Below, piece after piece: positions 1-64,000 of a stretch of 64,000 nucleotides of DNA (within the stretch, counting starts at the first letter, position 1; each line of letters starts with the position of its first letter). A model generated the notes under the pieces. That model was not told where the DNA came from, did no database searches, and saw only the letters and a list, made by a program, of their open reading frames with translations. Source of the DNA: Pseudomonas rhizophila (GTDB taxonomy: Bacteria; Pseudomonadota; Gammaproteobacteria; Pseudomonadales; Pseudomonadaceae); NCBI RefSeq assembly GCF_003033885.1, contig NZ_CP024081.1:80232-144231 (forward strand), in the 5' to 3' direction. A program made the position numbers and the translations under genes.

Positions 1-114
1 GGCTTGGCGGCGAACGGGCGTTTGCGGTTTTCAAGGTTATCGCTGTTTTTAAGCTTGCTGAAACGTTTCTTCAAGTCTATAAAAACCGCACAACTCCAAG
101 AAAAGGCTGCCCTT

Positions 115-1329
115 ATGACTCCGCTCAAACTTGTCATTGCCCTCAGCGCCCTGGGCGCTACGTCCCACGCCATGGCCTGGGATTACGTCCTGCTCGACAC
201 CGATAAAGCCGCTCAGCCCTGGAAAATCACCAGCCAGCAGCTAGGCGTGAAAACCGACAAGCCGTTTTCCGTGACAATGCGCACCCTGCATGGCGGTCGG
301 CAGGAAGGCGTCAGCATCGTCGATATCGACAACGGTACGATGAAGCTCTCGGTCGTCCCGACGCGGGGCATGAACGTGCTGCAGGCCTCGGTCGGTGAAG
401 TGCGTATGGGCTGGGATTCGCCGGTCAAGGAAGTGGTCAATCCGTCGTTCATCGAGCTCAATGGTCGCGGTGGACTGGGCTGGCTCGAAGGCTTCAACGA
501 GCTGGTGACCCGCTGTGGCTACGAATGGGTCGGCCATCCCGGTATGGACAATGGCGAGCTGCTGACGCTGCATGGCCGCGCCGCCAACATCCCGGCCAAC
601 AAAGTGACGCTGCACATCGATGAAAAACCGCCTTATGCGATTACTCTGCGGGGCGAGCTGAAGGAGCAAGCGTTCAAGAAGGTCGATTTCTCGGTACAAA
701 CCGAACTGCTGACCGAGCCCGGCAGCGTGAGCTTCGCACTCAAGGACACGCTGACCAACAACGGCGACTATCAGAAGGAATACCAAGCGCTTTACCACAG
801 CAATTTCAGTACACCGTTCCTGGAGCAGGGGGCTCGCTTCGCGGCGCCGGTCAAGCAGGTCTCGCCGTTCAACGACAAGGCCAAGGGCGATCTGGCGGAT
901 TGGCAAACCTACCGAGGGCCAACCAAGGACTACGACGAAACCGTCTACAACGTCGTGCCTTATGCCGATGCCAAGGGCGACACCCTCACCGTGCTGCACA
1001 ACAAGGCCGGTAGCCTCGGTGTATCGGTGGGCTTCAACACCGGCACGCTCCCCGTGTTCTCCCTGTGGAAAAACACCGATACCCAAGGTCAGGGTTACGT
1101 GACCGGGCTGGAGCCGGGCACCAGTTTTTCCTATAACCGCCGGTATCAACGGCCACTGGGCCTGGTGCCCACCATCGCGCCAAAAGAGCACAAGCAGTTC
1201 CAGATCCACTACAGCCTGTTGGCGGATAAAGGTGCCGTGGATAAAGCCCTCAAACGTATCGATGAAATCCAGGGCGCCCAGCAAACCGAAGTACGAAATA
1301 CGCCGCTGGTGGACCTGAGCAAGCCATGA
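115..1329 (+). CDS. Exported DUF4432 (aldose 1-epimerase-like) protein
   Basis: The protein has 404 residues. The start at 115 is chosen because it opens a classical signal peptide (MTPLKLVIALSALGATSHAMA, then WDYVLL); the reading frame stays open upstream but without signal-like sequence. The mature part resembles the DUF4432 family, which has the galactose mutarotase beta-sandwich fold and usually acts on sugars. Seen: the motif VVPTRGMNVLQ near residue 80 and LHGRAANIPA near residue 155, both typical of this family. A periplasmic sugar-binding or epimerase role is inference; the substrate is unknown. It is convergent with comM, with only 6 bases between the stop codons. Confidence 0.8.
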   Translation: MTPLKLVIALSALGATSHAMAWDYVLLDTDKAAQPWKITSQQLGVKTDKPFSVTMRTLHGGRQEGVSIVDIDNGTMKLSVVPTRGMNVLQASVGEVRMGWDSPVKEVVNPSFIELNGRGGLGWLEGFNELVTRCGYEWVGHPGMDNGELLTLHGRAANIPANKVTLHIDEKPPYAITLRGELKEQAFKKVDFSVQTELLTEPGSVSFALKDTLTNNGDYQKEYQALYHSNFSTPFLEQGARFAAPVKQVSPFNDKAKGDLADWQTYRGPTKDYDETVYNVVPYADAKGDTLTVLHNKAGSLGVSVGFNTGTLPVFSLWKNTDTQGQGYVTGLEPGTSFSYNRRYQRPLGLVPTIAPKEHKQFQIHYSLLADKGAVDKALKRIDEIQGAQQTEVRNTPLVDLSKP

Positions 1330-1335
1330 TGCCCA

Positions 1336-2829
1336 TCAGGGCGTGGCGGGCCGGTATTGCAATGCTTCGGCCAAGTGCTCCCGACTGATTCGATCCGCTT
1401 GCTCAAGGTCCGCTAGCGTACGGGCGACCTTGAGCAGGCGGTGGGCAGCTCGCAGCGACAGGGTCAGTCGTTCGCAGGCGGTTTCCAGCCAGGTTTCATC
1501 GGTTGTGGATAACTTGCAATGCCGACGCAAACCCGGCAGATCCAGGAACGCGTTGGCACAGCCCTGGCGCTTTTGCTGGCGTTCGCGGGCCTCGGCCACT
1601 TGCTCGGCTACGGTAGCCGTATCCGCACCGGATTCGCTTTTTGGGCTCAACGCCGTGGCTTCCCGGGCGACGGTCAGGTGCAGGTCGATGCGGTCCAGTA
1701 AGGGGCCGGAGAGTTTATTGCGGTAGCGCTGCACCATGTCCGGCGTACACGAGCATCGGCCACTGGTCTCGCCAAGGTATCCACAGGGGCAGGGATTCAT
1801 CGCCGCCACCAACTGAAAACGCGCCGGAAAGCGCACCCGGTCACGAGCGCGCGAAACCACGATGTGGCCCGATTCCAGCGGCTCCCTCAAGACCTCAAGA
1901 ACCTTGCGGTCGAACTCCGGCAGTTCATCGAGAAACAGCACGCCATGGTGGGCGAGGGTGATCTCTCCCGGTTGCGGCTTTGAGCCGCCACCCACCAGCG
2001 CCGGGCCGGACGCCGAGTGATGCGGTTGACGAAACGGGCGCTGCGGCCAATGGCTCAACGGTACGCAACTGGCGACCGACTGAATCGCGGCGACCTCCAG
2101 GGCTTCACTTTCAGCCAGTGGCGGCAACAACCCCGGTAAACGACTCGCCAGCAATGTCTTGCCGGTGCCTGGTGGTCCGCTGAACAACAGGTTATGAGCT
2201 CCCGCAGCGGCGATCAGCAATGCGCGCTTGGCCCCGACCTGGCCTTGTACTTCATTCAAGTCAGGATAGGGCTTGCTCGCCGAGAGCAGCCCGTTGGAAA
2301 CATAAGGCACCACCGGGGTATGGCCATTGAAGTGGGCTACCGCTTCGAGCAAATGGTCCACCGCGATCACCTTCAGCCCCGATGCCAGACAGGCTTCCTC
2401 GGCATTCGCTCGCGGCACCAGCAGCGTACGCCCGGCCTTGCGCGCCGCCAGCGCCGCGGGCAACACACCGCGCACCGGGCGCACCGCGCCGGACAACGCC
2501 AACTCCCCGAGACATTCCACATCGTCCAGCATCAGGGTTGGCACCTGTACGCTGGCCGCCAGGATCCCCAGGGCAATCGCCAGGTCGAACCGCCCGCCGT
2601 CCTTGGGCAGATCCGCCGGCGCCAGGTTCAGCGTGATGCGCCGCGCCGGGAAATTCAGGCCCGAATTGATGATCGCGCTGCGTACCCTGTCCTTGCTTTC
2701 CTTCACCGCCGCTTCAGGCAAGCCGACCATCGTCAGTGATGGCAAGCCATTGGCCAGATGGACTTCAACGGTAACGGCAGGAGCCTCCACCCCCACCTGG
2801 GCGCGGCTATGGACAATGGCGAGCGACAT
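1336..2829 (-). CDS. comM: YifB/ComM family Mg-chelatase-like AAA ATPase
   Basis: The protein has 497 residues. The start is placed at the ATG giving MSLAIVHSRAQVGVEAPAV, the standard N-terminus of the family; a longer in-frame ATG at 2910 would add 27 atypical residues. It has an N-terminal Lon-like ChlI domain, then an AAA module with Walker A (GPPGTGKT, about residue 218) and Walker B-like FLDELPEF, a cysteine cluster (CPCGYLGETSGRCSC) and a C-terminal helical Mg-chelatase domain. ComM proteins are hexameric DNA helicases that promote branch migration during natural transformation and recombination. It stands alone on the minus strand. Confidence 0.93.
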   Translation of the reverse strand: MSLAIVHSRAQVGVEAPAVTVEVHLANGLPSLTMVGLPEAAVKESKDRVRSAIINSGLNFPARRITLNLAPADLPKDGGRFDLAIALGILAASVQVPTLMLDDVECLGELALSGAVRPVRGVLPAALAARKAGRTLLVPRANAEEACLASGLKVIAVDHLLEAVAHFNGHTPVVPYVSNGLLSASKPYPDLNEVQGQVGAKRALLIAAAGAHNLLFSGPPGTGKTLLASRLPGLLPPLAESEALEVAAIQSVASCVPLSHWPQRPFRQPHHSASGPALVGGGSKPQPGEITLAHHGVLFLDELPEFDRKVLEVLREPLESGHIVVSRARDRVRFPARFQLVAAMNPCPCGYLGETSGRCSCTPDMVQRYRNKLSGPLLDRIDLHLTVAREATALSPKSESGADTATVAEQVAEARERQQKRQGCANAFLDLPGLRRHCKLSTTDETWLETACERLTLSLRAAHRLLKVARTLADLEQADRISREHLAEALQYRPATP

Positions 2830-3105
2830 GCAATCGTTCCTTGAGTGAATAAGGGGCCGCGTCCTGCGGCTCTTGAAGGTTAGTCGTGGGATAGGCTTTC
2901 GGTGGGGCAATCGAAGGCGAAAATTTTGCCAGGATGTTGCGGTTACTAATGGCCGATCACCCCCGCGAACACGATGGCGATAGGGCGCGCGTTCGTTCAG
3001 CAGGGCTCTGCGGTCGTTTCACGGAGCCTTCGAAATGACCGCCCCAGCCCCTGCTAGACTCCGATTTGTCCAATCGGCATCTACGGCACAGGGAGTGAGT
3101 GGCCC

Positions 3106-4367
3106 ATGAACGATCTGCTGGCTCTGTTAACCGACAAGCGCTTTATACCCCATGGGCATTGCTATATGTGGCGACCGGATTTGCTGTGGACCAATGTCAT
3201 TGCCGATGGCTTGATCACCCTGTCCTACATCTCCATCCCCTTCCCCCTTCTGTACTTTATCCACAAGCGCAAAGACGTGCCTTTTGACTGGATGCTGACG
3301 GCTTTTGGTGTGTTCATCCTGGCCTGCGGGACCAGCCATGTGATGGAAATCCTGACTATCTGGCAGCCCTACTATTGGCTGTCGGCGCTGGTTAAGGTAA
3401 TCACTGCTATCGCCTCGGTGATTACTGCCATCCTGCTGGTTCGGCTAGTGCCTGCGGCCCTTAAGATCCCCAGCCCGCAGCAACTGGCCAGGGTCAATGA
3501 CGAGTTGCGTGAGGCGCAGGCCGAACTGGTCACTACCGCGCGCCGGGCCGGTATGGCGGAAATCGCCACCAATGTGCTGCACAACGTGGGCAATGTACTC
3601 AATAGCGTCAATGTGTCAGCCCGACTCTTGTACGAGAAAGTGCACGCATCCAAGGGGCAGGGGGTGATCAGGGTTGCTGAATTGATGAAGGAGCATTCCG
3701 ATGATCTCGGCGCCTTTATCAGCAGCGATCCGAAAGGTCGCGCGCTACCCGGCTATCTTGGCAAGTTGGCCGAAGCCCTGGCAGCCGAGCAGCGGAGCAT
3801 GATCGATGAGTTGGTGCAGCTGACCAAGAGCATCGACCATATCAAGGAAATCGTCGCCACCCAGCAGTCCTATGCCGGTAACTCCAGCGTGCTGGAGCCG
3901 GGTTCGCTGCGAGAGCTGATCGAGGATGTGGTGCGCATCTGCGATGTGTCCCTGGCGCGTCATCATGTGACGCTGATCAAGGAGCTCGCCGATATTCCGA
4001 TGATGTCGCTGGACAAGCACAAGGTGCTGCAAATACTGATCAATCTAATCAACAACGCCAAGCAGGCGCTTGATTCGGTGGCGGATCGACCGTCGCGCAT
4101 TACCCTGCGTCTGAAGGCCACTGACGACAAGCATGTGCGGATCGAGGTCGAGGACAACGGCGAGGGTATCTCCAGGGACAATCTCACCCGGGTGTTCGAG
4201 CATGGTTTTACGACGCGCGCCGACGGTCACGGCTTTGGCCTGCTGCGCACGAGATGGGCGGCGAGCTGACGGTGCAGAGCGCGGGGCCGGGTAAGGGCGC
4301 GCTCTTTACCCTGGAGTTGCCGCTGGCGCTGGCCCAAGGTCAATCCCAGCGAGCCGCGTGTGGCTGA
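3106..4367 (+). pseudogene. Ethylene-receptor-like sensor histidine kinase, frameshifted in the ATP-binding domain
   Basis: The intact frame runs 387 codons to a stop at 4267-4269. The N-terminus has three membrane helices (about residues 30-118) matching the plant ETR1/cyanobacterial ethylene-binding domain, with D34, Y41, P45, C74 and H78 at the ETR1 D25, Y32, P36, C65 and H69 spacing. A coiled linker and an H-box follow (H159 in VLHNVGNVLNSVN). The ATPase domain has an N-box (INLINNAKQAL), a G1 box (VEDNGEGI) and FEHGFTTRADGHGFGL. After GFGL the frame breaks; the expected tail (EMGGELTVQSAGPGKGALFTLELPL) continues from 4251 in another frame to a stop at 4365-4367. About 16 bases appear to be missing near 4241, judged against relatives. 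The G2 lid and last strands are therefore lost. No response regulator is adjacent. Confidence 0.8.
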
Positions 4368-4460
4368 CCTAGTCGGCTTGAGGCCTCGGCAAGAAAGCGT
4401 TGCAGGGGCAGGGGAGCGAGACAAAAAATCGCAGCCTTCAGCAGCTCCTGCTGGGGGATT

Positions 4461-4721
4461 TTATTCGGTAGGAGGATTTATCTTCGTCTCCAACTCCGCC
4501 ACCTTCGCCTCCAGGCTCTCCAACCGCGCCCGGGTCCGGGCCAGTACGACCATCTGGCTGTCGAATTCTTCCCGGCTGACCAGATCCAGCTTGCTGAACC
4601 CGCTTTGTAGCAGGGCCTTGAACTGGCTTTCGATTTCGCTTTTGGGCAGGGGTGTGTCGCCGCTCAAGAGGCGGGAAGCGTGGCCGCTCAGGGCGTCGAG
4701 GAGGTCTTTGGGCGCAAGCAT
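4461..4721 (-). CDS. ubiK: Ubiquinone biosynthesis accessory factor UbiK (YqiC family)
   Basis: The protein has 86 residues. It begins MLAPKDLLDALSGHASRLLSG and ends with a long coiled coil (REEFDSQMVVLARTRARLESLEAKVAELETKI), the layout of the BMFP/YqiC family. UbiK helps UbiJ and the hydroxylases of aerobic coenzyme Q synthesis and can bind lipids or fuse membranes. The N-terminal amphipathic helix would meet the membrane and the C-terminal coiled coil gives trimers (family knowledge). It is a single gene, divergent from the glnK control region. Confidence 0.9.
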   Translation of the reverse strand: MLAPKDLLDALSGHASRLLSGDTPLPKSEIESQFKALLQSGFSKLDLVSREEFDSQMVVLARTRARLESLEAKVAELETKINPPTE

Positions 4722-4823
4722 GGCAGGTGTCCTGAAAACGATGAGGGCAGTGTATCACGCAGCGTCTATATTCATTTGGCGAGCAAGGAGTGCACGCTTT
4801 TCGCGCACTGGACCGGGCATCGT

Positions 4824-4840
4824 CGCACTGATGTTGTGCG
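4824..4840 (+). promoter_or_regulatory. Possible NtrC binding site upstream of glnK
   Basis: The 17-mer CGCACTGATGTTGTGCG carries GCAC and GTGC half-sites at the spacing of the NtrC consensus (TGCAC-N7-GTGCA). It lies about 200 bases upstream of the sigma-54-like promoter, a usual enhancer distance. Further half-sites occur at 4949-4954 (TGCACT) and 4977-4982 (AGTGCA). Function is inferred. Confidence 0.4.
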
Positions 4841-4956
4841 TATTGTTCCGGTTCGGGGTGCGGCGCGAGCCGGCACAGTGGGTAAGAGACTGAAATCAGA
4901 AGGTTTGGGCACAGATGGCAAGGTTTCTGCTTAGTGGCTGATGACCCATGCACTGA

Positions 4957-5472
<516 letters not shown>

Positions 5473-5505
5473 GCCGCCAAACCCAACGCCCCAGGAGAAA
5501 ACAAT

Positions 5506-6831
5506 ATGACTCTGCGTAAATTCGCAGGGCTAGGAGCCCTGTTGTCCTTCGTAACGCCTGGCCTGGCCATGGCAGAAGAAGCGGCAGCCCCAGTCCTGAA
5601 CTCCGGCGACACTGCCTGGATGCTCACTGCCACAATTCTTGTACTGTTCATGACTATTCCCGGCCTGGCGCTGTTCTACGGCGGTATGGTTCGGTCGAAA
5701 AACATTCTTTCCGTGATGATGCAATGCTTTGCCATTACCGGTCTGATCAGCATCCTGTGGGTCATTTATGGCTACAGCATTGCGTTCGACACCACGGGGA
5801 TGGAGCAGGGCGTCGTCAACTTCAATTCGTTCGTCGGCGGTCTGAACAAGGCATTCCTGGCGGGCCTCACGCCTAGTAGCCTGACTGGCCTGTTCCCTGA
5901 AGCGGTGTTCATCACCTTCCAGATGACGTTCGCCATCATCACCCCGGCCCTGATCGTCGGCGCGTTCGCCGAGCGGATGAAGTTCTCCGCCATGCTGATC
6001 TTCATGGCCGTGTGGTTCACCCTGGTGTATGCACCGATTGCGCACATGGTCTGGTCCGGCAACGGCGGCCTGATGTGGGACTGGGGTGTGCTGGACTTCG
6101 CTGGCGGCACCGTGGTGCACATCAACGCCGGTATTGCTGGCCTGGTGGCGTGCCTGGTACTGGGTAAGCGCAAGGGCTTCCCGACTACCCCGATGGCACC
6201 GCATAACCTGGGTTACACCTTGATGGGTGCGGCCATGCTGTGGGTAGGCTGGTTCGGCTTCAACGCCGGTTCCGCCATCGCGGCCAACGGCACCGCCGGT
6301 ATGGCAATGCTGGTTACCCAGATTGCAACCGCTGCTGCGGCGTTGGGCTGGATGTTCGCCGAGTGGATCACCCACGGTAAGCCAAGCGCACTGGGCATTG
6401 CCTCGGGTGTGGTGGCGGGTCTGGTGGCGATTACTCCGGCTGCCGGCACCGTGGGCCCGATGGGCGCCCTGGTCATCGGCTTGGCGGCGGGTGTGGTGTG
6501 CTTCTTCTGCGCCACTACCCTCAAGCGCAAAATGGGCTATGACGACTCCCTGGACGCCTTCGGCGTGCACGGCATTGGCGGTATCCTGGGCGCGATCCTG
6601 ACCGGTGTGTTCGCAGCGCCGGCCCTGGGTGGCTTCGGCACCGTGACTGATATCGGCGCGCAAGTGTGGATTCAGCTCAAGGGTGTAGGCTTCACGGTGA
6701 TCTACACCGCGATCGTCACCTTCATCATTCTCAAGGTCCTGGACGCCGTCATGGGTCTGCGTGTCTCCGAGGAAGAAGAAGCGGTCGGCCTGGACCTGGC
6801 CCAGCACAACGAGCGTGGCTACAATCTGTAA
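5506..6831 (+). CDS. amtB: Ammonium transporter AmtB
   Basis: The protein has 441 residues, with an N-terminal signal peptide ending near GLAMAEEA followed by 11 membrane helices. The two pore histidines are visible in GGTVVHINAGIAG and DAFGVHGIGGILG; the signature DDSLDAFGVHG is also present. AmtB conducts ammonium/ammonia across the inner membrane as a trimer and is blocked by unmodified GlnK. The gene shares the glnK transcript and ends in a strong hairpin terminator 11 bases after the stop. Confidence 0.97.
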   Translation: MTLRKFAGLGALLSFVTPGLAMAEEAAAPVLNSGDTAWMLTATILVLFMTIPGLALFYGGMVRSKNILSVMMQCFAITGLISILWVIYGYSIAFDTTGMEQGVVNFNSFVGGLNKAFLAGLTPSSLTGLFPEAVFITFQMTFAIITPALIVGAFAERMKFSAMLIFMAVWFTLVYAPIAHMVWSGNGGLMWDWGVLDFAGGTVVHINAGIAGLVACLVLGKRKGFPTTPMAPHNLGYTLMGAAMLWVGWFGFNAGSAIAANGTAGMAMLVTQIATAAAALGWMFAEWITHGKPSALGIASGVVAGLVAITPAAGTVGPMGALVIGLAAGVVCFFCATTLKRKMGYDDSLDAFGVHGIGGILGAILTGVFAAPALGGFGTVTDIGAQVWIQLKGVGFTVIYTAIVTFIILKVLDAVMGLRVSEEEEAVGLDLAQHNERGYNL

Positions 6832-6841
6832 GTACACGCAA

Positions 6842-6874
6842 TAAAAAATGCCCGGTTCGCCGGGCATTTTTTTG
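6842..6874 (+). terminator. Rho-independent terminator of glnK-amtB
   Basis: A perfect stem TGCCCGG-TTCG-CCGGGCA is flanked by six A before and seven T after, giving a strong intrinsic terminator. Confidence 0.92.
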
Positions 6875-7043
6875 TCTGGAGTTTGTCATTGCTCACAGGA
6901 TGTGTCGGTTTTTCCGACGTCTTTTGTTATGTACGCGACATGGGTTTTTCTACCGCCATCGGCTTACACCAAAGCAGGCGTATTAGGCCCTTTGTTTTTT
7001 CCCAGAGCGCGCTAGAATGCGCGCCGAACGTGCGGAGATCTGT

Positions 7044-7469
7044 ATGTGGCAACAGACGCTGATAACCCTGCGGGCAAGGCCTCGGGGCTTTCATCTGGTA
7101 ACGGACGAGTTGCTCGCCGGCCTGCCTGAACTCCGGGCATGTCGTGTCGGTCTGTTGCATCTGTGGCTGCAGCATACCTCGGCCTCGTTGACCATCAACG
7201 AGAACGCCGATCCGGCGGTGCGTCGAGACTTCGAACGATTTTTCAATCGGCTGATCCCACAAGGAACCGCCGATTATGAGCACAACGACGAAGGCCTGGA
7301 CGACCTCCCGGCGCACTTCAAGGCCAGCGTGCTGGGGTGTCAGCTTAGCCTGCCGGTCACGGCGGGACGGTTGGCATTGGGTACCTGGCAAGGTGTTTAT
7401 CTGGGCGAGCACCGTGATCATGGCGGTGCTCGTAAAGTCCTCGCCACTTTGTACGGTGATGGGGAGTAA
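7044..7469 (+). CDS. yjbQ: YjbQ family protein (UPF0047; secondary thiamine-phosphate synthase-like)
   Basis: The protein has 141 residues. It begins [23 protein letters not shown]; nine upstream in-frame codons from 7017 are rejected as atypical. The UPF0047 signature is visible: [18 protein letters not shown], then [16 protein letters not shown] and [21 protein letters not shown]. Members have weak thiamine phosphate synthase activity in E. coli tests, but the natural role is unsettled. It is a single gene between the amtB terminator and sutA. Confidence 0.9.
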
Positions 7470-7570
7470 CCGCTGATTGCCGGCGGATGTTGAATTTTTT
7501 CTGGCAGCCTTCGACAGACGGCGAAGCTGGGCTATAACTAATCTGCTTTTCGCAAGTCATGAGGTAGAAC

Positions 7571-7894
7571 ATGAGCGACGATGATCTGGAAAACGACGAC
7601 CTCGAAGTAGGTGACGAAGACGAGACCGAAGAAGGCCTGGAAGCGGCGGCTGAAGACGTCGCCGATGACGATGGGGCCGATGTACCGGCGCCAACCGCCA
7701 AAGGCAAGGCCAAGGCGGCGGTTTCGGTCGACGAGTTGCCGAGCGTAGAGGCCAAGAACAAGGAGCGTGATGCGCTCGCCAAGGCCATGGAGGAGTTCCT
7801 GGCCCGAGGCGGTAAAGTGCAGGAAGTGGAGGCCAACGTTGTTGCGGATCCGCCCAAGAAACCGGACAACAAGTACGGCAGCCGCCCGATCTGA
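7571..7894 (+). CDS. sutA: Transcriptional regulator SutA
   Basis: The protein has 107 residues. The N-terminal half is very acidic and disordered (MSDDDLENDDLEVGDEDETEEG); the C-terminal half is highly conserved (ELPSVEAKNKERDALAKAMEEFLARGGKV, then NVVADPPKKPDNKYGSRPI). This is the architecture of P. aeruginosa SutA, a small RNA polymerase-binding protein that supports expression of housekeeping and ribosomal genes during slow growth. It is monocistronic and is followed by a hairpin terminator. Confidence 0.92.
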   Translation: MSDDDLENDDLEVGDEDETEEGLEAAAEDVADDDGADVPAPTAKGKAKAAVSVDELPSVEAKNKERDALAKAMEEFLARGGKVQEVEANVVADPPKKPDNKYGSRPI

Positions 7895-7915
7895 GCATCT
7901 GCTTCTTGCTTGCTG

Positions 7916-7946
7916 AAAAAGCCCGCCGTCGCTGCGGGCTTTTTCA
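7916..7946 (+). terminator. Rho-independent terminator after sutA
   Basis: AAAAAGCCCGC pairs with GCGGGCTTTTT around a short loop, ending in a T run, 21 bases after the sutA stop. A partial REP-like scrap (GCGGCTCGCTCCCACAA, 7977-7993) follows before the convergent HAD gene. Confidence 0.9.
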
Positions 7947-8024
7947 TGGGCTATAAAAATCTTCAGGCCAGGCGCCGCGGCTCGCTCCCACAATTTGAGT
8001 TCTTGTGGCCACAAAACAGGCGGT

Positions 8025-8729
8025 TCAGGGTTGGCTATGCCACCCCGCCAGCAACCCCGGCAGCTCGGTCAGGCTGCGAATCTCCGCATCCGGTACATGC
8101 TCGGCATCCCAGGTTTTACCCGTCGGATTGAACCAGATTGCCCGCAAGCCGGCCTGTTGGGCGCCGGCGATGTCGTCACCCGGATGATCGCCAATGTGCA
8201 CGGCGGTTTGCGCCGTGGCGCCGCCGCGTTGCAAGGCTTCGTGGAACAACCGGGCGTCAGGCTTGGCGATGCCGATGTCCTCGGCGCACAGGGCGAACTT
8301 GAAATAATCCGCCAGTCCCAGGCGACGTACATCGGCGTTGCCATTGGTGACCACGCCGAGGGCGAAATGGTTGGCCAGAATTTCCAGGGTAGGCTGCACC
8401 TCGGGAAAGATTTGCAGTTGGTGACGGGCGTGCAGGAATGTTTCGAACGCTTCGTCCGCCAGCTCCGAGGCTTGCCACTGGTCATAACCGGCATCCTGCA
8501 AGGCACGGAACAGCACTCGTCGGCGCAGTGCGCTGATGCGGTGCTTCAGGCCGGGCTCCTCGCGCAACACTTGCTCGCGAATGGTAAAAAGATGCTCCAC
8601 CGGCACGCTGCCCAGGTTCGGGGCGTTGTCGGTCAGCCACTGGCGTAAGATGGCCTCGGCACTGGCGATCACCGGGGCGGTGTCCCATAGGGTGTCGTCG
8701 AGGTCGAAAGTGATGAGCTCGATGGTCAT
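8025..8729 (-). CDS. HAD-superfamily (subfamily IA) hydrolase
   Basis: The protein has 234 residues. HAD motif I is [10 protein letters not shown] near residue 8; motif II lies in [14 protein letters not shown], motif III is the lysine of [10 protein letters not shown] and motif IV is [17 protein letters not shown]. It resembles YjjG/YigB-type nucleotide or sugar phosphatases. YigB, which dephosphorylates FMN in E. coli, also sits next to xerC and dapF, so flavin mononucleotide is a reasonable substrate guess. It is the last gene of the lptM-lysA-dapF-DUF484-xerC operon; its start overlaps the xerC stop by 4 bases, implying coupled translation. Confidence 0.9.
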
Positions 8730-9628
8730 GATTCGTCGCCCTTGATTCGTTTGGCCCTTGGGTGGGCACTGTCATAGACCGTTGCCAGGTGCTGGAAGTC
8801 CAGGTGGGTATAGATCTGGGTGGTCTTGATGTCGGAGTGGCCGAGCAGTTCCTGGACGGCGCGCAGGTCCTGGGAAGACTCCAGCAGATGGCTGGCGAAG
8901 GAATGCCTGAGCATGTGGGGATGCAGGTTCTGTCCCAGTTCGCGTTCACCGGCGGCCTTGACCCGCACCTGGATCGCCCGCGGGCCGAGACGCCGGCCTT
9001 GCTGGCTGACAAATACCGCGTCGTCGGCCGGGTTGGTCAGCGCCCGCAACGGCAGCCACAGCTCCAGGGCCTCACGGGCTTTGCGGCCAACGGGCAGCAA
9101 ACGTGTCTTGCTGCCCTTGCCCAGCACCTGGACCATGCCATCGGCCAGGTCCAGTTGATCCAGGTTGAGCCCCGTCAGTTCGGAAAGCCGCAGGCCGGAG
9201 GAGTAGAACAATTCGAGAATCGCCTGGTCCCGTCGCGCCAGGAAGTCATCCTCGACAGCGCCTTCCAGCAATTGCAGGGCCCGATCGGTGTCCAGGGTCT
9301 TGGGCAACCGGCGTTCGCCCTTGGGCGGTGCCAGGCCGGTGGCGGGGTCGTGATCGCACAGCCCTTCGCGGTTGAGGTAGTGGTACAGGCCTCGCACTGC
9401 TGACAACAGTCGCGCCAGGCTGCGGGAGGATTGCCCTTGTTGATGAAGGCGGGCGACCAAGCTGCGCAGGCGCTGGATGTCCAAGGCTGCCCAACTGCCG
9501 ATGTTTTGCTTCTGGCACCAGGCCAACACTTTTTCCAGGTCGCGGCGATAGGCCGACAGCGTGTGGGGCGACACCTGGCGCTCACTGCGCAGGTGTTCGC
9601 AGTAGGCGTCCAGCTGCCGTTCCATCAT
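8726..9628 (-). CDS. xerC: Site-specific tyrosine recombinase XerC
   Basis: The protein has 300 residues (299 if the second Met at 9625 is used). An N-terminal SAM-like core-binding domain (residues 1-90) precedes the catalytic domain, with the R-H-R-Y set in [26 protein letters not shown], the histidine of [11 protein letters not shown] and the nucleophile of IYTH. With XerD it resolves chromosome dimers at dif during division. Its start overlaps the DUF484 stop by one base (TGATG) and its stop overlaps the HAD gene, a tight operon also seen in other gamma-proteobacteria. Confidence 0.97.
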
Positions 9629-10350
9629 CAGCGTACCGAGCGCAGTGAACCAGTCATGCGCGGCAGGACCCGGCCGGTGACTTCGGCGATGTAGCTTAAA
9701 AACAACGTGCCCACCGAGTTTTTGTAGTGTTGCGGATCACGACTGGCAATGGCCAGCACGCCATGTACGCCCTGGTGGGCGATGGCGACGACAGCGGTGG
9801 AGCCGATCTGCTTGCGCTGTTCTTCGCCGAAGAGGAAGTCCAGCTCATGTTCGCGCAGGCTGCCGCTGACGCTCTTGTTCTCCGTGAGCAAGCCGCCGAT
9901 GGCTGTCTGTGCATCGGCGTGGGTTACCCAGCGCCCCACTGGCATGGCGTTATCGCCAAAGAGGATCAGGCTGACAAAAGGCACCTGGAAATCCTGGCGC
10001 AGACTGTCTTCGACACTCATCACCAGGTCTTCGAGGGTGTTGGCATCCATGAGCGCCAGGATCAAGCGACGGGTCTTGTCGAAGAGCCGATCGTTATCCC
10101 GGGCTACGTCCATCAGGTGCGAAAGACGATGGCGCATTTCGATGTTGCGCTCGCGCAGAATCTTCATCTGATGCTCGACCAGCGACACGGTGTCGCCGCG
10201 GCGGTGGGGGATGCGCATCGTTGCCAGCAGTTCTTCATGCTCGACGAAGAAGTCCGGGTGAGCCTCCAGGTACGCGGCCACGGCTGCGGCGTCCGGATGG
10301 CTGGGGGATTCGTCGGGCTGCGGGGCTGGAACCTGTGGCTTGTCGGTCAT
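9628..10350 (-). CDS. DUF484 family protein
   Basis: The protein has 240 residues. A short N-terminal region ([40 protein letters not shown]) is the DUF484 signature. A helical linker leads to a GAF-like domain ([27 protein letters not shown]) ending [17 protein letters not shown]. The biochemical role is not established. Its constant position between dapF and xerC in gamma-proteobacteria suggests a link to cell-envelope or division control, which is inference. Confidence 0.88.
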
Positions 10351-10363
10351 GGGTTTGACTCAC

Positions 10364-11194
10364 TCAAAGACGAACTTGTCCTTCGTATACGCGTACTGCC
10401 GGGCCGGTCATCAGCACCGGTTGGCCGGGGCCTGCCCATTCGATGGACAAGCGTCCACCGGGCAGGTCGATCAGTAAAGGCGAATCCATCCATCCCTGAC
10501 TGATCGCGGCGACTGCCGCCGCGCAGGCGCCGGTGCCGCACGCCTGGGTTTCCCCGGCACCGCGTTCCCAGACGCGCAATTGCGCACGGTGGCGGTCGAT
10601 GACCTGCAGGAAACCGACATTCACCCGCGCGGGGAAGCGCGGATGATTTTCGATCTTCGGCCCCAGCTCATGCACTGGCGCGCTGTTGATATCGCTGACT
10701 CGCAAGACGGCATGGGGGTTGCCCATGGATACTGCCGCCAGTTCCACCGTGGTGCCGTCGACCTCCAACTGATAGCTCAAGGCCTGGGCCGGCGCTTCGA
10801 ACGGAATGTCCTTCGGTGCCAGGCGCGGGGCGCCCATGTTGACGCCGATCTGGCCGTCGTTGCGCACATCCAGTTCGATGATGCCGCTTTTAGTCTCGAC
10901 GCGAATCTGCCGTTTGGCGGTCAGGCGCTTGTCCAGCACGAATCGGGCGAAGCAGCGGGCGCCGTTGCCGCACTGCTCGACTTCCGAACCATCGGCGTTG
11001 AAGATCCGGTAACGGAAGTCCACGTCCGGGTTGTTGGGCGCCTCGACGATCAGCAACTGGTCGAAACCGATACCGGTGTGCCGGTCGCCCCATTGTTTGG
11101 CATGCTTGGGCAGGATGTGCGCGTGCTGGCTGACCAGGTCGAGGACCATGAAGTCGTTGCCCAGGCCGTGCATCTTGGTAAAACGCAGCAGCAT
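10364..11194 (-). CDS. dapF: Diaminopimelate epimerase
   Basis: The protein has 276 residues. The start [19 protein letters not shown] is the family N-terminus; an upstream extension to 11227 overlaps lysA and is rejected. The two catalytic cysteines are visible in [13 protein letters not shown] and [16 protein letters not shown]. It interconverts LL- and meso-diaminopimelate, feeding lysine and peptidoglycan synthesis in the cytoplasm. The gene starts 4 bases after lysA stops. Confidence 0.97.
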
Positions 11195-11198
11195 GGTT

Positions 11199-12446
11199 TT
11201 ACTCCGGCAGCAGGCTTTCGCCGGCAAACAACTCGGCTACCGTCTCGCGGCGACGCACTTCAAACGCCTGATCACCGTCCACCAGCACTTCGGCGCAGCG
11301 GCCGCGAGTGTTGTAGTTGGAACTCATGACAAACCCGTAGGCCCCGGCCGAATGCACGGCCAGCAGATCGCCTTCTTCCAGCGCCAGCTCCCGACCCTTG
11401 GCCAGGAAGTCGCCGGTTTCGCAGATAGGGCCGACAATATCGTAGCTGCGGGCGGCGGTAGCGCGAGGGCGCACCGCGGTGACGTCCATCCAGGCCTGGT
11501 ACAGCGCCGGGCGGATCAGGTCGTTCATCGCCGCATCGACGATGGCGAAATCCTTGTGCTCGGTGTGCTTGAGGTATTCGACCCGGGTCAACAGCACGCC
11601 GGCATTGGCAACGATGTAGCGGCCCGGCTCGAACATCAGGGCCAGGTCGCGACCGTCGAGGCGTTCACGCACCGCCTTGACGTAGTCGGCCACCAGTGGC
11701 GGCTCTTCGTCGCGGTAGCGCACGCCGACGCCGCCGCCCAGGTCGATGTGACGCAGGTAGATGCCGCAATCGCTGAGGCGGTCGACCAGCGCCAGCAGGC
11801 GGTCGAGGGCATCGATAAAAGGTTCGAGGGTGGTCAGTTGCGAACCGATGTGGCAATCCACGCCCAGCACTTCCAGGTTCGGCAGTTGGGCCGCGCGTAC
11901 GTACACATCCTCGGCGTCGGCAATGGCGATGCCGAACTTGTTTTCCTTGAGACCGGTGGAAATGTACGGGTGCGTGCCAGCATCAACGTCCGGGTTCACG
12001 CGCAAAGAGATCGGCGCGCGGACACCCATCTCGGCGGCGACCAGTTGCAGGCGCTCCAGCTCATCGGTCGATTCGACGTTGAAGCAGTGCACCCCCACTT
12101 CCAGTGCGCGGCGCATGTCTTCACGGGTCTTGCCTACGCCGGAAAAAACGATCTTGTCGGCGCTGCCGCCAGCGGCCAGCACGCGTTCGAGCTCACCACC
12201 GGAAACGATGTCAAAGCCGGCACCCAGGCGTGCCAGGACGTTGAGTACACCGAGGTTGGAGTTGGCCTTTACGGCGAAACATACCAGGTGCGGCATGCCG
12301 GCCAGAGCATCGGCGAAGGCCAGATACTGGGCTTCGATGTGTGCACGGGAATAAACGTAGGTTGGCGTGCCGAAACGTTCCGCGAGCGCGGACAAGGCAA
12401 CCCCTTCCGCGAACAGCTCCCCGCCACGGTAGTTAAAAGCGTCCAT
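11199..12446 (-). CDS. lysA: Diaminopimelate decarboxylase
   Basis: The protein has 415 residues. It is a PLP-dependent alanine-racemase-fold enzyme; the PLP lysine lies in [14 protein letters not shown] near residue 60, with [11 protein letters not shown] and the substrate/dimer motif [13 protein letters not shown] downstream. It decarboxylates meso-diaminopimelate to L-lysine. It follows the small lipoprotein gene lptM by 9 bases and precedes dapF, so the last two steps of lysine synthesis are co-transcribed. Confidence 0.97.
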
Positions 12447-12455
12447 GGCGTTCCC

Positions 12456-12626
12456 TTAATAAGTGGTGTGGGTATCGTGCGCGTGGGACTTGGATTGCGA
12501 CGACTTGGCCTGTTCTTCAGGGGATTTGCTGTCGTCGGGCAGGTACAGCGGACCTTTTTGACCACAGGCTGTCACAAGGCAAGCAACCGCGACGAGCGCA
12601 GCAAGGGAAGAGATCAGGCGCTTCAT
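12456..12626 (-). CDS. lptM: Small lipoprotein LptM (LppL/YifL family)
   Basis: The protein has 56 residues, translated by hand from the minus strand: it begins MKRLISSLAALVAVACLVTAC. The lipobox LVTAC makes C21 the lipidated residue, followed by the family signature GQKGPLYLP and a hydrophilic His/Ser-rich tail. Family knowledge: LptM assists disulfide maturation of the LptD/E lipopolysaccharide translocon in the outer membrane. It is the first gene of the lysA-dapF operon and is divergent from cyaY. It is easily missed because of its size. Confidence 0.92.
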   Translation of the reverse strand: MKRLISSLAALVAVACLVTACGQKGPLYLPDDSKSPEEQAKSSQSKSHAHDTHTTY

Positions 12627-12828
12627 GGCGAAATCCTTGAAAATGCGTTAATTGCGCCGGAGTATACCGGCCACCCGGCAGCTTGCCTATGCAACGGGGT
12701 TCCCGTCCGGCGCCGGGAGGCTTTTCCCAAAGCCGGCTGTCGTCGGTCGGTATATCCTTTGCAATCGCCGGGAAGCGTCCGTATCTTGCGGCGCTTGAGC
12801 ATGAGCAGACATTTTCGAGGTTGCCGCA

Positions 12829-13161
12829 ATGAGTTTGACTGAAGCCCGTTTCCACGATCTGGTCGATGCGACCCAGCAAACGCTGGAGGATGTATTCGAC
12901 GAAAGCGAGCTGGACATCGACCTGGAAAGCTCCGCCGGGGTGCTGACCGTCAAGTTCGAAAATGGCAGCCAGTTGATTTTCAGCCGCCAGGAGCCGTTGC
13001 GGCAACTGTGGTTGGCGGCGGTGTCCGGCGGTTTCCACTTCGACTACGACGAGGAAAGCGAGCGCTGGATGTGCGACAAGAGCGAAGAGCAATTGGGCGA
13101 GATGCTCGAGCGCATCGTCAAGCAGCAGGCCGGGGTGGAACTGGATTTCGAAGGCCTTTGA
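12829..13161 (+). CDS. cyaY: Frataxin-like iron donor CyaY
   Basis: The protein has 110 residues. It opens MSLTEARFHDLVDATQQTLEDVFDESELDIDLE, an acidic first helix that binds iron, followed by the beta-sheet core (GVLTVKFENGSQLIFSRQEPLRQLWLA, GGFHFDYDEE). Frataxins bind Fe2+ and modulate IscS/IscU during iron-sulfur cluster assembly. It is divergent from lptM with about 200 bases of shared control region and is followed 4 bases later by a DUF1289 gene. Confidence 0.95.
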   Translation: MSLTEARFHDLVDATQQTLEDVFDESELDIDLESSAGVLTVKFENGSQLIFSRQEPLRQLWLAAVSGGFHFDYDEESERWMCDKSEEQLGEMLERIVKQQAGVELDFEGL

Positions 13162-13165
13162 CAGC

Positions 13166-13384
13166 GTGAGCCAGAACACTCCGGCGCGGCCGCCCAAACC
13201 GCTCTACAGCAACGTCAGCCCCGCAGTGCCCTCTCCGTGCACCAGCGTGTGCAAGTTGGATGAGCAGAAGGTCTGCCTCGGTTGTTTCCGTCATGTGGAG
13301 GATATCCGCGAATGGCGCTCGGCCGATGATGAGCGCCGGCGGGTGATCTGTGCCGAGGCGGCTAAACGCAAATCTCTGGTGTAA
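13166..13384 (+). CDS. DUF1289 domain protein
   Basis: The protein has 72 residues and starts with GTG, 4 bases after the cyaY stop. The DUF1289 core has four cysteines, PSPCTSVCKLDEQKVCLGCFRHVEDIREW, a compact metal-binding pattern. The function of the family is unknown. Co-transcription with cyaY fits an iron or iron-sulfur connection, which is inference only. Confidence 0.88.
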   Translation: MSQNTPARPPKPLYSNVSPAVPSPCTSVCKLDEQKVCLGCFRHVEDIREWRSADDERRRVICAEAAKRKSLV

Positions 13385-13393
13385 TCGCCCACT

Positions 13394-13482
13394 GTGTGGG
13401 AGCAAGGCTTGCCCGCGATGAAGACGACGCGTTCTTCCAGAAATCGAGGCGCCTGTTTCGCGAGCAAGCTTTGCTCCCACAA
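13394..13482. repeat. REPIN (two REPs in inverted orientation)
   Basis: GTGGGAGCAAGGCTTGCCCG near 13396 faces GCGAGCAAGCTTTGCTCCCAC ending near 13481, with an unrelated ~38-base centre. This is a GTGGGAGC-class Pseudomonas REP pair between the DUF1289 gene and the rnk leader. Confidence 0.85.
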
Positions 13483-13594
13483 TCCCCGCGCCACAGTAAT
13501 TCTGCTCCCCATGACAATGGGTAGATTTGGCCCGGGTTGTTTATTTATTGAGCTGTGATAGTGTCCAGCTACGCCTCAACTCATCGAGGCCCGT

Positions 13595-13631
13595 GAAAAC
13601 CCCGTCTTTTTGTGGCGGGGTTTTGCTTTTT
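13595..13631 (+). terminator. Intrinsic-terminator-like hairpin in the rnk 5' region
   Basis: AAAACCCCG pairs with CGGGGTTTT around GTCTTTTTGTGG, followed by GCTTTTTTCG. It lies about 30 bases before the rnk start, so it may end a short upstream RNA or attenuate rnk. Confidence 0.7.
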
Positions 13632-13661
13632 TCGTGCAGAACAAAGGAGTCTGCCTGAATC

Positions 13662-14072
13662 ATGACCGTACCTTCCATCACCCTTACACGTCTGGACGTA
13701 CAGCGTCTGGAGCGCCTGATCGATAGCCTTGATGAAACGCTGCCGGGCGTGATTGCGTTGCAAACCGAACTGGATCGTGCCGACACCGTGGTAGGCCACG
13801 ATGAAGTGCCCGCCGATGTCGTGACCATGAATTCGCGTGTGCACTGCCGCGAAGAAAGCAGCGGCAAGGACTATCACCTGACCCTGGTTTATCCACAGGA
13901 CGCCAATGCCGACGAAGGCAAGATATCAATCCTTGCCCCGGTAGGCAGCGCACTGTTGGGCCTGAAGGTTGGCCAGCACATCGACTGGCCGGCGCCGGGC
14001 GGCAAGACGCTGAAACTGACATTGCTTGCCGTGGAATACCAGCCGGAAGCGGGCGGCGATTTCCACCTCTAG
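13662..14072 (+). CDS. rnk: Regulator of nucleoside diphosphate kinase (Rnk, GreA/B-like)
   Basis: The protein has 136 residues. The N-terminus is a short helical arm (ITLTRLDVQRLERLIDSL) and the C-terminal half is the FKBP-like GreA/GreB domain (DVVTMNSRVHCREESSGKDYHLTLVYPQDANADEGKISILAPVGSALLGLKVGQ). Rnk binds RNA polymerase near the secondary channel but lacks the long coiled-coil finger needed for transcript cleavage. In P. aeruginosa and E. coli it affects Ndk levels and alginate. It is preceded by a terminator-like hairpin and is convergent with cyaA. Confidence 0.95.
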   Translation: MTVPSITLTRLDVQRLERLIDSLDETLPGVIALQTELDRADTVVGHDEVPADVVTMNSRVHCREESSGKDYHLTLVYPQDANADEGKISILAPVGSALLGLKVGQHIDWPAPGGKTLKLTLLAVEYQPEAGGDFHL

Positions 14073-14077
14073 GCGCT

Positions 14078-16921
14078 TCAGACCAAGGCCAGCGCCTCGT
14101 TCAGGGCGCGTTCCAGGTCAGCCTTGTAGCGCAGGTACAAATTACTTGAGCAGGCCCCATCACCCACAAGACCCGAGAGGTCCAGGTCGGTGATGTAGCA
14201 GCGATAGCGTTCGGCCTCACGGCGCTGTTCGACGATCTCCCTGGCGACCACGCGGAACAACTGGTCGCCATGTTCCAGCTCCGAAAACTCCCGCTGATCG
14301 CAATACAGGGTGACGTGCACCTGCCCATGAGTGGCTTTGCCGATGATTGCCTGCACGTCATAGAACGGCTTGTTCACTGGCGTTTGCGGCGCCTGCCGCG
14401 CCTCGATCCGCCGTGCCCGCCCGCTGCCCGAGGGCAGGAGCTGGTAGTACAGGGTTTCCAGGGGCAATGGCTGGGTGGCATCCATCGGCAGTAACGCGTC
14501 GCGGCGGTACAGCACCGATTGCAGGAAGCGCTGCAGCGGCAGCAGCAGGCTGTGGTCGTCGTGATAAGGCAAGCGCTGTTGCCACAGGGCATTGAGCTCA
14601 TCGAGCACGTACAGCTCAGCGTCGTCCTCGTTGACCCGGTAGAACACCTGAATGCACTCGGGCTGCCCCATGGGCAGGATCAGCGCCAGGTCATGGTCCT
14701 CCAGAGCCATCGGATCCAGATGCAGAGGGCTGTAGGCCGTCAGCTCCTCGCCCAGGTAATCCATCAGCGCCGACAGGCTGCCCAGGGCCACGTGATTGAC
14801 CTGGCCCGGCACCAGCTCCAATACGTGGTAGTGCTGCTGGACCTGGAGCAGATAGCGGTGGTTGAGCCTACTCAGCAGCAGGGTCTGCGCCGTTTCGATG
14901 ACTTCCTCGACCCGGCGGGCAATGAACTGCGCGCGGTTGTGGCAGAAACAGCGTACCTGCAAACGCGGCTGGCGCTGAGTGACGGGCAGGTCATTGAGGT
15001 AATCGCGCAGGCAGTCGAGCAGGGCGTGCTCGCCGTCGAAGCGGTTGACCAGCACCTCGTTCCAACTGTTGAGCGTGACCTGATCCAGGGTCAGCACCAG
15101 GTTCTCCCGAACCCCGGCGTAGCTCAGGGAGTCCGTGCGCTCGGTGGTCATCAGGATATTGAGGTCGCGATGATGCTTGAGCGGATCGACGCCGACGTTA
15201 ACCAGTATCAGCACTTCGCTGGGCACGCTGGCGCGCAACAGCTGTTCTTCATCTACCGTGCTCAGCGGCAGGGCGATGGACTGTTGCAGGCTGCCCAGCA
15301 GGTTGAACAGCTCAAACTCACTCAGGTCGCTGCTACCTGGGTGCAGCGCAAGGCGCGTACTGCTGTCGATCACACCGTTGCGATGGCACCAGGTCAACAA
15401 CTCCAGCAACTCGCGGCAGCGTTTGATCGGTGCGAAGTTTTCCCACTCCAGGGCATTGAGGCTGCCGTTGTACAGGCCCCACTGGTTCTGCCCGGGTTCT
15501 TTCTTGTTCGGTGACTGCACCAGCGTCAGGGTGTCTTCGGCCAGGTCCGGGGCGATGCCGGGGTTGATGAACTCGACTTTGTCGGCCTTGCGTTCGAATG
15601 CGGCATACAACCGCCGGCCCAGGACGTTGAGGTCGCGCTTGTTGATCAGGCTGACGGTTTTTTCGGTGCGGGCGAACTGGGTCAGGAAGCGGTAGCTGTA
15701 GGTCAGTTCGTTGACCAGCGCCCGCCGTTCGTTGCTGACCTGACGCACTTTCCACTGGCTGCGGCTGTCCAGCAGCGCCAGTTGCCGTGGGTCCCAGCCC
15801 CATTCCCGGGCCAGACGCTCAAGCAGAACCCGTTGCCAGCCCGTGCTGCGCCCCTGGCCGGTCAGCTTGCGATTGACCTTCAGGTAAAGCGCCCTGCGCA
15901 CCAGCTCCAGGCGTTCGGATTCACCTCGGGCGTTGAGGTACTCCTCGATACGACGGTAAACCACCATGTAGGGATCCAGCTCTTCCAGGTCCAGGCGGTT
16001 GGCGAACACCGCCTGTTTGAAGCGCAGGCTCAGGCAGCGAACGTCCGGGTGTTCGCTGGCGTAGACTTCGATCAGCAGCAGCTTGAGCACTGATTTGTAG
16101 GGCGACTCGATGCCCTTGAACAATTGCCAGAGGCCGGCGCCGATGAATTCTCCCGGCGGGATATAGGCCAGGTGCCCCAGGTTGAGCGTTTCATCGGCGC
16201 GGATGAAGCGTTTGGAAATCAGCGTGTGGGTGTACTGCTCATAGTTTTCTTCTTCATACACCGGCACCAGCCACCAGATCGGCGTGCGTCCGGCCAGCCA
16301 GATCGCCGTGCGGTAGAACTCGTCCAGCAGCAGGTAATGCTGGGTTGTACCGCAATCGTCGGAACTGAGCTGAGTGTCCCGGTCGCCGCGGACAAAGCGC
16401 GCCGGGTCGATCAGGAAAAAATGCGCTTCAGCGCCCTGGGTCGCCGCCCAGGTTTCCAGCAGTAGACATTTTTTGCGCAGTTCGGCCAGTTCGTCCTCGC
16501 TCAGGTCCGGACCATGGCAGACCCACACATCCATGTCGCTTTGATCCGCTTGGGCGAGGGTGCCGAGGCTGCCCATCAGAAACAGACCCAGAATCGGTCG
16601 CGGCGGATTGCTGCCGTGGCGCGGCTTGTAGGAGAACGAGCGGGTCAGCCGCTGGGCTTCGGCGAGGACGCTGGCGTCGGGCTCATAGTTGGACAGCCCG
16701 GCAGGTGTGCTGCCTGAGACATAGCCGGGCAGGAGCGGGTGATTGACGTGGAAAAACAACGGCAACAGCGTCAGCACGCTTTGCTGGCGGGTCGACAGAC
16801 CTTCCAGGGCGCGATCCATCCGTACGCTGTTGAGCTTGAGAAAACGTGCGCGCAACTGGCTCAGGACCTTGCGGTCGATTCCCTCGTCCAGATCGGGGCG
16901 TATTTCGTGATTGCGGGTCAT
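14078..16921 (-). CDS. cyaA: Class I adenylate cyclase
   Basis: The protein has 947 residues. The N-terminal catalytic domain (about 1-450) carries the nucleotidyltransferase motif LGLFLMGSLGTLAQADQSDMDVWVC near residue 110 with the metal-binding aspartates; the C-terminal half is the regulatory region of enterobacterial-type CyaA. It converts ATP to cAMP in the cytoplasm for Vfr/Crp-type control. It is a single gene, convergent with rnk (5 bases between stops). Confidence 0.96.
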   Translation of the reverse strand: MTRNHEIRPDLDEGIDRKVLSQLRARFLKLNSVRMDRALEGLSTRQQSVLTLLPLFFHVNHPLLPGYVSGSTPAGLSNYEPDASVLAEAQRLTRSFSYKPRHGSNPPRPILGLFLMGSLGTLAQADQSDMDVWVCHGPDLSEDELAELRKKCLLLETWAATQGAEAHFFLIDPARFVRGDRDTQLSSDDCGTTQHYLLLDEFYRTAIWLAGRTPIWWLVPVYEEENYEQYTHTLISKRFIRADETLNLGHLAYIPPGEFIGAGLWQLFKGIESPYKSVLKLLLIEVYASEHPDVRCLSLRFKQAVFANRLDLEELDPYMVVYRRIEEYLNARGESERLELVRRALYLKVNRKLTGQGRSTGWQRVLLERLAREWGWDPRQLALLDSRSQWKVRQVSNERRALVNELTYSYRFLTQFARTEKTVSLINKRDLNVLGRRLYAAFERKADKVEFINPGIAPDLAEDTLTLVQSPNKKEPGQNQWGLYNGSLNALEWENFAPIKRCRELLELLTWCHRNGVIDSSTRLALHPGSSDLSEFELFNLLGSLQQSIALPLSTVDEEQLLRASVPSEVLILVNVGVDPLKHHRDLNILMTTERTDSLSYAGVRENLVLTLDQVTLNSWNEVLVNRFDGEHALLDCLRDYLNDLPVTQRQPRLQVRCFCHNRAQFIARRVEEVIETAQTLLLSRLNHRYLLQVQQHYHVLELVPGQVNHVALGSLSALMDYLGEELTAYSPLHLDPMALEDHDLALILPMGQPECIQVFYRVNEDDAELYVLDELNALWQQRLPYHDDHSLLLPLQRFLQSVLYRRDALLPMDATQPLPLETLYYQLLPSGSGRARRIEARQAPQTPVNKPFYDVQAIIGKATHGQVHVTLYCDQREFSELEHGDQLFRVVAREIVEQRREAERYRCYITDLDLSGLVGDGACSSNLYLRYKADLERALNEALALV

Positions 16922-17100
16922 GTCAGCTCAAACCGGCTCGCGGCGTCGAACGTGGGAGATCACAGGTGGTGGCAGTTTAGCGCCCGAACCCGGGATTTCT
17001 TAAGCTGAATGTATGTTTTTGACGTCAGAATTTTTACACAGTGCGCCAGGGCGCCTGCGGAAACCTCGATGAAGGAGATTTCCGTGGGCGACAGGAGGAA

Positions 17101-17349
17101 TCAGGCGGCTTCTTTTACGACGTTGAGAATGGTCAGCAGGCTTTGCACATGCTCGGCGGCATCCCGGCCCAGGCTGGTCAGGTAACCACCGTCGGACTGG
17201 GTTATCAGGTCTTTTTCGAACAGGCGTTTAGCGGCAGCGATGGCAGAGGGGGCAGCGGTCTGATGGATTTTCAGGCCTTCCTGGGAACTGTCCAGGTTGA
17301 AGAGTGCAAGGATTTCCAGTTCGGCAACCAGCTCAGGGGTAAGCGACAT
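17101..17349 (-). CDS. TIGR02647 family small protein
   Basis: The protein has 82 residues. The start MSLTPELVAELEILALFNLDSSQEGLKIH is preferred; the frame opens further upstream but without a typical N-terminus. The body (AAPSAIAAAKRLFEKDLITQSDGGYLTSLGRDAAEHVQSLLTIL) looks like a small winged-helix-like fold. It matches what I recall as TIGR02647, a Pseudomonas/Vibrio family of unknown function. No operon partner is evident. Confidence 0.78.
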   Translation of the reverse strand: MSLTPELVAELEILALFNLDSSQEGLKIHQTAAPSAIAAAKRLFEKDLITQSDGGYLTSLGRDAAEHVQSLLTILNVVKEAA

Positions 17350-17470
17350 AAGGACTCCAGACTTTCTAGGAATTTGGTCGACAGCGTCACTAAAGTGAGC
17401 GCACTCGGCCAAGCTGTCCAGTGTCAGCGTCATGCTTTTTTTGTTTTGGGTGACCGCAGGCGTAATTCGT

Positions 17471-17566
17471 TGTGGCGAGGGAGCTTGCTCCCGCTGGAGC
17501 GCGAAGCGGTCCCAATAGCTTGATGGCTGCTGCGCAGCCGAGCGGGAGCAAGCTCCCTCGCCACAG
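17471..17566. repeat. REPIN, GTGGCGAGGGAGC class
   Basis: TGTGGCGAGGGAGCTTGCTC faces GAGCAAGCTCCCTCGCCACA at the two ends of a 96-base element. It lies between two small minus-strand genes. Confidence 0.88.
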
Positions 17567-17577
17567 TCGGTGAGACC

Positions 17578-17862
17578 TTATTTCTTTTCTGGCGGTAACT
17601 CGGGAAGAGCGCGCAACGCCGTTTCGTACCACTGGGTATCGAACGCACGGTCCTCTTCCAGGATCGCGTCAATTTCCACTGCCAGCACATGGGCCATCAG
17701 GTTGAGAATTTCTTCGCGCTCGTAACCCACCAGGGTCAATTTATTGAAAACGGCCTTGGCCGCTGGCGGGTTGTCATTTTCGATCTGGTTTTCGATGGCC
17801 TGGATCAGCGTGTTCTCGACGAACTCTTCTTCGTCGTTGTCGATGTCGGTTGGCTCGCTCAT
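17578..17862 (-). CDS. Conserved hypothetical acidic protein
   Basis: The protein has 94 residues, starting MSEPTDIDNDEEEFVENTLIQAIENQIENDNPPAAK. The start was chosen after a GGAGCC ribosome-binding site; 13 upstream codons are rejected. It has a very acidic N-terminus and a helical middle (AVFNKLTLVGYEREEILNLMAHVLAVEIDAILEEDRAFD). I do not recognise a characterised family. Codon use and conserved-looking helices suggest it is real. It is divergent from the glutathione transferase gene. Confidence 0.8.
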   Translation of the reverse strand: MSEPTDIDNDEEEFVENTLIQAIENQIENDNPPAAKAVFNKLTLVGYEREEILNLMAHVLAVEIDAILEEDRAFDTQWYETALRALPELPPEKK

Positions 17863-17986
17863 GGCAGGCTCCTTGGAGAAAGGTCGCCAGTTTACCTGCA
17901 TTCAGCGCAGTGATGCGCCTGGCAAGAAACGGCTCGGCGGTCTATAACGCAAGGCTGCCAACCCCGCACGGCCTGGAGGCTTTGTC

Positions 17987-18646
17987 ATGCTCAAGCTTTA
18001 TGGTTTTTCCGTCAGCAATTATTACAACATGGTTAAGCTGGCGTTGCTGGAAAAGGGCCTGCCCTTCGAAGAGGTGCCGTTCTACGGCGCTCAGACCCCC
18101 GATGTGCTGGCCATCAGTCCGCGGGGCAAGGTGCCGGTGCTCAAGACCGAGCAAGGGTTTATCAACGAAACCAGTGTGATCCTCGAATACATCGAGCAAA
18201 CCCAGTCGGGTAAAGCCCTGCTGCCCAGTGATCCGTTCGAACGTGCCCAGGTACTGGCTTTGTGTCGGGAAATCGAGTTGTACATCGAGCTGCCGGGACG
18301 GGCTTGCTACACCGAGGCGTTTTTCGGCATATCGGTACCCGAAGCCATCAAGGAAAAGACCAAGGCCGAATTGCTGCTGGGGTTCGCCTCGCTCGGCCGT
18401 CACGGCAAATTCTCGCCCTACGTGGCGGGTGACAGTCTGAGCCTGGCCGATCTGTATTTCCTCTACAGCGTATCGCTGGCGTGCCAGGTGGGCCGGAAAG
18501 TGTTCGATATCGACTTGCTGGCGGATATGCCGGCGGCCAAGGGGCTGATGGAGCGGCTGGAGCAGAACCCGAATGTGCAGCGGATTGCGGCCGACAGGGA
18601 GGCAGAGATGCCAGCGTTTTTGGCGATGATTGCTGCCAAGAAGTGA
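17987..18646 (+). CDS. Glutathione S-transferase family protein
   Basis: The protein has 219 residues. The N-terminal thioredoxin-like domain begins MLKLYGFSVSNYYNMVKLALLEKGLPFEEVPF, with the glutathione-binding motif RGKVPVLKTEQGFINETSVILEYIEQ; an all-helical C-terminal domain follows (SLADLYFLYSVSLACQVG). The usual catalytic Ser/Tyr region reads FSVSNYYN. Substrate unknown; a detoxification role in the cytoplasm is likely. It is flanked by REPINs. Confidence 0.9.
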   Translation: MLKLYGFSVSNYYNMVKLALLEKGLPFEEVPFYGAQTPDVLAISPRGKVPVLKTEQGFINETSVILEYIEQTQSGKALLPSDPFERAQVLALCREIELYIELPGRACYTEAFFGISVPEAIKEKTKAELLLGFASLGRHGKFSPYVAGDSLSLADLYFLYSVSLACQVGRKVFDIDLLADMPAAKGLMERLEQNPNVQRIAADREAEMPAFLAMIAAKK

Positions 18647-18670
18647 GTTTTGTGGTGTTTTGAAGTGAGT

Positions 18671-18765
18671 CATCGCGAGCAGGCTCGCTCCCACATTTGA
18701 TCTCCATGTGTTCACACATGTGCGTTCACTGAAGATCCACTGTGGGAGCGAGCCTGCTCGCGATG
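18671..18765. repeat. REPIN, GTGGGAGCGAGCCTGCTCG class
   Basis: CATCGCGAGCAGGCTCGCTC at the left end is the reverse complement of GAGCGAGCCTGCTCGCGATG at the right end. It separates the convergent GST and argH genes. Confidence 0.9.
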
Positions 18766-18775
18766 CTTTCGGCTT

Positions 18776-20170
18776 TTAACGGCTGGCGAGCATCGCCTGG
18801 CCGCGCACCACGGCAGCCTTCACCTGGGCAGGCGCTGTGCCGCCGATGTGGTCGCGGGCATTGACCGAACCTTCCAGAGTCAGCACGGCAAACACGTCCT
18901 GCTCGATCTGGTCACTGAACTTGCGCAACTCGTCCAGGCTCATCTCCGCCAGGTCCTTGCCGTTGTCCACGCCGTACTTCACGGCATGGCCGACGATTTC
19001 GTGGCAATCACGAAACGGCAGGCCACGGCGTACGAGGTAATCAGCGAGGTCGGTGGCGGTGGAGAAGCCGCGCAAGGCCGCTTCGCGCATCACTGCATGC
19101 TTGGGCTTGATCGCCGGGATCATGTCGGCAAAGGCCCGCAGCGAATCACGCAGCGTATCGGCGGCATCGAACAGCGGTTCCTTGTCTTCCTGGTTGTCCT
19201 TGTTGTAGGCCAGCGGCTGGCCCTTCATCAGGGTCAGCAGGCCCATCAGCGCACCGAACACCCGACCACTCTTGCCGCGTACCAGCTCCGGCACGTCGGG
19301 GTTTTTCTTTTGCGGCATGATCGAGCTGCCGGTGCAGAAGCGATCCGGCAGGTCAATGAACTGGAATTGCGCGCTGGTCCACAGCACCAGTTCTTCGGAG
19401 AAGCGCGACAGATGCATCATCGCAATGCTCGCGGCGGCGCAGAATTCGATGGCGAAATCGCGGTCCGAAACGTTATCCAGCGAGTTGCCGCCCACGGCGT
19501 CGAAACCCAGCAACTGTGCGGTGTATTCACGATCGATCGGGTACGTGGTGCCGGCCAGCGCGGCGCTGCCCAGGGGCATGCGGTTGGTGCGCTTGCGGCA
19601 GTCCACCAGGCGCTCGTAGTCGCGGCTGAGCATTTCGAACCAGGCCAGCATGTGATGCCCAAACGTTACAGGTTGAGCGGTTTGCAGGTGCGTGAAGCCC
19701 GGCATGATGCTCTCGGCCTCGCGCTCGGCCTGCTCCAGCAAGCCTTTTTGCAGACGGGTGATCTCGCCCAGGATCAGGTCAATCTCATCGCGCAGCCACA
19801 GGCGAATGTCGGTGGCCACCTGGTCGTTTCGGCTGCGGCCGGTGTGCAGCTTCTTGCCGGTCACGCCGATGCGATCGGTCAGGCGCGCTTCGATGTTCAT
19901 GTGCACGTCTTCGAGATCGACGCGCCAGTCGAACTGGCCGGCCTCGATTTCAGCCTGGATGGTTTTCAGGCCATCGATGATGCTGTCGCGCTCGGCATCG
20001 GTCAGTACGCCGACCTTGGCCAGCATGGTGGCGTGGGCGATCGAGCCCATGATGTCGTGGCGATACAGGCGCTGGTCGAAGTTGACGGAGGCGGTGAAGC
20101 GGGCGACGAAGGCGTCGACGGGTTCACTGAAGCGGCCGCCCCAGGACTGATTGGTCTTGTCAGTGCTCAT
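18776..20170 (-). CDS. argH: Argininosuccinate lyase
   Basis: The protein has 464 residues. It begins [25 protein letters not shown] and carries the fumarase/aspartase-superfamily signature [15 protein letters not shown] near residue 280, with catalytic TGRSRNDQ and [13 protein letters not shown] motifs. It cleaves argininosuccinate into arginine and fumarate, the last step of arginine synthesis. In P. aeruginosa argH is divergent from algZ-algR; here it is divergent from an algZ remnant and algR. Confidence 0.97.
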
Positions 20171-20354
20171 GAATTCGCTCGTGATCGGCTGTGGAAAAAG
20201 TAGCGGTTAAAGGCTGCGGCGGATGATAGCAGGGTTGCCGGGACTGGCGCTGGCACTGGTCGGCAGGTTTTTTGCGCACAACCCGAGCATTTAATGGGTT
20301 TTTTGCACAACGATATTTTTCGATTGAGCAATATCGGCGCGGCAACCGTCTACA

Positions 20355-20633
20355 GTGGACTGTAGGACTTTTACTTTTTCATCCACGGAGCATTGGACGA
20401 ATAGAAGAGGGGGGCTCGTATTGGTCAGATGGAGTGTTAACAATTCCTACGACGGCGCCGTGCGACAACAGGCCTCAAGCATCGATTGGCAGGCGCGGGT
20501 AAAGATAGGTAACCGCCTCGCGGCACTTTTTGGCCCTCGAACGAGTCTTAGCGTGGATCGCGGTGACGGATGTCACTTCCCCTGTCTACGCTATCCTTGT
20601 GCGAGACTCACGCAGGAATCCAGCGCAATATGA
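20355..20633 (+). pseudogene. algZ: Remnant of the AlgZ/FimS sensor kinase (C-terminal scrap)
   Basis: A 92-codon frame ends in TGA at 20631-20633, overlapping the algR ATG as ATGA. From about 20508 its translation reads GNRLAALFGPRTSLSVDRGD followed by GCHFPCLRYPCARL, which looks like the end of a LytS-type histidine kinase ATPase domain (N-x-RL-x-x-L-F/YG, then a last strand). In P. aeruginosa the ~358-residue sensor gene algZ lies directly before algR. Here only this tail is recognisable; the phosphorylated His region and membrane domain are absent. The part before 20508 resembles nothing I know and may be non-coding. The rest of the 459-base argH-algR gap shows an AT-rich stretch near 20270-20340 and no other gene. 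Confidence 0.55.
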
Positions 20634-21376
20634 ATGTCCTGATCGTTGATGACGAACCACTGGCCCGTGAGCGCCTGAGCCGAATGGTTGGCGAACTCGA
20701 GGGTTACAGTGTCCTGGAGCCGAGCGCCACCAATGGCGAAGAGGCGTTGGCCCTTATTGATAGCCACAAGCCGGATATCGTGCTGCTCGACATTCGCATG
20801 CCTGGCCTGGACGGTTTGCAGGTCGCGGCGAAGTTGTGCGAGCGTGAGTCACCGCCCGCGGTGGTGTTCTGCACCACTCGGGACGACTTCCCGCCGGAGG
20901 TGCTGCAGGCCGGCGCCGTGGGCTATCTGATCAAGCCGGTCACTGCCGAGGCGCTGGTCGAGGCCTTGCGCAAGGCCGAGCGGCCCAACCGCGTGCAACT
21001 GGCGGCGTTGACCCGTCCGGCCGCCGAAAGCGGCAGCGGCCCGCGCAGCCACATCAGTGCGCGCACTCGCAAAGGCATTGAACTGATCCCATTGAATCAG
21101 GTGGTCTACTTTATCGCCGACCATAAATACGTGACCTTGCGTCACGAGAGCGGCGAGGTGTTGCTGGACGAACCACTCAAGGCTCTTGAAGACGAGTTCG
21201 GTGAACGCTTCGTGCGCATCCACCGCAACGCCTTGGTGGCTCGCGAGCGTATCGAGCGTTTGCAGCGCACACCCCTTGGGCATTTCCAGTTGTTTCTCAA
21301 AGGCCTCAATGGCGACGCGCTGATTGTCAGCCGGCGGCACGTGGCCGGCGTGCGGAAGATGATGCAACAGCTTTAG
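20630..21376 (+). CDS. algR: LytTR-type response regulator AlgR
   Basis: The protein has 248 residues, the same length as P. aeruginosa AlgR. The start MNVLIVDDEPLARERLSRM is used; 20 upstream codons are excluded. The receiver domain has D7, D8, phospho-acceptor D54 (VLLDIRMPGLDG) and K105 region (YLIKPVTAEALVEAL). The C-terminal LytTR DNA-binding domain follows (ARTRKGIELIPLNQVVYFIADHKYV, FVRIHRNALVARERIERL). AlgR controls alginate, type IV pili, rhamnolipid and biofilm genes in P. aeruginosa. Its sensor gene next door is decayed, so phosphorylation would need another donor. Confidence 0.96.
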   Translation: MNVLIVDDEPLARERLSRMVGELEGYSVLEPSATNGEEALALIDSHKPDIVLLDIRMPGLDGLQVAAKLCERESPPAVVFCTTRDDFPPEVLQAGAVGYLIKPVTAEALVEALRKAERPNRVQLAALTRPAAESGSGPRSHISARTRKGIELIPLNQVVYFIADHKYVTLRHESGEVLLDEPLKALEDEFGERFVRIHRNALVARERIERLQRTPLGHFQLFLKGLNGDALIVSRRHVAGVRKMMQQL

Positions 21377-21523
21377 CTTGAGGTTCCAAGGCGTCCAAGC
21401 CGTTTAGCGCGTTCCATTTCCAGGACATTGACGGCCAGGGAGGCCTTGGGGTCGTGATTCAAGTCAAAGCGAATTTGACTGAGCTGTTATTATCCGCCGT
21501 ATCTTTTAAGTACGGATTGATCC

Positions 21524-22465
21524 ATGTCCCCTCGCGAGATCCGCATCGCCACCCGTAAAAGCGCCTTGGCCCTCTGGCAGGCCGAATACGTCAAAGCCCG
21601 TTTGGAAGAGGCCCATCCCGGCCTGATCGTGACGCTGGTGCCCATGGTCAGTCGCGGCGACAAGCTGCTGGACTCGCCGCTGTCGAAAATCGGCGGCAAG
21701 GGCCTGTTCGTCAAGGAGCTGGAAACCGCGCTGCTGGACAACGAAGCCGATATCGCCGTGCACTCGATGAAAGATGTGCCCATGGACTTTCCGGAAGGCC
21801 TGGGCCTGTTTTGCATCTGCGAGCGAGAAGATCCACGCGATGCGTTCGTTTCCAACACGTTTGCAAGCCTCGACGCCCTGCCCGCCGGGAGTGTGGTCGG
21901 CACCTCCAGCCTGCGTCGCCAGGCGCAGTTGCTGACCCGCCGCCCAGACCTGCAAATCCGCTTTCTGCGGGGCAACGTCAATACCCGCCTGGCCAAACTC
22001 GATGCCGGTGAGTACGACGCAATTATCCTTGCCGCCGCCGGCCTGATCCGCCTCGGTTTTGAAGATCGCATCACGTCGGCCATCAGCGTCGATGACAGCC
22101 TGCCGGCCGGTGGGCAGGGGGCGGTGGGTATCGAATGTCGCAGCGCCGACAGCGAGATCCATGCCCTGTTGGCACCGCTGCATCACGACGACACCGCCAC
22201 CCGGGTCTTCGCCGAGCGCGCCCTCAACAAACACCTCAATGGCGGTTGCCAGGTGCCGATCGCCTGTTACGCCGTACTCGAAGGCGAGCAGGTCTGGTTG
22301 CGCGGTCTGGTGGGTGATCCGAACGGTGGCCGACTGCTCAGTGCCGAGGCCCGTGCGCCGCGCCGCGATGCCGAAGCGCTGGGTGTCCGGGTAGCCGAAG
22401 ACCTGCTCAGCCAGGGTGCCGACGACATTCTCAAGAAGGTCTACGGCGAGGCGGGCCACGCGTGA
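21524..22465 (+). CDS. hemC: Porphobilinogen deaminase (hydroxymethylbilane synthase)
   Basis: The protein has 313 residues. Signature segments: [36 protein letters not shown] (catalytic Asp region), [11 protein letters not shown] and the dipyrromethane-attachment cysteine in [16 protein letters not shown]. It polymerises four porphobilinogens into hydroxymethylbilane. Its stop overlaps the hemD start by 4 bases, opening the hemC-hemDX-hemY operon. Confidence 0.97.
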
Positions 22466-24375
22466 CGGGCTGGCGGCTGCTGCTGACCCGGCCGGTCGAC
22501 GAGTCGTCGGCCCTGGCGGCTGTCCTGGCCGAGGCCGGGATCTACAGCAGCAGCCTGCCGTTGCTGGATATCGAGCCGGTCCCCATGTCCGACGCCATGG
22601 GGGAGACTTTTCAACGGCTGGACCAGTACTGTGCCGTGATTGTGGTGAGCAAGCCCGCCGCACGTTTGTGTGTGGAGCTGCTGCGCCAATATTGGCCCCA
22701 GCCGCCAGACCAGCCATGGTTCAGCGTGGGGGCGGCGACCGGGCAGATCCTTATCGATGCCGGCCTCACTGTGTTTTATCCCGACCACGGCGATGACAGC
22801 GAAGCCTTGCTGGAGCATCTGGTGTTACGCCAGGCTATCACCCGACCCAATCCCAAGGTTTTGATTGTGCGTGGCGAGGGCGGGCGCGGCTTGCTGGCGG
22901 AGCGCTTGCGCGAGCAAGGTGCTAGTGTCGATTATCTGGAACTGTACCGGCGCAGCCTGCCGCATTACCGAGAAGGTGAGTTGGCGGCAAGGGTCAAAGC
23001 GGAACGCTTGAACGCGCTGGTGGTCAGCAGTGGGCAGAGCTTCGAGCATCTGCAGCGGTTGGCTGGCGATGAGTGGCCCGCGCTGGCGCGGTTACCGTTG
23101 TTCGTTCCAAGCCCAAGGGTTGCCGAGATGGCCCGTGCCGCCGGGGCCCTGACAGTTGTGGATTGCCGTGGCGCCAGTGCTGCGGCTTTGCTGGCGGCGT
23201 TACGGGATCAGTCCGTGCCGTTTTCTAATGCAAAGGATGGATACGTGAGCGAAACAGCCTTGCCAAAAGATCAAGACCAACCCGCGATCGATACGCCGGT
23301 TGAAACCCCTGCTCCGAAGGCGCCGCGTCGCGGCAACGGGCTGGCCATTGTCGCGTTGTTGTTGGGAGCCGCCGGCGTGGCCGTTGGTGGTTGGGGCGTG
23401 TGGCAGGTGCGTCATCTGCAAGCCAATAACCAGCAGCAGGCCAGTCAGGTTCAGGCGCTCAATGATCAGGCCCAGACCCTCAAGCTCAATGAGCAACGCC
23501 TGAGTGAGCGTCTGGCTCAATTGCCTGCGGCGCAAGAGCTGGAAGAGCGTCGGCGTCAGGTCGCCCAGTTGCAGGGTGATCAACAACGACTGAGCCAGCG
23601 CCTGGAAACCGTGCTCGGTGCCAGCCGCAAGGACTGGCGCCTGGCCGAAGCCGAACATCTGCTGCGCCTGGCCAGCCTGCGTCTTTCCGCCCTGCAGGAC
23701 ATCAGCAGTGCCCAGGCCCTGGTCCAGGGTGCTGACGAAATCCTGCGCGAGCAAAACGACCCTGGCTCATTCGCCGCTCGCGAGCAACTGGCCAAGACCC
23801 TTGCTGCGTTGCGCAGTACCGAGCAGCCGGATCGTACCGGGCTGTTCCTGCAGTTGGGGGCCTTGCGTGACCAGGTGCTGCAACTCACGGAGCTGGCACC
23901 CGAATACAAGGATCGTGGTGAGTCGTTGCTGGGCTTGACCGCCGATGGCGATGGCGCCAGCCGCTGGGCGCAGTGGTGGGACCAGATATCGCGCTATATC
24001 CGTATCGATTTCAACGCGGATGAGAATGTCCGTCCGCTCTTGGCCGGGCAGAGTCTGGTGCAGGTGCGCCTGGCCTTGAGCCTGGCCCTGGAGCAGGCGC
24101 AATGGGCCGCTCTCAACGGCCAGGCCCCGGTGTACACCCAAGCGCTGGCTCAAGCGCATGATGTGCTCAAGAACAACTTCAACCAGGACAACCCGCAAAG
24201 CAAAATCATGCTTGAGCGCGTGGCCGAGCTGGCCAGGCAGCCGGTGACGGTTGCAACCCCGGATCTGACAGGGACCCTGAGCAGCGTTCAGGCCTATCTG
24301 GAGCGCCGCAACCTGAACGCCGAAGAGTCGGTCAAGCCGCTGGCCAAACCTGATGAGCAGGAGGCCACGCCATGA
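22462..24375 (+). CDS. hemD: Fused uroporphyrinogen-III synthase HemD / membrane protein HemX
   Basis: The protein has 637 residues in one open frame. Residues 1 to about 255 are HemD (starts with [49 protein letters not shown]), which closes hydroxymethylbilane to uroporphyrinogen III. Around residue 262 begins Hem[12 protein letters not shown], a proline-rich linker, a membrane helix (about 293-313), a long coiled coil ([28 protein letters not shown]) and the HemX domain. Codon 262 is GTG at 23245, with AAAGGA at 23232-23237 before it, so HemX may also be made separately. The stop overlaps hemY by 4 bases. Confidence 0.93.
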
Positions 24376-25619
24376 AACGCCTCTACGTGATTATGTTCGT
24401 GGTCATCGCTGTCGCTGCCTTGCTGGGCGTGGCGATCGCCGAACATTCGGGTTACGTGCTGGTGGCATACAAGAACTTCCGATACGAGGCCGGCCTTTGG
24501 GTCACCCTGGCGCTGGTGGCGGTGCTCTGGCTGGTGTGGCGGGGCGTGAGCGCCTTGGTTGGCCTGGTGACGACCTCCACTGGCGTGGTCAACCCATGGT
24601 CGCGCCGCAACCGCAGCCGGCGGGTGCAGGTGGCCATCGAGCACGGGCAACTGGACCTGGCCGAAGGTCGCTGGGCCAGTGCCCAGCGCCACCTGCATCG
24701 CGCCGCTGAAGCCGAGCGCCAACCGTTGCTGTATTACCTTGGCGCCGCCCGTGCGGCCAATGAGCAAGGTCTTTACGAGCAGTGCGACAGCCTGTTGGAA
24801 CGTGCCCTTGAACGTCAGCCCCAGGCTGAGCTGGCGATTGCCCTGACGCACGCACAATTGCAGATGGATCGCGGCGACACCGACGGTGCATTGAACACGC
24901 TGCAAGCCATGCATGATCGCCACCCACATAACGCCCAGACCCTGCGTCAGTTGCAACGTCTGCATCAGCAGCGCGGGGATTGGTCTGCGGTGGTCCGGTT
25001 GTTGCCGGAGCTGCGCAAGGACAAAGTCCTGCCGCCGGCTGAGCTGGCTGAACTGGAGCGTCGGGCCTGGGGCGAAAACCTCACCCTGGCGGCCCACCGT
25101 GACGAAGACGGCAGTGTCGGGTTGCAATCGCTTAACCGTGCCTGGCAACAACTGTCGTCCGCACAACGCCAGGAATCGGCGCTGGTGTTGGCCTATGCCG
25201 AGCAACTGCGGCAACTCGGGGCGCAGGCCGAGGCCGAAGAGGTGCTGCGGGCGGCGCTCAAACGTCACTATGACAGTCACCTGGCGCGCCTGTACGGGTT
25301 GGTCCGCGGCAATGATCCGGGCCGCCAACTGCAAGCGGCAGAAGGCTGGCTCAAGGATCACCCGAACGACCCTGGCCTGCTGCTGACACTGGGCCGCCTG
25401 TGCCTGCAAAACAGTTTGTGGGGCAAGGCACGGGATTATCTGGAAAGCAGTTTGCGCCTGCAGCGCAATCCCGAGGCCTGCGCCGAACTGGCGCGACTGC
25501 TGGCGCAACTGGGGGATGCCGAGCGCAGCAACCAGCTCTTCCAGGAAGGCTTGGGGTTACTGGATGAGCGCTTGCTGGCCGCGCCACTGCCCGTCCCGGC
25601 TCAGGTTTTGGCCACTTGA
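24372..25619 (+). CDS. hemY: HemY protein (tetratricopeptide membrane protein of the heme operon)
   Basis: The protein has 415 residues. Two N-terminal membrane helices (about 1-25 and 38-60: [56 protein letters not shown]) precede a HemY_N region and tetratricopeptide repeats extending to the end. The name comes from operon position; it is not protoporphyrinogen oxidase. Its role in tetrapyrrole metabolism is undefined but it may scaffold with HemX. It overlaps hemDX by 4 bases. Confidence 0.93.
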   Translation: MKRLYVIMFVVIAVAALLGVAIAEHSGYVLVAYKNFRYEAGLWVTLALVAVLWLVWRGVSALVGLVTTSTGVVNPWSRRNRSRRVQVAIEHGQLDLAEGRWASAQRHLHRAAEAERQPLLYYLGAARAANEQGLYEQCDSLLERALERQPQAELAIALTHAQLQMDRGDTDGALNTLQAMHDRHPHNAQTLRQLQRLHQQRGDWSAVVRLLPELRKDKVLPPAELAELERRAWGENLTLAAHRDEDGSVGLQSLNRAWQQLSSAQRQESALVLAYAEQLRQLGAQAEAEEVLRAALKRHYDSHLARLYGLVRGNDPGRQLQAAEGWLKDHPNDPGLLLTLGRLCLQNSLWGKARDYLESSLRLQRNPEACAELARLLAQLGDAERSNQLFQEGLGLLDERLLAAPLPVPAQVLAT

Positions 25620-25657
25620 GAGAGAGTGAGTCGTTCTTGAGGGTTGTATGAATCATT

Positions 25658-25685
25658 GTGGCGAGGGAGCAAGCTCCCTCGCCAC
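25658..25685. repeat. Single perfect REP palindrome
   Basis: GTGGCGAGGGAGCA is followed at once by its exact partner half ending GCTCCCTCGCCAC, a 28-base palindrome 38 bases after the hemY stop. It is a fused GTGGCGAGGGAGC-class pair and may act as a transcript-stabilising or terminating hairpin. Confidence 0.85.
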
Positions 25686-25815
25686 GTGTTTATTGATGCC
25701 CCTAATGGCGTTAGCAATGCCTTCGGTAAAGTCCTACAGCAAGCTGCGCTTAATCTTCTCTTGCTTGTCGGGAATTCCCTACACCCCTGGTGAAGTGTCT
25801 GCACGGCCCCGCCTT

Positions 25816-25867
25816 GAAAGGCCGGCGGCCTTTCCTCTACCGTAACGGCCTGTCTCTTCTGTTACGG
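25816..25867 (+). other. Two adjacent stem-loops in the dsbH leader
   Basis: GAAAGGCC-GGC-GGCCTTTC (25816-25834) and CCGTAAC...GTTACGG (25840-25867, 14-base loop). The second ends 7 bases before the dsbH start codon, so it could mask or expose the ribosome-binding region. Neither has a T run. Confidence 0.5.
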
Positions 25868-25874
25868 AACCGCC

Positions 25875-26417
25875 ATGTCTTTGGCTTGCTCACGCTTCTT
25901 GTTTTTCATGGCTTTCATCGCCGCCGCTCTGGTTTTTGGTATCGCCAGTTACCTTGAATATGCGGTAGGTCTGACGCCTTGCAGCCTGTGTGTTTTGCAA
26001 CGGTTGTGCCTGATGCTGTTTTTGATGAACTGTCTCGCCGCATGCCTGCATGGTCCTGCTCAGAAAGGCAGCATCTGCTACGGGGCGATGGGACTGGTTT
26101 TCGCGTCGAGCGGGTTGACGCTGGCATGGCGTCAGGTTCTGGTGCAAGGCGACTCGCTGGAGCAGTTGCCCGATTGTATCGATCACCTCAAGGCAGTGAG
26201 TTCGTGGTGGGGCGCTGTACATCGTGTACTCGAGGGGGCGATCGACTGCGCGAGCATCACTTGGACCCTGTTCGATCTGAGTCTTCCCGAATGGAGCCTG
26301 TTGTTTTTTCTCGCCGTGTCTTTTGTGATGTCCTATCTGTTGCTGCGCCTTGTCTGGAACGCTCTGATACGACCGCTCAGCGGCACAACGTCGCAACTGG
26401 TCCGGGTCATGGATTAA
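25875..26417 (+). CDS. dsbH: Disulfide bond formation protein B (DsbB family, DsbH position)
   Basis: The protein has 180 residues with four membrane helices. The first periplasmic pair is C36 and C39 (TPCSLCVLQR); the second periplasmic loop has PDCIDHL and IDCASI cysteines. DsbB oxidises DsbA and passes electrons to quinones. In P. aeruginosa the copy beside algQ is named dsbH, the basis for the symbol. A paired stem-loop structure sits immediately upstream. Confidence 0.88.
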   Translation: MSLACSRFLFFMAFIAAALVFGIASYLEYAVGLTPCSLCVLQRLCLMLFLMNCLAACLHGPAQKGSICYGAMGLVFASSGLTLAWRQVLVQGDSLEQLPDCIDHLKAVSSWWGAVHRVLEGAIDCASITWTLFDLSLPEWSLLFFLAVSFVMSYLLLRLVWNALIRPLSGTTSQLVRVMD

Positions 26418-26594
26418 ACACTTGTATGAACTTTATCTCCTGCGTACCTTGAAGCGGTTGTCGTGCGGGCATAATCTGGCCCGCACGTGTTATCGGATTT
26501 ATGCCGCTCGATCATGTTGTGTCTGGCTTGTCCCTGATCATTTCAGGCGGTGCGCAGGCTGCGAGGGGCATGACTCACAAGGGAAGAAATCACC

Positions 26595-27053
26595 ATGCTC
26601 GAAAGTTGTCAGAATGCTCAGGAACGCTGGGGTGGGGTGCATCTGCTGATCGACCGCTGGTTGCAGGAGCGTCACGAACTGGTTCGGGCCTATGATGCTC
26701 TCGGCGACAGGCCTGAAGCGCTGAGTGAAAGCCGCAAGCCGTTGCAAGAGTTCTGCGGTGTGCTGGTCGACTACGTGTCTGCCGGTCATTTCGAGATATA
26801 CGAACAACTGACGAGTGAGGCCAAGGCCTTCAACGATAAACGTGGCCTGGAGCTCGCCGAGCAAATCTACCCGCGTATCGACGTCATCACCGAAAAACTG
26901 CTGGCCTTCAATGACCTGTGTGATGAAGGCAAATGCGTAGCGGAAAAATTCAAGGAACTGGGTGGCTTGCTGCACGAGCGTTTCGAACTGGAAGACTGCC
27001 TGATCGAAGTGCTGCACAACTCCCACAAGGAAGAAGCGCCGGCCCAGGCTTGA
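26595..27053 (+). CDS. algQ: Anti-sigma-70 regulator AlgQ (Rsd family)
   Basis: The protein has 152 residues, an all-helical Rsd/AlgQ fold: [34 protein letters not shown], then [27 protein letters not shown] and [21 protein letters not shown]. Rsd/AlgQ binds region 4 of RpoD and frees core polymerase for alternative sigma factors; in P. aeruginosa AlgQ raises alginate and siderophore expression. It is monocistronic with a strong terminator. Confidence 0.95.
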
Positions 27054-27074
27054 GGATTTTTGCAGAATCAAAAG

Positions 27075-27105
27075 AACGGTGCGCATTGCGCACCGTTTTT
27101 TTTTG
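27075..27105. terminator. Terminator between algQ and the convergent FKBP gene
   Basis: AACGGTGCGC-ATT-GCGCACCGTT followed by eight further T: a perfect 10-bp stem. It clearly serves algQ; the reverse strand has only a short A/T-rich tail, so use by the FKBP gene is possible but weaker. Confidence 0.93.
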
Positions 27106-27114
27106 GAGTCAACT

Positions 27115-27780
27115 TCAGGTCGTCGCGCCCAGCAACTCGATTTCAAACACCAGCGGCGTGAACGGGGGGATGACATCCCCGGCTCCTTCGGCGCCGTAGG
27201 CCAGGGTCGAAGGAATGACCAGTCGCCATTTTGCGCCTACCGGCATTTGCGGCAATGCACTGCGCCAACCGTCAATCACGCTGTCGAGACTGAACCACTG
27301 CGCTTGCCCGTTGGAATCAAACACGGTGCCGTCTGGCAATCGACCGACATACAACACCTGGACCTTGCCGTGAGGGCCGGCCTTGGCGCCATTGCCGGGC
27401 TTGAGTTCGGTCAACAGAATGCCATCTGCCAGTTGCTGTGCACCGGGCCGGGCTTTTTCCTCCTCAAGAAATTTCTGCTCGGTTTTCAGTGCCGCTTCGA
27501 TCTGCGGCGTCGCCGATGACGACGTCAGCCGTGCCTGATGGTCGGCCAGTATCTGTTCGATGCGCTCATCTTTCAGGGCCAGCGGTTTGCCCAGATAGGC
27601 CTGTTGCAGACCCTCGACCAACGCCTGGATCTGCAGGTCGGGCACATCCTGGCGCAGACGTTCACCCAGGCTTGCCCCCAGGCTGTACGCCAAGTCATGA
27701 GCGTCGTTTGCGCTGGTTTTTTCTGCGGCCTGAGCCATGGAGCAAACCATGCAAAGGAATAAAAACAAGTGACGCGACAT
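27115..27780 (-). CDS. Periplasmic FKBP-type peptidyl-prolyl isomerase
   Basis: The protein has 221 residues. The signal peptide MSRHLFLFLCMVCSMAQA is followed by an FKBP N-terminal helical dimerisation domain (DLAYSLGASLGERLRQDVPDLQIQALVEGLQQAYLGKPL) and a C-terminal FKBP domain (KVQVLYVGRLPDGTVFDSNG, GWRSALPQMPVGAKWRLVIPSTLAYG). It resembles FkpA/Mip. It likely folds or chaperones periplasmic proteins. Its start is divergent from algP. Confidence 0.92.
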   Translation of the reverse strand: MSRHLFLFLCMVCSMAQAAEKTSANDAHDLAYSLGASLGERLRQDVPDLQIQALVEGLQQAYLGKPLALKDERIEQILADHQARLTSSSATPQIEAALKTEQKFLEEEKARPGAQQLADGILLTELKPGNGAKAGPHGKVQVLYVGRLPDGTVFDSNGQAQWFSLDSVIDGWRSALPQMPVGAKWRLVIPSTLAYGAEGAGDVIPPFTPLVFEIELLGATT

Positions 27781-27973
27781 GTAGTGTTCTCCGGCCTCGA
27801 ATGGAGGGGATTATGCCAGTGCCGATATCCGCAAAGGTGGTTTGCCCCGGCAGTGGGGTAGAAGATTTTTCGTCCCTTGCAACGCAACGTCTTGTGTACT
27901 GTCAACATGCCCTAGCGGCGGTTGCAGCAGAGGTCTAGTATGAGCCGCACTCACGTCAGTCAGGAGGTAAACC

Positions 27974-29116
27974 ATGTCGGCCACCAAGAAGCCAGTAAAC
28001 ACTCCGTTGCACTTGCTCCAACAACTTTCGGGCAGTCTGCTCGAGCATCTGGAAAACGCCTGCTCCCAAGCCCTGGCTGATGCTGAAAAACTGCTCGCCA
28101 AACTGGAAAAACAACGCGGCAAAGCGCAGGAAAAACTGCACAAGTCGCGCACCAAACTGCAAGACGCGGCCACCGCTGGCAAGGCCAAGGCACAAGCCAA
28201 GGCCAAAGACGCTGTGAAAGAACTCGAAGATCTGCTCGATGCCTTGAAGGATCGTCAGTCCGAAACCCGCGCCTATATTCTGCAACTCAAGCGTGATGCC
28301 CAGGAAAGCCTGAAACTGGCCCAAGGCGTCGGTCGTGTGCAAGAAGCCGTGGGCAAGGCACTGAGCCTTCGTGCTGCCAAGCCTGCCGCTGCCGCTGTAT
28401 CGGCCAGAAAACCGGCCGCTAAACCTGTCGCGACAAAAACACCGACCAAAGTAGCTGCCAAACCGGCCGCAAAAGCGCCGGCCAAAGCAGCGAGCAAACC
28501 AGCCGCTAAACCGGCTGCGAAAAAACCGGTTGCTGCCAGCGCGGCAAAACCTGCTGCGAAAAAAACCGCCGTTAAAGCTGTCGCCAAGCCGGCGGCCAAA
28601 GTGGCGGCCAAGCCAGCCGCTAAACCTGTCGCCAAGCCAGCTGCTAAACCGACCGCTAAAACAGCCGCCGCCAAACCCGCAGCGACAAAAACCGCCGCGG
28701 CTAAACCGGCTGCCAAGCCAGCTGCTACAAAAACGGCTGCTGCCAAGCCCGCCGCCAAACCGGCTGCCAAGCCAGCCGCTGCCAAAGCGCCCGCCAAAGT
28801 TGCAGCTAAACCCGCTGCCAAGCCAGCCGCTGTCAAAGCACCTGCCAAAGCTGCGGCTAAACCGGCTGCCAAGCCGGCTGCTGCCAAACCCGCCGCGAAG
28901 CCTGCCGCCGCCAAGCCTGTGGCCAAGCCTGCTGCGAAACCCGCCGTGAAAACGCCTGCTGCCGCAAAACCTTCGACTGCTCCGGCGGCCAAGCCTGCGA
29001 CATCGACTCCGGCTCCTGCAGCGACCCCTGCGCCAACCGCCAGCACTGCGACCCCGGCGCTGAACCCGAGCGCCGCCCCGGCGCCGAGCAGCAACACCCC
29101 AACCCGCGCTTCCTAA
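27974..29116 (+). CDS. algP: Histone-like transcriptional regulator AlgP
   Basis: The protein has 380 residues. Residues 1 to about 135 are helical and lysine-rich (LHLLQQLSGSLLEHLENACSQALADAEKLLAKLEKQRGKAQEKL). From about residue 136 to 345 the protein is almost only Lys, Pro, Ala in KPAA-type tetrapeptide repeats resembling histone H1 tails, ending in an Ala/Pro/Thr-rich tail. In P. aeruginosa AlgP (AlgR3) is a DNA-binding regulator of algD whose repeat tract is unstable. A GGAGG site precedes the start. The last 4 bases overlap the convergent TIGR02444 gene. Confidence 0.95.
   Translation: MSATKKPVNTPLHLLQQLSGSLLEHLENACSQALADAEKLLAKLEKQRGKAQEKLHKSRTKLQDAATAGKAKAQAKAKDAVKELEDLLDALKDRQSETRAYILQLKRDAQESLKLAQGVGRVQEAVGKALSLRAAKPAAAAVSARKPAAKPVATKTPTKVAAKPAAKAPAKAASKPAAKPAAKKPVAASAAKPAAKKTAVKAVAKPAAKVAAKPAAKPVAKPAAKPTAKTAAAKPAATKTAAAKPAAKPAATKTAAAKPAAKPAAKPAAAKAPAKVAAKPAAKPAAVKAPAKAAAKPAAKPAAAKPAAKPAAAKPVAKPAAKPAVKTPAAAKPSTAPAAKPATSTPAPAATPAPTASTATPALNPSAAPAPSSNTPTRAS
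28378..28965 (+). repeat. KPAA-coding minisatellite-like tract in algP
   Basis: Degenerate 12-base units coding Lys-Pro-Ala-Ala (for example AAACCGGCTGCC, AAGCCAGCCGCT) recur many times with silent variation, interrupted by KAPAK and KTAAA variants. Slippage or recombination could change the tail length in multiples of four residues. Confidence 0.85.
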
Positions 29117-29577
29117 GTGCCGGACGCCGCGACGCGCAGCTGATGCAGCGCGTCGCGGTTCCCTTGGTCGGCGCCCGCCACGAGTCCTTGCAGCCATTGC
29201 GCTGAATCTTTGGGTTGTTCCCCAGGCCATTCCTTGGTCGCAGTCTCCAGTCGCTCCAGCAATCGTCGCTCGGCTTCCAGTTCCAGTCGCTTGACCTGCT
29301 CGCGCAGGCTATCGAGTGCCGTGTCTTGAAGGGCGCGGGCTTTCCATTGGCTACGGAGCGTGCGCAAGGGCTGAACGACGTCCGTGTCCCAAGGGCCGAC
29401 CCATTGCTGAAGCTGTTGCAGTCTTTGTTCAGTGCAGGCTACCCCGCGCTGTTCCAGCCACAGCCCGCAAAGCAGCAGGCAGACATTGGCGCCGGCGCCC
29501 TGCAGCGCCAGGCAGGTTTGTTCCACACCAGGCTTGGCGTAGAGGTCGAGGGAAAAGCTCCATAGATCAGAGGACAT
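29113..29577 (-). CDS. TIGR02444 family protein
   Basis: The protein has 154 residues, starting MSSDLWSFSLDLYAKPGVEQTCLALQGAGANVCLLLCGLWLEQRG, the signature N-terminus of TIGR02444. The rest is helical and charged. Function unknown. It is conserved beside the ABC-F gene in Pseudomonas and is divergent from it with only 50 bases between starts. Confidence 0.88.
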   Translation of the reverse strand: MSSDLWSFSLDLYAKPGVEQTCLALQGAGANVCLLLCGLWLEQRGVACTEQRLQQLQQWVGPWDTDVVQPLRTLRSQWKARALQDTALDSLREQVKRLELEAERRLLERLETATKEWPGEQPKDSAQWLQGLVAGADQGNRDALHQLRVAASGT

Positions 29578-29627
29578 CGTGCTACTCGCGCCAGTTGCGA
29601 GCGAAGCTGGTAGACTCCGCCGCCATT

Positions 29628-31538
29628 ATGATTCGACTTCAGAACCTGACTTTACAGCGTGGCCCGCAACGTCTGCTAGAAGACGCCGAGCTGACCCTGC
29701 ACGCCGGCCACAAAGCTGGCCTCATCGGTGCCAACGGCGCCGGCAAATCGAGCCTGTTCGCCCTGCTTCGAGGTGAACTGCACCCGGACTCGGGCGATTG
29801 CCTGCTGCCCGCCGATTGGCGTATCGCCCACATGCGCCAAGAGGTCGACACCCTTGAGCGCCTGGCGGTGGACTACGTGCTTGACGGCGACCTGCGCCTT
29901 CGTCAGGTCCAGCGCGACCTGGCGGCGGCCGAGGCGGCACACGATGGCGCCGCACAGGCCCGTCTGCACGCGGAGCTCGACAGCGCCGACGGCTACACCG
30001 CCGATGCCCGCGCACGCAAACTGCTGGCAGGCCTTGGGTTTACCAATGAGCAGATGGACCGTCAGGTTGGGGATTTCTCCGGTGGCTGGCGGATGCGCTT
30101 GAACCTGGCCCAGGCCCTGATGTGCCCTTCGGACCTGCTGCTGCTCGATGAGCCCACCAACCACCTGGACCTCGACGCCATCATCTGGCTCGAAGACTGG
30201 CTCAAGAGCTATCCCGGCACATTGCTGCTGATTTCCCATGACCGCGATTTCCTCGACGCGGTGGTGGATCATGTCGCCCATGTCGACCAGCGCAAGCTCA
30301 CCTTGTACCGTGGCGGCTACAGCGCATTCGAGCGCGCCCGTGCCGAACGCCTGGCCCAGCAACAGCAGGCCTACGAGAAGCAGCAGGCGCAGCGTGCGCA
30401 CATGGAAAGCTACATCGCCCGGTTCAAGGCCCAGGCCACCAAGGCCCGTCAGGCCCAGAGCCGGATCAAGGCACTGGAGCGGATGGAAGAACTGTCCGCG
30501 GCCCACGTCGATTCACCGTTTGATTTTGTTTTCCGCGAATCGACCAAGATTTCCAGCCCGCTGATCGACCTGTCGGATGCGCGTCTGGGCTATGGCGACA
30601 AGACCGTGCTGGAGAAGGTCAAGCTGCAGCTGACCCCTGGTGCGCGGATCGGCCTGCTGGGCCCGAACGGTGCTGGTAAGTCGACCCTGATCAAGAATCT
30701 CTCCGGCGAGCTCGAGCCCCTGGCCGGGCGTCTGACCCGGGGCGAGAACACCGTGGTCGGTTACTTCGCCCAACATCAGCTCGATTCTCTCGACGCCAAG
30801 GCCAGCCCGCTGCTGCATTTGCAGCGTCTGGCACCGAACGAACGCGAGCAGACCCTGCGTGATTTCCTCGGTGGTTTCGACTTTCGTGGTGCGCGCATCG
30901 ATGAGCCGGTACTGAATTTTTCCGGTGGTGAAAAGGCTCGCCTGGCGCTGGCATTGATCGCCTGGGGCCGGCCGAACCTGTTGCTGCTCGACGAACCGAC
31001 CAACCACCTCGATCTGGAAATGCGCCTGGCCCTCACCATGGCCTTGCAGGAATTCAGCGGCGCGGTGCTGGTGGTGTCTCACGACCGGCATTTGCTCAAG
31101 AGCACCACGGATAATTTTTTCCTGGTGGCCGACGGCAAGGTCGAAGAGTTCGACGGTGATCTGGAAGACTATGCCCGTTGGCTGGTGGATTACCGTCAGC
31201 GCAACGCACCGGTCAGTACCACGCCGGTTAACCCGGACAAGACCGACAAGAAAGCCCAGCGCCAGGCCGCCGCCGCATTGCGTCAGCAGTTGGCGCCTCA
31301 CAAGCGTGAGGCCGACAAGCTCGAAGTCGAACTGGGCAAGCTGCATGAAAAACTGCAAAAGATCGAAACCAGCCTCGGCGACAGCGGTCTCTACGAAGCG
31401 GCGCGCAAGGATGAGTTGCGCGATCTGCTGGCCGAACAGGCCAGGCTGAAGGTTCGGGAAGCGGAGCTTGAGGAGGCGTGGATGCAAGCCCTGGAACTGC
31501 TGGAAAACCTGCAAGCGGAGCTGGAGGCATTGTCCTGA
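29628..31538 (+). CDS. yheS: ABC-F family ATPase (YheS type)
   Basis: The protein has 636 residues. The start MIRLQNLTLQRGPQRLLEDA matches the family; a longer frame to 29316 overlaps the divergent gene and is rejected. Two ATP-binding cassettes are seen: GANGAGKSS / FSGGWRMRLNLAQAL / LLLLDEPTNHLDLD and GPNGAGKST / FSGGEKARLALAL / LLLLDEPTNHLDLE, separated by the charged P-site tRNA interaction linker, with a C-terminal coiled coil (QLAPHKREADKLEVELGKLHEKLQKIE). It has no membrane domain. ABC-F proteins act on ribosomes in translation. Its stop overlaps the next start (TGATG). Confidence 0.94.
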   Translation: MIRLQNLTLQRGPQRLLEDAELTLHAGHKAGLIGANGAGKSSLFALLRGELHPDSGDCLLPADWRIAHMRQEVDTLERLAVDYVLDGDLRLRQVQRDLAAAEAAHDGAAQARLHAELDSADGYTADARARKLLAGLGFTNEQMDRQVGDFSGGWRMRLNLAQALMCPSDLLLLDEPTNHLDLDAIIWLEDWLKSYPGTLLLISHDRDFLDAVVDHVAHVDQRKLTLYRGGYSAFERARAERLAQQQQAYEKQQAQRAHMESYIARFKAQATKARQAQSRIKALERMEELSAAHVDSPFDFVFRESTKISSPLIDLSDARLGYGDKTVLEKVKLQLTPGARIGLLGPNGAGKSTLIKNLSGELEPLAGRLTRGENTVVGYFAQHQLDSLDAKASPLLHLQRLAPNEREQTLRDFLGGFDFRGARIDEPVLNFSGGEKARLALALIAWGRPNLLLLDEPTNHLDLEMRLALTMALQEFSGAVLVVSHDRHLLKSTTDNFFLVADGKVEEFDGDLEDYARWLVDYRQRNAPVSTTPVNPDKTDKKAQRQAAAALRQQLAPHKREADKLEVELGKLHEKLQKIETSLGDSGLYEAARKDELRDLLAEQARLKVREAELEEAWMQALELLENLQAELEALS

Positions 31539-32119
31539 TGGAAGCCTTGGCTTTGCCGATACCCGTCATGTGGGTCGAGCCGATCTGGCTCGGTGTGCAA
31601 ATACTGCTGATCCTGCTGGCCGGCTACATCGCACAGCGTTGCGTGGCGCGGGCCCTCACGGGCCTTGCCGAGCGCTACCCGTTACCGTCCCAGTTGGTGA
31701 TCATCCTGCGGGGTGTGCTGCGCTGGCTGATCATGGGCAGCGCGGTGCTGGTGGTACTTGAGCGCCTGGGCGTCTCGGCCACGGTGCTGTGGACCGCGCT
31801 GTCGGGGTTCGTCGCGGTGGCGGCGGTGGCGTTCTTCGCCATCTGGAGCGTACTGTCCAATCTGTTGTGCGCCATTTTGATCTACACCGTCGGGCCGTTT
31901 CGTCTGGGCGATGTAGTTGAGCTGGTGGAGTCCACCGACAAGCCCGGCATCAAGGGGCGGGTGGTGGCCATCAACCTGCTTTACACCACCTTGATCGAAC
32001 CCGAGGAACTCGGTACGGGCAGTTCCATGGTGCAAGTGCCCAACAGCCTGTTCTTCCAACGTTCAGTTCGACGCTGGCGCGGCAACGAGGCGTTTCCGGT
32101 CGGCGGGTTCGTCGAATAA
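31538..32119 (+). CDS. Small MscS-family mechanosensitive channel protein
   Basis: The protein has 193 residues. Three membrane helices (about 13-35, 52-77, 85-110) end in the MscS pore/beta-domain boundary FFAIWSVLSNLLCAILIYTVGPFRLGDVVEL, followed by the conserved VVAINLLYTTLIEP and VQVPNSLFFQRSVRRW. The C-terminal alpha/beta vestibule is missing, so it is shorter than MscS (286). Likely an osmotic safety valve. The start overlaps the ABC-F stop by one base, suggesting one transcript. Confidence 0.88.
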   Translation: MEALALPIPVMWVEPIWLGVQILLILLAGYIAQRCVARALTGLAERYPLPSQLVIILRGVLRWLIMGSAVLVVLERLGVSATVLWTALSGFVAVAAVAFFAIWSVLSNLLCAILIYTVGPFRLGDVVELVESTDKPGIKGRVVAINLLYTTLIEPEELGTGSSMVQVPNSLFFQRSVRRWRGNEAFPVGGFVE

Positions 32120-32206
32120 GCGGGTCTCGATCGTTAAATATCTGTGGTCAACCGTCCGGCGGCGCATTAGCTTAGTGGTTTCAACGAATCTGAGCCGAGG
32201 TGTGCA

Positions 32207-32839
32207 ATGGTGCTGGAAACATGGCTGGCGTTTTTCGCCGCTTGCTGGGTGATCAGTCTTTCACCGGGTGCTGGTGCCATCGCATCGATGTCCAGCGGTC
32301 TGCAATACGGTTTCTGGCGCGGCTACTGGAATGCCCTGGGCCTGCAATTGGGTCTGGCGTTGCAAATCGTGATTGTCGCCGCCGGTGTCGGCGCGGTCCT
32401 CACCGCATCGGCGACCGCGTTTTATGCGATCAAGTGGTTTGGTGTGGCCTATCTGGTTTATCTGGGCGTCAAGCAGTGGCGAGCCATCCCGGGCGATCTC
32501 AGTGATGACGCGGCCGTGCGGCCTATCGGCAAGCCTTTGGCGCTGGTGTTTCGCGGTTTTCTGGTCAACATCAGCAACCCCAAGGCATTGGTGTTCATGC
32601 TTGCGGTGTTGCCTCAATTCATCGACCCGCATGCCCCGCTGATCAAGCAATACCTGATCCTGGGCGTGACCATGGTTTGCGTCGACCTCATCGTCATGGC
32701 CGGGTACACCGGGCTGGCATCCAAAGTCCTGCGCCTGCTGCGCACTCCGAAACAGCAGCGTCGAATGAACCGCACCTTTGCCGGGCTGTTCATTGGTGCA
32801 GCGGGGTTGCTGGCGACAATTCGCAAAGCCTCGGTCTAA
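32207..32839 (+). CDS. LysE/RhtB family amino acid exporter
   Basis: The protein has 210 residues and six membrane helices. The family N-terminus is MVLETWLAFFAACWVISLSPGAGAIASMSSGLQYGFWRGYWNALGLQLG, with the conserved LSPGAGAI segment and FLVNISNPKALVFMLAVLPQFI. It likely exports homoserine lactone, threonine or another small amino acid. No LysG-type regulator is beside it. A REP-like hairpin follows. Confidence 0.9.
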   Translation: MVLETWLAFFAACWVISLSPGAGAIASMSSGLQYGFWRGYWNALGLQLGLALQIVIVAAGVGAVLTASATAFYAIKWFGVAYLVYLGVKQWRAIPGDLSDDAAVRPIGKPLALVFRGFLVNISNPKALVFMLAVLPQFIDPHAPLIKQYLILGVTMVCVDLIVMAGYTGLASKVLRLLRTPKQQRRMNRTFAGLFIGAAGLLATIRKASV

Positions 32840-32854
32840 CCCGACGGTTCCAAT

Positions 32855-32880
32855 GTGGCGGGGATAAATTTCCTCGCCAC
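32855..32880. repeat. REP-like imperfect palindrome
   Basis: GTGGCGGGGATAAA faces TTTCCTCGCCAC. It is related to the GTGGCGAGG class and sits between the convergent LysE and envelope-protein genes; it may terminate both. Confidence 0.7.
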
Positions 32881-32899
32881 AAAATAATCGCTGAACCGC

Positions 32900-33643
32900 T
32901 TAGCGCAAAATGACCGGCGCGGTATCCCGTGGCAGGTTGTTGCGCGGCGCAGGCTCGCCGGCTTGTTCGTAGTTCGGCCCGCCAAGTTGTTCGCTCAGTT
33001 GCCGCGCTACGTCCTCACCCAGGGCCTTGGACACCTCGCGCACGACTCGCGGGCGGTTGAGGTTGATGCGTACGTCCCGATGATTCAGCAGCTTGGTGTC
33101 CTGGCCTTCACCCATGGCGGTGAAGGCCGAGGTGATTTCGTAGGTTTTGGTGTTGATCAGGCTGAAGTCCGCCACCAGGGTCAAGGCGAGCACGGCCGAG
33201 TAGCTGTTGGTATTGGCCAGTTCATTGATGTCGCGGGTGAAGTCGATGTCCGATACGGTGCCGAACAGCACGTAATCGGCGCCCTTGAAGTGCCCGGCCT
33301 TGATTCGCTTGATCACGTCATAGACGTCGCCCGTGGACGAAGCGGTGTGGGGCGTGCCTTGCACGAGCTGGAACATCCCGCTGCGCAGGATTTCGCCCTT
33401 GATGTCGCCGGTGAACTTGCGCAGTTCGCCCTGCTCGATATAGCTGGTGGTGGCTTCCATCTCGTCGTAGCTCGACGAAGCGCTGGCGCTGTAGGGGTTC
33501 GCCTGGAAGTTGCTCTGGGCCGAAACGGTGTGGATGTATTCCTCCACCCGTTGCTGGTACGCCAGGTCAGTGACCGCGACTTTCGGGGCCGCCTGGGCGC
33601 CGAACGCGCAGGCCAGGGCCATGATGCCGATCCATGTGCGCAT
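32900..33643 (-). CDS. Exported CsgG/LpoB-like protein
   Basis: The protein has 247 residues. The signal peptide MRTWIGIMALACAFGAQA ends at an AXA-type site with no lipobox cysteine, so it is probably soluble in the periplasm. The body (TGDIKGEILRSGMFQLVQGTP, GHFKGADYVLFGTVSDIDF, LTLVADFSLINTKTYEITSAFTAMGEG) has the CsgG/LpoB alpha-beta pattern. The function is not known; partnership with the LpoB-like lipoprotein 3 bases upstream is inferred. It is the last gene of the envelope cluster. Confidence 0.8.
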   Translation of the reverse strand: MRTWIGIMALACAFGAQAAPKVAVTDLAYQQRVEEYIHTVSAQSNFQANPYSASASSSYDEMEATTSYIEQGELRKFTGDIKGEILRSGMFQLVQGTPHTASSTGDVYDVIKRIKAGHFKGADYVLFGTVSDIDFTRDINELANTNSYSAVLALTLVADFSLINTKTYEITSAFTAMGEGQDTKLLNHRDVRINLNRPRVVREVSKALGEDVARQLSEQLGGPNYEQAGEPAPRNNLPRDTAPVILR

Positions 33644-33646
33644 GGC

Positions 33647-34234
33647 TTAGCGCTCCGTGGTCTTGCGGATTTCTTTCTCGTCCATCCACTCGGCCAGACC
33701 GCTTTCGACGTCGATCAATTGCAGGCTGAATTTGTAGAAGACGTCCTTGTAGTCGCTGCTGCGCTTGACGATCGAGCTGATGGAGCCTTCGAGGCGGTAT
33801 TTGGCCGCGATCATGTTGCCGGTCTTGGCCACGGTGCTTTTCTTGTACAGGCCGCTCTGGTTTTGCAGCTTGAGCTGGTCAACCTGGCTGTCCATGGCGT
33901 TGTTGTCGCTGGCGAAACGTGCCGCACCGGTCTTCATCAATTGGGTCTTGATGCTGGTGGTGATCTCGCGGGTGTCGATGTACTCGCTGGTCTTGTTCTT
34001 CACGTCATAGACCTGAACCACCGGGCGGCCCTGCAGAATGCCGGACTGGGCCAGGGAGCGGGTCATGGACTCGGCGATCATTTGCAGATCGGTGGAACCG
34101 AATTCGTTGGTCACGGTTTCCACGGCCTTGGTGTCGCCGTAGCTGATGTTCTTGCTGCCCAGGACCGGAGAGTTGTTGGCGCAGCCGCTGACCAGCAAGG
34201 CGGCCAGGGCGAGGGATGAAATGCGTACAAACAT
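33647..34234 (-). CDS. lpoB: LpoB-like penicillin-binding protein activator lipoprotein
   Basis: The protein has 195 residues. The signal sequence MFVRISSLALAALLVSGC ends in a lipobox, lipidating C18. The LpoB-like domain includes GSTDLQMIAESMTRSLAQSG, VVQVYDVKNKTSEYIDTREITTSIKTQL, AAKYRLEGSISSIV and YKFSLQLIDVESGLAEWMDEKEIRK. LpoB in E. coli activates PBP1b from the outer membrane. Pseudomonads usually use LpoP for PBP1b, so the target here is uncertain. It is 3 bases before the CsgG-like gene. Confidence 0.85.
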   Translation of the reverse strand: MFVRISSLALAALLVSGCANNSPVLGSKNISYGDTKAVETVTNEFGSTDLQMIAESMTRSLAQSGILQGRPVVQVYDVKNKTSEYIDTREITTSIKTQLMKTGAARFASDNNAMDSQVDQLKLQNQSGLYKKSTVAKTGNMIAAKYRLEGSISSIVKRSSDYKDVFYKFSLQLIDVESGLAEWMDEKEIRKTTER

Positions 34235-34297
34235 GGGAGTGCTCTCGAAAGCTGAAAAATTAGGGTTAACGCGTGGTGCCAGTCAGTAGAGCCTTTT

Positions 34298-34387
34298 GTG
34301 GGAGCGAGCCTGCTCGCGATAGCGGTCTGTCAGCCAAGCGCATTGCTGGTTGATGCATTGCTATCGCTAGCAAGCTCGCTCCCACAG
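34298..34387. repeat. REPIN inside the envelope-protein cluster
   Basis: GTGGGAGCGAGCCTGCTCG at the left end faces AGCAAGCTCGCTCCCACAG at the right end, in the 162-base gap between the YcfL-like and LpoB-like genes. It may reduce read-through or stabilise upstream mRNA. Confidence 0.88.
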
Positions 34388-34396
34388 GTGTGTGGC

Positions 34397-34768
34397 TCAA
34401 GGCGTATTGATTTCCAATCGGAAATCCACAGCCTTGGGGGTCGGTGCGATAGCCGGCAGGAAACTGGTTTGTTCGCCGTACAGCGTCAGGCTTTTCCAGG
34501 TTTCTTCCTCGGCAACCGGAAAGCCTTCCGGTCCCAACCAGGCAAAGCGGTAGTACATCGTCTTGTTGTTGAAGCTGGTGTTGCTCAACTGCACATTGAC
34601 GGTCAGGTAGCCGTTTTCCCGGGCCACGCGCATGGCGCCGACCACGATGTTTTTCTGCTTGCCCATGGCCACGACTTTGCTGGCGGCGCTGCCCGGCTCC
34701 GGCGGCGCAGGGGTGGCGCAACCGGCCAGCAAGGCCAGGACACCGAGGGTGATCAGTTTTAAACGCAT
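34397..34768 (-). CDS. YcfL family (DUF1425) lipoprotein
   Basis: The protein has 123 residues. The lipobox LLAGC lipidates C17 (MRLKLITLGVLALLAGCATPAP). The DUF1425 core is visible in VGAMRVARENGYLTVNVQLSNTSFNNKTMYYRFAWLGPEGFPV and EETWKSLTLYGEQTSFLPAIAPTPKAVDFRLEI, an immunoglobulin-like sandwich. In E. coli ycfL is next to lpoB, as here. The precise role is unknown. It starts 18 bases after the COG3014 gene. Confidence 0.88.
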   Translation of the reverse strand: MRLKLITLGVLALLAGCATPAPPEPGSAASKVVAMGKQKNIVVGAMRVARENGYLTVNVQLSNTSFNNKTMYYRFAWLGPEGFPVAEEETWKSLTLYGEQTSFLPAIAPTPKAVDFRLEINTP

Positions 34769-34786
34769 TTGAACAAGACTCCGTTC

Positions 34787-36184
34787 TTAAGGTTGCTTGA
34801 TGCTGGCGACGGCGGTCGGGTTGGTGCTCGGGATCACCTGGGCGGCCAGGCCACCGGCGAAGACCTGATTGCCCACCGCCCGCAGGCTGATGACCTGGTA
34901 ACGCTGATCGACGGTAACCTTGACCACCGAACCGCCCACCGCGCTCGGCAAGGTGACGTGGTGTTCACCTTTTTTCAGGCGCAGACGCACCACTTGGGTG
35001 TAGTCCGGCAGGGTGCGCCAGGTCCGGGTGTCCGCGCCTTCCAGCACGGCCGAGGTCAGGCCCACCGCGAGGCCGGCCAGGGGATTGGTTTCGTTGATCT
35101 GTTTTTGCGCCACGCCCCGGGTGATCGCGCGCACGGTTGTGCGCAGGATGATGCCGGGCATGTCGTCGCGCAGGGCGCGGCGGGACATGGCTGTGGTGCT
35201 GTTGAGCTGGGTCAGGTCCAGTTGACGACCGTCGACACCGATTTGAGTGAACGTGGCGGTGGAGGTGTCAGGCTTGATCAGGGGGAATGACAGTGGCGTG
35301 ATCACCACATTGCCGCTGATGGGCAGGGGCAGGGGAATGCGGATCGAGTCCCGGGACGGCGCCAGGCCGCTCTGCACCACAATCAGGATGTCGCTTTCAT
35401 CCTTCTTGCCAGCGGGCTTGTCGAGGTTGATCAATGCCTGCTCCAGCAACGGCGTATTCGGACGCAGTTCGGCGGCTTTGCGATAACCCGGAGCGGCCAG
35501 GTCTTTTTCGCCCAAGGCTTCATAGACGAACCCGGCCAGGTAATGGCTGAACGCACTCTGATAGCTGTTTTTCAGGCTGATCACTTCCGGCGCGTCGAGG
35601 CTGGCCACCGGGTAGCCCTGCAGGTCCTTGTACTCGGTCTTGACCCCTTGCTTCTCGGCGTCTTCCTCGCGCTTGAGGTATTCCTTGTCCCGCAGGTCGG
35701 CAATCACCGCTTCGCGCTCGTGGGTTTTCTTGATCTGCATCCGCGCGCCGTCGAAGTCGTTCACGGCCAGCTGGTTCAGGGCCATCTGCGTGGTCAGCAT
35801 GACCTTTTCGTAGTCATAGCCTTCGTAGCGTCGAACTTTATCGTTGACCAGAAAGCTGCCGAACTGTGCCAGATATTTGCCTGTGTCGAGCTTGACTGCA
35901 TCTTCCCACTGACCCACCTGCTGATCGGCGCTGGACCAGGCAGCCTGACTGCCGGGCAGGTCGCCCTTGGCGCGCAACAGTTCGCCTTTTTCGAAGAAAT
36001 ACAGCAGGTCTTTGTCTTGGCTGGTGTTGTTCTTCTCCAGCAGGGTCAACGCCGCGTCGACGTTGCCGGAAGCCAGTTGCTGATTGGTCTGGGCCAATTC
36101 GCTGTCGTAGTTGCGAAACGCAGAGCAGCCAGACAACAAGGTGATCGCGCCGAGGGCGATCGAAAGAGCGGCACGGGATGCCAT
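34787..36184 (-). CDS. COG3014 family lipoprotein with TPR-like repeats
   Basis: The protein has 465 residues. The lipobox LLSGC lipidates C20. The N-terminal half has TPR-like helices (QTNQQLASGNVDAALTLLEKNN, LYFFEKGELLRAKGDLPGSQAAW, RYEGYDYEKVMLTTQMALNQLA); the C-terminal half is beta-rich (LPISGNVVITPLSFPLIKP, VVRLRLKKGEHHVTLPSAVGGSVVKVTVDQRYQVISLRAVG). Family function unknown. It heads the four-gene cluster with YcfL-, LpoB- and CsgG-like proteins. The 311-base gap to the FTR1 gene (36185-36495) is AT-richer and should hold both divergent promoters; I see no clear operator. Confidence 0.88.
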   Translation of the reverse strand: MASRAALSIALGAITLLSGCSAFRNYDSELAQTNQQLASGNVDAALTLLEKNNTSQDKDLLYFFEKGELLRAKGDLPGSQAAWSSADQQVGQWEDAVKLDTGKYLAQFGSFLVNDKVRRYEGYDYEKVMLTTQMALNQLAVNDFDGARMQIKKTHEREAVIADLRDKEYLKREEDAEKQGVKTEYKDLQGYPVASLDAPEVISLKNSYQSAFSHYLAGFVYEALGEKDLAAPGYRKAAELRPNTPLLEQALINLDKPAGKKDESDILIVVQSGLAPSRDSIRIPLPLPISGNVVITPLSFPLIKPDTSTATFTQIGVDGRQLDLTQLNSTTAMSRRALRDDMPGIILRTTVRAITRGVAQKQINETNPLAGLAVGLTSAVLEGADTRTWRTLPDYTQVVRLRLKKGEHHVTLPSAVGGSVVKVTVDQRYQVISLRAVGNQVFAGGLAAQVIPSTNPTAVASIKQP

Positions 36185-36495
36185 GAATACTTCTTCCCTG
36201 AGGTATCAGCCGGGGGTGCGGGTCGGGCTGGGACGATCCACGGACGAGCGCTGGGCGCTGTCGGTTCCTCATAACCGGAGGAGCTTTTATGCCTTCGGAC
36301 AATAAGAGGGCGGCGGGATTATAAACATGGCCGTTGGCTATGTAATGGCTTTTTAATCTCGTAATGCAGTTTTTGTGACATCACTTCCAAGCGTGAAGAT
36401 CCGATGAAATCTGCTTCAGAAACACATCAACCCTTGAGTCAAGGTCATTGGAAGTGAACAATGTGTTACTTCTTATTTCCATCTGAGAGTCATTC

Positions 36496-38394
36496 ATGAC
36501 TGCCCCGTACCGTTTTCTGGCCTGGCTAGCGCTGCCGTTGTTTGCGCTATGCAGCGCCAATCTATTGGCCGACACCCTGGAGGGCGCCCCCCAGGCGCTG
36601 CATTTACTGGATTACATCGGGGCGGATTATCCGGCGACGGTGCAGGCGGGCAAGGTTGTCGACGAGTCTGAATACCGCGAGCAACTGGAATTTACCCAGC
36701 GCCTGGAAGGGCTGATCGTTGCGCTGCCAGCCAAACCTGAGAAAGCAGAGCTGACACAAGGCGTCGCCGCCTTGCGCAGCGCCATCACCGCGCATCAGGA
36801 CGGCGATGAGGTCGCCCGCCTGGCGCGGCAACTGGGGGCCAGACTGGCGGTGGCGTATGAGGTCAGTCAGGCGCCGGTGATCACCCCGGACCCGGCCCGC
36901 GGTGCGCCGCTATATGCGCAGAATTGCTCGGTGTGCCACGGTGACAGCGGGGCCGGCGACGGTCCTGCCGGTGTCGGCCTGGAGCCTGCACCCGCCAACC
37001 TGCGCGATGGGGCGCGCCTGGATCATCTGAGTCTCTACGCGATCTACAACACGCTTGGCATGGGCGTCGAAGGCACTGACATGCCGGCCTTTGCCGATCA
37101 GCTCGACGACCGTCAGCGCTGGGACCTGGCGACGTACATCGCCAGCTTCAGCGCCGACCCGGCGGCCGCTAAAAGCGGACAGACCTTCAACCTCGCTGAT
37201 CTCGCGCGCCAGACACCGACCGAAATCCTCGCGGCGCAGGGCCCTGAAGCGGCAGCCACCTTTCGTGCCCAGCGTGCCCAGCCGCCACAAGTGCAGCGTG
37301 GCCCGGCGCAGTTGCTCGACTACACCGCCACCACCCTGGACAAGAGCATCGCGGCGTATCGCGCCGGTGATCACGACCAAGCCTATGACTTGTCGGTAGC
37401 GGCTTACCTGGAAGGTTTCGAGCTGGTGGAAAGTTCGCTGGATAACGTCGATGCCAATGTGCGTAAGGACACTGAAAAAGCGCTGATGGCCTACCGTCAG
37501 TCGTTGCAGGATGGCTTGTCGGTCGAGCAGGCCGAGCAGCGCCTGGACGCGGCCAAGGCCAAGCTGACGGAGTCGGCGGATCTGCTGGGTGGCGACGGTT
37601 TGAGCTGGTCGCTGAGCTACATCTCGGGCTTGCTGATTCTGCTTCGCGAAGGGCTGGAAGCGATTCTGGTGCTGGCGGCGATCCTGGCGTTCCTGCGCAA
37701 TACCGGTCAACAGTCAGCGGTTCGCAGCGTCAACGTCGGTTGGGGGCTGGCGCTGCTGGCTGGTCTGGCGACTTGGGGGCTGGCCGCTTATGTGATTGAC
37801 GTCAGCGGCGCCCAGCGCGAATTGCTCGAAGGCGCAACGGCCTTGTTTGCCAGTGTGATGGTGCTGTGGCTGGGTGTGTGGATGCACGACCGACGTCACG
37901 CGGCGGCCTGGCAGGATTACATCAAGAGCAGTCTGGTGGGCGGCGGCGGACGTTTCGGTTTTGCGATCCTGGCGTTTTTCTCGGTCTATCGCGAGCTGTT
38001 CGAAGTGATCCTGTTCTACGAAACCCTGTGGCTGCAAGCCGGTCCCGCCGGGCATGATGCCGTATTGGCTGGCGGCGCCACGGCGCTGGTGCTGTTGGTG
38101 GGGTTGGCCTGGGTGATTCTGCGCGGCTCGGCGAAACTGCCGCTGGCGTTGTTTTTCAGCATCAATGCCGGATTGCTCTGCGCGCTGTCGGTGGTTTTTG
38201 CCGGTCATGGCGTGAAGGCGCTGCAGGAAGCCGGGATCTTTGGCACCCGTCCGGTGGCGTTCTTCGATTTCGACTGGCTGGGCATTCACGCCGATGCTTA
38301 TTCCTTGGCCGCCCAAGTGGTGGCGATCGTGGCGATTGTGGTGTTGTACGGGCGCAGTCGGGTGGCGGAGAAGCGTAGGGTCCAGGTTTCCTGA
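36496..38394 (+). CDS. Cytochrome c / FTR1-family iron permease fusion
   Basis: The protein has 632 residues. After a signal peptide (to about residue 26) there is a periplasmic region with one c-type heme site CSVCH near residue 143 and a distal Met ligand likely in GTDMPAFADQL. A helical linker follows, then a seven-helix FTR1 domain from about residue 370. Both iron-permease motifs are visible, REGLEAILV and RELFEVILF. FTR1 permeases couple ferrous oxidation to ferric uptake; the built-in cytochrome suggests electrons leave to the respiratory chain. No efeO/efeB neighbours and no obvious Fur box. Confidence 0.9.
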   Translation: MTAPYRFLAWLALPLFALCSANLLADTLEGAPQALHLLDYIGADYPATVQAGKVVDESEYREQLEFTQRLEGLIVALPAKPEKAELTQGVAALRSAITAHQDGDEVARLARQLGARLAVAYEVSQAPVITPDPARGAPLYAQNCSVCHGDSGAGDGPAGVGLEPAPANLRDGARLDHLSLYAIYNTLGMGVEGTDMPAFADQLDDRQRWDLATYIASFSADPAAAKSGQTFNLADLARQTPTEILAAQGPEAAATFRAQRAQPPQVQRGPAQLLDYTATTLDKSIAAYRAGDHDQAYDLSVAAYLEGFELVESSLDNVDANVRKDTEKALMAYRQSLQDGLSVEQAEQRLDAAKAKLTESADLLGGDGLSWSLSYISGLLILLREGLEAILVLAAILAFLRNTGQQSAVRSVNVGWGLALLAGLATWGLAAYVIDVSGAQRELLEGATALFASVMVLWLGVWMHDRRHAAAWQDYIKSSLVGGGGRFGFAILAFFSVYRELFEVILFYETLWLQAGPAGHDAVLAGGATALVLLVGLAWVILRGSAKLPLALFFSINAGLLCALSVVFAGHGVKALQEAGIFGTRPVAFFDFDWLGIHADAYSLAAQVVAIVAIVVLYGRSRVAEKRRVQVS

Positions 38395-38416
38395 ACAGCA
38401 TTCGCTGCGCTCATAA

Positions 38417-38479
38417 TCGCGGGCAAGCCTTGCTCCCACAGTCAGTATTCGCCTGTGGAAGCAAGGCTTGCCCGCGATG
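38417..38479. repeat. REPIN, short-centre
   Basis: CGCGGGCAAGCCTTGCTCCC at the left faces GCAAGGCTTGCCCGCG at the right with about 25 bases between. It separates the FTR1 and YaiI genes. Confidence 0.85.
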
Positions 38480-38502
38480 CTTTTAATTAGAGGAAAAACT
38501 CA

Positions 38503-38958
38503 ATGCGTGTATGGATCGACGCCGACGCCTGTCCCAAGGCCGCGAAGGAACTGGTGGTCAAGTTCGCCTTGAAACGCCGCTTCGAAGTGGTGCTGGTGGC
38601 CGGCCAACCGCAGATCAAGCCGGCCCTGGCCTGCGTGAAGCTGATCGTGGTGCCCAGCGGGCCTGACGCGGCGGACGATTACCTGGTGGAGCATGCCGTA
38701 CCGGGTGAGCTGGTGATCTGCAGCGACGTACCGTTGGCTGACCGGCTGGTGAAGAAGGGGGTTGCGGCACTGGATCCGCGGGGCAAGGAGTTCGATGCGC
38801 AGAACATGGGTGATCGGCTGGCGGTGCGCAACCTGTTCACCGACTTGCGTGAGCAGGGCCATATGGGCGGCGGGCCGGCAGCGTACAGCGAGCGGGACAA
38901 GCAAGGGTTCGCCAATGCGCTGGATCGGATACTGACGCGCTTGGCCCGAACTTCCTGA
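38503..38958 (+). CDS. YaiI/YqxD family (DUF188, PIN-like) protein
   Basis: The protein has 151 residues. The family N-terminus MRVWIDADACPKAAKELVVKFALKR has the acidic D-A-D-A-C-P motif near residue 7; further acidic residues lie in PDAADDYLVEHAVPGELVICSDVPLADRLV, consistent with a PIN-like nuclease fold. It ends NLRT-like GGGPAAYSERDKQGFANALDRIL. No established role. The ribosome-binding site AGAGGAAAAA precedes the start. REPINs flank both sides. Confidence 0.92.
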   Translation: MRVWIDADACPKAAKELVVKFALKRRFEVVLVAGQPQIKPALACVKLIVVPSGPDAADDYLVEHAVPGELVICSDVPLADRLVKKGVAALDPRGKEFDAQNMGDRLAVRNLFTDLREQGHMGGGPAAYSERDKQGFANALDRILTRLARTS

Positions 38959-38976
38959 GTCTTGCTCGGACCTCTT

Positions 38977-39064
38977 GTGGGAGCGAGCCTGCTCGCGATG
39001 ACGGTGTGTCAGCAAACAGATACATCAACTGAACTGACGCCATCGCGAGCAGGCTCGCTCCCAC
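38977..39064. repeat. REPIN, GTGGGAGCGAGCCTGCTCG class
   Basis: GTGGGAGCGAGCCTGCTCGC and its reverse complement bound an 88-base element between the convergent YaiI and elbB genes. Confidence 0.9.
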
Positions 39065-39078
39065 ATTGAAGGGTGGTG

Positions 39079-39747
39079 TTACTCGTCATTCTCGTGAGTC
39101 AACTCCAGCACCCGGTCCACCAGTTTATTGATCCCCGAAGCCGCTTCGCTGATGTTCTGCGCCAGCATGTAGGCCGGCGTGCTGACCAGCTTGCGCGCAG
39201 TGTCTTCGACGATATCGGTGACAGCGCAGTCTTCGTGGATGCCGCCCATTTTGGTGACGGCGGCGGCAGTGTCGGTATCTGTGCCAATGGTGCAGGTCAC
39301 CCCCGGACCATAGATTTTTGCCGCCAGGGCCGGGGAAATGCAGATCAGCCCCACCGGTTTTCCGGCCTCGGCAAAGGCTTCGGTCAGCGCCAGAACCTCC
39401 GGCTGGACGGTGCAGCCCGCGCCTTCGACGGCAAAGTTGGAGAGGTTCTTCGCCGCGCCGAAACCGCCAGGCACGATCAGCGCGTCGAAGTCCTCGACGT
39501 TGGCTTCGCGCAAATCCTTTACATTGCCCCGAGCGATCCGGGCGGACTCCACCAATACGTTGCGGCTCTCGCGCATCTGCTCGCCGGTCAGGTGATTGAT
39601 GACCTGCAACTGCGCGATGTCGGGGGCGAAACACTGCACCTGTGCGCCGCGCTGGTCGAGGCGCAGCAAGGTGATCACGCTTTCTTGGATCTCTGCACCG
39701 TCATACACGCCACAGCCGGAAAGGATCACTGCAACTTTTTTGCTCAT
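39079..39747 (-). CDS. elbB: ElbB, DJ-1/PfpI-type glyoxalase
   Basis: The protein has 222 residues. It begins MSKKVAVILSGCGVYDGAEIQESV, with the class I glutamine-amidotransferase-like fold; DALIVPGGFGAAKNLSNFA is the oxyanion turn and LICISPALAAKI carries the nucleophile cysteine. E. coli ElbB has weak glyoxalase III activity and has been linked to isoprenoid synthesis. It is monocistronic. Confidence 0.93.
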   Translation of the reverse strand: MSKKVAVILSGCGVYDGAEIQESVITLLRLDQRGAQVQCFAPDIAQLQVINHLTGEQMRESRNVLVESARIARGNVKDLREANVEDFDALIVPGGFGAAKNLSNFAVEGAGCTVQPEVLALTEAFAEAGKPVGLICISPALAAKIYGPGVTCTIGTDTDTAAAVTKMGGIHEDCAVTDIVEDTARKLVSTPAYMLAQNISEAASGINKLVDRVLELTHENDE

Positions 39748-39870
39748 GGGCTTTTCTCCAGATTCATGGCGTTAAATGTCCACTAATTTGTCACTCGTTG
39801 CCATAGGGTTATCGAGCAGCTACACCTAATCTGCCGACTATCTCCCTGCTTTGTCTGCTCGGGTTGCGTC

Positions 39871-41106
39871 ATGAATTTCATTCTGTATGCCGTGCCGTTT
39901 TTCTTTGTGCTGATTGCCGTCGAGTTGCTGGCCGACCGCTGGCGGGGTGTGAGCCATTACCGCGTGGCAGACGCCATCAACAGCCTGAGCACCGGCGTGC
40001 TCTCCACCACGACCGGTTTGCTGACCAAGGGCGTGGGGTTGGTGACCTACGCGTTTGCCTTGGAACACCTGGCCGTTATCCACTTGTCTGCCGACCAGGC
40101 CTGGGTCTGGGTATTGGCTTTCGTGTTCTACGACTTCTGTTATTACTGGCTGCACCGCATGGGCCATGAGCGCAACATCCTCTGGGCGGCCCATTCGGTC
40201 CATCATCAGAGCGAGGACTACAACCTCTCCACGGCGTTGCGCCAGACCAGCACCGGGTTTGTGTTGAGCTGGATTTTCTACCTGCCGCTGGCGGTGGCCG
40301 GCGTGCCGCTGGTGGTGTTCGTCAGCGTGGCGGCGTTGAATCTGCTGTATCAGTTCTGGGTCCACACCCAACACATCCCCAAGCTCGGCTGGCTGGAGTG
40401 GTGTTTCGTTACGCCGTCCAATCATCGCGCCCACCATGCACAGAACCCTCTTTACATGGATCGCAATTACGGCGGGGTGTTCATTATTTGGGACCGTCTG
40501 TTTCGCACCTTTCAGGAAGAAGACGCTAACGAACCGGTGATTTTTGGCGTGACCACGCCGCTGGCGAGCTGGAATCCGTTGTGGGCCAACCTGCAGTTCT
40601 ATGCGCAATTGTGGGCGGATGCGCGACGGGCAGAGCGCTGGCGAGACAAACTGCGGATCTGGTTTATGCCCACCGGTTGGCGTCCGGCGGATGTGGCGGC
40701 GCGGTACCCGCTGAACAAGCCGGACCTGAGTCAGTTCCGCAAATTCGAGGTGCCGCTGGACGGCCGCCAGCAGTGGTACGTGGCGTTGCAGTTCTGTACC
40801 TACATTGCGCTGGGCAGTTACTTGATGAACCTGGAGAACAGCCTGTCGGTTGCTGCCCTGGTGTTGGGTTGGGGCACGGTGGCGCTGGGTTTGTTTGTGT
40901 TGGGCGTGGCCCTGGAGAATCGCCCGTGGGCCCTGAGGCTGGAGCTGTTGCGGCTGGTCCTGAATTTACCACTGGTGTGGCTGGCGCCGCTGGTGGGGTT
41001 GTGGCCGGCCAGCCCCGTGGCCTGGGTTGGGTTGCTCAGCTACAGCCTGCTCAGTGGCATCGGGCTGTATTGCTGTCGCAGCCGGGTCACTCGGCTGGCG
41101 TCGTAG
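39871..41106 (+). CDS. Sterol desaturase / fatty acid hydroxylase family membrane protein
   Basis: The protein has 411 residues with several membrane helices. The di-iron histidine boxes are present: HRMGHE, HSVHHQSEDYN and NHRAHHAQN (about residues 96-195). The C-terminal third adds four more hydrophobic helices absent from minimal members. Family enzymes hydroxylate or desaturate lipids, or cleave alkyl ether bonds; the substrate here is unknown. Its last 20 bases overlap the tail of the DedA gene on the other strand. Confidence 0.9.
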   Translation: MNFILYAVPFFFVLIAVELLADRWRGVSHYRVADAINSLSTGVLSTTTGLLTKGVGLVTYAFALEHLAVIHLSADQAWVWVLAFVFYDFCYYWLHRMGHERNILWAAHSVHHQSEDYNLSTALRQTSTGFVLSWIFYLPLAVAGVPLVVFVSVAALNLLYQFWVHTQHIPKLGWLEWCFVTPSNHRAHHAQNPLYMDRNYGGVFIIWDRLFRTFQEEDANEPVIFGVTTPLASWNPLWANLQFYAQLWADARRAERWRDKLRIWFMPTGWRPADVAARYPLNKPDLSQFRKFEVPLDGRQQWYVALQFCTYIALGSYLMNLENSLSVAALVLGWGTVALGLFVLGVALENRPWALRLELLRLVLNLPLVWLAPLVGLWPASPVAWVGLLSYSLLSGIGLYCCRSRVTRLAS

Positions 41107-41710
41107 GCTCGTGGGTCCTGGCTTGCTCCAGCCGTTCGGCTTCGAGGACTTTCCTGGCCAGCCGTGCATTCTTGATACGTCGACGCAGCCACAGGCACAA
41201 CCCCAGCACCAGCAGGGCACCGAGTACCCACAATTCATATTTCTTGATGCTGCCCAGCATGCCTTCGAGCACCGCGCCGAAGTGGTACGCGGCGGCGGCC
41301 AGGGCAGTGGCCCAGATCGCCGCGCCGATACCGTTGAGCAACAGATAGCGGCCCGGCGGATAGCCCGACAGCCCGATGGCCACCGGCATGACTGTGCGCA
41401 AGCCGTAGACGAAGCGAAAACTCAGGACCCAGATGTCCGGATGCCGGCGAATGTGCTCCAGCGCCCGATCGCCCATCAACTGCCAGCGAGGTTTTCGCGC
41501 CAGTAGCCTGCGGCCGTGCTTGCGCCCCATGAAGTACCACAACTGATCGCCCGCGTAGCTGCCGCAGAACGCCACCACCACCACCAGATTGATGTCCATG
41601 TAGCCACGGAACGCCAGGAAGCCTGCGAGCACGAGGATGGTTTCGCCTTCGAAGAACGTGCCGATAAACAAGGCCAGGTAGCCGAAGTCATGGAGAAATT
41701 GCTGGAGCAT
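41087..41710 (-). CDS. DedA family membrane protein
   Basis: The protein has 207 residues. The family core has FIGTFFEGETILVLAGFLAFRGYMDINLVVVVAFCGSYAGDQLWYFMGRKHGRRLL, a re-entrant loop with acidic E and D residues, and FRFVYGLRTVMPVAIGLSGY with conserved arginines, then two C-terminal helices. DedA proteins support membrane homeostasis; some flip undecaprenyl phosphate or polyprenyl lipids. It overlaps the sterol desaturase tail by 20 bases. Confidence 0.92.
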   Translation of the reverse strand: MLQQFLHDFGYLALFIGTFFEGETILVLAGFLAFRGYMDINLVVVVAFCGSYAGDQLWYFMGRKHGRRLLARKPRWQLMGDRALEHIRRHPDIWVLSFRFVYGLRTVMPVAIGLSGYPPGRYLLLNGIGAAIWATALAAAAYHFGAVLEGMLGSIKKYELWVLGALLVLGLCLWLRRRIKNARLARKVLEAERLEQARTHEPTTPAE

Positions 41711-41813
41711 TGTCTGGGTGCTGGCGAAATGAACGCGCAGCCTAACCCTTCGGACACATTCAGGAAAGTATCGAGATGTGTCTCGACGTGAACATTTCCT
41801 GCAACGACAATGA

Positions 41814-42929
<1,116 letters not shown>

Positions 42930-42943
42930 CCTCCCAGGAACTT

Positions 42944-45169
42944 GTGATGAATACCGAAGGACTCTCTGAAGTTGCCGTAAAAGACGCTCAGCCCGTGGTC
43001 GAGCAGGTCGCCGAAACACCGCCGGAGCATGAGGCCGTGCCTACGCCGCCGGTGGTACCCGAGGCCCCCGTGGCCCCTGCGATTGTCATTCCCAACCTGG
43101 ATGACAGCAGCCTGTACATCCATCGCGAGCTGTCGCAACTGCAGTTCAACATCCGCGTGCTGGAGCAGGCGCTGGACGAGTCCTACCCGCTGCTGGAGCG
43201 GCTCAAGTTCCTGCTGATCTTTTCCAGCAACCTGGACGAGTTCTTCGAGATTCGCGTCGCCGGCCTGAAAAAGCAGATCACCTTCGCCCGTGAACAGGCC
43301 GGTGCCGACGGCCTGCAGCCGCACCAGGCTCTGGCCCGCATCAGCGAGCTGGTCCACGGCCACGTTGACCGCCAGTACGCGATTCTCAATGACATTCTGT
43401 TGCCCGAACTGGAAAAGCATCAGGTTCGCTTCATTCGTCGGCGCAACTGGAACACCAAGCTCAAGACTTGGGTGCGCCGCTATTTCCGCGACGAGATCGC
43501 CCCGATTATCACCCCGATCGGCCTCGACCCGACGCACCCGTTCCCGCTGCTGGTCAACAAGAGCCTGAACTTCATCGTCGAGCTCGAAGGCATCGACGCC
43601 TTCGGTCGCGATTCCGGCCTGGCGATCATCCCCGCGCCACGCTTGTTGCCGCGCATCATCCGCGTGCCTGAAGACGTTGGCGGGCCCGGTGACAATTATG
43701 TGTTCCTGTCGTCGATGATCCACGCTCACGCCGATGACCTGTTCCAGGGCATGAAGGTGAAGGGTTGCTACCAGTTCCGCCTGACCCGTAACGCCGACCT
43801 GTCGGTAGACACCGAAGACGTCGAAGACCTGGCCCGCGCCCTGCGCGGCGAGCTGTTCTCGCGCCGCTACGGTGATGCGGTGCGCCTGGAAGTGGCCGAC
43901 ACTTGCCCCAAACACCTGTCCGACTACCTGCTCAAGCAGTTCAACCTGCATGAGACCGAGCTGTATCAGGTCAACGGTCCGGTCAACCTGACCCGACTGT
44001 TCAGCATCACCGGTCTGGACAGCCATCCGGAACTGCAATATTTGCCGTTCACGCCACAGATCCCGAAGTTGCTGCAAAACAGCGAGAACATCTTCAGCGT
44101 GATCAGCAAGCAGGACATCCTGCTGCTGCACCCGTTCGAGTCGTTTACGCCCGTGGTCGACCTGCTGCGCCAGGCGGCCAAGGATCCCCACGTATTGGCG
44201 GTGCGCCAGACCCTGTATCGCAGCGGCGCCAACTCGGAAATCGTCGACGCCCTAGTGGACGCGGCGCGTAACGGCAAAGAGGTCACGGCGGTGATCGAGT
44301 TGCGGGCGCGCTTCGATGAAGAGTCCAACCTGCAACTGGCCAGTCGTCTGCAAGCGGCCGGTGCGGTGGTGATTTATGGTGTGGTCGGCTTCAAGACCCA
44401 CGCCAAGATGATGCTGATCCTGCGGCGCGAGGCCGGCGAGATCGTGCGTTACGCCCACCTGGGCACCGGCAACTATCACGCCGCCAACGCCCGTCTGTAC
44501 ACTGACTACAGTCTGCTGACCTCCGACGATGCCTTGTGCGAAGACGTCGGCAAGCTGTTCAGTCAGTTGATCGGCATGGGCAAGACCCTGCGCATGAAAA
44601 AACTGCTGCACGCGCCGTTCACCTTGAAAAAGGGCATGCTCGACATGATTGCCCGGGAGACGCAGTTCGCCCTGGACGGCAAGCCGGCGCACATCATCGC
44701 CAAATTCAACTCGCTGACCGATCCGAAGATCATCCGCGCGTTGTACAAGGCCAGCCAGTCGGGCGTGCGCATCGACCTGGTGGTGCGCGGCATGTGCTGC
44801 CTGCGGCCGGGTATCCCGGGGGTTTCCCACAACATCCATGTACGCTCGATCATCGGCCGCTTCCTGGAACATACCCGGGTGTTCTACTTCCTCAACGGTG
44901 GGGAGGAGCAGATGTTCCTGTCCAGCGCCGACTGGATGGAGCGCAACCTCGACAAGCGCGTCGAGACCTGCTTCCCGGTGGAAGGCAAGAAGCTGATCCT
45001 GCGGGTCAAGAAGGAGCTGGAAAGCTACCTCACCGACAACACCCACAGCTGGAGCCTGCAATCGGACGGTCGCTATATCCGCAACACGCCGACCGGCAAC
45101 CAGAATGCCCGCAGCGCCCAGGCGACATTGCTGGAGCGCTTGGGCAGCCCGTTGCTGACGGTTCGTTAA
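42944..45169 (+). CDS. ppk1: Polyphosphate kinase 1
   Basis: The protein has 741 residues. A Pro/Ala-rich N-terminal extension (residues 1-45) precedes the helical N domain ([41 protein letters not shown]), head domain and two phospholipase D-like C domains. The autophosphorylated histidine is in [15 protein letters not shown] near residue 486, with [22 protein letters not shown] downstream. It makes polyphosphate from ATP at the inner membrane. It is convergent with ppx, with a REPIN between. Confidence 0.97.
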
Positions 45170-45193
45170 GAGGTAGAGGCAGGCTTAGCTTTT

Positions 45194-45287
45194 GTGGCGA
45201 GGGAGCTTGCTCCCGCTGGGCTGCAAAGCGGCCCTGAATTCTTGGGAGGGCTTCGCCCTCCAGCGGGAGCAAGCTCCCTCGCCACAG
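45194..45287. repeat. REPIN between ppk1 and ppx
   Basis: GTGGCGAGGGAGCTTGCTCC faces GGAGCAAGCTCCCTCGCCAC. The centre also contains a GGAGGGCTTCGCCCTCC hairpin (45244-45260). Confidence 0.9.
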
Positions 45288-45313
45288 GGATTGCAGCTCA
45301 CTCCAGTGAGCAA

Positions 45314-46822
45314 TCAGTGGATGTTCAGCACAATCCCGACTCGGGTAAGCCATTCGGCTTCCTGGGCGAAGTCAGCCTGGGTCAGTTGGTTCTCTTCCAG
45401 CCAGCCTTCGGGAAACAGCACATCCAGTTGAGCTCCGTCGGCGCGCAGGATCACCTGGGGCATTTCCTGGGTACCGCGGATGTGGTGGAACAGGATCGCA
45501 AAGCGCAGCAGCACGCACAGACGAATCAGTTTGATGCCGTCATTGCCGAACTCGGCGAATTTATCCCTGGGAATATTGCGCCGGTGGCCACGTACCAATA
45601 GCGCGAGCATCTGCTGGTCTTCGCGGGAGAAGCCAGCCAGGTCCGAATGCTCGATCAGGTAGGCGCCGTGTTTGTGGTAGTGATAGTGGGCGATGTCCAG
45701 GCCCACCTCATGCACCTTGGCGGCCCAGCCCAGCAATTCGCGCCAGACCCCGTCGTTCAGATCCCAGTCGTCGGCCACCTGGTCGAAGGCGTGCAGCGCT
45801 TTGCGTTCGACCCGTGCGGCCTGTTCCTGATCGACGTGGTAACGCTCCATGAGCGAGCCCAGGGTGCGCTCACGGACGTCTTCATGGTGATGGCGCCCGA
45901 GTAGGTCATAGAGCACGCCTTCGCGCAGGGCACCCTCGCAGTGGTCCATGCGTTGCAGTTCGAGGGCGTCGAAAATCGCTTCGAGGATCGCCAGGCCCGC
46001 CGGGAAAATCGCCCGGCGGTCAGGCTTGATGCCTTCGAAATCGATTTTGTCCGAGTCGCCGAGCTTGAACAGCCTGCGCTTGAGCCAGGCCAGGCCTTCG
46101 GCGTTGACCTCGCCAGTGCCATGGCCGCCGGCCTTGAGGGCCAGGCCAATGGCGCGAATGGTGCCCGAGGAGCCAATGGCTTCATCCCAGGTCAGGCGGT
46201 GCAGGGCATGTTCGATGCTCATGATTTCCAGGCGAGCCGCCGTATAGGCCTGGGCGTAGCGCGCCGGGGTGATCTTGCCGTCGCGGAAATAACGCTGGGT
46301 GTAGCTGACGCAACCCATTTGCAGGCTTTCGCGCAGCAGCGGCTCGAAGCGCTGGCCAATGATGAATTCGGTACTGCCGCCACCGATGTCCGCCACTAGG
46401 CGTTTGCCCGGTGTGTCTGCCAGCGTATGGGAGACACCGAGGTAAATCAGACGGGCTTCTTCACGCCCGGAAATGACTTCCACCGGATGGCCGAGGATCT
46501 CTTCGGCGCGGTGGATGAATTCGCCGCGGTTGCGCGCCTCGCGCAATGCGTTGGTGCCCACGATCCGTACCGCGCCCAGGGGCATGCCGTTGATCAGTTG
46601 GGCGAACCGCTTGAGGCAATCGAGCCCGCGCTGGATGGATTCCTCGCTCAGCTGGCGCTCTTCGTCGATGCCGGCGGCCAGTTGGACCTTCTCGCCGAGC
46701 CGCTCAAGAATTCGGATTTCCCCGTTCTGGGCCTTGGCGACGACCATGTGGAAGCTGTTGGAGCCCAGGTCTATGGCTGCGATCAGGGACAGATTCTTGG
46801 CTTGGGATGGCGGCATGGTCAA
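45314..46822 (-). CDS. ppx: Exopolyphosphatase
   Basis: The protein has 502 residues (500 if the second Met is used). Phosphate-binding loops of the actin-like fold are visible: [32 protein letters not shown], and [18 protein letters not shown] with catalytic glutamate in [13 protein letters not shown]. The C-terminal HD-like region includes [51 protein letters not shown]. It releases phosphate from polyphosphate chain ends, opposing Ppk1. Confidence 0.96.
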
Positions 46823-46899
46823 AAAGTCTCGGTCGATAACCTTGCCATCCTGCCACGATCAACCGCTTACGCCAACGCAAAGGCGACCGCTTCGCGTCA

Positions 46900-46968
46900 A
46901 TCGCGAGCAGGCTCGCTCCCACAAGTGACCGAGTCGCGATCGAACTGGGAGCGAGCCTGCTCGCGATG
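46900..46968. repeat. REPIN, short-centre
   Basis: TCGCGAGCAGGCTCGCTCCC faces GGGAGCGAGCCTGCTCGCGA with about 29 bases between. It lies upstream of ppx and downstream of the ABC operon. Confidence 0.88.
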
Positions 46969-46993
46969 AGGTCAGAAACGGCGCAGCAGAACC

Positions 46994-47731
46994 TCAGGTC
47001 GCCGACTCGACCGTCCCGATAAAATTCGCCAGTTCCACCGTCTGCGGATCGGCGAACAGCACCTTGGGGTCCCCCGTCTCATGCACCTTGCCCTGGTGCA
47101 TGAACACCAGCTTGTCCCCTACTTCACGGGCGAAGCGCATCTCGTGGGTGACCATGATCAGGGTCATGCCGTCCTTGGCCAGCTGTCGCACCACGCCGAG
47201 CACTTCATTGACCAGTTCCGGGTCCAGGGCGGAGGTGATTTCGTCGCACAGCAGTACTTTTGGCGACATCGCCAGGGCGCGGGCGATGGCGACCCTCTGT
47301 TGCTGGCCGCCGGACAGGCGGTCCGGAAAGGCGTCGAATTTCTCCCCGAGTCCGACTCGCTCCAGCATCTGGCGTGCCAATTCAGCCGCTTTGGCCTTGG
47401 ATACTTTTTGAACAACCTGCGGCGCGAGCATCACGTTCTCACCGACGGTCAGGTGCGGGAACAGGTTGAATTGCTGGAACACCATCCCGACTTTCTGCCG
47501 CAGGCTGCGCAGATCGGCGCGGCCGGCGTCGAGGTATTCGCCGTCGACTTCAATCACGCCGTCGTTGATCGACTCCAAACCATTGAGGGTGCGCAAGAGG
47601 GTGGATTTGCCCGAACCGCTGCGACCGATGATCGCCACGACCTGGCCTTCCTCGACGCTCAGGTCGATGCCTTTAAGCACGTGGTGATCGCCGTAGTATT
47701 TATGCAGGGCGGAAATTCTAAGCAGAGGCAT
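46994..47731 (-). CDS. Polar amino acid ABC transporter, ATP-binding protein
   Basis: The protein has 245 residues, starting MPLLRISALHKYYGDHHVLKGIDLSV; nine upstream codons are rejected. Walker A GRSGSGKST, signature LSGGQQQRVAIARAL, Walker B VLLCDEITSALDPE and the H-loop VTHEMRFAREV are intact, as in GlnQ/HisP. It energises import of a polar amino acid. It overlaps the preceding permease gene by 14 bases. Confidence 0.93.
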   Translation of the reverse strand: MPLLRISALHKYYGDHHVLKGIDLSVEEGQVVAIIGRSGSGKSTLLRTLNGLESINDGVIEVDGEYLDAGRADLRSLRQKVGMVFQQFNLFPHLTVGENVMLAPQVVQKVSKAKAAELARQMLERVGLGEKFDAFPDRLSGGQQQRVAIARALAMSPKVLLCDEITSALDPELVNEVLGVVRQLAKDGMTLIMVTHEMRFAREVGDKLVFMHQGKVHETGDPKVLFADPQTVELANFIGTVESAT

Positions 47732-48368
47732 GCAGTCTCCTTTCCAGGTAGCGCGCACTGAGGGACAAGGGGTAGCAAAGCAGGAAGTAACCGAGGGCCA
47801 CCAGGCCGTACACCATGAACGGCTCGAACGTGGCGTTGGCGAGCATGCCGCCGGTCTTGGTCAGTTCGGTAAAGCCAATGATCGAGGTCACTGCCGTGCC
47901 CTTGACCACTTGCACCGAAAACCCCACGGTCGGCGCCACGGCGATGCGCAAGGCCTGGGGCAGGATCACGTAGCGCAACTGCTCCAGCGGGTTGAGGGCC
48001 AGGCTCGCCGAGGCTTCCCACTGGCCGTTGGATATCGCGTCGACGCAGCCACGCCAGATCTCCGCCAGATAGGCACTGGTAAACAGCGTCAAGGCAATCG
48101 CCGCTGCCATCCACGGCGAGATTTCCACCCCGGCCAGGGCGATGCCGAAGAACACCAGGAACAGCTGCATCAACAGCGGTGTGCCCTGGAACAGCTCGAT
48201 GTAGGTGCGAGCAATATTGCGGGGCAGGGCGCTTTTGGAAATGCGCAGCACCATCACCAGCAAGCCGATCACGCCGCCCCCGATAAACGCCACCAGCGAC
48301 AATGCCAGGGTCCATTGCAGGCCCGTGAGCAGGTTGCGCACCACGTCCCAGAAAGTGAAATCGCTCAT
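47718..48368 (-). CDS. Polar amino acid ABC transporter permease (second)
   Basis: The protein has 216 residues, starting MSDFTFWDVVRNLLTGLQWTLALSLVAFIGGG. Five membrane helices and the HisMQ-type cytoplasmic coupling motif (YLAEIWRGCVDAISNGQWEASASLALNPLEQLRYVILPQALRIAVAP) are present. It pairs with the 222-residue permease; their genes overlap by 4 bases. Confidence 0.92.
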   Translation of the reverse strand: MSDFTFWDVVRNLLTGLQWTLALSLVAFIGGGVIGLLVMVLRISKSALPRNIARTYIELFQGTPLLMQLFLVFFGIALAGVEISPWMAAAIALTLFTSAYLAEIWRGCVDAISNGQWEASASLALNPLEQLRYVILPQALRIAVAPTVGFSVQVVKGTAVTSIIGFTELTKTGGMLANATFEPFMVYGLVALGYFLLCYPLSLSARYLERRLHASA

Positions 48369-49033
48369 TGGCTGCTCCTGGCAATGTAGCGGCGCCCCAC
48401 CCAGTTCAGGAACTGGCGGATCAACAGCGCCATGCACAAGTAGATCAGCGTGGTCAGTGCATAGGTTTCGAACGCGCGGAAATTACGGGACTGAATGAAG
48501 TTGGCGGCAAAGCTCAGCTCTTCAGTGGCGATCTGCGAGCAGACCGCCGAGCCGAGCATCACGATGATGATCTGGCTGCTCAGGGCCGGCCAGACCTTGC
48601 CCAGCGCCGGCAGCAGCACCACATGACGAAAGGCTTCGAAACGGCTCATCGCCAGGGCCGCGGCGGCTTCCAGCTGCCCACGCGGAATGGCCTGGATGCC
48701 GGCGCGGATGATCTCGGTGGAGTAGGCGCCGAGGTTGATCACCATTGCCAGTACCGCTGCCTGCCATTCGGATATCTGCAAGCCCAGGGACGGCAGGCCG
48801 AAGAAAATGAAAAACAGCTGCACCAGGAATGGCGTGTTGCGGATCAGCTCCACGTACACGCCGAAGATCGCCGAGAACGGACGAATATGCCACGCCCGCA
48901 CCACGGCACCGACGATGCCCAGGCCAACCCCGAGCAGCGCGCCGATGGCCGTCAACTCCAAGGTGAACAAGGCACCGCGCAACAGCAGCTCGGTGTTCTG
49001 CACCACCGGCATAAAATCGAACTGATAAGCCAT
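48365..49033 (-). CDS. Polar amino acid ABC transporter permease (first)
   Basis: The protein has 222 residues. ATG at 49033 (MAYQFDFMPVVQNTELLLRGALFTLELTAIG) is chosen over a TTG two codons earlier. The coupling motif is YSTEIIRAGIQAIPRGQLEAAAALAMSRFEAFRHVVLLPALGKVWPAL. With the second permease it forms the heteromeric channel. The gene overlaps the next permease by 4 bases. Confidence 0.92.
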   Translation of the reverse strand: MAYQFDFMPVVQNTELLLRGALFTLELTAIGALLGVGLGIVGAVVRAWHIRPFSAIFGVYVELIRNTPFLVQLFFIFFGLPSLGLQISEWQAAVLAMVINLGAYSTEIIRAGIQAIPRGQLEAAAALAMSRFEAFRHVVLLPALGKVWPALSSQIIIVMLGSAVCSQIATEELSFAANFIQSRNFRAFETYALTTLIYLCMALLIRQFLNWVGRRYIARSSQ

Positions 49034-49054
49034 GCTCAACCTCTCAGGCGACGG

Positions 49055-49840
49055 TCAGAGATCGGCCGGCAGCGGCTGCTTGAGCCAGGTCTGGGAGTTT
49101 TTCTCCAGGCTGCCATCGGTCTTGGCAGTGGCCAGGATCTGGTTGACCTTGTCCAGCAGCGCCGGCTCGTTCTTGTTCACGCCCACATACACTGGCGAAT
49201 CCTTGAGTTTTACTTTCAGCGCCGGGACGCGCTTGGGGTTGCGTTCGCTGATCGCGACCATCACCACGTTGCCGCTGGCGATCAGGTCCACCTGACCGGC
49301 CAGGTAGGCGGCGATGGTCGAGTTGTTGTCTTCAAAGCGTTTGATCGTGGCGCCTTGGGGAGCGACCTTGGTCAGCTCGATGTCTTCGATGGCGCCGCGG
49401 GTGACGCTGATGGTCTTGCCCTTGAGGTCGTCCAGGCCACTGATGGCGGCGTCGGGCGGGCCGAATACCGCGAGGTAGAACGGCGCGTAGGCGCTGGAGA
49501 AGTCGATGACTTTTTCACGCTCGGGGTTCTTGCCCAGGCTGGAGATCACCAGGTCAACCTTGCCGGTGGTCAGGAACGGAATGCGGTTGGTGCTGTTGAC
49601 GGGGGTCAGTTCAAGCTTGACCTTGAGCTGATCGGCCAGCAGTTTCGCGGTGTCGATGTCCAGGCCGCGCGGCTTCATGTCCGGGCCAACCGAGCCGAAC
49701 GGCGGGAAGTCCTGGGGGACTGCGACTTTGAGGGTGCCACGCTTGACCACGTCTTCCAGGCCGTCCGCTTGAGCGGGCAGATGAGTGAGCATCAGGCTGG
49801 CGAACAGGGCGGTAAGCAGGGCGCTGTAACGCTTGATCAT
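49055..49840 (-). CDS. Amino acid ABC transporter, periplasmic binding protein
   Basis: The protein has 261 residues. The start MIKRYSALLTALFASLMLTHLPAQA is a signal peptide cleaved before DGLEDV; 20 upstream codons are excluded. The SBP_bac_3 fold is clear (GTLKVAVPQDFPPFGSVGPDMKPRGLDIDTAKLLADQL, FLTTGKVDLVISSLGKNPEREKVIDFSSAYAPFYLAVFG). The ligand is probably a polar or acidic amino acid. It is first in its operon and divergent from an FCD regulator (253-base shared control region). Confidence 0.92.
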   Translation of the reverse strand: MIKRYSALLTALFASLMLTHLPAQADGLEDVVKRGTLKVAVPQDFPPFGSVGPDMKPRGLDIDTAKLLADQLKVKLELTPVNSTNRIPFLTTGKVDLVISSLGKNPEREKVIDFSSAYAPFYLAVFGPPDAAISGLDDLKGKTISVTRGAIEDIELTKVAPQGATIKRFEDNNSTIAAYLAGQVDLIASGNVVMVAISERNPKRVPALKVKLKDSPVYVGVNKNEPALLDKVNQILATAKTDGSLEKNSQTWLKQPLPADL

Positions 49841-50093
49841 GGCGAATCTCCGCATCGGTGATGTGATTTCTGCGTTCGGACAGAGCACAGGCCATGCCAA
49901 GCTGGTTTTTAATCTGCCAAAGCCACGGTTTTACTGGCGGGATGAGGTCTTACTGGTCTGAACAGTTGCGCCGCGTTTCGCACCGTTATCGAGCGTTGGT
50001 ATTTGCCGCCGAACCCAAGTGGAGCACGACTTGCCGGGCGCGGCGTTTAGCTTTACAACTGGTCGCTCACTGGCCCGGTTCGTCTGAAAAACC

Positions 50094-50801
50094 ATGAATT
50101 CCATCTCTCGCGCGGTGCCCGAAGTGGCGCTGCAAGCCATCCGTAAACTGATCGTCGATGAAGGCTTCGCTCCTGGGGATGCGCTGCCGTCGCAACGGGA
50201 CCTGGCGTTGCAACTGGGGGTGAGTCGCGCCTCGCTGCGTGAAGCGCTTTCATCGTTGAGTGCGCTGGGCGTCATCAGCGTACAGCCGGGCAAGGGTGTG
50301 TTCGTGCAGTCGTCGGTGGAGGTTTCGCGCAGCGAACTGGCCCCGGGCTGGCCGTTCGCGGCCCAGGCTTCGCCGGTGGATATCTTCCAGTTGCGTTATG
50401 CCCTGGAGGGTTTCGCGGCCGGGTTGGCGGCGGTGACGTTGAGCGCCGATGAACTCGACACATTGGAGGACAACGTCGAGGCCATGCGTCGGGAGCTCAA
50501 GGCAGGGGATTTCGACGCAGCGGCGCGGCTGGATTTCGAGTTCCATCGGCGCATCCTGCAGGCCAGCGGCAACCAGGCGATGCTGAGTATTCTCACCGCC
50601 AGCGCCGACATCTTCCTGGAGAGCCAGAAACTGCCGTTCATCAGGGCGGAGCGGGCGATGGAGACCTGGCAGGAGCATCGCAAGATCCTTCGGGCCCTGG
50701 CCCGTCGCGCTTCGGGTGGCGCGCAAAAAGCCATGCAGGAACACGTACGTAACGCCGCACTGCGCACCGGAATTTCCTTCGTGGCCCCGGCTGCCCCATG
50801 A
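50094..50801 (+). CDS. FadR/GntR (FCD-domain) transcriptional regulator
   Basis: The protein has 235 residues. The N-terminal winged helix is ALQAIRKLIVDEGFAPGDALPSQRDLALQLGVSRASLREALSSLSALGVISVQPGKGVFVQSS. The C-terminal FCD domain (FQLRYALEGFAAGLAAVTLSADELDTLEDNVEAM, AARLDFEFHRRILQASGN with metal-ligand D and H) binds a carboxylate ligand. It is divergent from the amino acid importer and probably represses it; operator not identified. Confidence 0.9.
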   Translation: MNSISRAVPEVALQAIRKLIVDEGFAPGDALPSQRDLALQLGVSRASLREALSSLSALGVISVQPGKGVFVQSSVEVSRSELAPGWPFAAQASPVDIFQLRYALEGFAAGLAAVTLSADELDTLEDNVEAMRRELKAGDFDAAARLDFEFHRRILQASGNQAMLSILTASADIFLESQKLPFIRAERAMETWQEHRKILRALARRASGGAQKAMQEHVRNAALRTGISFVAPAAP

Positions 50802-50921
50802 CGGGCGTCATACCTAAATACATCAGACACCATAGCGAGACTCAATCAACTGCGGCTTCCTGAACCCGGTAAGGGCAGCTATGATGGGCCACGTTTTTTT
50901 GCTGACAATCCCGGAGATTCC

Positions 50922-51251
50922 ATGAGCAGCGATCTGATCAAACATGTTAGCGACGCTAGCTTCGAGGCTGACGTACTCAAGGCCGAAGGCGCGGTACTGG
51001 TCGACTATTGGGCTGAGTGGTGCGGTCCATGCAAAATGATCGCCCCGGTCCTGGACGAAATCGCTGACACCTACGCTGGCAAGCTGACCATTGCCAAGCT
51101 CAATATCGACGAGAATCAGGAAACCCCGCCCAAGTATGGCGTGCGTGGTATCCCGACGCTGATGCTGTTCAAGAACGGTAATGTCGAAGCCACCAAGGTT
51201 GGCGCACTGTCGAAGTCGCAACTGGCTGCTTTCATCGACGCCAACATCTAA
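50922..51251 (+). CDS. trxA: Thioredoxin 1
   Basis: The protein has 109 residues with the active site [12 protein letters not shown] and the cis-proline turn [11 protein letters not shown]. It reduces protein disulfides in the cytoplasm with thioredoxin reductase. The start [20 protein letters not shown] follows CCGGAGATTCC. It is monocistronic with a strong terminator and lies before rho, a conserved gamma-proteobacterial order. Confidence 0.98.
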
Positions 51252-51266
51252 GCGCCGAATGCTGTT

Positions 51267-51298
51267 GAAAAAGCCCCGCTAATCGCGGGGCTTTTTTC
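51267..51298 (+). terminator. Rho-independent terminator of trxA
   Basis: AAGCCCCGC and GCGGGGCTT form the stem around TAATC, followed by a T run, 13 bases after the stop. Confidence 0.93.
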
Positions 51299-51299
51299 G

Positions 51300-51493
51300 T
51301 TACTCGGGGCTAGACGCTCGCAAACCCAGGTGTTACATTCGGCCCCGCACTGGTTTCTCCTTTGCCCCCTGCAAGCCGTCGCCGACGCACTCCTTTCGAA
51401 TAAGTACGCGATCCTGTCGCCTTCTCCGCGGCGCGGCCTCATTAAGCCAAAAGCTTAATTTCCCCCCTCCATAAATGATTACGTCATTCCTAT
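51300..51493 (+). promoter_or_regulatory. Long pyrimidine-rich rho leader
   Basis: The roughly 190 bases before rho are C/T-rich with little G in places (for example TTTCTCCTTTGCCCCC near 51354 and CACTCCTTTCG near 51388). E. coli rho is autoregulated by Rho-dependent attenuation in a long leader; this stretch could hold equivalent rut sites. No small ORF is convincing. Confidence 0.45.
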
Positions 51494-52753
<1,260 letters not shown>

Positions 52754-52768
52754 TCGATCAGGCAGGGC

Positions 52769-52797
52769 AGCAAAGCCGGGGAAACCCGGCTTTTTGC
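52769..52797 (+). terminator. Rho-independent terminator after rho
   Basis: AAAGCCGGG-GAAA-CCCGGCTTTTT, a GNRA-loop hairpin with T run, about 18 bases after the stop. Confidence 0.92.
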
Positions 52798-52875
52798 TAT
52801 CCGTGCATTCACTATTTTGAACGGGCGGCGTTAAACTCGGGCCCCCGAACGCCACGGCTACCATGAGGCTTTTGC

Positions 52876-54342
52876 ATGCAGTATCGCGACTTGCGCGACT
52901 TTATCAGCGGTCTGGAACAGCGCGGCGAACTCAAGCGCATTCAGGTGCCGGTGTCCCCCGTACTGGAAATGACCGAGGTCTGCGACCGTACGCTGCGAGC
53001 CAAAGGCCCGGCGCTGTTGTTTGAAAACCCGACCGGTTATGACATCCCGGTGCTGGGCAACCTGTTCGGTACGCCGGAGCGCGTGGCCTTGGGCATGGGC
53101 GCCGAAGCCGTCAGCGAATTGCGCGAGATCGGCAAGCTGCTGGCGTTTCTCAAGGAGCCTGAGCCGCCCAAAGGCCTGAAGGATGCGTGGTCCAAGCTGC
53201 CGATCTTCCGCAAGATCATTTCCATGGCGCCGAAAGTCGTCAAGGACGCCATCTGCCAGGAAGTGGTGATCGAAGGCGACGATGTCGACCTGGCAATGTT
53301 GCCGGTGCAGACCTGCTGGCCGGGCGACGTGGGGCCGCTGATTACCTGGGGCCTGACCGTCACCAAAGGTCCGAACAAGGACCGTCAGAACCTCGGTATC
53401 TACCGTCAGCAGGTCATTGGCCGGAACAAGGTCATCATGCGCTGGCTGAGCCACCGTGGCGGTGCACTGGATTACCGGGAATGGTGTGAAAAACATCCTG
53501 GGCAACCGTTTCCGGTGTCCGTGGCCCTCGGCGCGGACCCGGCGACCATTCTCGGCGCTGTCACGCCAGTGCCTGACAGCCTCTCCGAATATGCTTTCGC
53601 CGGGCTGTTGCGTGGCAACCGCACCGAACTGGTGAAATGCCGCGGGAACGACCTGCAAGTGCCGGCCACTGCCGAGATTATTCTTGAAGGCGTGATCCAT
53701 CCCGGCGAAATGGCCGATGAAGGTCCGTACGGCGACCACACCGGCTACTACAATGAAGTCGACAGCTTTCCGGTGTTCACCGTCGAGCGCATTACGCATC
53801 GGATCAAGCCGATTTACCACAGTACCTACACTGGCCGTCCGCCTGATGAGCCGGCCATTCTCGGGGTGGCTCTGAACGAAGTGTTCGTGCCGATCCTGCA
53901 GAAGCAATTTCCCGAGATCACCGACTTCTACCTGCCGCCGGAAGGCTGCTCTTACCGCATGGCCGTGGTGACCATGAAGAAGTCGTACCCGGGGCATGCC
54001 AAGCGGGTCATGCTGGGGGTCTGGTCGTTTTTGCGACAGTTCATGTACACCAAGTTCGTTATTGTCACTGACGACGATATCAACGCACGAGACTGGAACG
54101 ACGTGATCTGGGCCATCACCACGCGCATGGACCCCAAGCGTGACACGGTGATGATCGAGAATACGCCGATCGATTACCTCGACTTTGCCTCGCCGGTGTC
54201 CGGCCTGGGGTCGAAGATGGGACTCGATGCCACGCACAAATGGCCCGGTGAAACCACCCGTGAGTGGGGCCGGGTGATCGTCAAGGATGAAGCCGTTACC
54301 CAACGGATCGATGCCATCTGGAATCAGTTAGGAATAGATTGA
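52876..54342 (+). CDS. ubiD: 4-hydroxy-3-polyprenylbenzoate decarboxylase
   Basis: The protein has 488 residues. It begins [23 protein letters not shown]; prenylated-FMN/metal site segments are [26 protein letters not shown] and [21 protein letters not shown], with the catalytic E-x-x-R-E-D-like region and [24 protein letters not shown] near the end. It decarboxylates the polyprenyl hydroxybenzoate intermediate of ubiquinone synthesis using UbiX-made prenyl-FMN. The stop overlaps the next start (TGATG). Confidence 0.97.
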
Positions 54343-55310
54343 TGCGTGTAACCTTGCAGCCTTCCGGGGCGGTGTTGGATATCCGGCCCGCCGAGCGGAT
54401 TCTCGATGGCGCGCGACGCCTGGGCTACGAGTGCCCGCAAAGCTGCCGCAATGGCAACTGCCATGTCTGTGGTGCGCTGTTAGTGGAAGGCCGCGTGGAG
54501 CAGGCGGGTGAAGTGCGCGATCACGGTGAGATTTTCACCTGCATTGCCGAGCCCCTGGAGGACTGCGTGGTGCTCTGGGATGGCGTGCTGTCACCGGGCG
54601 AGTTGCCGGTGCGCAGCCTGGCGTGCCAGGTCACTGAATGCGCCGACGTGGGCGGTGATGTCTGGCGAGTACGCCTGCGCGCGCCGGCGGGCAAGCCGCC
54701 GCGCTATCACGCGGGGCAGTACCTGATGATCGAGCGGGAGAATGGCGAGAAATCGGCGTTTTCCCTGGCCTCGGCGCCGCATTCGGGGCGCGAGCTGCAA
54801 TTGCACGTATTAGTGCGCGAAAACAGTGCGCAGACATTGTTGGAGCAACTTCAGCGTAACCCCAATGTGCGCATCGAAATGCCCTTTGGCGACACCCATT
54901 TGTCCGAGTTGCCGGAGGGCCCACTGGTGTTGATTGCCGCCGGTACCGGCATGGCGCAGATGCACAGCCTGATCGAACATTGCCGCGCAGCGGGTTTCAA
55001 GCACCCGGTGCATCTGTATTGGGGTGTGCGGCGTCCGGAAGATTTCTATGAAATCGAGCATTGGGATGAGTGGAAAAAACTGCCGAACCTGTATCTGCAC
55101 AAAGTCGTCAGCGACCTGTGCGGCTGGACAGGTCGTTGCGGGATGCTTCACGAAGCTGTGTGCGAGGACATCAGCAATCTCAAGGATGTGCATGTCTACG
55201 CCAGCGGTTCGCCGGCCATGATCTATGCCACGCTCGATGCTTTGGTAGAAGCCGGAATGGACGCCCACCAAATGCGCGCCGACGTGTTTGCCTATGCGCC
55301 GCGCTCTTGA
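54342..55310 (+). CDS. 2Fe-2S ferredoxin / FAD-NAD(P) oxidoreductase
   Basis: The protein has 322 residues. The N-terminal plant-type ferredoxin domain has C35, C40, C43 and C67 (CRNGNCHVC, FTCIAEP). The reductase part has the FAD motif SAFSLASAPHSG, the NAD(P) loop VLIAAGTGMAQMHSLIEH and the C-terminal MRADVFAY. Annotation pipelines often call it CDP-6-deoxy-delta-3,4-glucoseen reductase; that sugar role is unlikely here. Translational coupling to ubiD suggests a link to flavin or quinone metabolism, as with E. coli ubiD-fre. The stop codon lies in the first of four GCTCTTGA repeats. Confidence 0.9.
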   Translation: MRVTLQPSGAVLDIRPAERILDGARRLGYECPQSCRNGNCHVCGALLVEGRVEQAGEVRDHGEIFTCIAEPLEDCVVLWDGVLSPGELPVRSLACQVTECADVGGDVWRVRLRAPAGKPPRYHAGQYLMIERENGEKSAFSLASAPHSGRELQLHVLVRENSAQTLLEQLQRNPNVRIEMPFGDTHLSELPEGPLVLIAAGTGMAQMHSLIEHCRAAGFKHPVHLYWGVRRPEDFYEIEHWDEWKKLPNLYLHKVVSDLCGWTGRCGMLHEAVCEDISNLKDVHVYASGSPAMIYATLDALVEAGMDAHQMRADVFAYAPRS

Positions 55311-55345
55311 GCCGAGCTCTTGAGCGGCTCTTGAGCGGCTCTTGA
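55303..55345 (+). repeat. Short tandem repeat across the stop codon
   Basis: Four copies of GCTCTTGA start at 55303, 55316, 55327 and 55338 (spacing 13, 11, 11). The first copy contains the stop codon of the ferredoxin-reductase gene. Further copies carry in-frame-independent TGA triplets. Confidence 0.8.
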
Positions 55346-55390
55346 AGCTTGATTGAGGTCTGTTTTTTGTAGCGAGAGGATTTCAGCTTT

Positions 55391-55478
55391 GTGGGAGCAA
55401 AGCTTGCTCGCGAAACAGGCACCTCGGTCTCTGAAAGACAGCATCGCTTTCATCGCGGGCGAGCCTTGCTCCCACAGG
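55391..55478. repeat. REPIN, mixed arms
   Basis: GTGGGAGCAAAGCTTGCTCG faces GGGCGAGCCTTGCTCCCACA. It occupies the middle of the 343-base gap before the ChaC-like gene. Confidence 0.85.
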
Positions 55479-55495
55479 GTCATATACCTGGCGAT

Positions 55496-55560
55496 ATATC
55501 GATTCGATATTTAGTACGCACACTAGATGTCGTTAAGGTATATGCCTGAGTTTCAGGCAT
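55496..55560. promoter_or_regulatory. Two inverted repeats upstream of the ChaC-like gene
   Basis: ATATCGA-T-TCGATAT at 55496-55510 and ATGCCTGA-GTT-TCAGGCAT at 55542-55560, both perfect. They lie 94-158 bases before the start codon and could be operator sites or a hairpin; no regulator is assigned. Confidence 0.45.
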
Positions 55561-55653
55561 TCATGGCATCCAACTTGCCTTGATTCTGATCAGCGTCAGT
55601 GTCATGACGGCGCTACCAACTTCCGACCCGCGAGGAGCCAACTGCTACCGGCC

Positions 55654-56322
55654 ATGACCGCTATCGAATCCGCCTTTGCCAGCGCCCCATACCCGCCACG
55701 CCTCGACCTGGGGCCGCAGCTGACCCATGAGCAGCTGCGCACGTCGATGCAATCGACCATGAGTCTGCACCAGGGCGGGCCTGTGTGGTTGTTCGCTTAT
55801 GGTTCGTTGATCTGGCGGCCGGAATGCACGGCGGTGGAACGGGTGCGCGGCCGCGTCCATGGTTATCATCGCGGTTTGTATTTGTGGTCTCACGAACACC
55901 GTGGCACCCCCGAATTGCCGGGGCTGGTGTTTGGACTGGATCGCGGCGGTTCGTGCAGCGGTTTTGCCTATCGATTGCCGCAGGACAATCTTGAGGATTC
56001 GTTGTTCGCCCTATGGCAGCGCGAGATGCCGTTCCCGTCCTATCGTCCGCACTGGCTCAGTTGCCGTCTCGAAGATGGCAGCCGAGTGCAGGCCTTGGGG
56101 TTTGTGCTGGAGCGGCACCTGCCCAGCTATGCCGGCAACTTGCCGGATCATGTGCTGAGCCAGGTGTTCGAAAGCGCCTGTGGGCGCTATGGCACCACTC
56201 GCGATTATGTCGAGCAGACCATCCACGCCCTGCGCAGCCACGCCATGCCAGACCGGAATCTGGAGGCGCGGCTCAAACGCTGTAAATCAGCCCTGGATCA
56301 GGCCACCGCTTCGCGGCTCTGA
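55654..56322 (+). CDS. ChaC-like gamma-glutamylcyclotransferase
   Basis: The protein has 222 residues. The fold signature [15 protein letters not shown] is near residue 44; [40 protein letters not shown] and the catalytic glutamate region [19 protein letters not shown] follow, then [32 protein letters not shown]. ChaC enzymes degrade glutathione to 5-oxoproline and Cys-Gly. A CGAGGAGCC site precedes the start. It converges on glpT with a 25-base tail overlap. Confidence 0.9.
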
Positions 56323-57647
56323 CTGGCGATTTGCTTGTGCCACAAGGTTGGCGCGAGGAACGCCATCGCCAGCAGGCAAGCACCCACCAGCAATACAAAA
56401 CCACCGTTCCAGCCGAAATGGTCCACCGTGTAGCCCATGGCAGCACTGGCCGCGACCGAGCCGCCCAGGTAGCCAAACAGCCCGGTGAAACCTGCGGCGG
56501 TGCCAGCGGCCTTTTTCGGCGCCAGTTCCAGAGCCTGCAAACCGATCAGCATCACCGGGCCGTAGATCAGAAAGCCAATGGAAACCAGGGCGATCATGTC
56601 CACGGTCGGGTTGCCGGCCGGGTTCAGCCAGTACACCAGTGTCGCCACGGTCACCAGCGCCATGAACACCATGCCCGTCAGGCCCCGGTTGCCGCGGAAG
56701 ATTTTGTCCGACATCCAGCCGCACAGTAACGTGCCGGGGATGCCTGCCCACTCATACAAAAAGTACGCCCAGGAGGTTTTATCCACCGTGAAGCCTTTGG
56801 CTTCCTTGAGGTAGGTGGGCGCCCAGTCCAGCACGCCGTAGCGCAGCAGGTAAACAAAGACGTTTGCCATGGCGATGTACCAGAGCATTTTGTTGCGCAG
56901 CACGTACTTGACGAAGATTTCCTTGGCGCTGAACTCGTTCTCGTGACTGGCGTCGTAGCCTTCCGGGTAATCGTTCTTGTATTTTTCGATCGGCGGCAGG
57001 CCTACCGATTGCGGGGTGTCGCGCATGGTCGCGAAGGCAAACAGCGCCACCAGTAGCGCCACGGCCGCCGGTACATAAAACGCCGCATGCCAGTCATTGA
57101 ACCAGCCCATCCCCAGCAGGAACAACGGCCCAATCAAGCCACCGCCGACGTTATGCGCCACGTTCCAGACGGACACCACACCGCCGCGTTCTTTCTGCGA
57201 CCACCAGTGCACCATGGTCCGGCCACTGGGTGGCCAACCCATGCCCTGGGCCCAGCCATTGATGAACAACAGGATGAACATCATGGTTACGCTGGATGTT
57301 GCCCAAGGCGCGAAACCGAAAATGAACATCACCCCCGCCGAGACCAGCAAACCGAATGGCAGGAAATAGCGCGGGTTGGAACGGTCGGACACCAGGCCCA
57401 TCAGGAACTTCGAAAGCCCGTAGGCGATGGCAATGGCCGACATGGCCAGGCCCAACTGACCCCGGGTGTAGCCCTCGTCGATCAGGTATGGCATGGCCAG
57501 GGAGAAGTTTTTGCGCAGCAGGTAATAACCGGCGTAGCCGATGAAGATGCCGGCGAAAATCTGCCAGCGAAGGCGTCGGTAGGTGCTGTCTATTTTTTCT
57601 TCAGGCAGGGGCGCCTGATGTACGGCAGGACGAAAGAAAGCAAACAT
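56298..57647 (-). CDS. glpT: Glycerol-3-phosphate transporter
   Basis: The protein has 449 residues and 12 membrane helices. The organophosphate:phosphate antiporter signature appears in [26 protein letters not shown] and [16 protein letters not shown], with phosphate-binding arginines in helices 1 and 7, and [27 protein letters not shown]. It swaps glycerol 3-phosphate for phosphate and also admits fosfomycin. It is monocistronic. Confidence 0.96.
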
Positions 57648-57755
57648 TCAAGGGCTCCAGATTCTTGTTATGACTGCGGATGCGAATGTTACAGTTTCGT
57701 TACCGAAAATAGCATCGCTTCTCATCACTTAAACAATGGGAATTTCCCTGAATGA

Positions 57756-57773
57756 ATGTTCTTAAATGAACAT
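57756..57773. promoter_or_regulatory. Palindrome upstream of glpT
   Basis: ATGTTC-TTAAAT-GAACAT lies 109 bases before the glpT start in an AT-rich stretch. It could be an operator for glpT or the divergent small gene. The rest of the 57648-57966 gap shows no gene. Confidence 0.4.
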
Positions 57774-57966
57774 GTCGCTCAGACATACGCCGATGGCGTT
57801 GTAGGAATTGCCTTGTAAGGTCTCTTTACTCCTGCACTCCATCGTTGCGGGACAAGAAAGTAGGAAACGTCCTTCAACCAACACAGAAGTCTCGCCATTC
57901 AACTAATGAGCCTCGCTCTTTACACTTCACGTTTCTGCCGGAGCTGGCATTCAGGTGAGGAACGGT

Positions 57967-58253
57967 ATGAGGGGGTGTGCTGTGATGCTGCTGTGCTTGG
58001 GCAGTGCGAGTTGGGCCGCTCAGGTTTTATGGGTGCCCGAGAACAATCCCGAGCCAGCCTCCCCGGCAGCGCAGACGCAAGCCGTGGAATCGTTGGAATT
58101 CCATCCGGAGGGCGAGCCGATCGATGCAGACAAATTGGCCGAGGCCTGGAAGTGCTCGGACATCAACGTGCATGGCGCCAACCATGGGTGCAGAAGTTGC
58201 GCTCGTTCCATTACACGCGCCGCTACGTGTCCGATGTGTTTTTCGGCAAGTAG
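57967..58253 (+). pseudogene. Small secreted-protein gene, probably frameshifted
   Basis: The start MRGCAVMLLCLGSASWA is preceded by GAGGAA and forms a signal peptide. The frame continues VLWVPENNPEPASPAAQTQAVESLEFHPEGEPIDADKLAEAWK with Pseudomonas codon use. Near 58182 the codon bias moves to another frame, reading PWVQKLRSFHYTRRYVSDVFFGK and stopping at 58251-58253. The original frame instead runs to 58281 with rare codons (AGA, ACA) and six cysteines. One missing C in AACCATGG would join the two good parts into about 95 residues. I do not recognise the family. Confidence 0.5.
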
Positions 58254-58342
58254 ATGCCGGGCGCCGGGCGTTTTGCCTTGATCGCCAGATTCAATCGTCA
58301 CGCGGTCCGCCGCTTTTGGCACGCGGACCGCTTGATTGACTA

Positions 58343-59320
58343 TCAACGCACCTGCACCACCACCTTCCCCACGGCTTTGCGCTGGCCCAGGTCATTGATC
58401 GCCTGGGCGGCGTTGCTCAATGGATACACCTGCGAGACCAGTGGCTTGAGCTTGCCTTCGGTGAACCAGCTAAACAATTGCTGGAAGTTGGCGGCGTTGT
58501 CCTGGGGTTGGCGTTGGGCGAAGGAGCCCCAGAACACGCCGACCACGGCGGCGCCCTTGAGCAGGGCCAGGTTTACCGGAAGCTCGGGGATGCGTCCGCT
58601 GGCAAAGCCGACCACCAATAGCCGGCCGTTCCAGGCGATGGCGCGAATGGCCTGGTCAAACAGATCGCCGCCCACCGGGTCGTAAATCACATCGGCGCCT
58701 TGGCCGTCGGTGAGGCGTTTGATTTCATCCTTGAGGCTGGTTTCGCTGTAGTTGATCAGTTCGTCGGCACCGGCAGCCTTGGCCACGGCCAGCTTCTCTG
58801 CACTGCTGGCGGCGGCAATCACCCGGGCGCCCATGGCCTTGCCGATCTCCACGGCCGCCAGGCCGACGCCGCCCGATGCGCCGAGCACCAGCAGGGTTTC
58901 GCCGGGTTGCAGGTTGGCCCGTTGCTTGAGGGCATGCATCGACGTGCCGTAGGTCATGCTGAAGGCGGCGGCGGTGTTGAAGTCCATGGACGAGGGGATG
59001 GGCAACACGTTGTAGCCTGGCACGGCCACCTGTTCGGCAAAGCTGCCCCAGCCGGTCAACGCCATGACCCGGTCACCGACCTTCAGGTGGCTGACCTTTT
59101 CACCCACGGCGCTGATGACGCCCGCTGCTTCGCCGCCGGGGGAAAACGGGAAGGGTGGTTTGAATTGGTATTTGCCCTCGATGATCAGCGTGTCAGGGAA
59201 GTTCACGCCGGCGGCATGCACATCCAGCAGCACTTCGTTCTTCTTCGCGACGGGGCTGGCGACGTCTTCCAGCACCAGCGATTCGGCAGGACCGAATTCT
59301 TTGCACAGCACGGCTTTCAT
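58343..59320 (-). CDS. NADPH:quinone oxidoreductase family (zeta-crystallin-like MDR)
   Basis: The protein has 325 residues. It begins MKAVLCKEFGPAESLVLEDVAS, has PPFPFSPGGEAAGVISAVGEKV, the nucleotide-binding LLVLGASGGVGLAAVEIGKAMGA and the quinone-reductase-type DVIYDPVGGDLFDQAIRAIAWNGRLLVVGFASG. Zinc-ligand cysteines of alcohol dehydrogenases are absent, as expected for this subfamily. It likely reduces quinones or enoyl compounds. It is a single gene, divergent from the FliL-like gene. Confidence 0.92.
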   Translation of the reverse strand: MKAVLCKEFGPAESLVLEDVASPVAKKNEVLLDVHAAGVNFPDTLIIEGKYQFKPPFPFSPGGEAAGVISAVGEKVSHLKVGDRVMALTGWGSFAEQVAVPGYNVLPIPSSMDFNTAAAFSMTYGTSMHALKQRANLQPGETLLVLGASGGVGLAAVEIGKAMGARVIAAASSAEKLAVAKAAGADELINYSETSLKDEIKRLTDGQGADVIYDPVGGDLFDQAIRAIAWNGRLLVVGFASGRIPELPVNLALLKGAAVVGVFWGSFAQRQPQDNAANFQQLFSWFTEGKLKPLVSQVYPLSNAAQAINDLGQRKAVGKVVVQVR

Positions 59321-59470
59321 CAGGGCTATTCCTTTGGGAGTGATGGCCGATAAGTGTAGGTGTGAGAGTCAATGGGTCAACGAGCATGCCCTGCCCTGAT
59401 AGCCGGCCATAAGCTTGTGCTTGAACGGCGGGTCGGTATGCTGGGCCGCAAACCGTATGAGGAGTCGAAT

Positions 59471-59878
59471 GTGAAAGCGTGGATCATGTTGATGCTGGCC
59501 CTGTCGTTGCCTGTGACGGCAATGGCCGAGGAAGCCAAAGAAGGCGAGGCGCCGAAGGTCAGTTACATCACCCTCAGCCCGCCGTTCGTGGGCAACTATG
59601 GCTTGGACGGCTCGGCAAAGCTGAGGGTGTACAAGGCCGATGTGGCCCTGCGTGTCACGGGGGATGCCGCCGCTGCGGCGGTGAAGGCCAACGAGCCGCT
59701 GATCCGTAATCAGCTGGTTGCGCTGTTCGCCCAACAGACCACCGAGGCCATGAACAATATCGAAGCCAAGGAAAAACTGCGTCAGGAAGCCTTGAAGCAG
59801 ACCCAGCAGATCATGAACGACGAAACCGGCAAGCCGATGGTGGATGACCTGTTGTTCAATAACCTGATCATTCAATAA
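59471..59878 (+). CDS. Exported FliL-family protein outside a flagellar cluster
   Basis: The protein has 135 residues. The GTG start at 59471 (VKAWIMLMLALSLPVTAMA) after ATGAGGAGT gives a cleavable signal peptide; a longer frame from 59372 is rejected. The FliL domain is seen in YITLSPPFVGNYGLDGSAKLRVYKADVALRVTG, NEPLIRNQLVALFAQQTTEAMNNIEAKEKLRQEALKQ and the end VDDLLFNNLIIQ. FliL associates with flagellar stators; this paralogue is secreted to the periplasm and has no flagellar neighbours, so another role is possible. Confidence 0.88.
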   Translation: MKAWIMLMLALSLPVTAMAEEAKEGEAPKVSYITLSPPFVGNYGLDGSAKLRVYKADVALRVTGDAAAAAVKANEPLIRNQLVALFAQQTTEAMNNIEAKEKLRQEALKQTQQIMNDETGKPMVDDLLFNNLIIQ

Positions 59879-59890
59879 ACCCGCTAGATC

Positions 59891-59944
59891 GCAGCCTTTG
59901 GCAGTGCCCGGATCCCCAGGCGCTACCCAAGGCTGCTTTTTTTC
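59891..59944. terminator. Long-loop terminator between the FliL-like gene and the exporter operon
   Basis: GCAGCCTT (59891-59898) pairs with AAGGCTGC (59929-59936), followed by seven T. The 30-base loop is unusually large. Confidence 0.65.
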
Positions 59945-59945
59945 G

Positions 59946-61064
59946 TCAAGACGCCAGGCTTTTGCGAAACCGGCCCAGGGCGATTGCGAAGAACAACAGC
60001 CCGATCGCCGCCAGTGCCAGCAGGTCTGGCCATACCACGCTCACGCCTGCATCACGGAACAGGATCGCCGCGCTGAGGCTGACGAAATGGGTCGAAGGCG
60101 AACCTTGCATCACCCATTGCAACCATTGCGGCATGCTGTCCAGCGGCGTGCTGCCGCCCGACAACAGCAGCATCGGAATGATGACCGGGATCGACAGTAA
60201 GCCGAACTGGGGCGTCGAACGGGCAAGGGTGGCGAGGAAAATACCCAGGGCGGTGCTGGCGAACAGGTAGAGCGCAGTTACCAGCAGGAAGAGCAGCATG
60301 GAGCCGGCGAGCGGAACGCCCAGTGCGAACTTGACGATGATTTCCAGCGACGCCCAGGTACATAGCACCACCACCAGCATGTTGCTCCAGATTTTCGCCA
60401 GCATGATTTCCAAGGCCGTGAGCGGCAGCACCAGCAAGTGATCGAGGGTGCCGTGCTCGCGCTCGCGCAACAGCGCCGTGCCCGTCAGGATGATGGCCAG
60501 GATCGTGATGTTGTTGACGATCTGGATCACTGCGAGGAACCAGCCACCTTCCAGATTGGTATTGAACAGCGAACGAGTGGTCAATCTCACGGGCGTTTGT
60601 TCGCTCGCTTGTGCCTGGCCGGCATAGGTCGTCAGTTCCTGTTGGAAAATCCGCCCGATGTAGCCGGCTCCCATGAACGCCTGGCTCATGGCCGTGGCAT
60701 CGACGTTGAGTTGCAGCGTCGGTTCGCGTCCTGCGAGCAGGTCGGCCTGGAAGTTGGCGGGCACGTTGATGACGAAGGTGTAGCGGCCATTGTCCATGAC
60801 CTTGTCCAGTTCGGCGTAGGGCAGTGCCACCGGGCTCTGGAACTCCGGCGGTTGCAGGACCAGGGCCAATTGGCGCGAGAGATGGCTCTGGTCTTCGTCC
60901 ACTATTGCGACACTGGCGTTGTGCACGCCGATCACCGAACCGGCGGCCGGCATGTAGATCGCCACGGTGAAGGCGTAGCCCAGGAACAGCAGCAGAACGG
61001 AGTCGTAGCGCAGGCTGGTCAGTTCCTTGAGCCCAAGACGCCAGATATGTGAAAGCGTATGCAT
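59946..61064 (-). CDS. ABC-2 type permease (YhhJ family)
   Basis: The protein has 372 residues, starting MHTLSHIWRLGLKELTSLRYDSVLLLFLGYAFTVAIYM; 28 upstream codons are excluded. One N-terminal membrane helix, a large periplasmic domain (about 45-175) and five C-terminal helices form the ABC2_membrane_3 layout, with the conserved REREHGTLDHLLVLPLTALEIMLAKIWSNM. It is the last gene of HlyD-rbbA-yhhJ; its start overlaps the rbbA stop by one base. Substrate unknown. Confidence 0.92.
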   Translation of the reverse strand: MHTLSHIWRLGLKELTSLRYDSVLLLFLGYAFTVAIYMPAAGSVIGVHNASVAIVDEDQSHLSRQLALVLQPPEFQSPVALPYAELDKVMDNGRYTFVINVPANFQADLLAGREPTLQLNVDATAMSQAFMGAGYIGRIFQQELTTYAGQAQASEQTPVRLTTRSLFNTNLEGGWFLAVIQIVNNITILAIILTGTALLREREHGTLDHLLVLPLTALEIMLAKIWSNMLVVVLCTWASLEIIVKFALGVPLAGSMLLFLLVTALYLFASTALGIFLATLARSTPQFGLLSIPVIIPMLLLSGGSTPLDSMPQWLQWVMQGSPSTHFVSLSAAILFRDAGVSVVWPDLLALAAIGLLFFAIALGRFRKSLAS

Positions 61065-63787
61065 CAGGCCTCCTGCTTCTTCAGCATGATCAGGCTGAGC
61101 CCGGTGAAGCCCAGGAAAAACCCGAACAACGCCAGGCATTGTGGCCATAGCTGGCGCAGATCAAGGGCCTTGGTGAAGGTGCCGACGGCGATGTCGAGGA
61201 AGTGCCCGGCGGGAAACAGCTGGCCCATCACCGAGGCTGCACCGTCCAGGGATGAGCGCGGCACGATCAGCCCTGAGAACTGGATGGTCGGGAGGCTGGT
61301 GATGATCATGGTGCCGAGGATCGCGGCGATCTGGGTGCGGGTGAATGCCGAGATCAACAGCCCCATGCTGGTGGTCGCCAGCACATAGAGCAGGCCGCCC
61401 AACGCCAGCGTCAGGGCGCTGCCCTTGAATGGCACGCCAAACAGCCAGCGGTTCATCGCGGTCAGCAGGGCCAGGTTGATCAGGCTTACCGCCAGGTAGG
61501 GCACTTGTTTACCCAGCAGGAACTCCAGGCGGGTCAGCGGCGTAGCGTAGAAGTTGGTGATCGAGCCCAGTTCCTTTTCCCGCACGATGCCCAGCGCCGT
61601 CAACATGGCCGGAATGAATGCGAGGATCAGCGCCATGACCCCTGGGCCGATGGCGTTGACGCTGACCACGTCCTGGTTATAACGAAAGCGTGTCTCCAGC
61701 TTCGCGCTGGGTTGCCGGGTGGGCGCGCGACTGCTGGATTCAGCCAGTTGCTCAAGGTTGCCCTGGTGCACCGCCTGGACGTAGTTGCGACTGGTCTCGG
61801 CCCGAAACGGTATGCCGCCATCCAACCAGGCGCCCACTGTCGGTTGGCGGCCGGCGTAGAGGTCTCGACCGAAGCCGGGGGGGATTTCCAGGGCCAGCTT
61901 GATCTCCGAGCGCTGCAAGCGTCGGTGTAGCTCCTTTGCATCGCGGATTATCGGTCGTTCTTCGAAGTAGCGCGAGCTGCGGAACGCCTCCAGGTAGGCA
62001 CGGCTTTGCGGGCTCTGATCCTGGTCATACACGGCGAAGGCCAGTTTCTCCACGTCGAGGGAAATACCGAAGCCGAAGACCACCATCATGAACAATGCCC
62101 CCAGCAGGGCGAATGCCATCCGCACTTTGTCGCGCAGCAACTCCTTGCCCTCCCGGCTGGCGACGGCCCACAGGCGACCGAGGCTCAGGCCGCGCCGGTC
62201 CCGGGGCGCGCCGGCGTTCTCAAGGGTCACTGGGGCGGCGTCTTGCTGCGTTTCGCCCTGGGCGTTTTCCAGGCAGGTGACGAACGCGGCTTCCAGCGTC
62301 TGACCGCTGAACTGCGCTTGCAAGGCCGCTGGCGTGTCGCAGGCCAGGACCTTGCCGGCGTGCATCAGCGAAATGCGATCGCAGCGCTGGGCCTCGTTCA
62401 TGAAGTGCGTGGAAAGAAAAATCGTCACACCTTGCTCGCGAGACAACTCGATCAACAGTCGCCAGAAATCATCCCGCGCGGCCGGATCGACGCCTGAGGT
62501 CGGCTCGTCGAGGATCAGTACTTCCGGGCGATGCAAAACCGCCACCGCCAGGGACAGGCGCTGCCGCAGGCCCAGTGGTAGCGCCCCGGACGTTTGGTCC
62601 GCCAGTTCCTGGAGATTGAAGCGCTGGATAAGCTCATCGATGCGCTGGCGGCTGTCTGTAGTGGGCAGATCGAACAGCTTGGCGTGCAGCTCCAGGTTTT
62701 GGCGCACGCTCAGTTCGCCGTAGAGCGAAAAGCTCTGGGACATGAAACCCACCCGCTTGCGGGTGGCGAGGTCCTTGGCGTTGACCGGGTTACCCAGCAG
62801 CCGGGCACTGCCTTCGCTGGCGGGGATCAGTCCGGTCAGCACCTTCATGGTGGTGGTCTTGCCGCAACCGTTGGAACCCAGGAAGCCAAAGATTTCACCG
62901 CGACCAATCGCGAAGCTGACGTTATCGACGGCGGTGAAATCGCCGAAGCGCAAGGTGAGATCGTGGGCTTGGATGGCAATGTCGGTAGTGTTGGCGGTCC
63001 TGGGGGGGATCACCAGCGGTTCGGCGTCATGGCCGCTGCCGCCCTGGAAGTGGGTGAAGGCCGAATCGAGCTTGCCGTCCGGGGTGACCTTGGCCAGCTC
63101 CGCACTCAAGCCCTTGGCGATCAAGCGACCGTTGTCGAGCATCAGGCAGTGCTCGAATTGCTCGGCCTCTTCCATATATGCCGTGGCGACCAGCAGGGTC
63201 AGTTGCGGTCTTTGCCGACGCACGCTTTCTATCAGTTCCCAGAAGCGTCGCCGGGACAGCGGGTCCACGCCCGTGGTGGGTTCGTCGAGAATCAGCAGGT
63301 CCGGTTCATGGATCAGCGCACAACACAGGCCGAGCTTTTGTTTCATGCCGCCGGACAGTTTGCCTGCCGGACGGTCGGCAAAACGCTGCAGATCGGTGGC
63401 CAGCAGCAAGGTCCCCATGCGTTGTTCGCATTCTGCTCGCGATAGCCCGAACAATGTGCCGAAGAACCGAATGTTCTCGCCTATCGACAGGTCCGGGTAA
63501 AGGTTGCCCCCCAACCCTTGGGGCATGAAGGCAATGCGTCGGTAGAGAGTCTTGCGATGGCGTCGATCGTCAATCGAGGCGCCGAGCACATCCAGTTGGC
63601 CATGCTGGAGCTTCTTCACCCCGGCAATCAGCCCCAGCAGGCTCGATTTGCCGGCACCGTCCGGGCCGATCAGGCCACAGCGAGTGCCGGCGGGCAGGCT
63701 GAAGGCGATTTCGCTCAGCGCCACATGCTGGCCGTAGCGATGTTCGAGACCCGAGGCGTGCAATGCCTCGCCGGCGGTGGCGCTCAT
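61064..63787 (-). CDS. rbbA: RbbA: two ABC ATPase domains fused to an ABC-2 permease
   Basis: The protein has 907 residues. NBD1 has Walker A GPDGAGKSS at 41-49, LSGGMKQKLGL and LLILDEPTTGVDP; NBD2 has GSNGCGKTT at 304-312, a degenerate signature TSGALPLGLRQRLSLAVA and VLILDEPTSGVDP. From about residue 545 an ABC-2 permease domain follows (GKELLRDKVRMAFALLGALFMMVVFGFG; LEFLLGKQVPYLAVSLINLALL). In E. coli RbbA is ribosome-associated, yet its membrane half and operon with yhhJ and an HlyD adaptor point to tripartite export. The start overlaps the upstream stop (ATGA). Confidence 0.94.
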   Translation of the reverse strand: MSATAGEALHASGLEHRYGQHVALSEIAFSLPAGTRCGLIGPDGAGKSSLLGLIAGVKKLQHGQLDVLGASIDDRRHRKTLYRRIAFMPQGLGGNLYPDLSIGENIRFFGTLFGLSRAECEQRMGTLLLATDLQRFADRPAGKLSGGMKQKLGLCCALIHEPDLLILDEPTTGVDPLSRRRFWELIESVRRQRPQLTLLVATAYMEEAEQFEHCLMLDNGRLIAKGLSAELAKVTPDGKLDSAFTHFQGGSGHDAEPLVIPPRTANTTDIAIQAHDLTLRFGDFTAVDNVSFAIGRGEIFGFLGSNGCGKTTTMKVLTGLIPASEGSARLLGNPVNAKDLATRKRVGFMSQSFSLYGELSVRQNLELHAKLFDLPTTDSRQRIDELIQRFNLQELADQTSGALPLGLRQRLSLAVAVLHRPEVLILDEPTSGVDPAARDDFWRLLIELSREQGVTIFLSTHFMNEAQRCDRISLMHAGKVLACDTPAALQAQFSGQTLEAAFVTCLENAQGETQQDAAPVTLENAGAPRDRRGLSLGRLWAVASREGKELLRDKVRMAFALLGALFMMVVFGFGISLDVEKLAFAVYDQDQSPQSRAYLEAFRSSRYFEERPIIRDAKELHRRLQRSEIKLALEIPPGFGRDLYAGRQPTVGAWLDGGIPFRAETSRNYVQAVHQGNLEQLAESSSRAPTRQPSAKLETRFRYNQDVVSVNAIGPGVMALILAFIPAMLTALGIVREKELGSITNFYATPLTRLEFLLGKQVPYLAVSLINLALLTAMNRWLFGVPFKGSALTLALGGLLYVLATTSMGLLISAFTRTQIAAILGTMIITSLPTIQFSGLIVPRSSLDGAASVMGQLFPAGHFLDIAVGTFTKALDLRQLWPQCLALFGFFLGFTGLSLIMLKKQEA

Positions 63788-64000
63788 TGCAAGTTGGCCG
63801 GCCAGTCAATGGGCGCCGTGCGCACGTAACCGGCCCCGGGCATACCCGGTTTTGCCTGGGGCACTTCGCCGGGACGGGTCAGGTGCACTTTGACGCGGAA
63901 CACCAGTTTCTGGCGCTCATCACGGGTTTCGACTTCCTTGGGGGTGAACTGGGATTTGGCCGCGACGAAGCTGACTTTGGCCGGTAGCGGCCGCTCGGGC
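63784..64000 (-). CDS. HlyD-family membrane fusion protein, C-terminal part (cut by window edge)
   Basis: Only the last 72 codons are present; the start lies beyond the window. The minus-strand translation includes PAKVSFVAAKSQFTPKEVETRDERQKLVFRVKV and ends AGYVRTAPIDWPANLQ. The SQFTPKEVETRDER-x-x-LVFRVKV segment is typical of the YhiI/HlyD beta-barrel region that contacts the transporter. The stop overlaps the rbbA start by 4 bases, placing it first in this exporter operon as periplasmic adaptor. Confidence 0.88.
   Translation of the reverse strand, partial: PERPLPAKVSFVAAKSQFTPKEVETRDERQKLVFRVKVHLTRPGEVPQAKPGMPGAGYVRTAPIDWPANLQ

Follow-up and report, generated by a model that had tools for sequence, protein, structure and literature searches.

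The closest described counterpart of the locus studied here is the algZ (fimS)–algR pair of Pseudomonas aeruginosa, in which the kinase gene lies directly before algR and divergent from argH. One or more algR promoters were reportedly placed within the 3′ end of algZ by Pritchett in 2015. Two sources likewise locate algR promoter activity inside the 3′ end of algZ (PMC4064291; PMC8787478), the former giving an AlgU promoter, GCACTT-N17-TCTGA, with a transcription start at −73. According to the same 2014 review, direct phosphotransfer from AlgZ to AlgR had not been shown, and alginate production was unaffected in an Asp54 mutant of mucoid P. aeruginosa (PMC4064291); the kinase dependence of AlgR is a standing question in that species. 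The FimS/AlgR pair of Pseudomonas syringae belongs to the same family and has an intact kinase (PMC2222644). For PprA, the AlgR homologue of P. putida, the review describes activation of algC and a return of mucoidy when an algR mutant carries it (PMC4064291); the putida-type loci compared below have no adjacent kinase. Orphan response regulators in general, such as VemR, which is reported to be taken up by HpaS (PMC7036368), lack a cognate kinase next to them.

Here, a 64,000-nt stretch of the Pseudomonas rhizophila genome (the window) was analysed, in which, in contrast to P. aeruginosa, the kinase part of algZ has been deleted while pieces bearing the putative algR promoters are left. Unlike in orphan response regulators generally, remnants of the ancestral kinase gene can still be recognised here, seemingly serving as promoter DNA. 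An internal algR promoter is already known; what we did not find described is its persistence as the framework of a lost kinase gene, together with a matched decay of one face of AlgR. Among the titles and abstract openings listed in searches of open-licence literature, none concerned algZ loss with algR promoters retained.

Organization of the argH–algR interval

In the window, argH and algR (ATG at 20630) are divergent and 459 nt apart, and a kinase gene is absent between them, as a preliminary description of the locus had stated. The features of the region are:

18776–20170, minus strand: argH, divergent neighbour of algR
20303–20364, plus strand: algZ remnant, island 1, internal codons around RYLSIEQYRLGERLQ (nhmmer E 8.8e-15; synonymous-site peak in intact algZ)
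20347–20356, plus strand: decamer CGTCTACAGT, candidate minus-10 of a distal promoter (TCTACAGT, 20349); exact in 133/133 kinase-less loci
20405–20629, plus strand: algZ remnant, islands 2 and 3, the 3′ end (algZ positions −219 to −2; nhmmer E 8.6e-50), encoding the protein tail common to intact AlgZ
20523–20550, plus strand: putative AlgU (sigma-22)-type promoter GCACTT-N17-TCTTA, −107 from the algR ATG (sequence; published P. aeruginosa box)
20557–20629, plus strand: predicted algR leader, 73 nt (synonymous-site conservation where algZ is intact)
20585–20592, plus strand: TCTACGCT, second candidate minus-10, of the stationary-phase sigma type (conservation across loci)
20355–20633, plus strand: 92-aa open frame, probably no gene (tail pN/pS, start-codon and Pfam checks)
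20630–21376, plus strand: algR, with receiver (PF00072) and LytTR (PF04397) domains (Pfam)
20789–20791, plus strand: AlgR Asp54, the phosphoacceptor, conserved in 133/133 kinase-less loci
20873–20944, plus strand: AlgR residues 82–105 (end of beta4, alpha4, beta5, up to alpha5), relaxed in kinase-less lineages

The preliminary description was also right that the 92-aa frame exists, that its TGA overlaps the algR ATG as ATGA and that its end resembles a LytS-type kinase. The frame ends KIGNRLAALFGPRTSLSVDRGDGCHFPCLRYPCARLTQESSAI, compared to NIGARLAALFGPRASLSVDRRDGRHFTCLRYPCARLTQESSAI in the intact AlgZ of the relative L110, and 37 of its last 43 residues are identical to the AlgZ C-terminus of that relative. 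With this alignment and the nhmmer match at the algR-adjacent position, the 3′ tail beside algR is, by homology, AlgZ-derived. The 3′ tail had thus been placed correctly, but the remnant starts further upstream (at approximately 20303) and the second remnant at 20303–20364, corresponding to algZ positions −410 to −348 before algR in intact relatives, had been missed.

An Rfam scan of 18000–22500 gave no match, and the plasmid collection likewise returned none. The intergene contains a terminator-like hairpin (20349–20366), the right arm of which is different in most of the relatives listed. As a separate observation, the window carries eight copies of a REP-like element, GGGAGCGAGCCTGCTCGCGA (none in 100 shuffles), arranged in four inverted pairs at 18673–18763, 34300–34383, 38979–39062 and 46901–46966; a REP-like core lies within the argH–algR interval only in L046, L048 and L053, all kinase-less and with intervals of 529–535 nt.

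Distribution of algZ

Searching the whole genome (one contig, 5.95 Mb) for the LytS-type kinase domain PF06580 yielded no match, and an intact LytS kinase elsewhere in the genome was therefore rejected; the intact AlgZ of L099 scored 86.8 bits, and the 92-aa frame gave no match. Loss of algZ from this genome, and widely across the lineage, had both been proposed, and the survey agrees: PF06580, which is only a proxy for AlgZ (29 of the 30 genus loci compared adjoin algR), matched in 119 of 398 genomes of the genus (111/385 of good quality) and was without a match in 279. Across the family, 81 of the 99 genomes, from 18 of the 19 genera, had a match, so algZ looks ancestral; the sole match in genus g13 (L141) neighbours a regulator that is just 29% like AlgR. 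The argH–algR interval measured 286–628 nt without algZ and 1157–1354 nt with it, among 196 loci with both flanks. This gap table left out L007, L141 and L148, whose regulator is approximately 30% like AlgR, ten distant family loci (AlgR identity 53–65%), and two loci in which no argH was located (L152 and L165). G379 (L007) and G484 (L148) each hold a second PF06580 kinase beside an AlgR-like regulator of about 30% identity.

Among the named examples, algZ is present in P. gingeri, P. batumici, P. fuscovaginae and P. cichorii, and absent from P. mediterranea, P. thivervalensis, P. koreensis and P. mandelii. Two loci with the label viridiflava (L087, L103), one with the label cichorii (L105) and one with the label tremae (L090) also have intact algZ. 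Labels can mislead, however: L080, likewise labelled viridiflava, is without algZ, and a kinase-less locus labelled syringae (L093) groups with the fluorescens side. In a putida-type genome, presumably P. putida NBRC 14164, argH adjoins algR, as the preliminary description had stated for that species.

The loci compared were of several origins. Eighty named loci (62 kinase-less, 18 intact) were the best AlgR matches to the window, and this sample is therefore biased towards the kin of the window. A further 70 kinase-less loci (30 + 40), mostly of low DNA similarity, came from 74 genomes without PF06580; these genomes gave 72 AlgR positions, two of them outside the locus set, and two genomes were without a full AlgR. 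Another 79 located genomes lay outside the locus set. The kinase-less set of 133 comprised 78 non-putida and 55 putida-type loci, and the 47 intact loci of the genus were reduced to 44 distinct ones for algZ counts.

Loss of PilY1, the partner of FimS, was tried as a functional explanation of algZ loss. PilY1 was found in 115/119 AlgZ-positive and 113/279 AlgZ-negative genomes, that of the window included; the 43 genomes with a strong match (E < 1e-60) all have AlgZ, and a weaker type occurs both with and without it. Since shared ancestry was not controlled in these counts, no causal claim is drawn from them.

Retained algZ segments and synonymous constraint

The extent of the remnants was assessed with an nhmmer profile of intact same-genus algZ DNA (1095 nt), run on the 133 distinct kinase-less argH–algR intervals; a reversed-sequence control gave no matches. 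Mean retention in 30-nt bins, expressed as loci out of 133, was 0–1 at algZ positions −1095 to −466, 112–120 at −405 to −346, 64–76 at −225 to −106 and 122–133 at −105 to −1. When any overlap was counted, the first of these regions was seen in a single locus (L116), and both −405 to −346 and −105 to −1 in all 133. The first 630 nt of algZ were undetectable in 132/133 intervals. The decamer CGTCTACAGT, the first nine bases of which are the codons R-L-Q of RYLSIEQYRLGERLQ, was exact in all 133 kinase-less loci and in 44/47 intact same-genus loci. This internal island is an extra feature of the genus compared to P. aeruginosa (44/47 intact loci), the decamer being found in 0/16 intact loci of other genera. 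L116, L074 and L106 retain different, longer algZ pieces, with L116 (G336) having the most algZ left among the 133 (512 nt).

The retained stretches coincide with synonymous-site constraint in intact relatives. Among 38 of these, the last approximately 27 algZ codons showed excess synonymous conservation above the 99.9th percentile of column shuffles, and island 1 (codons −127 to −116) an excess of 0.239, lying between the 95th and 99.9th percentiles. The rise at island 2 (codons −75 to −60) was weaker and not significant, below both percentiles. The 95th percentile was also exceeded ahead of the AlgZ start, at codons −372 to −361 (excess 0.210). In 13 other-genus sequences the rise in the tail was smaller (0.16, below threshold). 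Across 130 loci, with the decay intermediates L074, L106 and L116 left out, retention followed synonymous excess with a Spearman coefficient of 0.61 over 33 blocks (p 1.5e-4), and the smoothed correlation of 0.55 was reached by none of 335 circular shifts. The rare leucine codon CTA, which accounts for 5% of the Leu codons of these genes, occupies island 1 in 44/44 intact same-genus genes, and TGTCTACGCTAT is used in 58 of 59 tails with CLRY.

Candidate algR promoters

The sequence at 20523–20550 conforms to the definition of an AlgU promoter (GAACTT-like minus-35, spacing of 16–17 nt, TCTNA minus-10) and equals the published algR box except for TCTTA in place of TCTGA, predicting a start near 20557, i.e. 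at −73. Its distance from the algR ATG also equals that in P. aeruginosa, and the gene for AlgU is present in the genome (323 bits). The box GCACTT-N17-TCTNA was found at −107 in all 78 non-putida kinase-less loci and, apart from L147, at −106/−107 in all of the 60 distinct intact loci that the gap table contains (59 loci). It is not universal, since it is missing from L147 and from ten distant family loci with algZ (L142–146, 150, 164, 166, 168 and 170; AlgR identity 53–65%). Among kinase-less loci, heterozygosity was 0.0 in the minus-35, 0.02 in the minus-10 and 0.20 in the spacer, and sequences were far more variable upstream of the box than downstream of it. The putida type differs from the window in that the minus-35 is replaced: the GCACTT box is gone from the 55 loci and GAATCT-N15/16-TCT stands in 54 of them, which may or may not be an AlgU promoter.

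The octamer TCTACGCT (20585) and TCTACAGT (20349) resemble the stationary-phase minus-10 consensus. The former occurs in 120/133 kinase-less, 44/44 intact same-genus and 14/16 other-genus loci, and GATTGARC-N17..24-CGTCTAC has a single occurrence in the genome. A distal promoter around 20347–20356 is a guess, given that none of the 16 intact loci from other genera carries the decamer and that a sigma-70 scan of the argH–algR intergene found no pair. In putida-type loci, motifs of the leader persist despite a shifted or closed frame (CAGGAATCC in 55/55, TCTACGCT in 45/55), and the leader (20557–20629 and equivalents) may possibly have a function at the RNA level. One putida-type locus (L203, interval 440 nt) has an apparent extra insert between the promoter-like box and algR.

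The 92-aa frame

The open frame beside algR is probably not a gene. A Pfam search with it gave no match, and no in-frame start occurs between the predicted −73 start site and the ATG in any of the 78 non-putida kinase-less loci, the nearest GTG of the tail frame lying at −77 in the window. The pN/pS of the tail was 0.61 in non-putida kinase-less loci compared to 0.22 in intact ones, and variable columns by codon position numbered 18, 15 and 23 against 8, 7 and 20, so that changes are spread more evenly across codon positions in the kinase-less loci. In 78/78 non-putida loci the frame runs free of stops over 43 codons or more; of the 55 putida-type loci, 35 have a frame that reaches the overlap after 35 or more stop-free codons, and in the other 20 it is closed within 35 codons. 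The ATGA overlap is present in all 133 kinase-less loci, including those with the tail frame closed early, but this is weak evidence, as algR of the window itself begins ATGAAT and ATGA follows from the first codons of algR. Neither purifying selection on the amino acids nor a usable start in the predicted leader was found, and a small coupling gene was rejected on the pN/pS, the missing leader start, the missing Pfam match and the putida-type frame closures.

The AlgR receiver after kinase loss

AlgR of the window has the PF00072 receiver, the PF04397 LytTR domain and Asp54, as expected of its family. None of the 133 kinase-less loci has a substitution at Asp7, Asp8, Asp54 or Lys102. In contrast, the alpha4-beta5-alpha5 face of the receiver is relaxed in kinase-less AlgR, whereas it is nearly invariant beside AlgZ. 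The sequence of residues 82–105 is TAHDEFALEAFQVSAVGYLVKPVR in 36 of the 47 intact loci of the genus and in 8 of the 16 from other genera, with 7 versions in each of these two sets; kinase-less loci have 33 versions on the fluorescens side (74 loci) and 34 on the putida side (55 loci). Thr82 is changed in 28/133 (three of these to Ser) and Tyr99 in 52/133 kinase-less loci, both being unchanged in 47/47 intact same-genus loci. The pN/pS of residues 82–110 rose from 0.073 in intact loci to 0.313 on the fluorescens side and 0.286 on the putida side, while that of the LytTR domain remained steady (0.048, 0.041 and 0.053, respectively); these values are from random samples of 40/47, 40/74 and 40/55 loci. 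All three members of the L127/L138/L208 group together gave 0.231 for residues 82–110. Speaking against the contrast, intact AlgR from all 16 other-genus loci gave 0.181, although the rest of the protein was similar there (LytTR 0.185).

Scored against the TAHDEFALEAFQVSAVGYLVKPVR face typical of AlgZ-bearing genomes, which is outside the formal family definition, AlgR of the window matches at 13 of 24 positions. Among 30 genomes, all 14 with an intact kinase scored 22–24 and all 16 kinase-less ones 21 or fewer. The highest kinase-less score (21/24) belonged to G336 (L116), which also has the most algZ left, as expected if the kinase is lost first and relaxation follows. In a comparison of independent pairs, face and kinase presence went the same way in 3/3 supported pairs, a number with which significance is unreachable (p 0.25). 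The AlgR structure model was mediocre (mean pLDDT 69, below 50 at 87–96) and was used only for secondary-structure limits.

Number of losses

On a tree of argH and algR from 179 loci, four changes in kinase presence were needed, two of them forced by supported branches, and a single kinase-less clade was not rejected (p-AU 0.56). Since the count of losses was left undecided by this tree, it was addressed with rpoB/rpoC and with argH. With rpoB/rpoC (30 chosen genomes, 7967 columns), five changes were needed, at least three of them on supported branches, and one kinase-less clade was rejected (ΔlnL 447, p-AU 9.5e-5). It was likewise rejected by argH alone (p 7e-5) and by argH with hemC (p 7.5e-5); hemC alone was borderline (p-AU 0.066). 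Kinase-less genomes thus do not form one clade, so algZ was either lost several times or lost and regained.

Explanations for the retained remnants

On this evidence, the scrap beside algR is what remains of algZ (fimS), and it was probably kept because algR's own promoters were written into the algZ reading frame. In this model, algR would be transcribed from the islands, by the AlgU promoter at 20523–20550 and a distal promoter around 20347–20356, with a possible further stationary-phase promoter around 20585–20592. AlgR would be controlled mainly by the amount made rather than by a LytS-type kinase, which fits the relaxed alpha4-beta5-alpha5 face, and would act largely independently of phosphorylation, which fits the lack of effect of the Asp54 mutation on alginate in mucoid P. 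aeruginosa mentioned above; Asp54 may persist for structural reasons or because phosphate is occasionally received from elsewhere. The broader proposal, which we regard as evenly poised, is that AlgR has been converted repeatedly from a kinase-gated switch to a dose-controlled regulator, the kinase being deleted around embedded promoters and the face decaying after each loss (Thr82 and Tyr99 among others), with Asp54 kept.

That the remnants are neutral leftovers of a recent loss, their deletion pending, is extremely improbable: L074, L106 and L116 do resemble decay intermediates, but both islands persist in every one of the 133 loci, drawn from several groups, while the first 630 nt have vanished from all but one, and the islands match the synonymous constraint of intact genes. 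The preliminary description had instead explained the retained end by translational coupling to algR; in such a reading, the tail would still be translated as a leader peptide or coupling frame. The overlap and the long open frames are as such a role would have them, and translation could begin further upstream on RNA made from a distal promoter. This explanation was nevertheless not supported, and we consider it very unlikely, because the retained DNA comprises the AlgU box, the leader and an internal island, non-putida leaders offer no start (78/78), the tail has a pN/pS far above that of intact genes, and 20 putida-type loci close the frame early yet retain the leader.

The remaining alternatives concern the regulator and its history. 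Conservation of Asp54, Asp7, Asp8 and Lys102 could mean that AlgR continues to receive phosphate, from a different kinase or from a small phosphodonor, and hence is not kinase-independent. We find this doubtful, since the changes at Thr82 and Tyr99 and the wider relaxation affect the face that generally transmits phosphorylation in receivers. As for history, a single ancient loss, followed by re-acquisition of algZ in some lineages or by spread of the kinase-less allele through recombination, would agree with the argH and algR tree and with hemC alone. The left edge of island 1 near −405 to −415 in many of the loci listed is also as expected from one event, as is the rpoB/rpoC tree in so far as kinase-less G146/G161, the putida genomes (G217, G276) and G130/G015 branch before the mixed clade. 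A single loss is nonetheless unlikely in view of its rejection by rpoB/rpoC, argH and argH with hemC, and of the placement of L116 among intact genomes (support 88, not starred). Several losses appear more plausible than loss and regain, because the leftovers in L116, L074 and L106 differ from one another.

Implications

If the remnants are retained as proposed, promoters inside a coding gene can constrain which deletions survive, and the silhouette of a dead gene is then regulatory DNA; in annotation, such scraps would be labelled promoter remnants and not small open reading frames. With 279 of 398 genomes without a PF06580 match, and with AlgR, its Asp54 and promoter-like remnants kept in the kinase-less loci compared, the question of kinase dependence becomes testable in this genus with no need to work on a pathogen. 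If repeated conversion of AlgR is true, the genus would amount to a natural experiment, run several times over, on which features a receiver domain still requires after the loss of its kinase.
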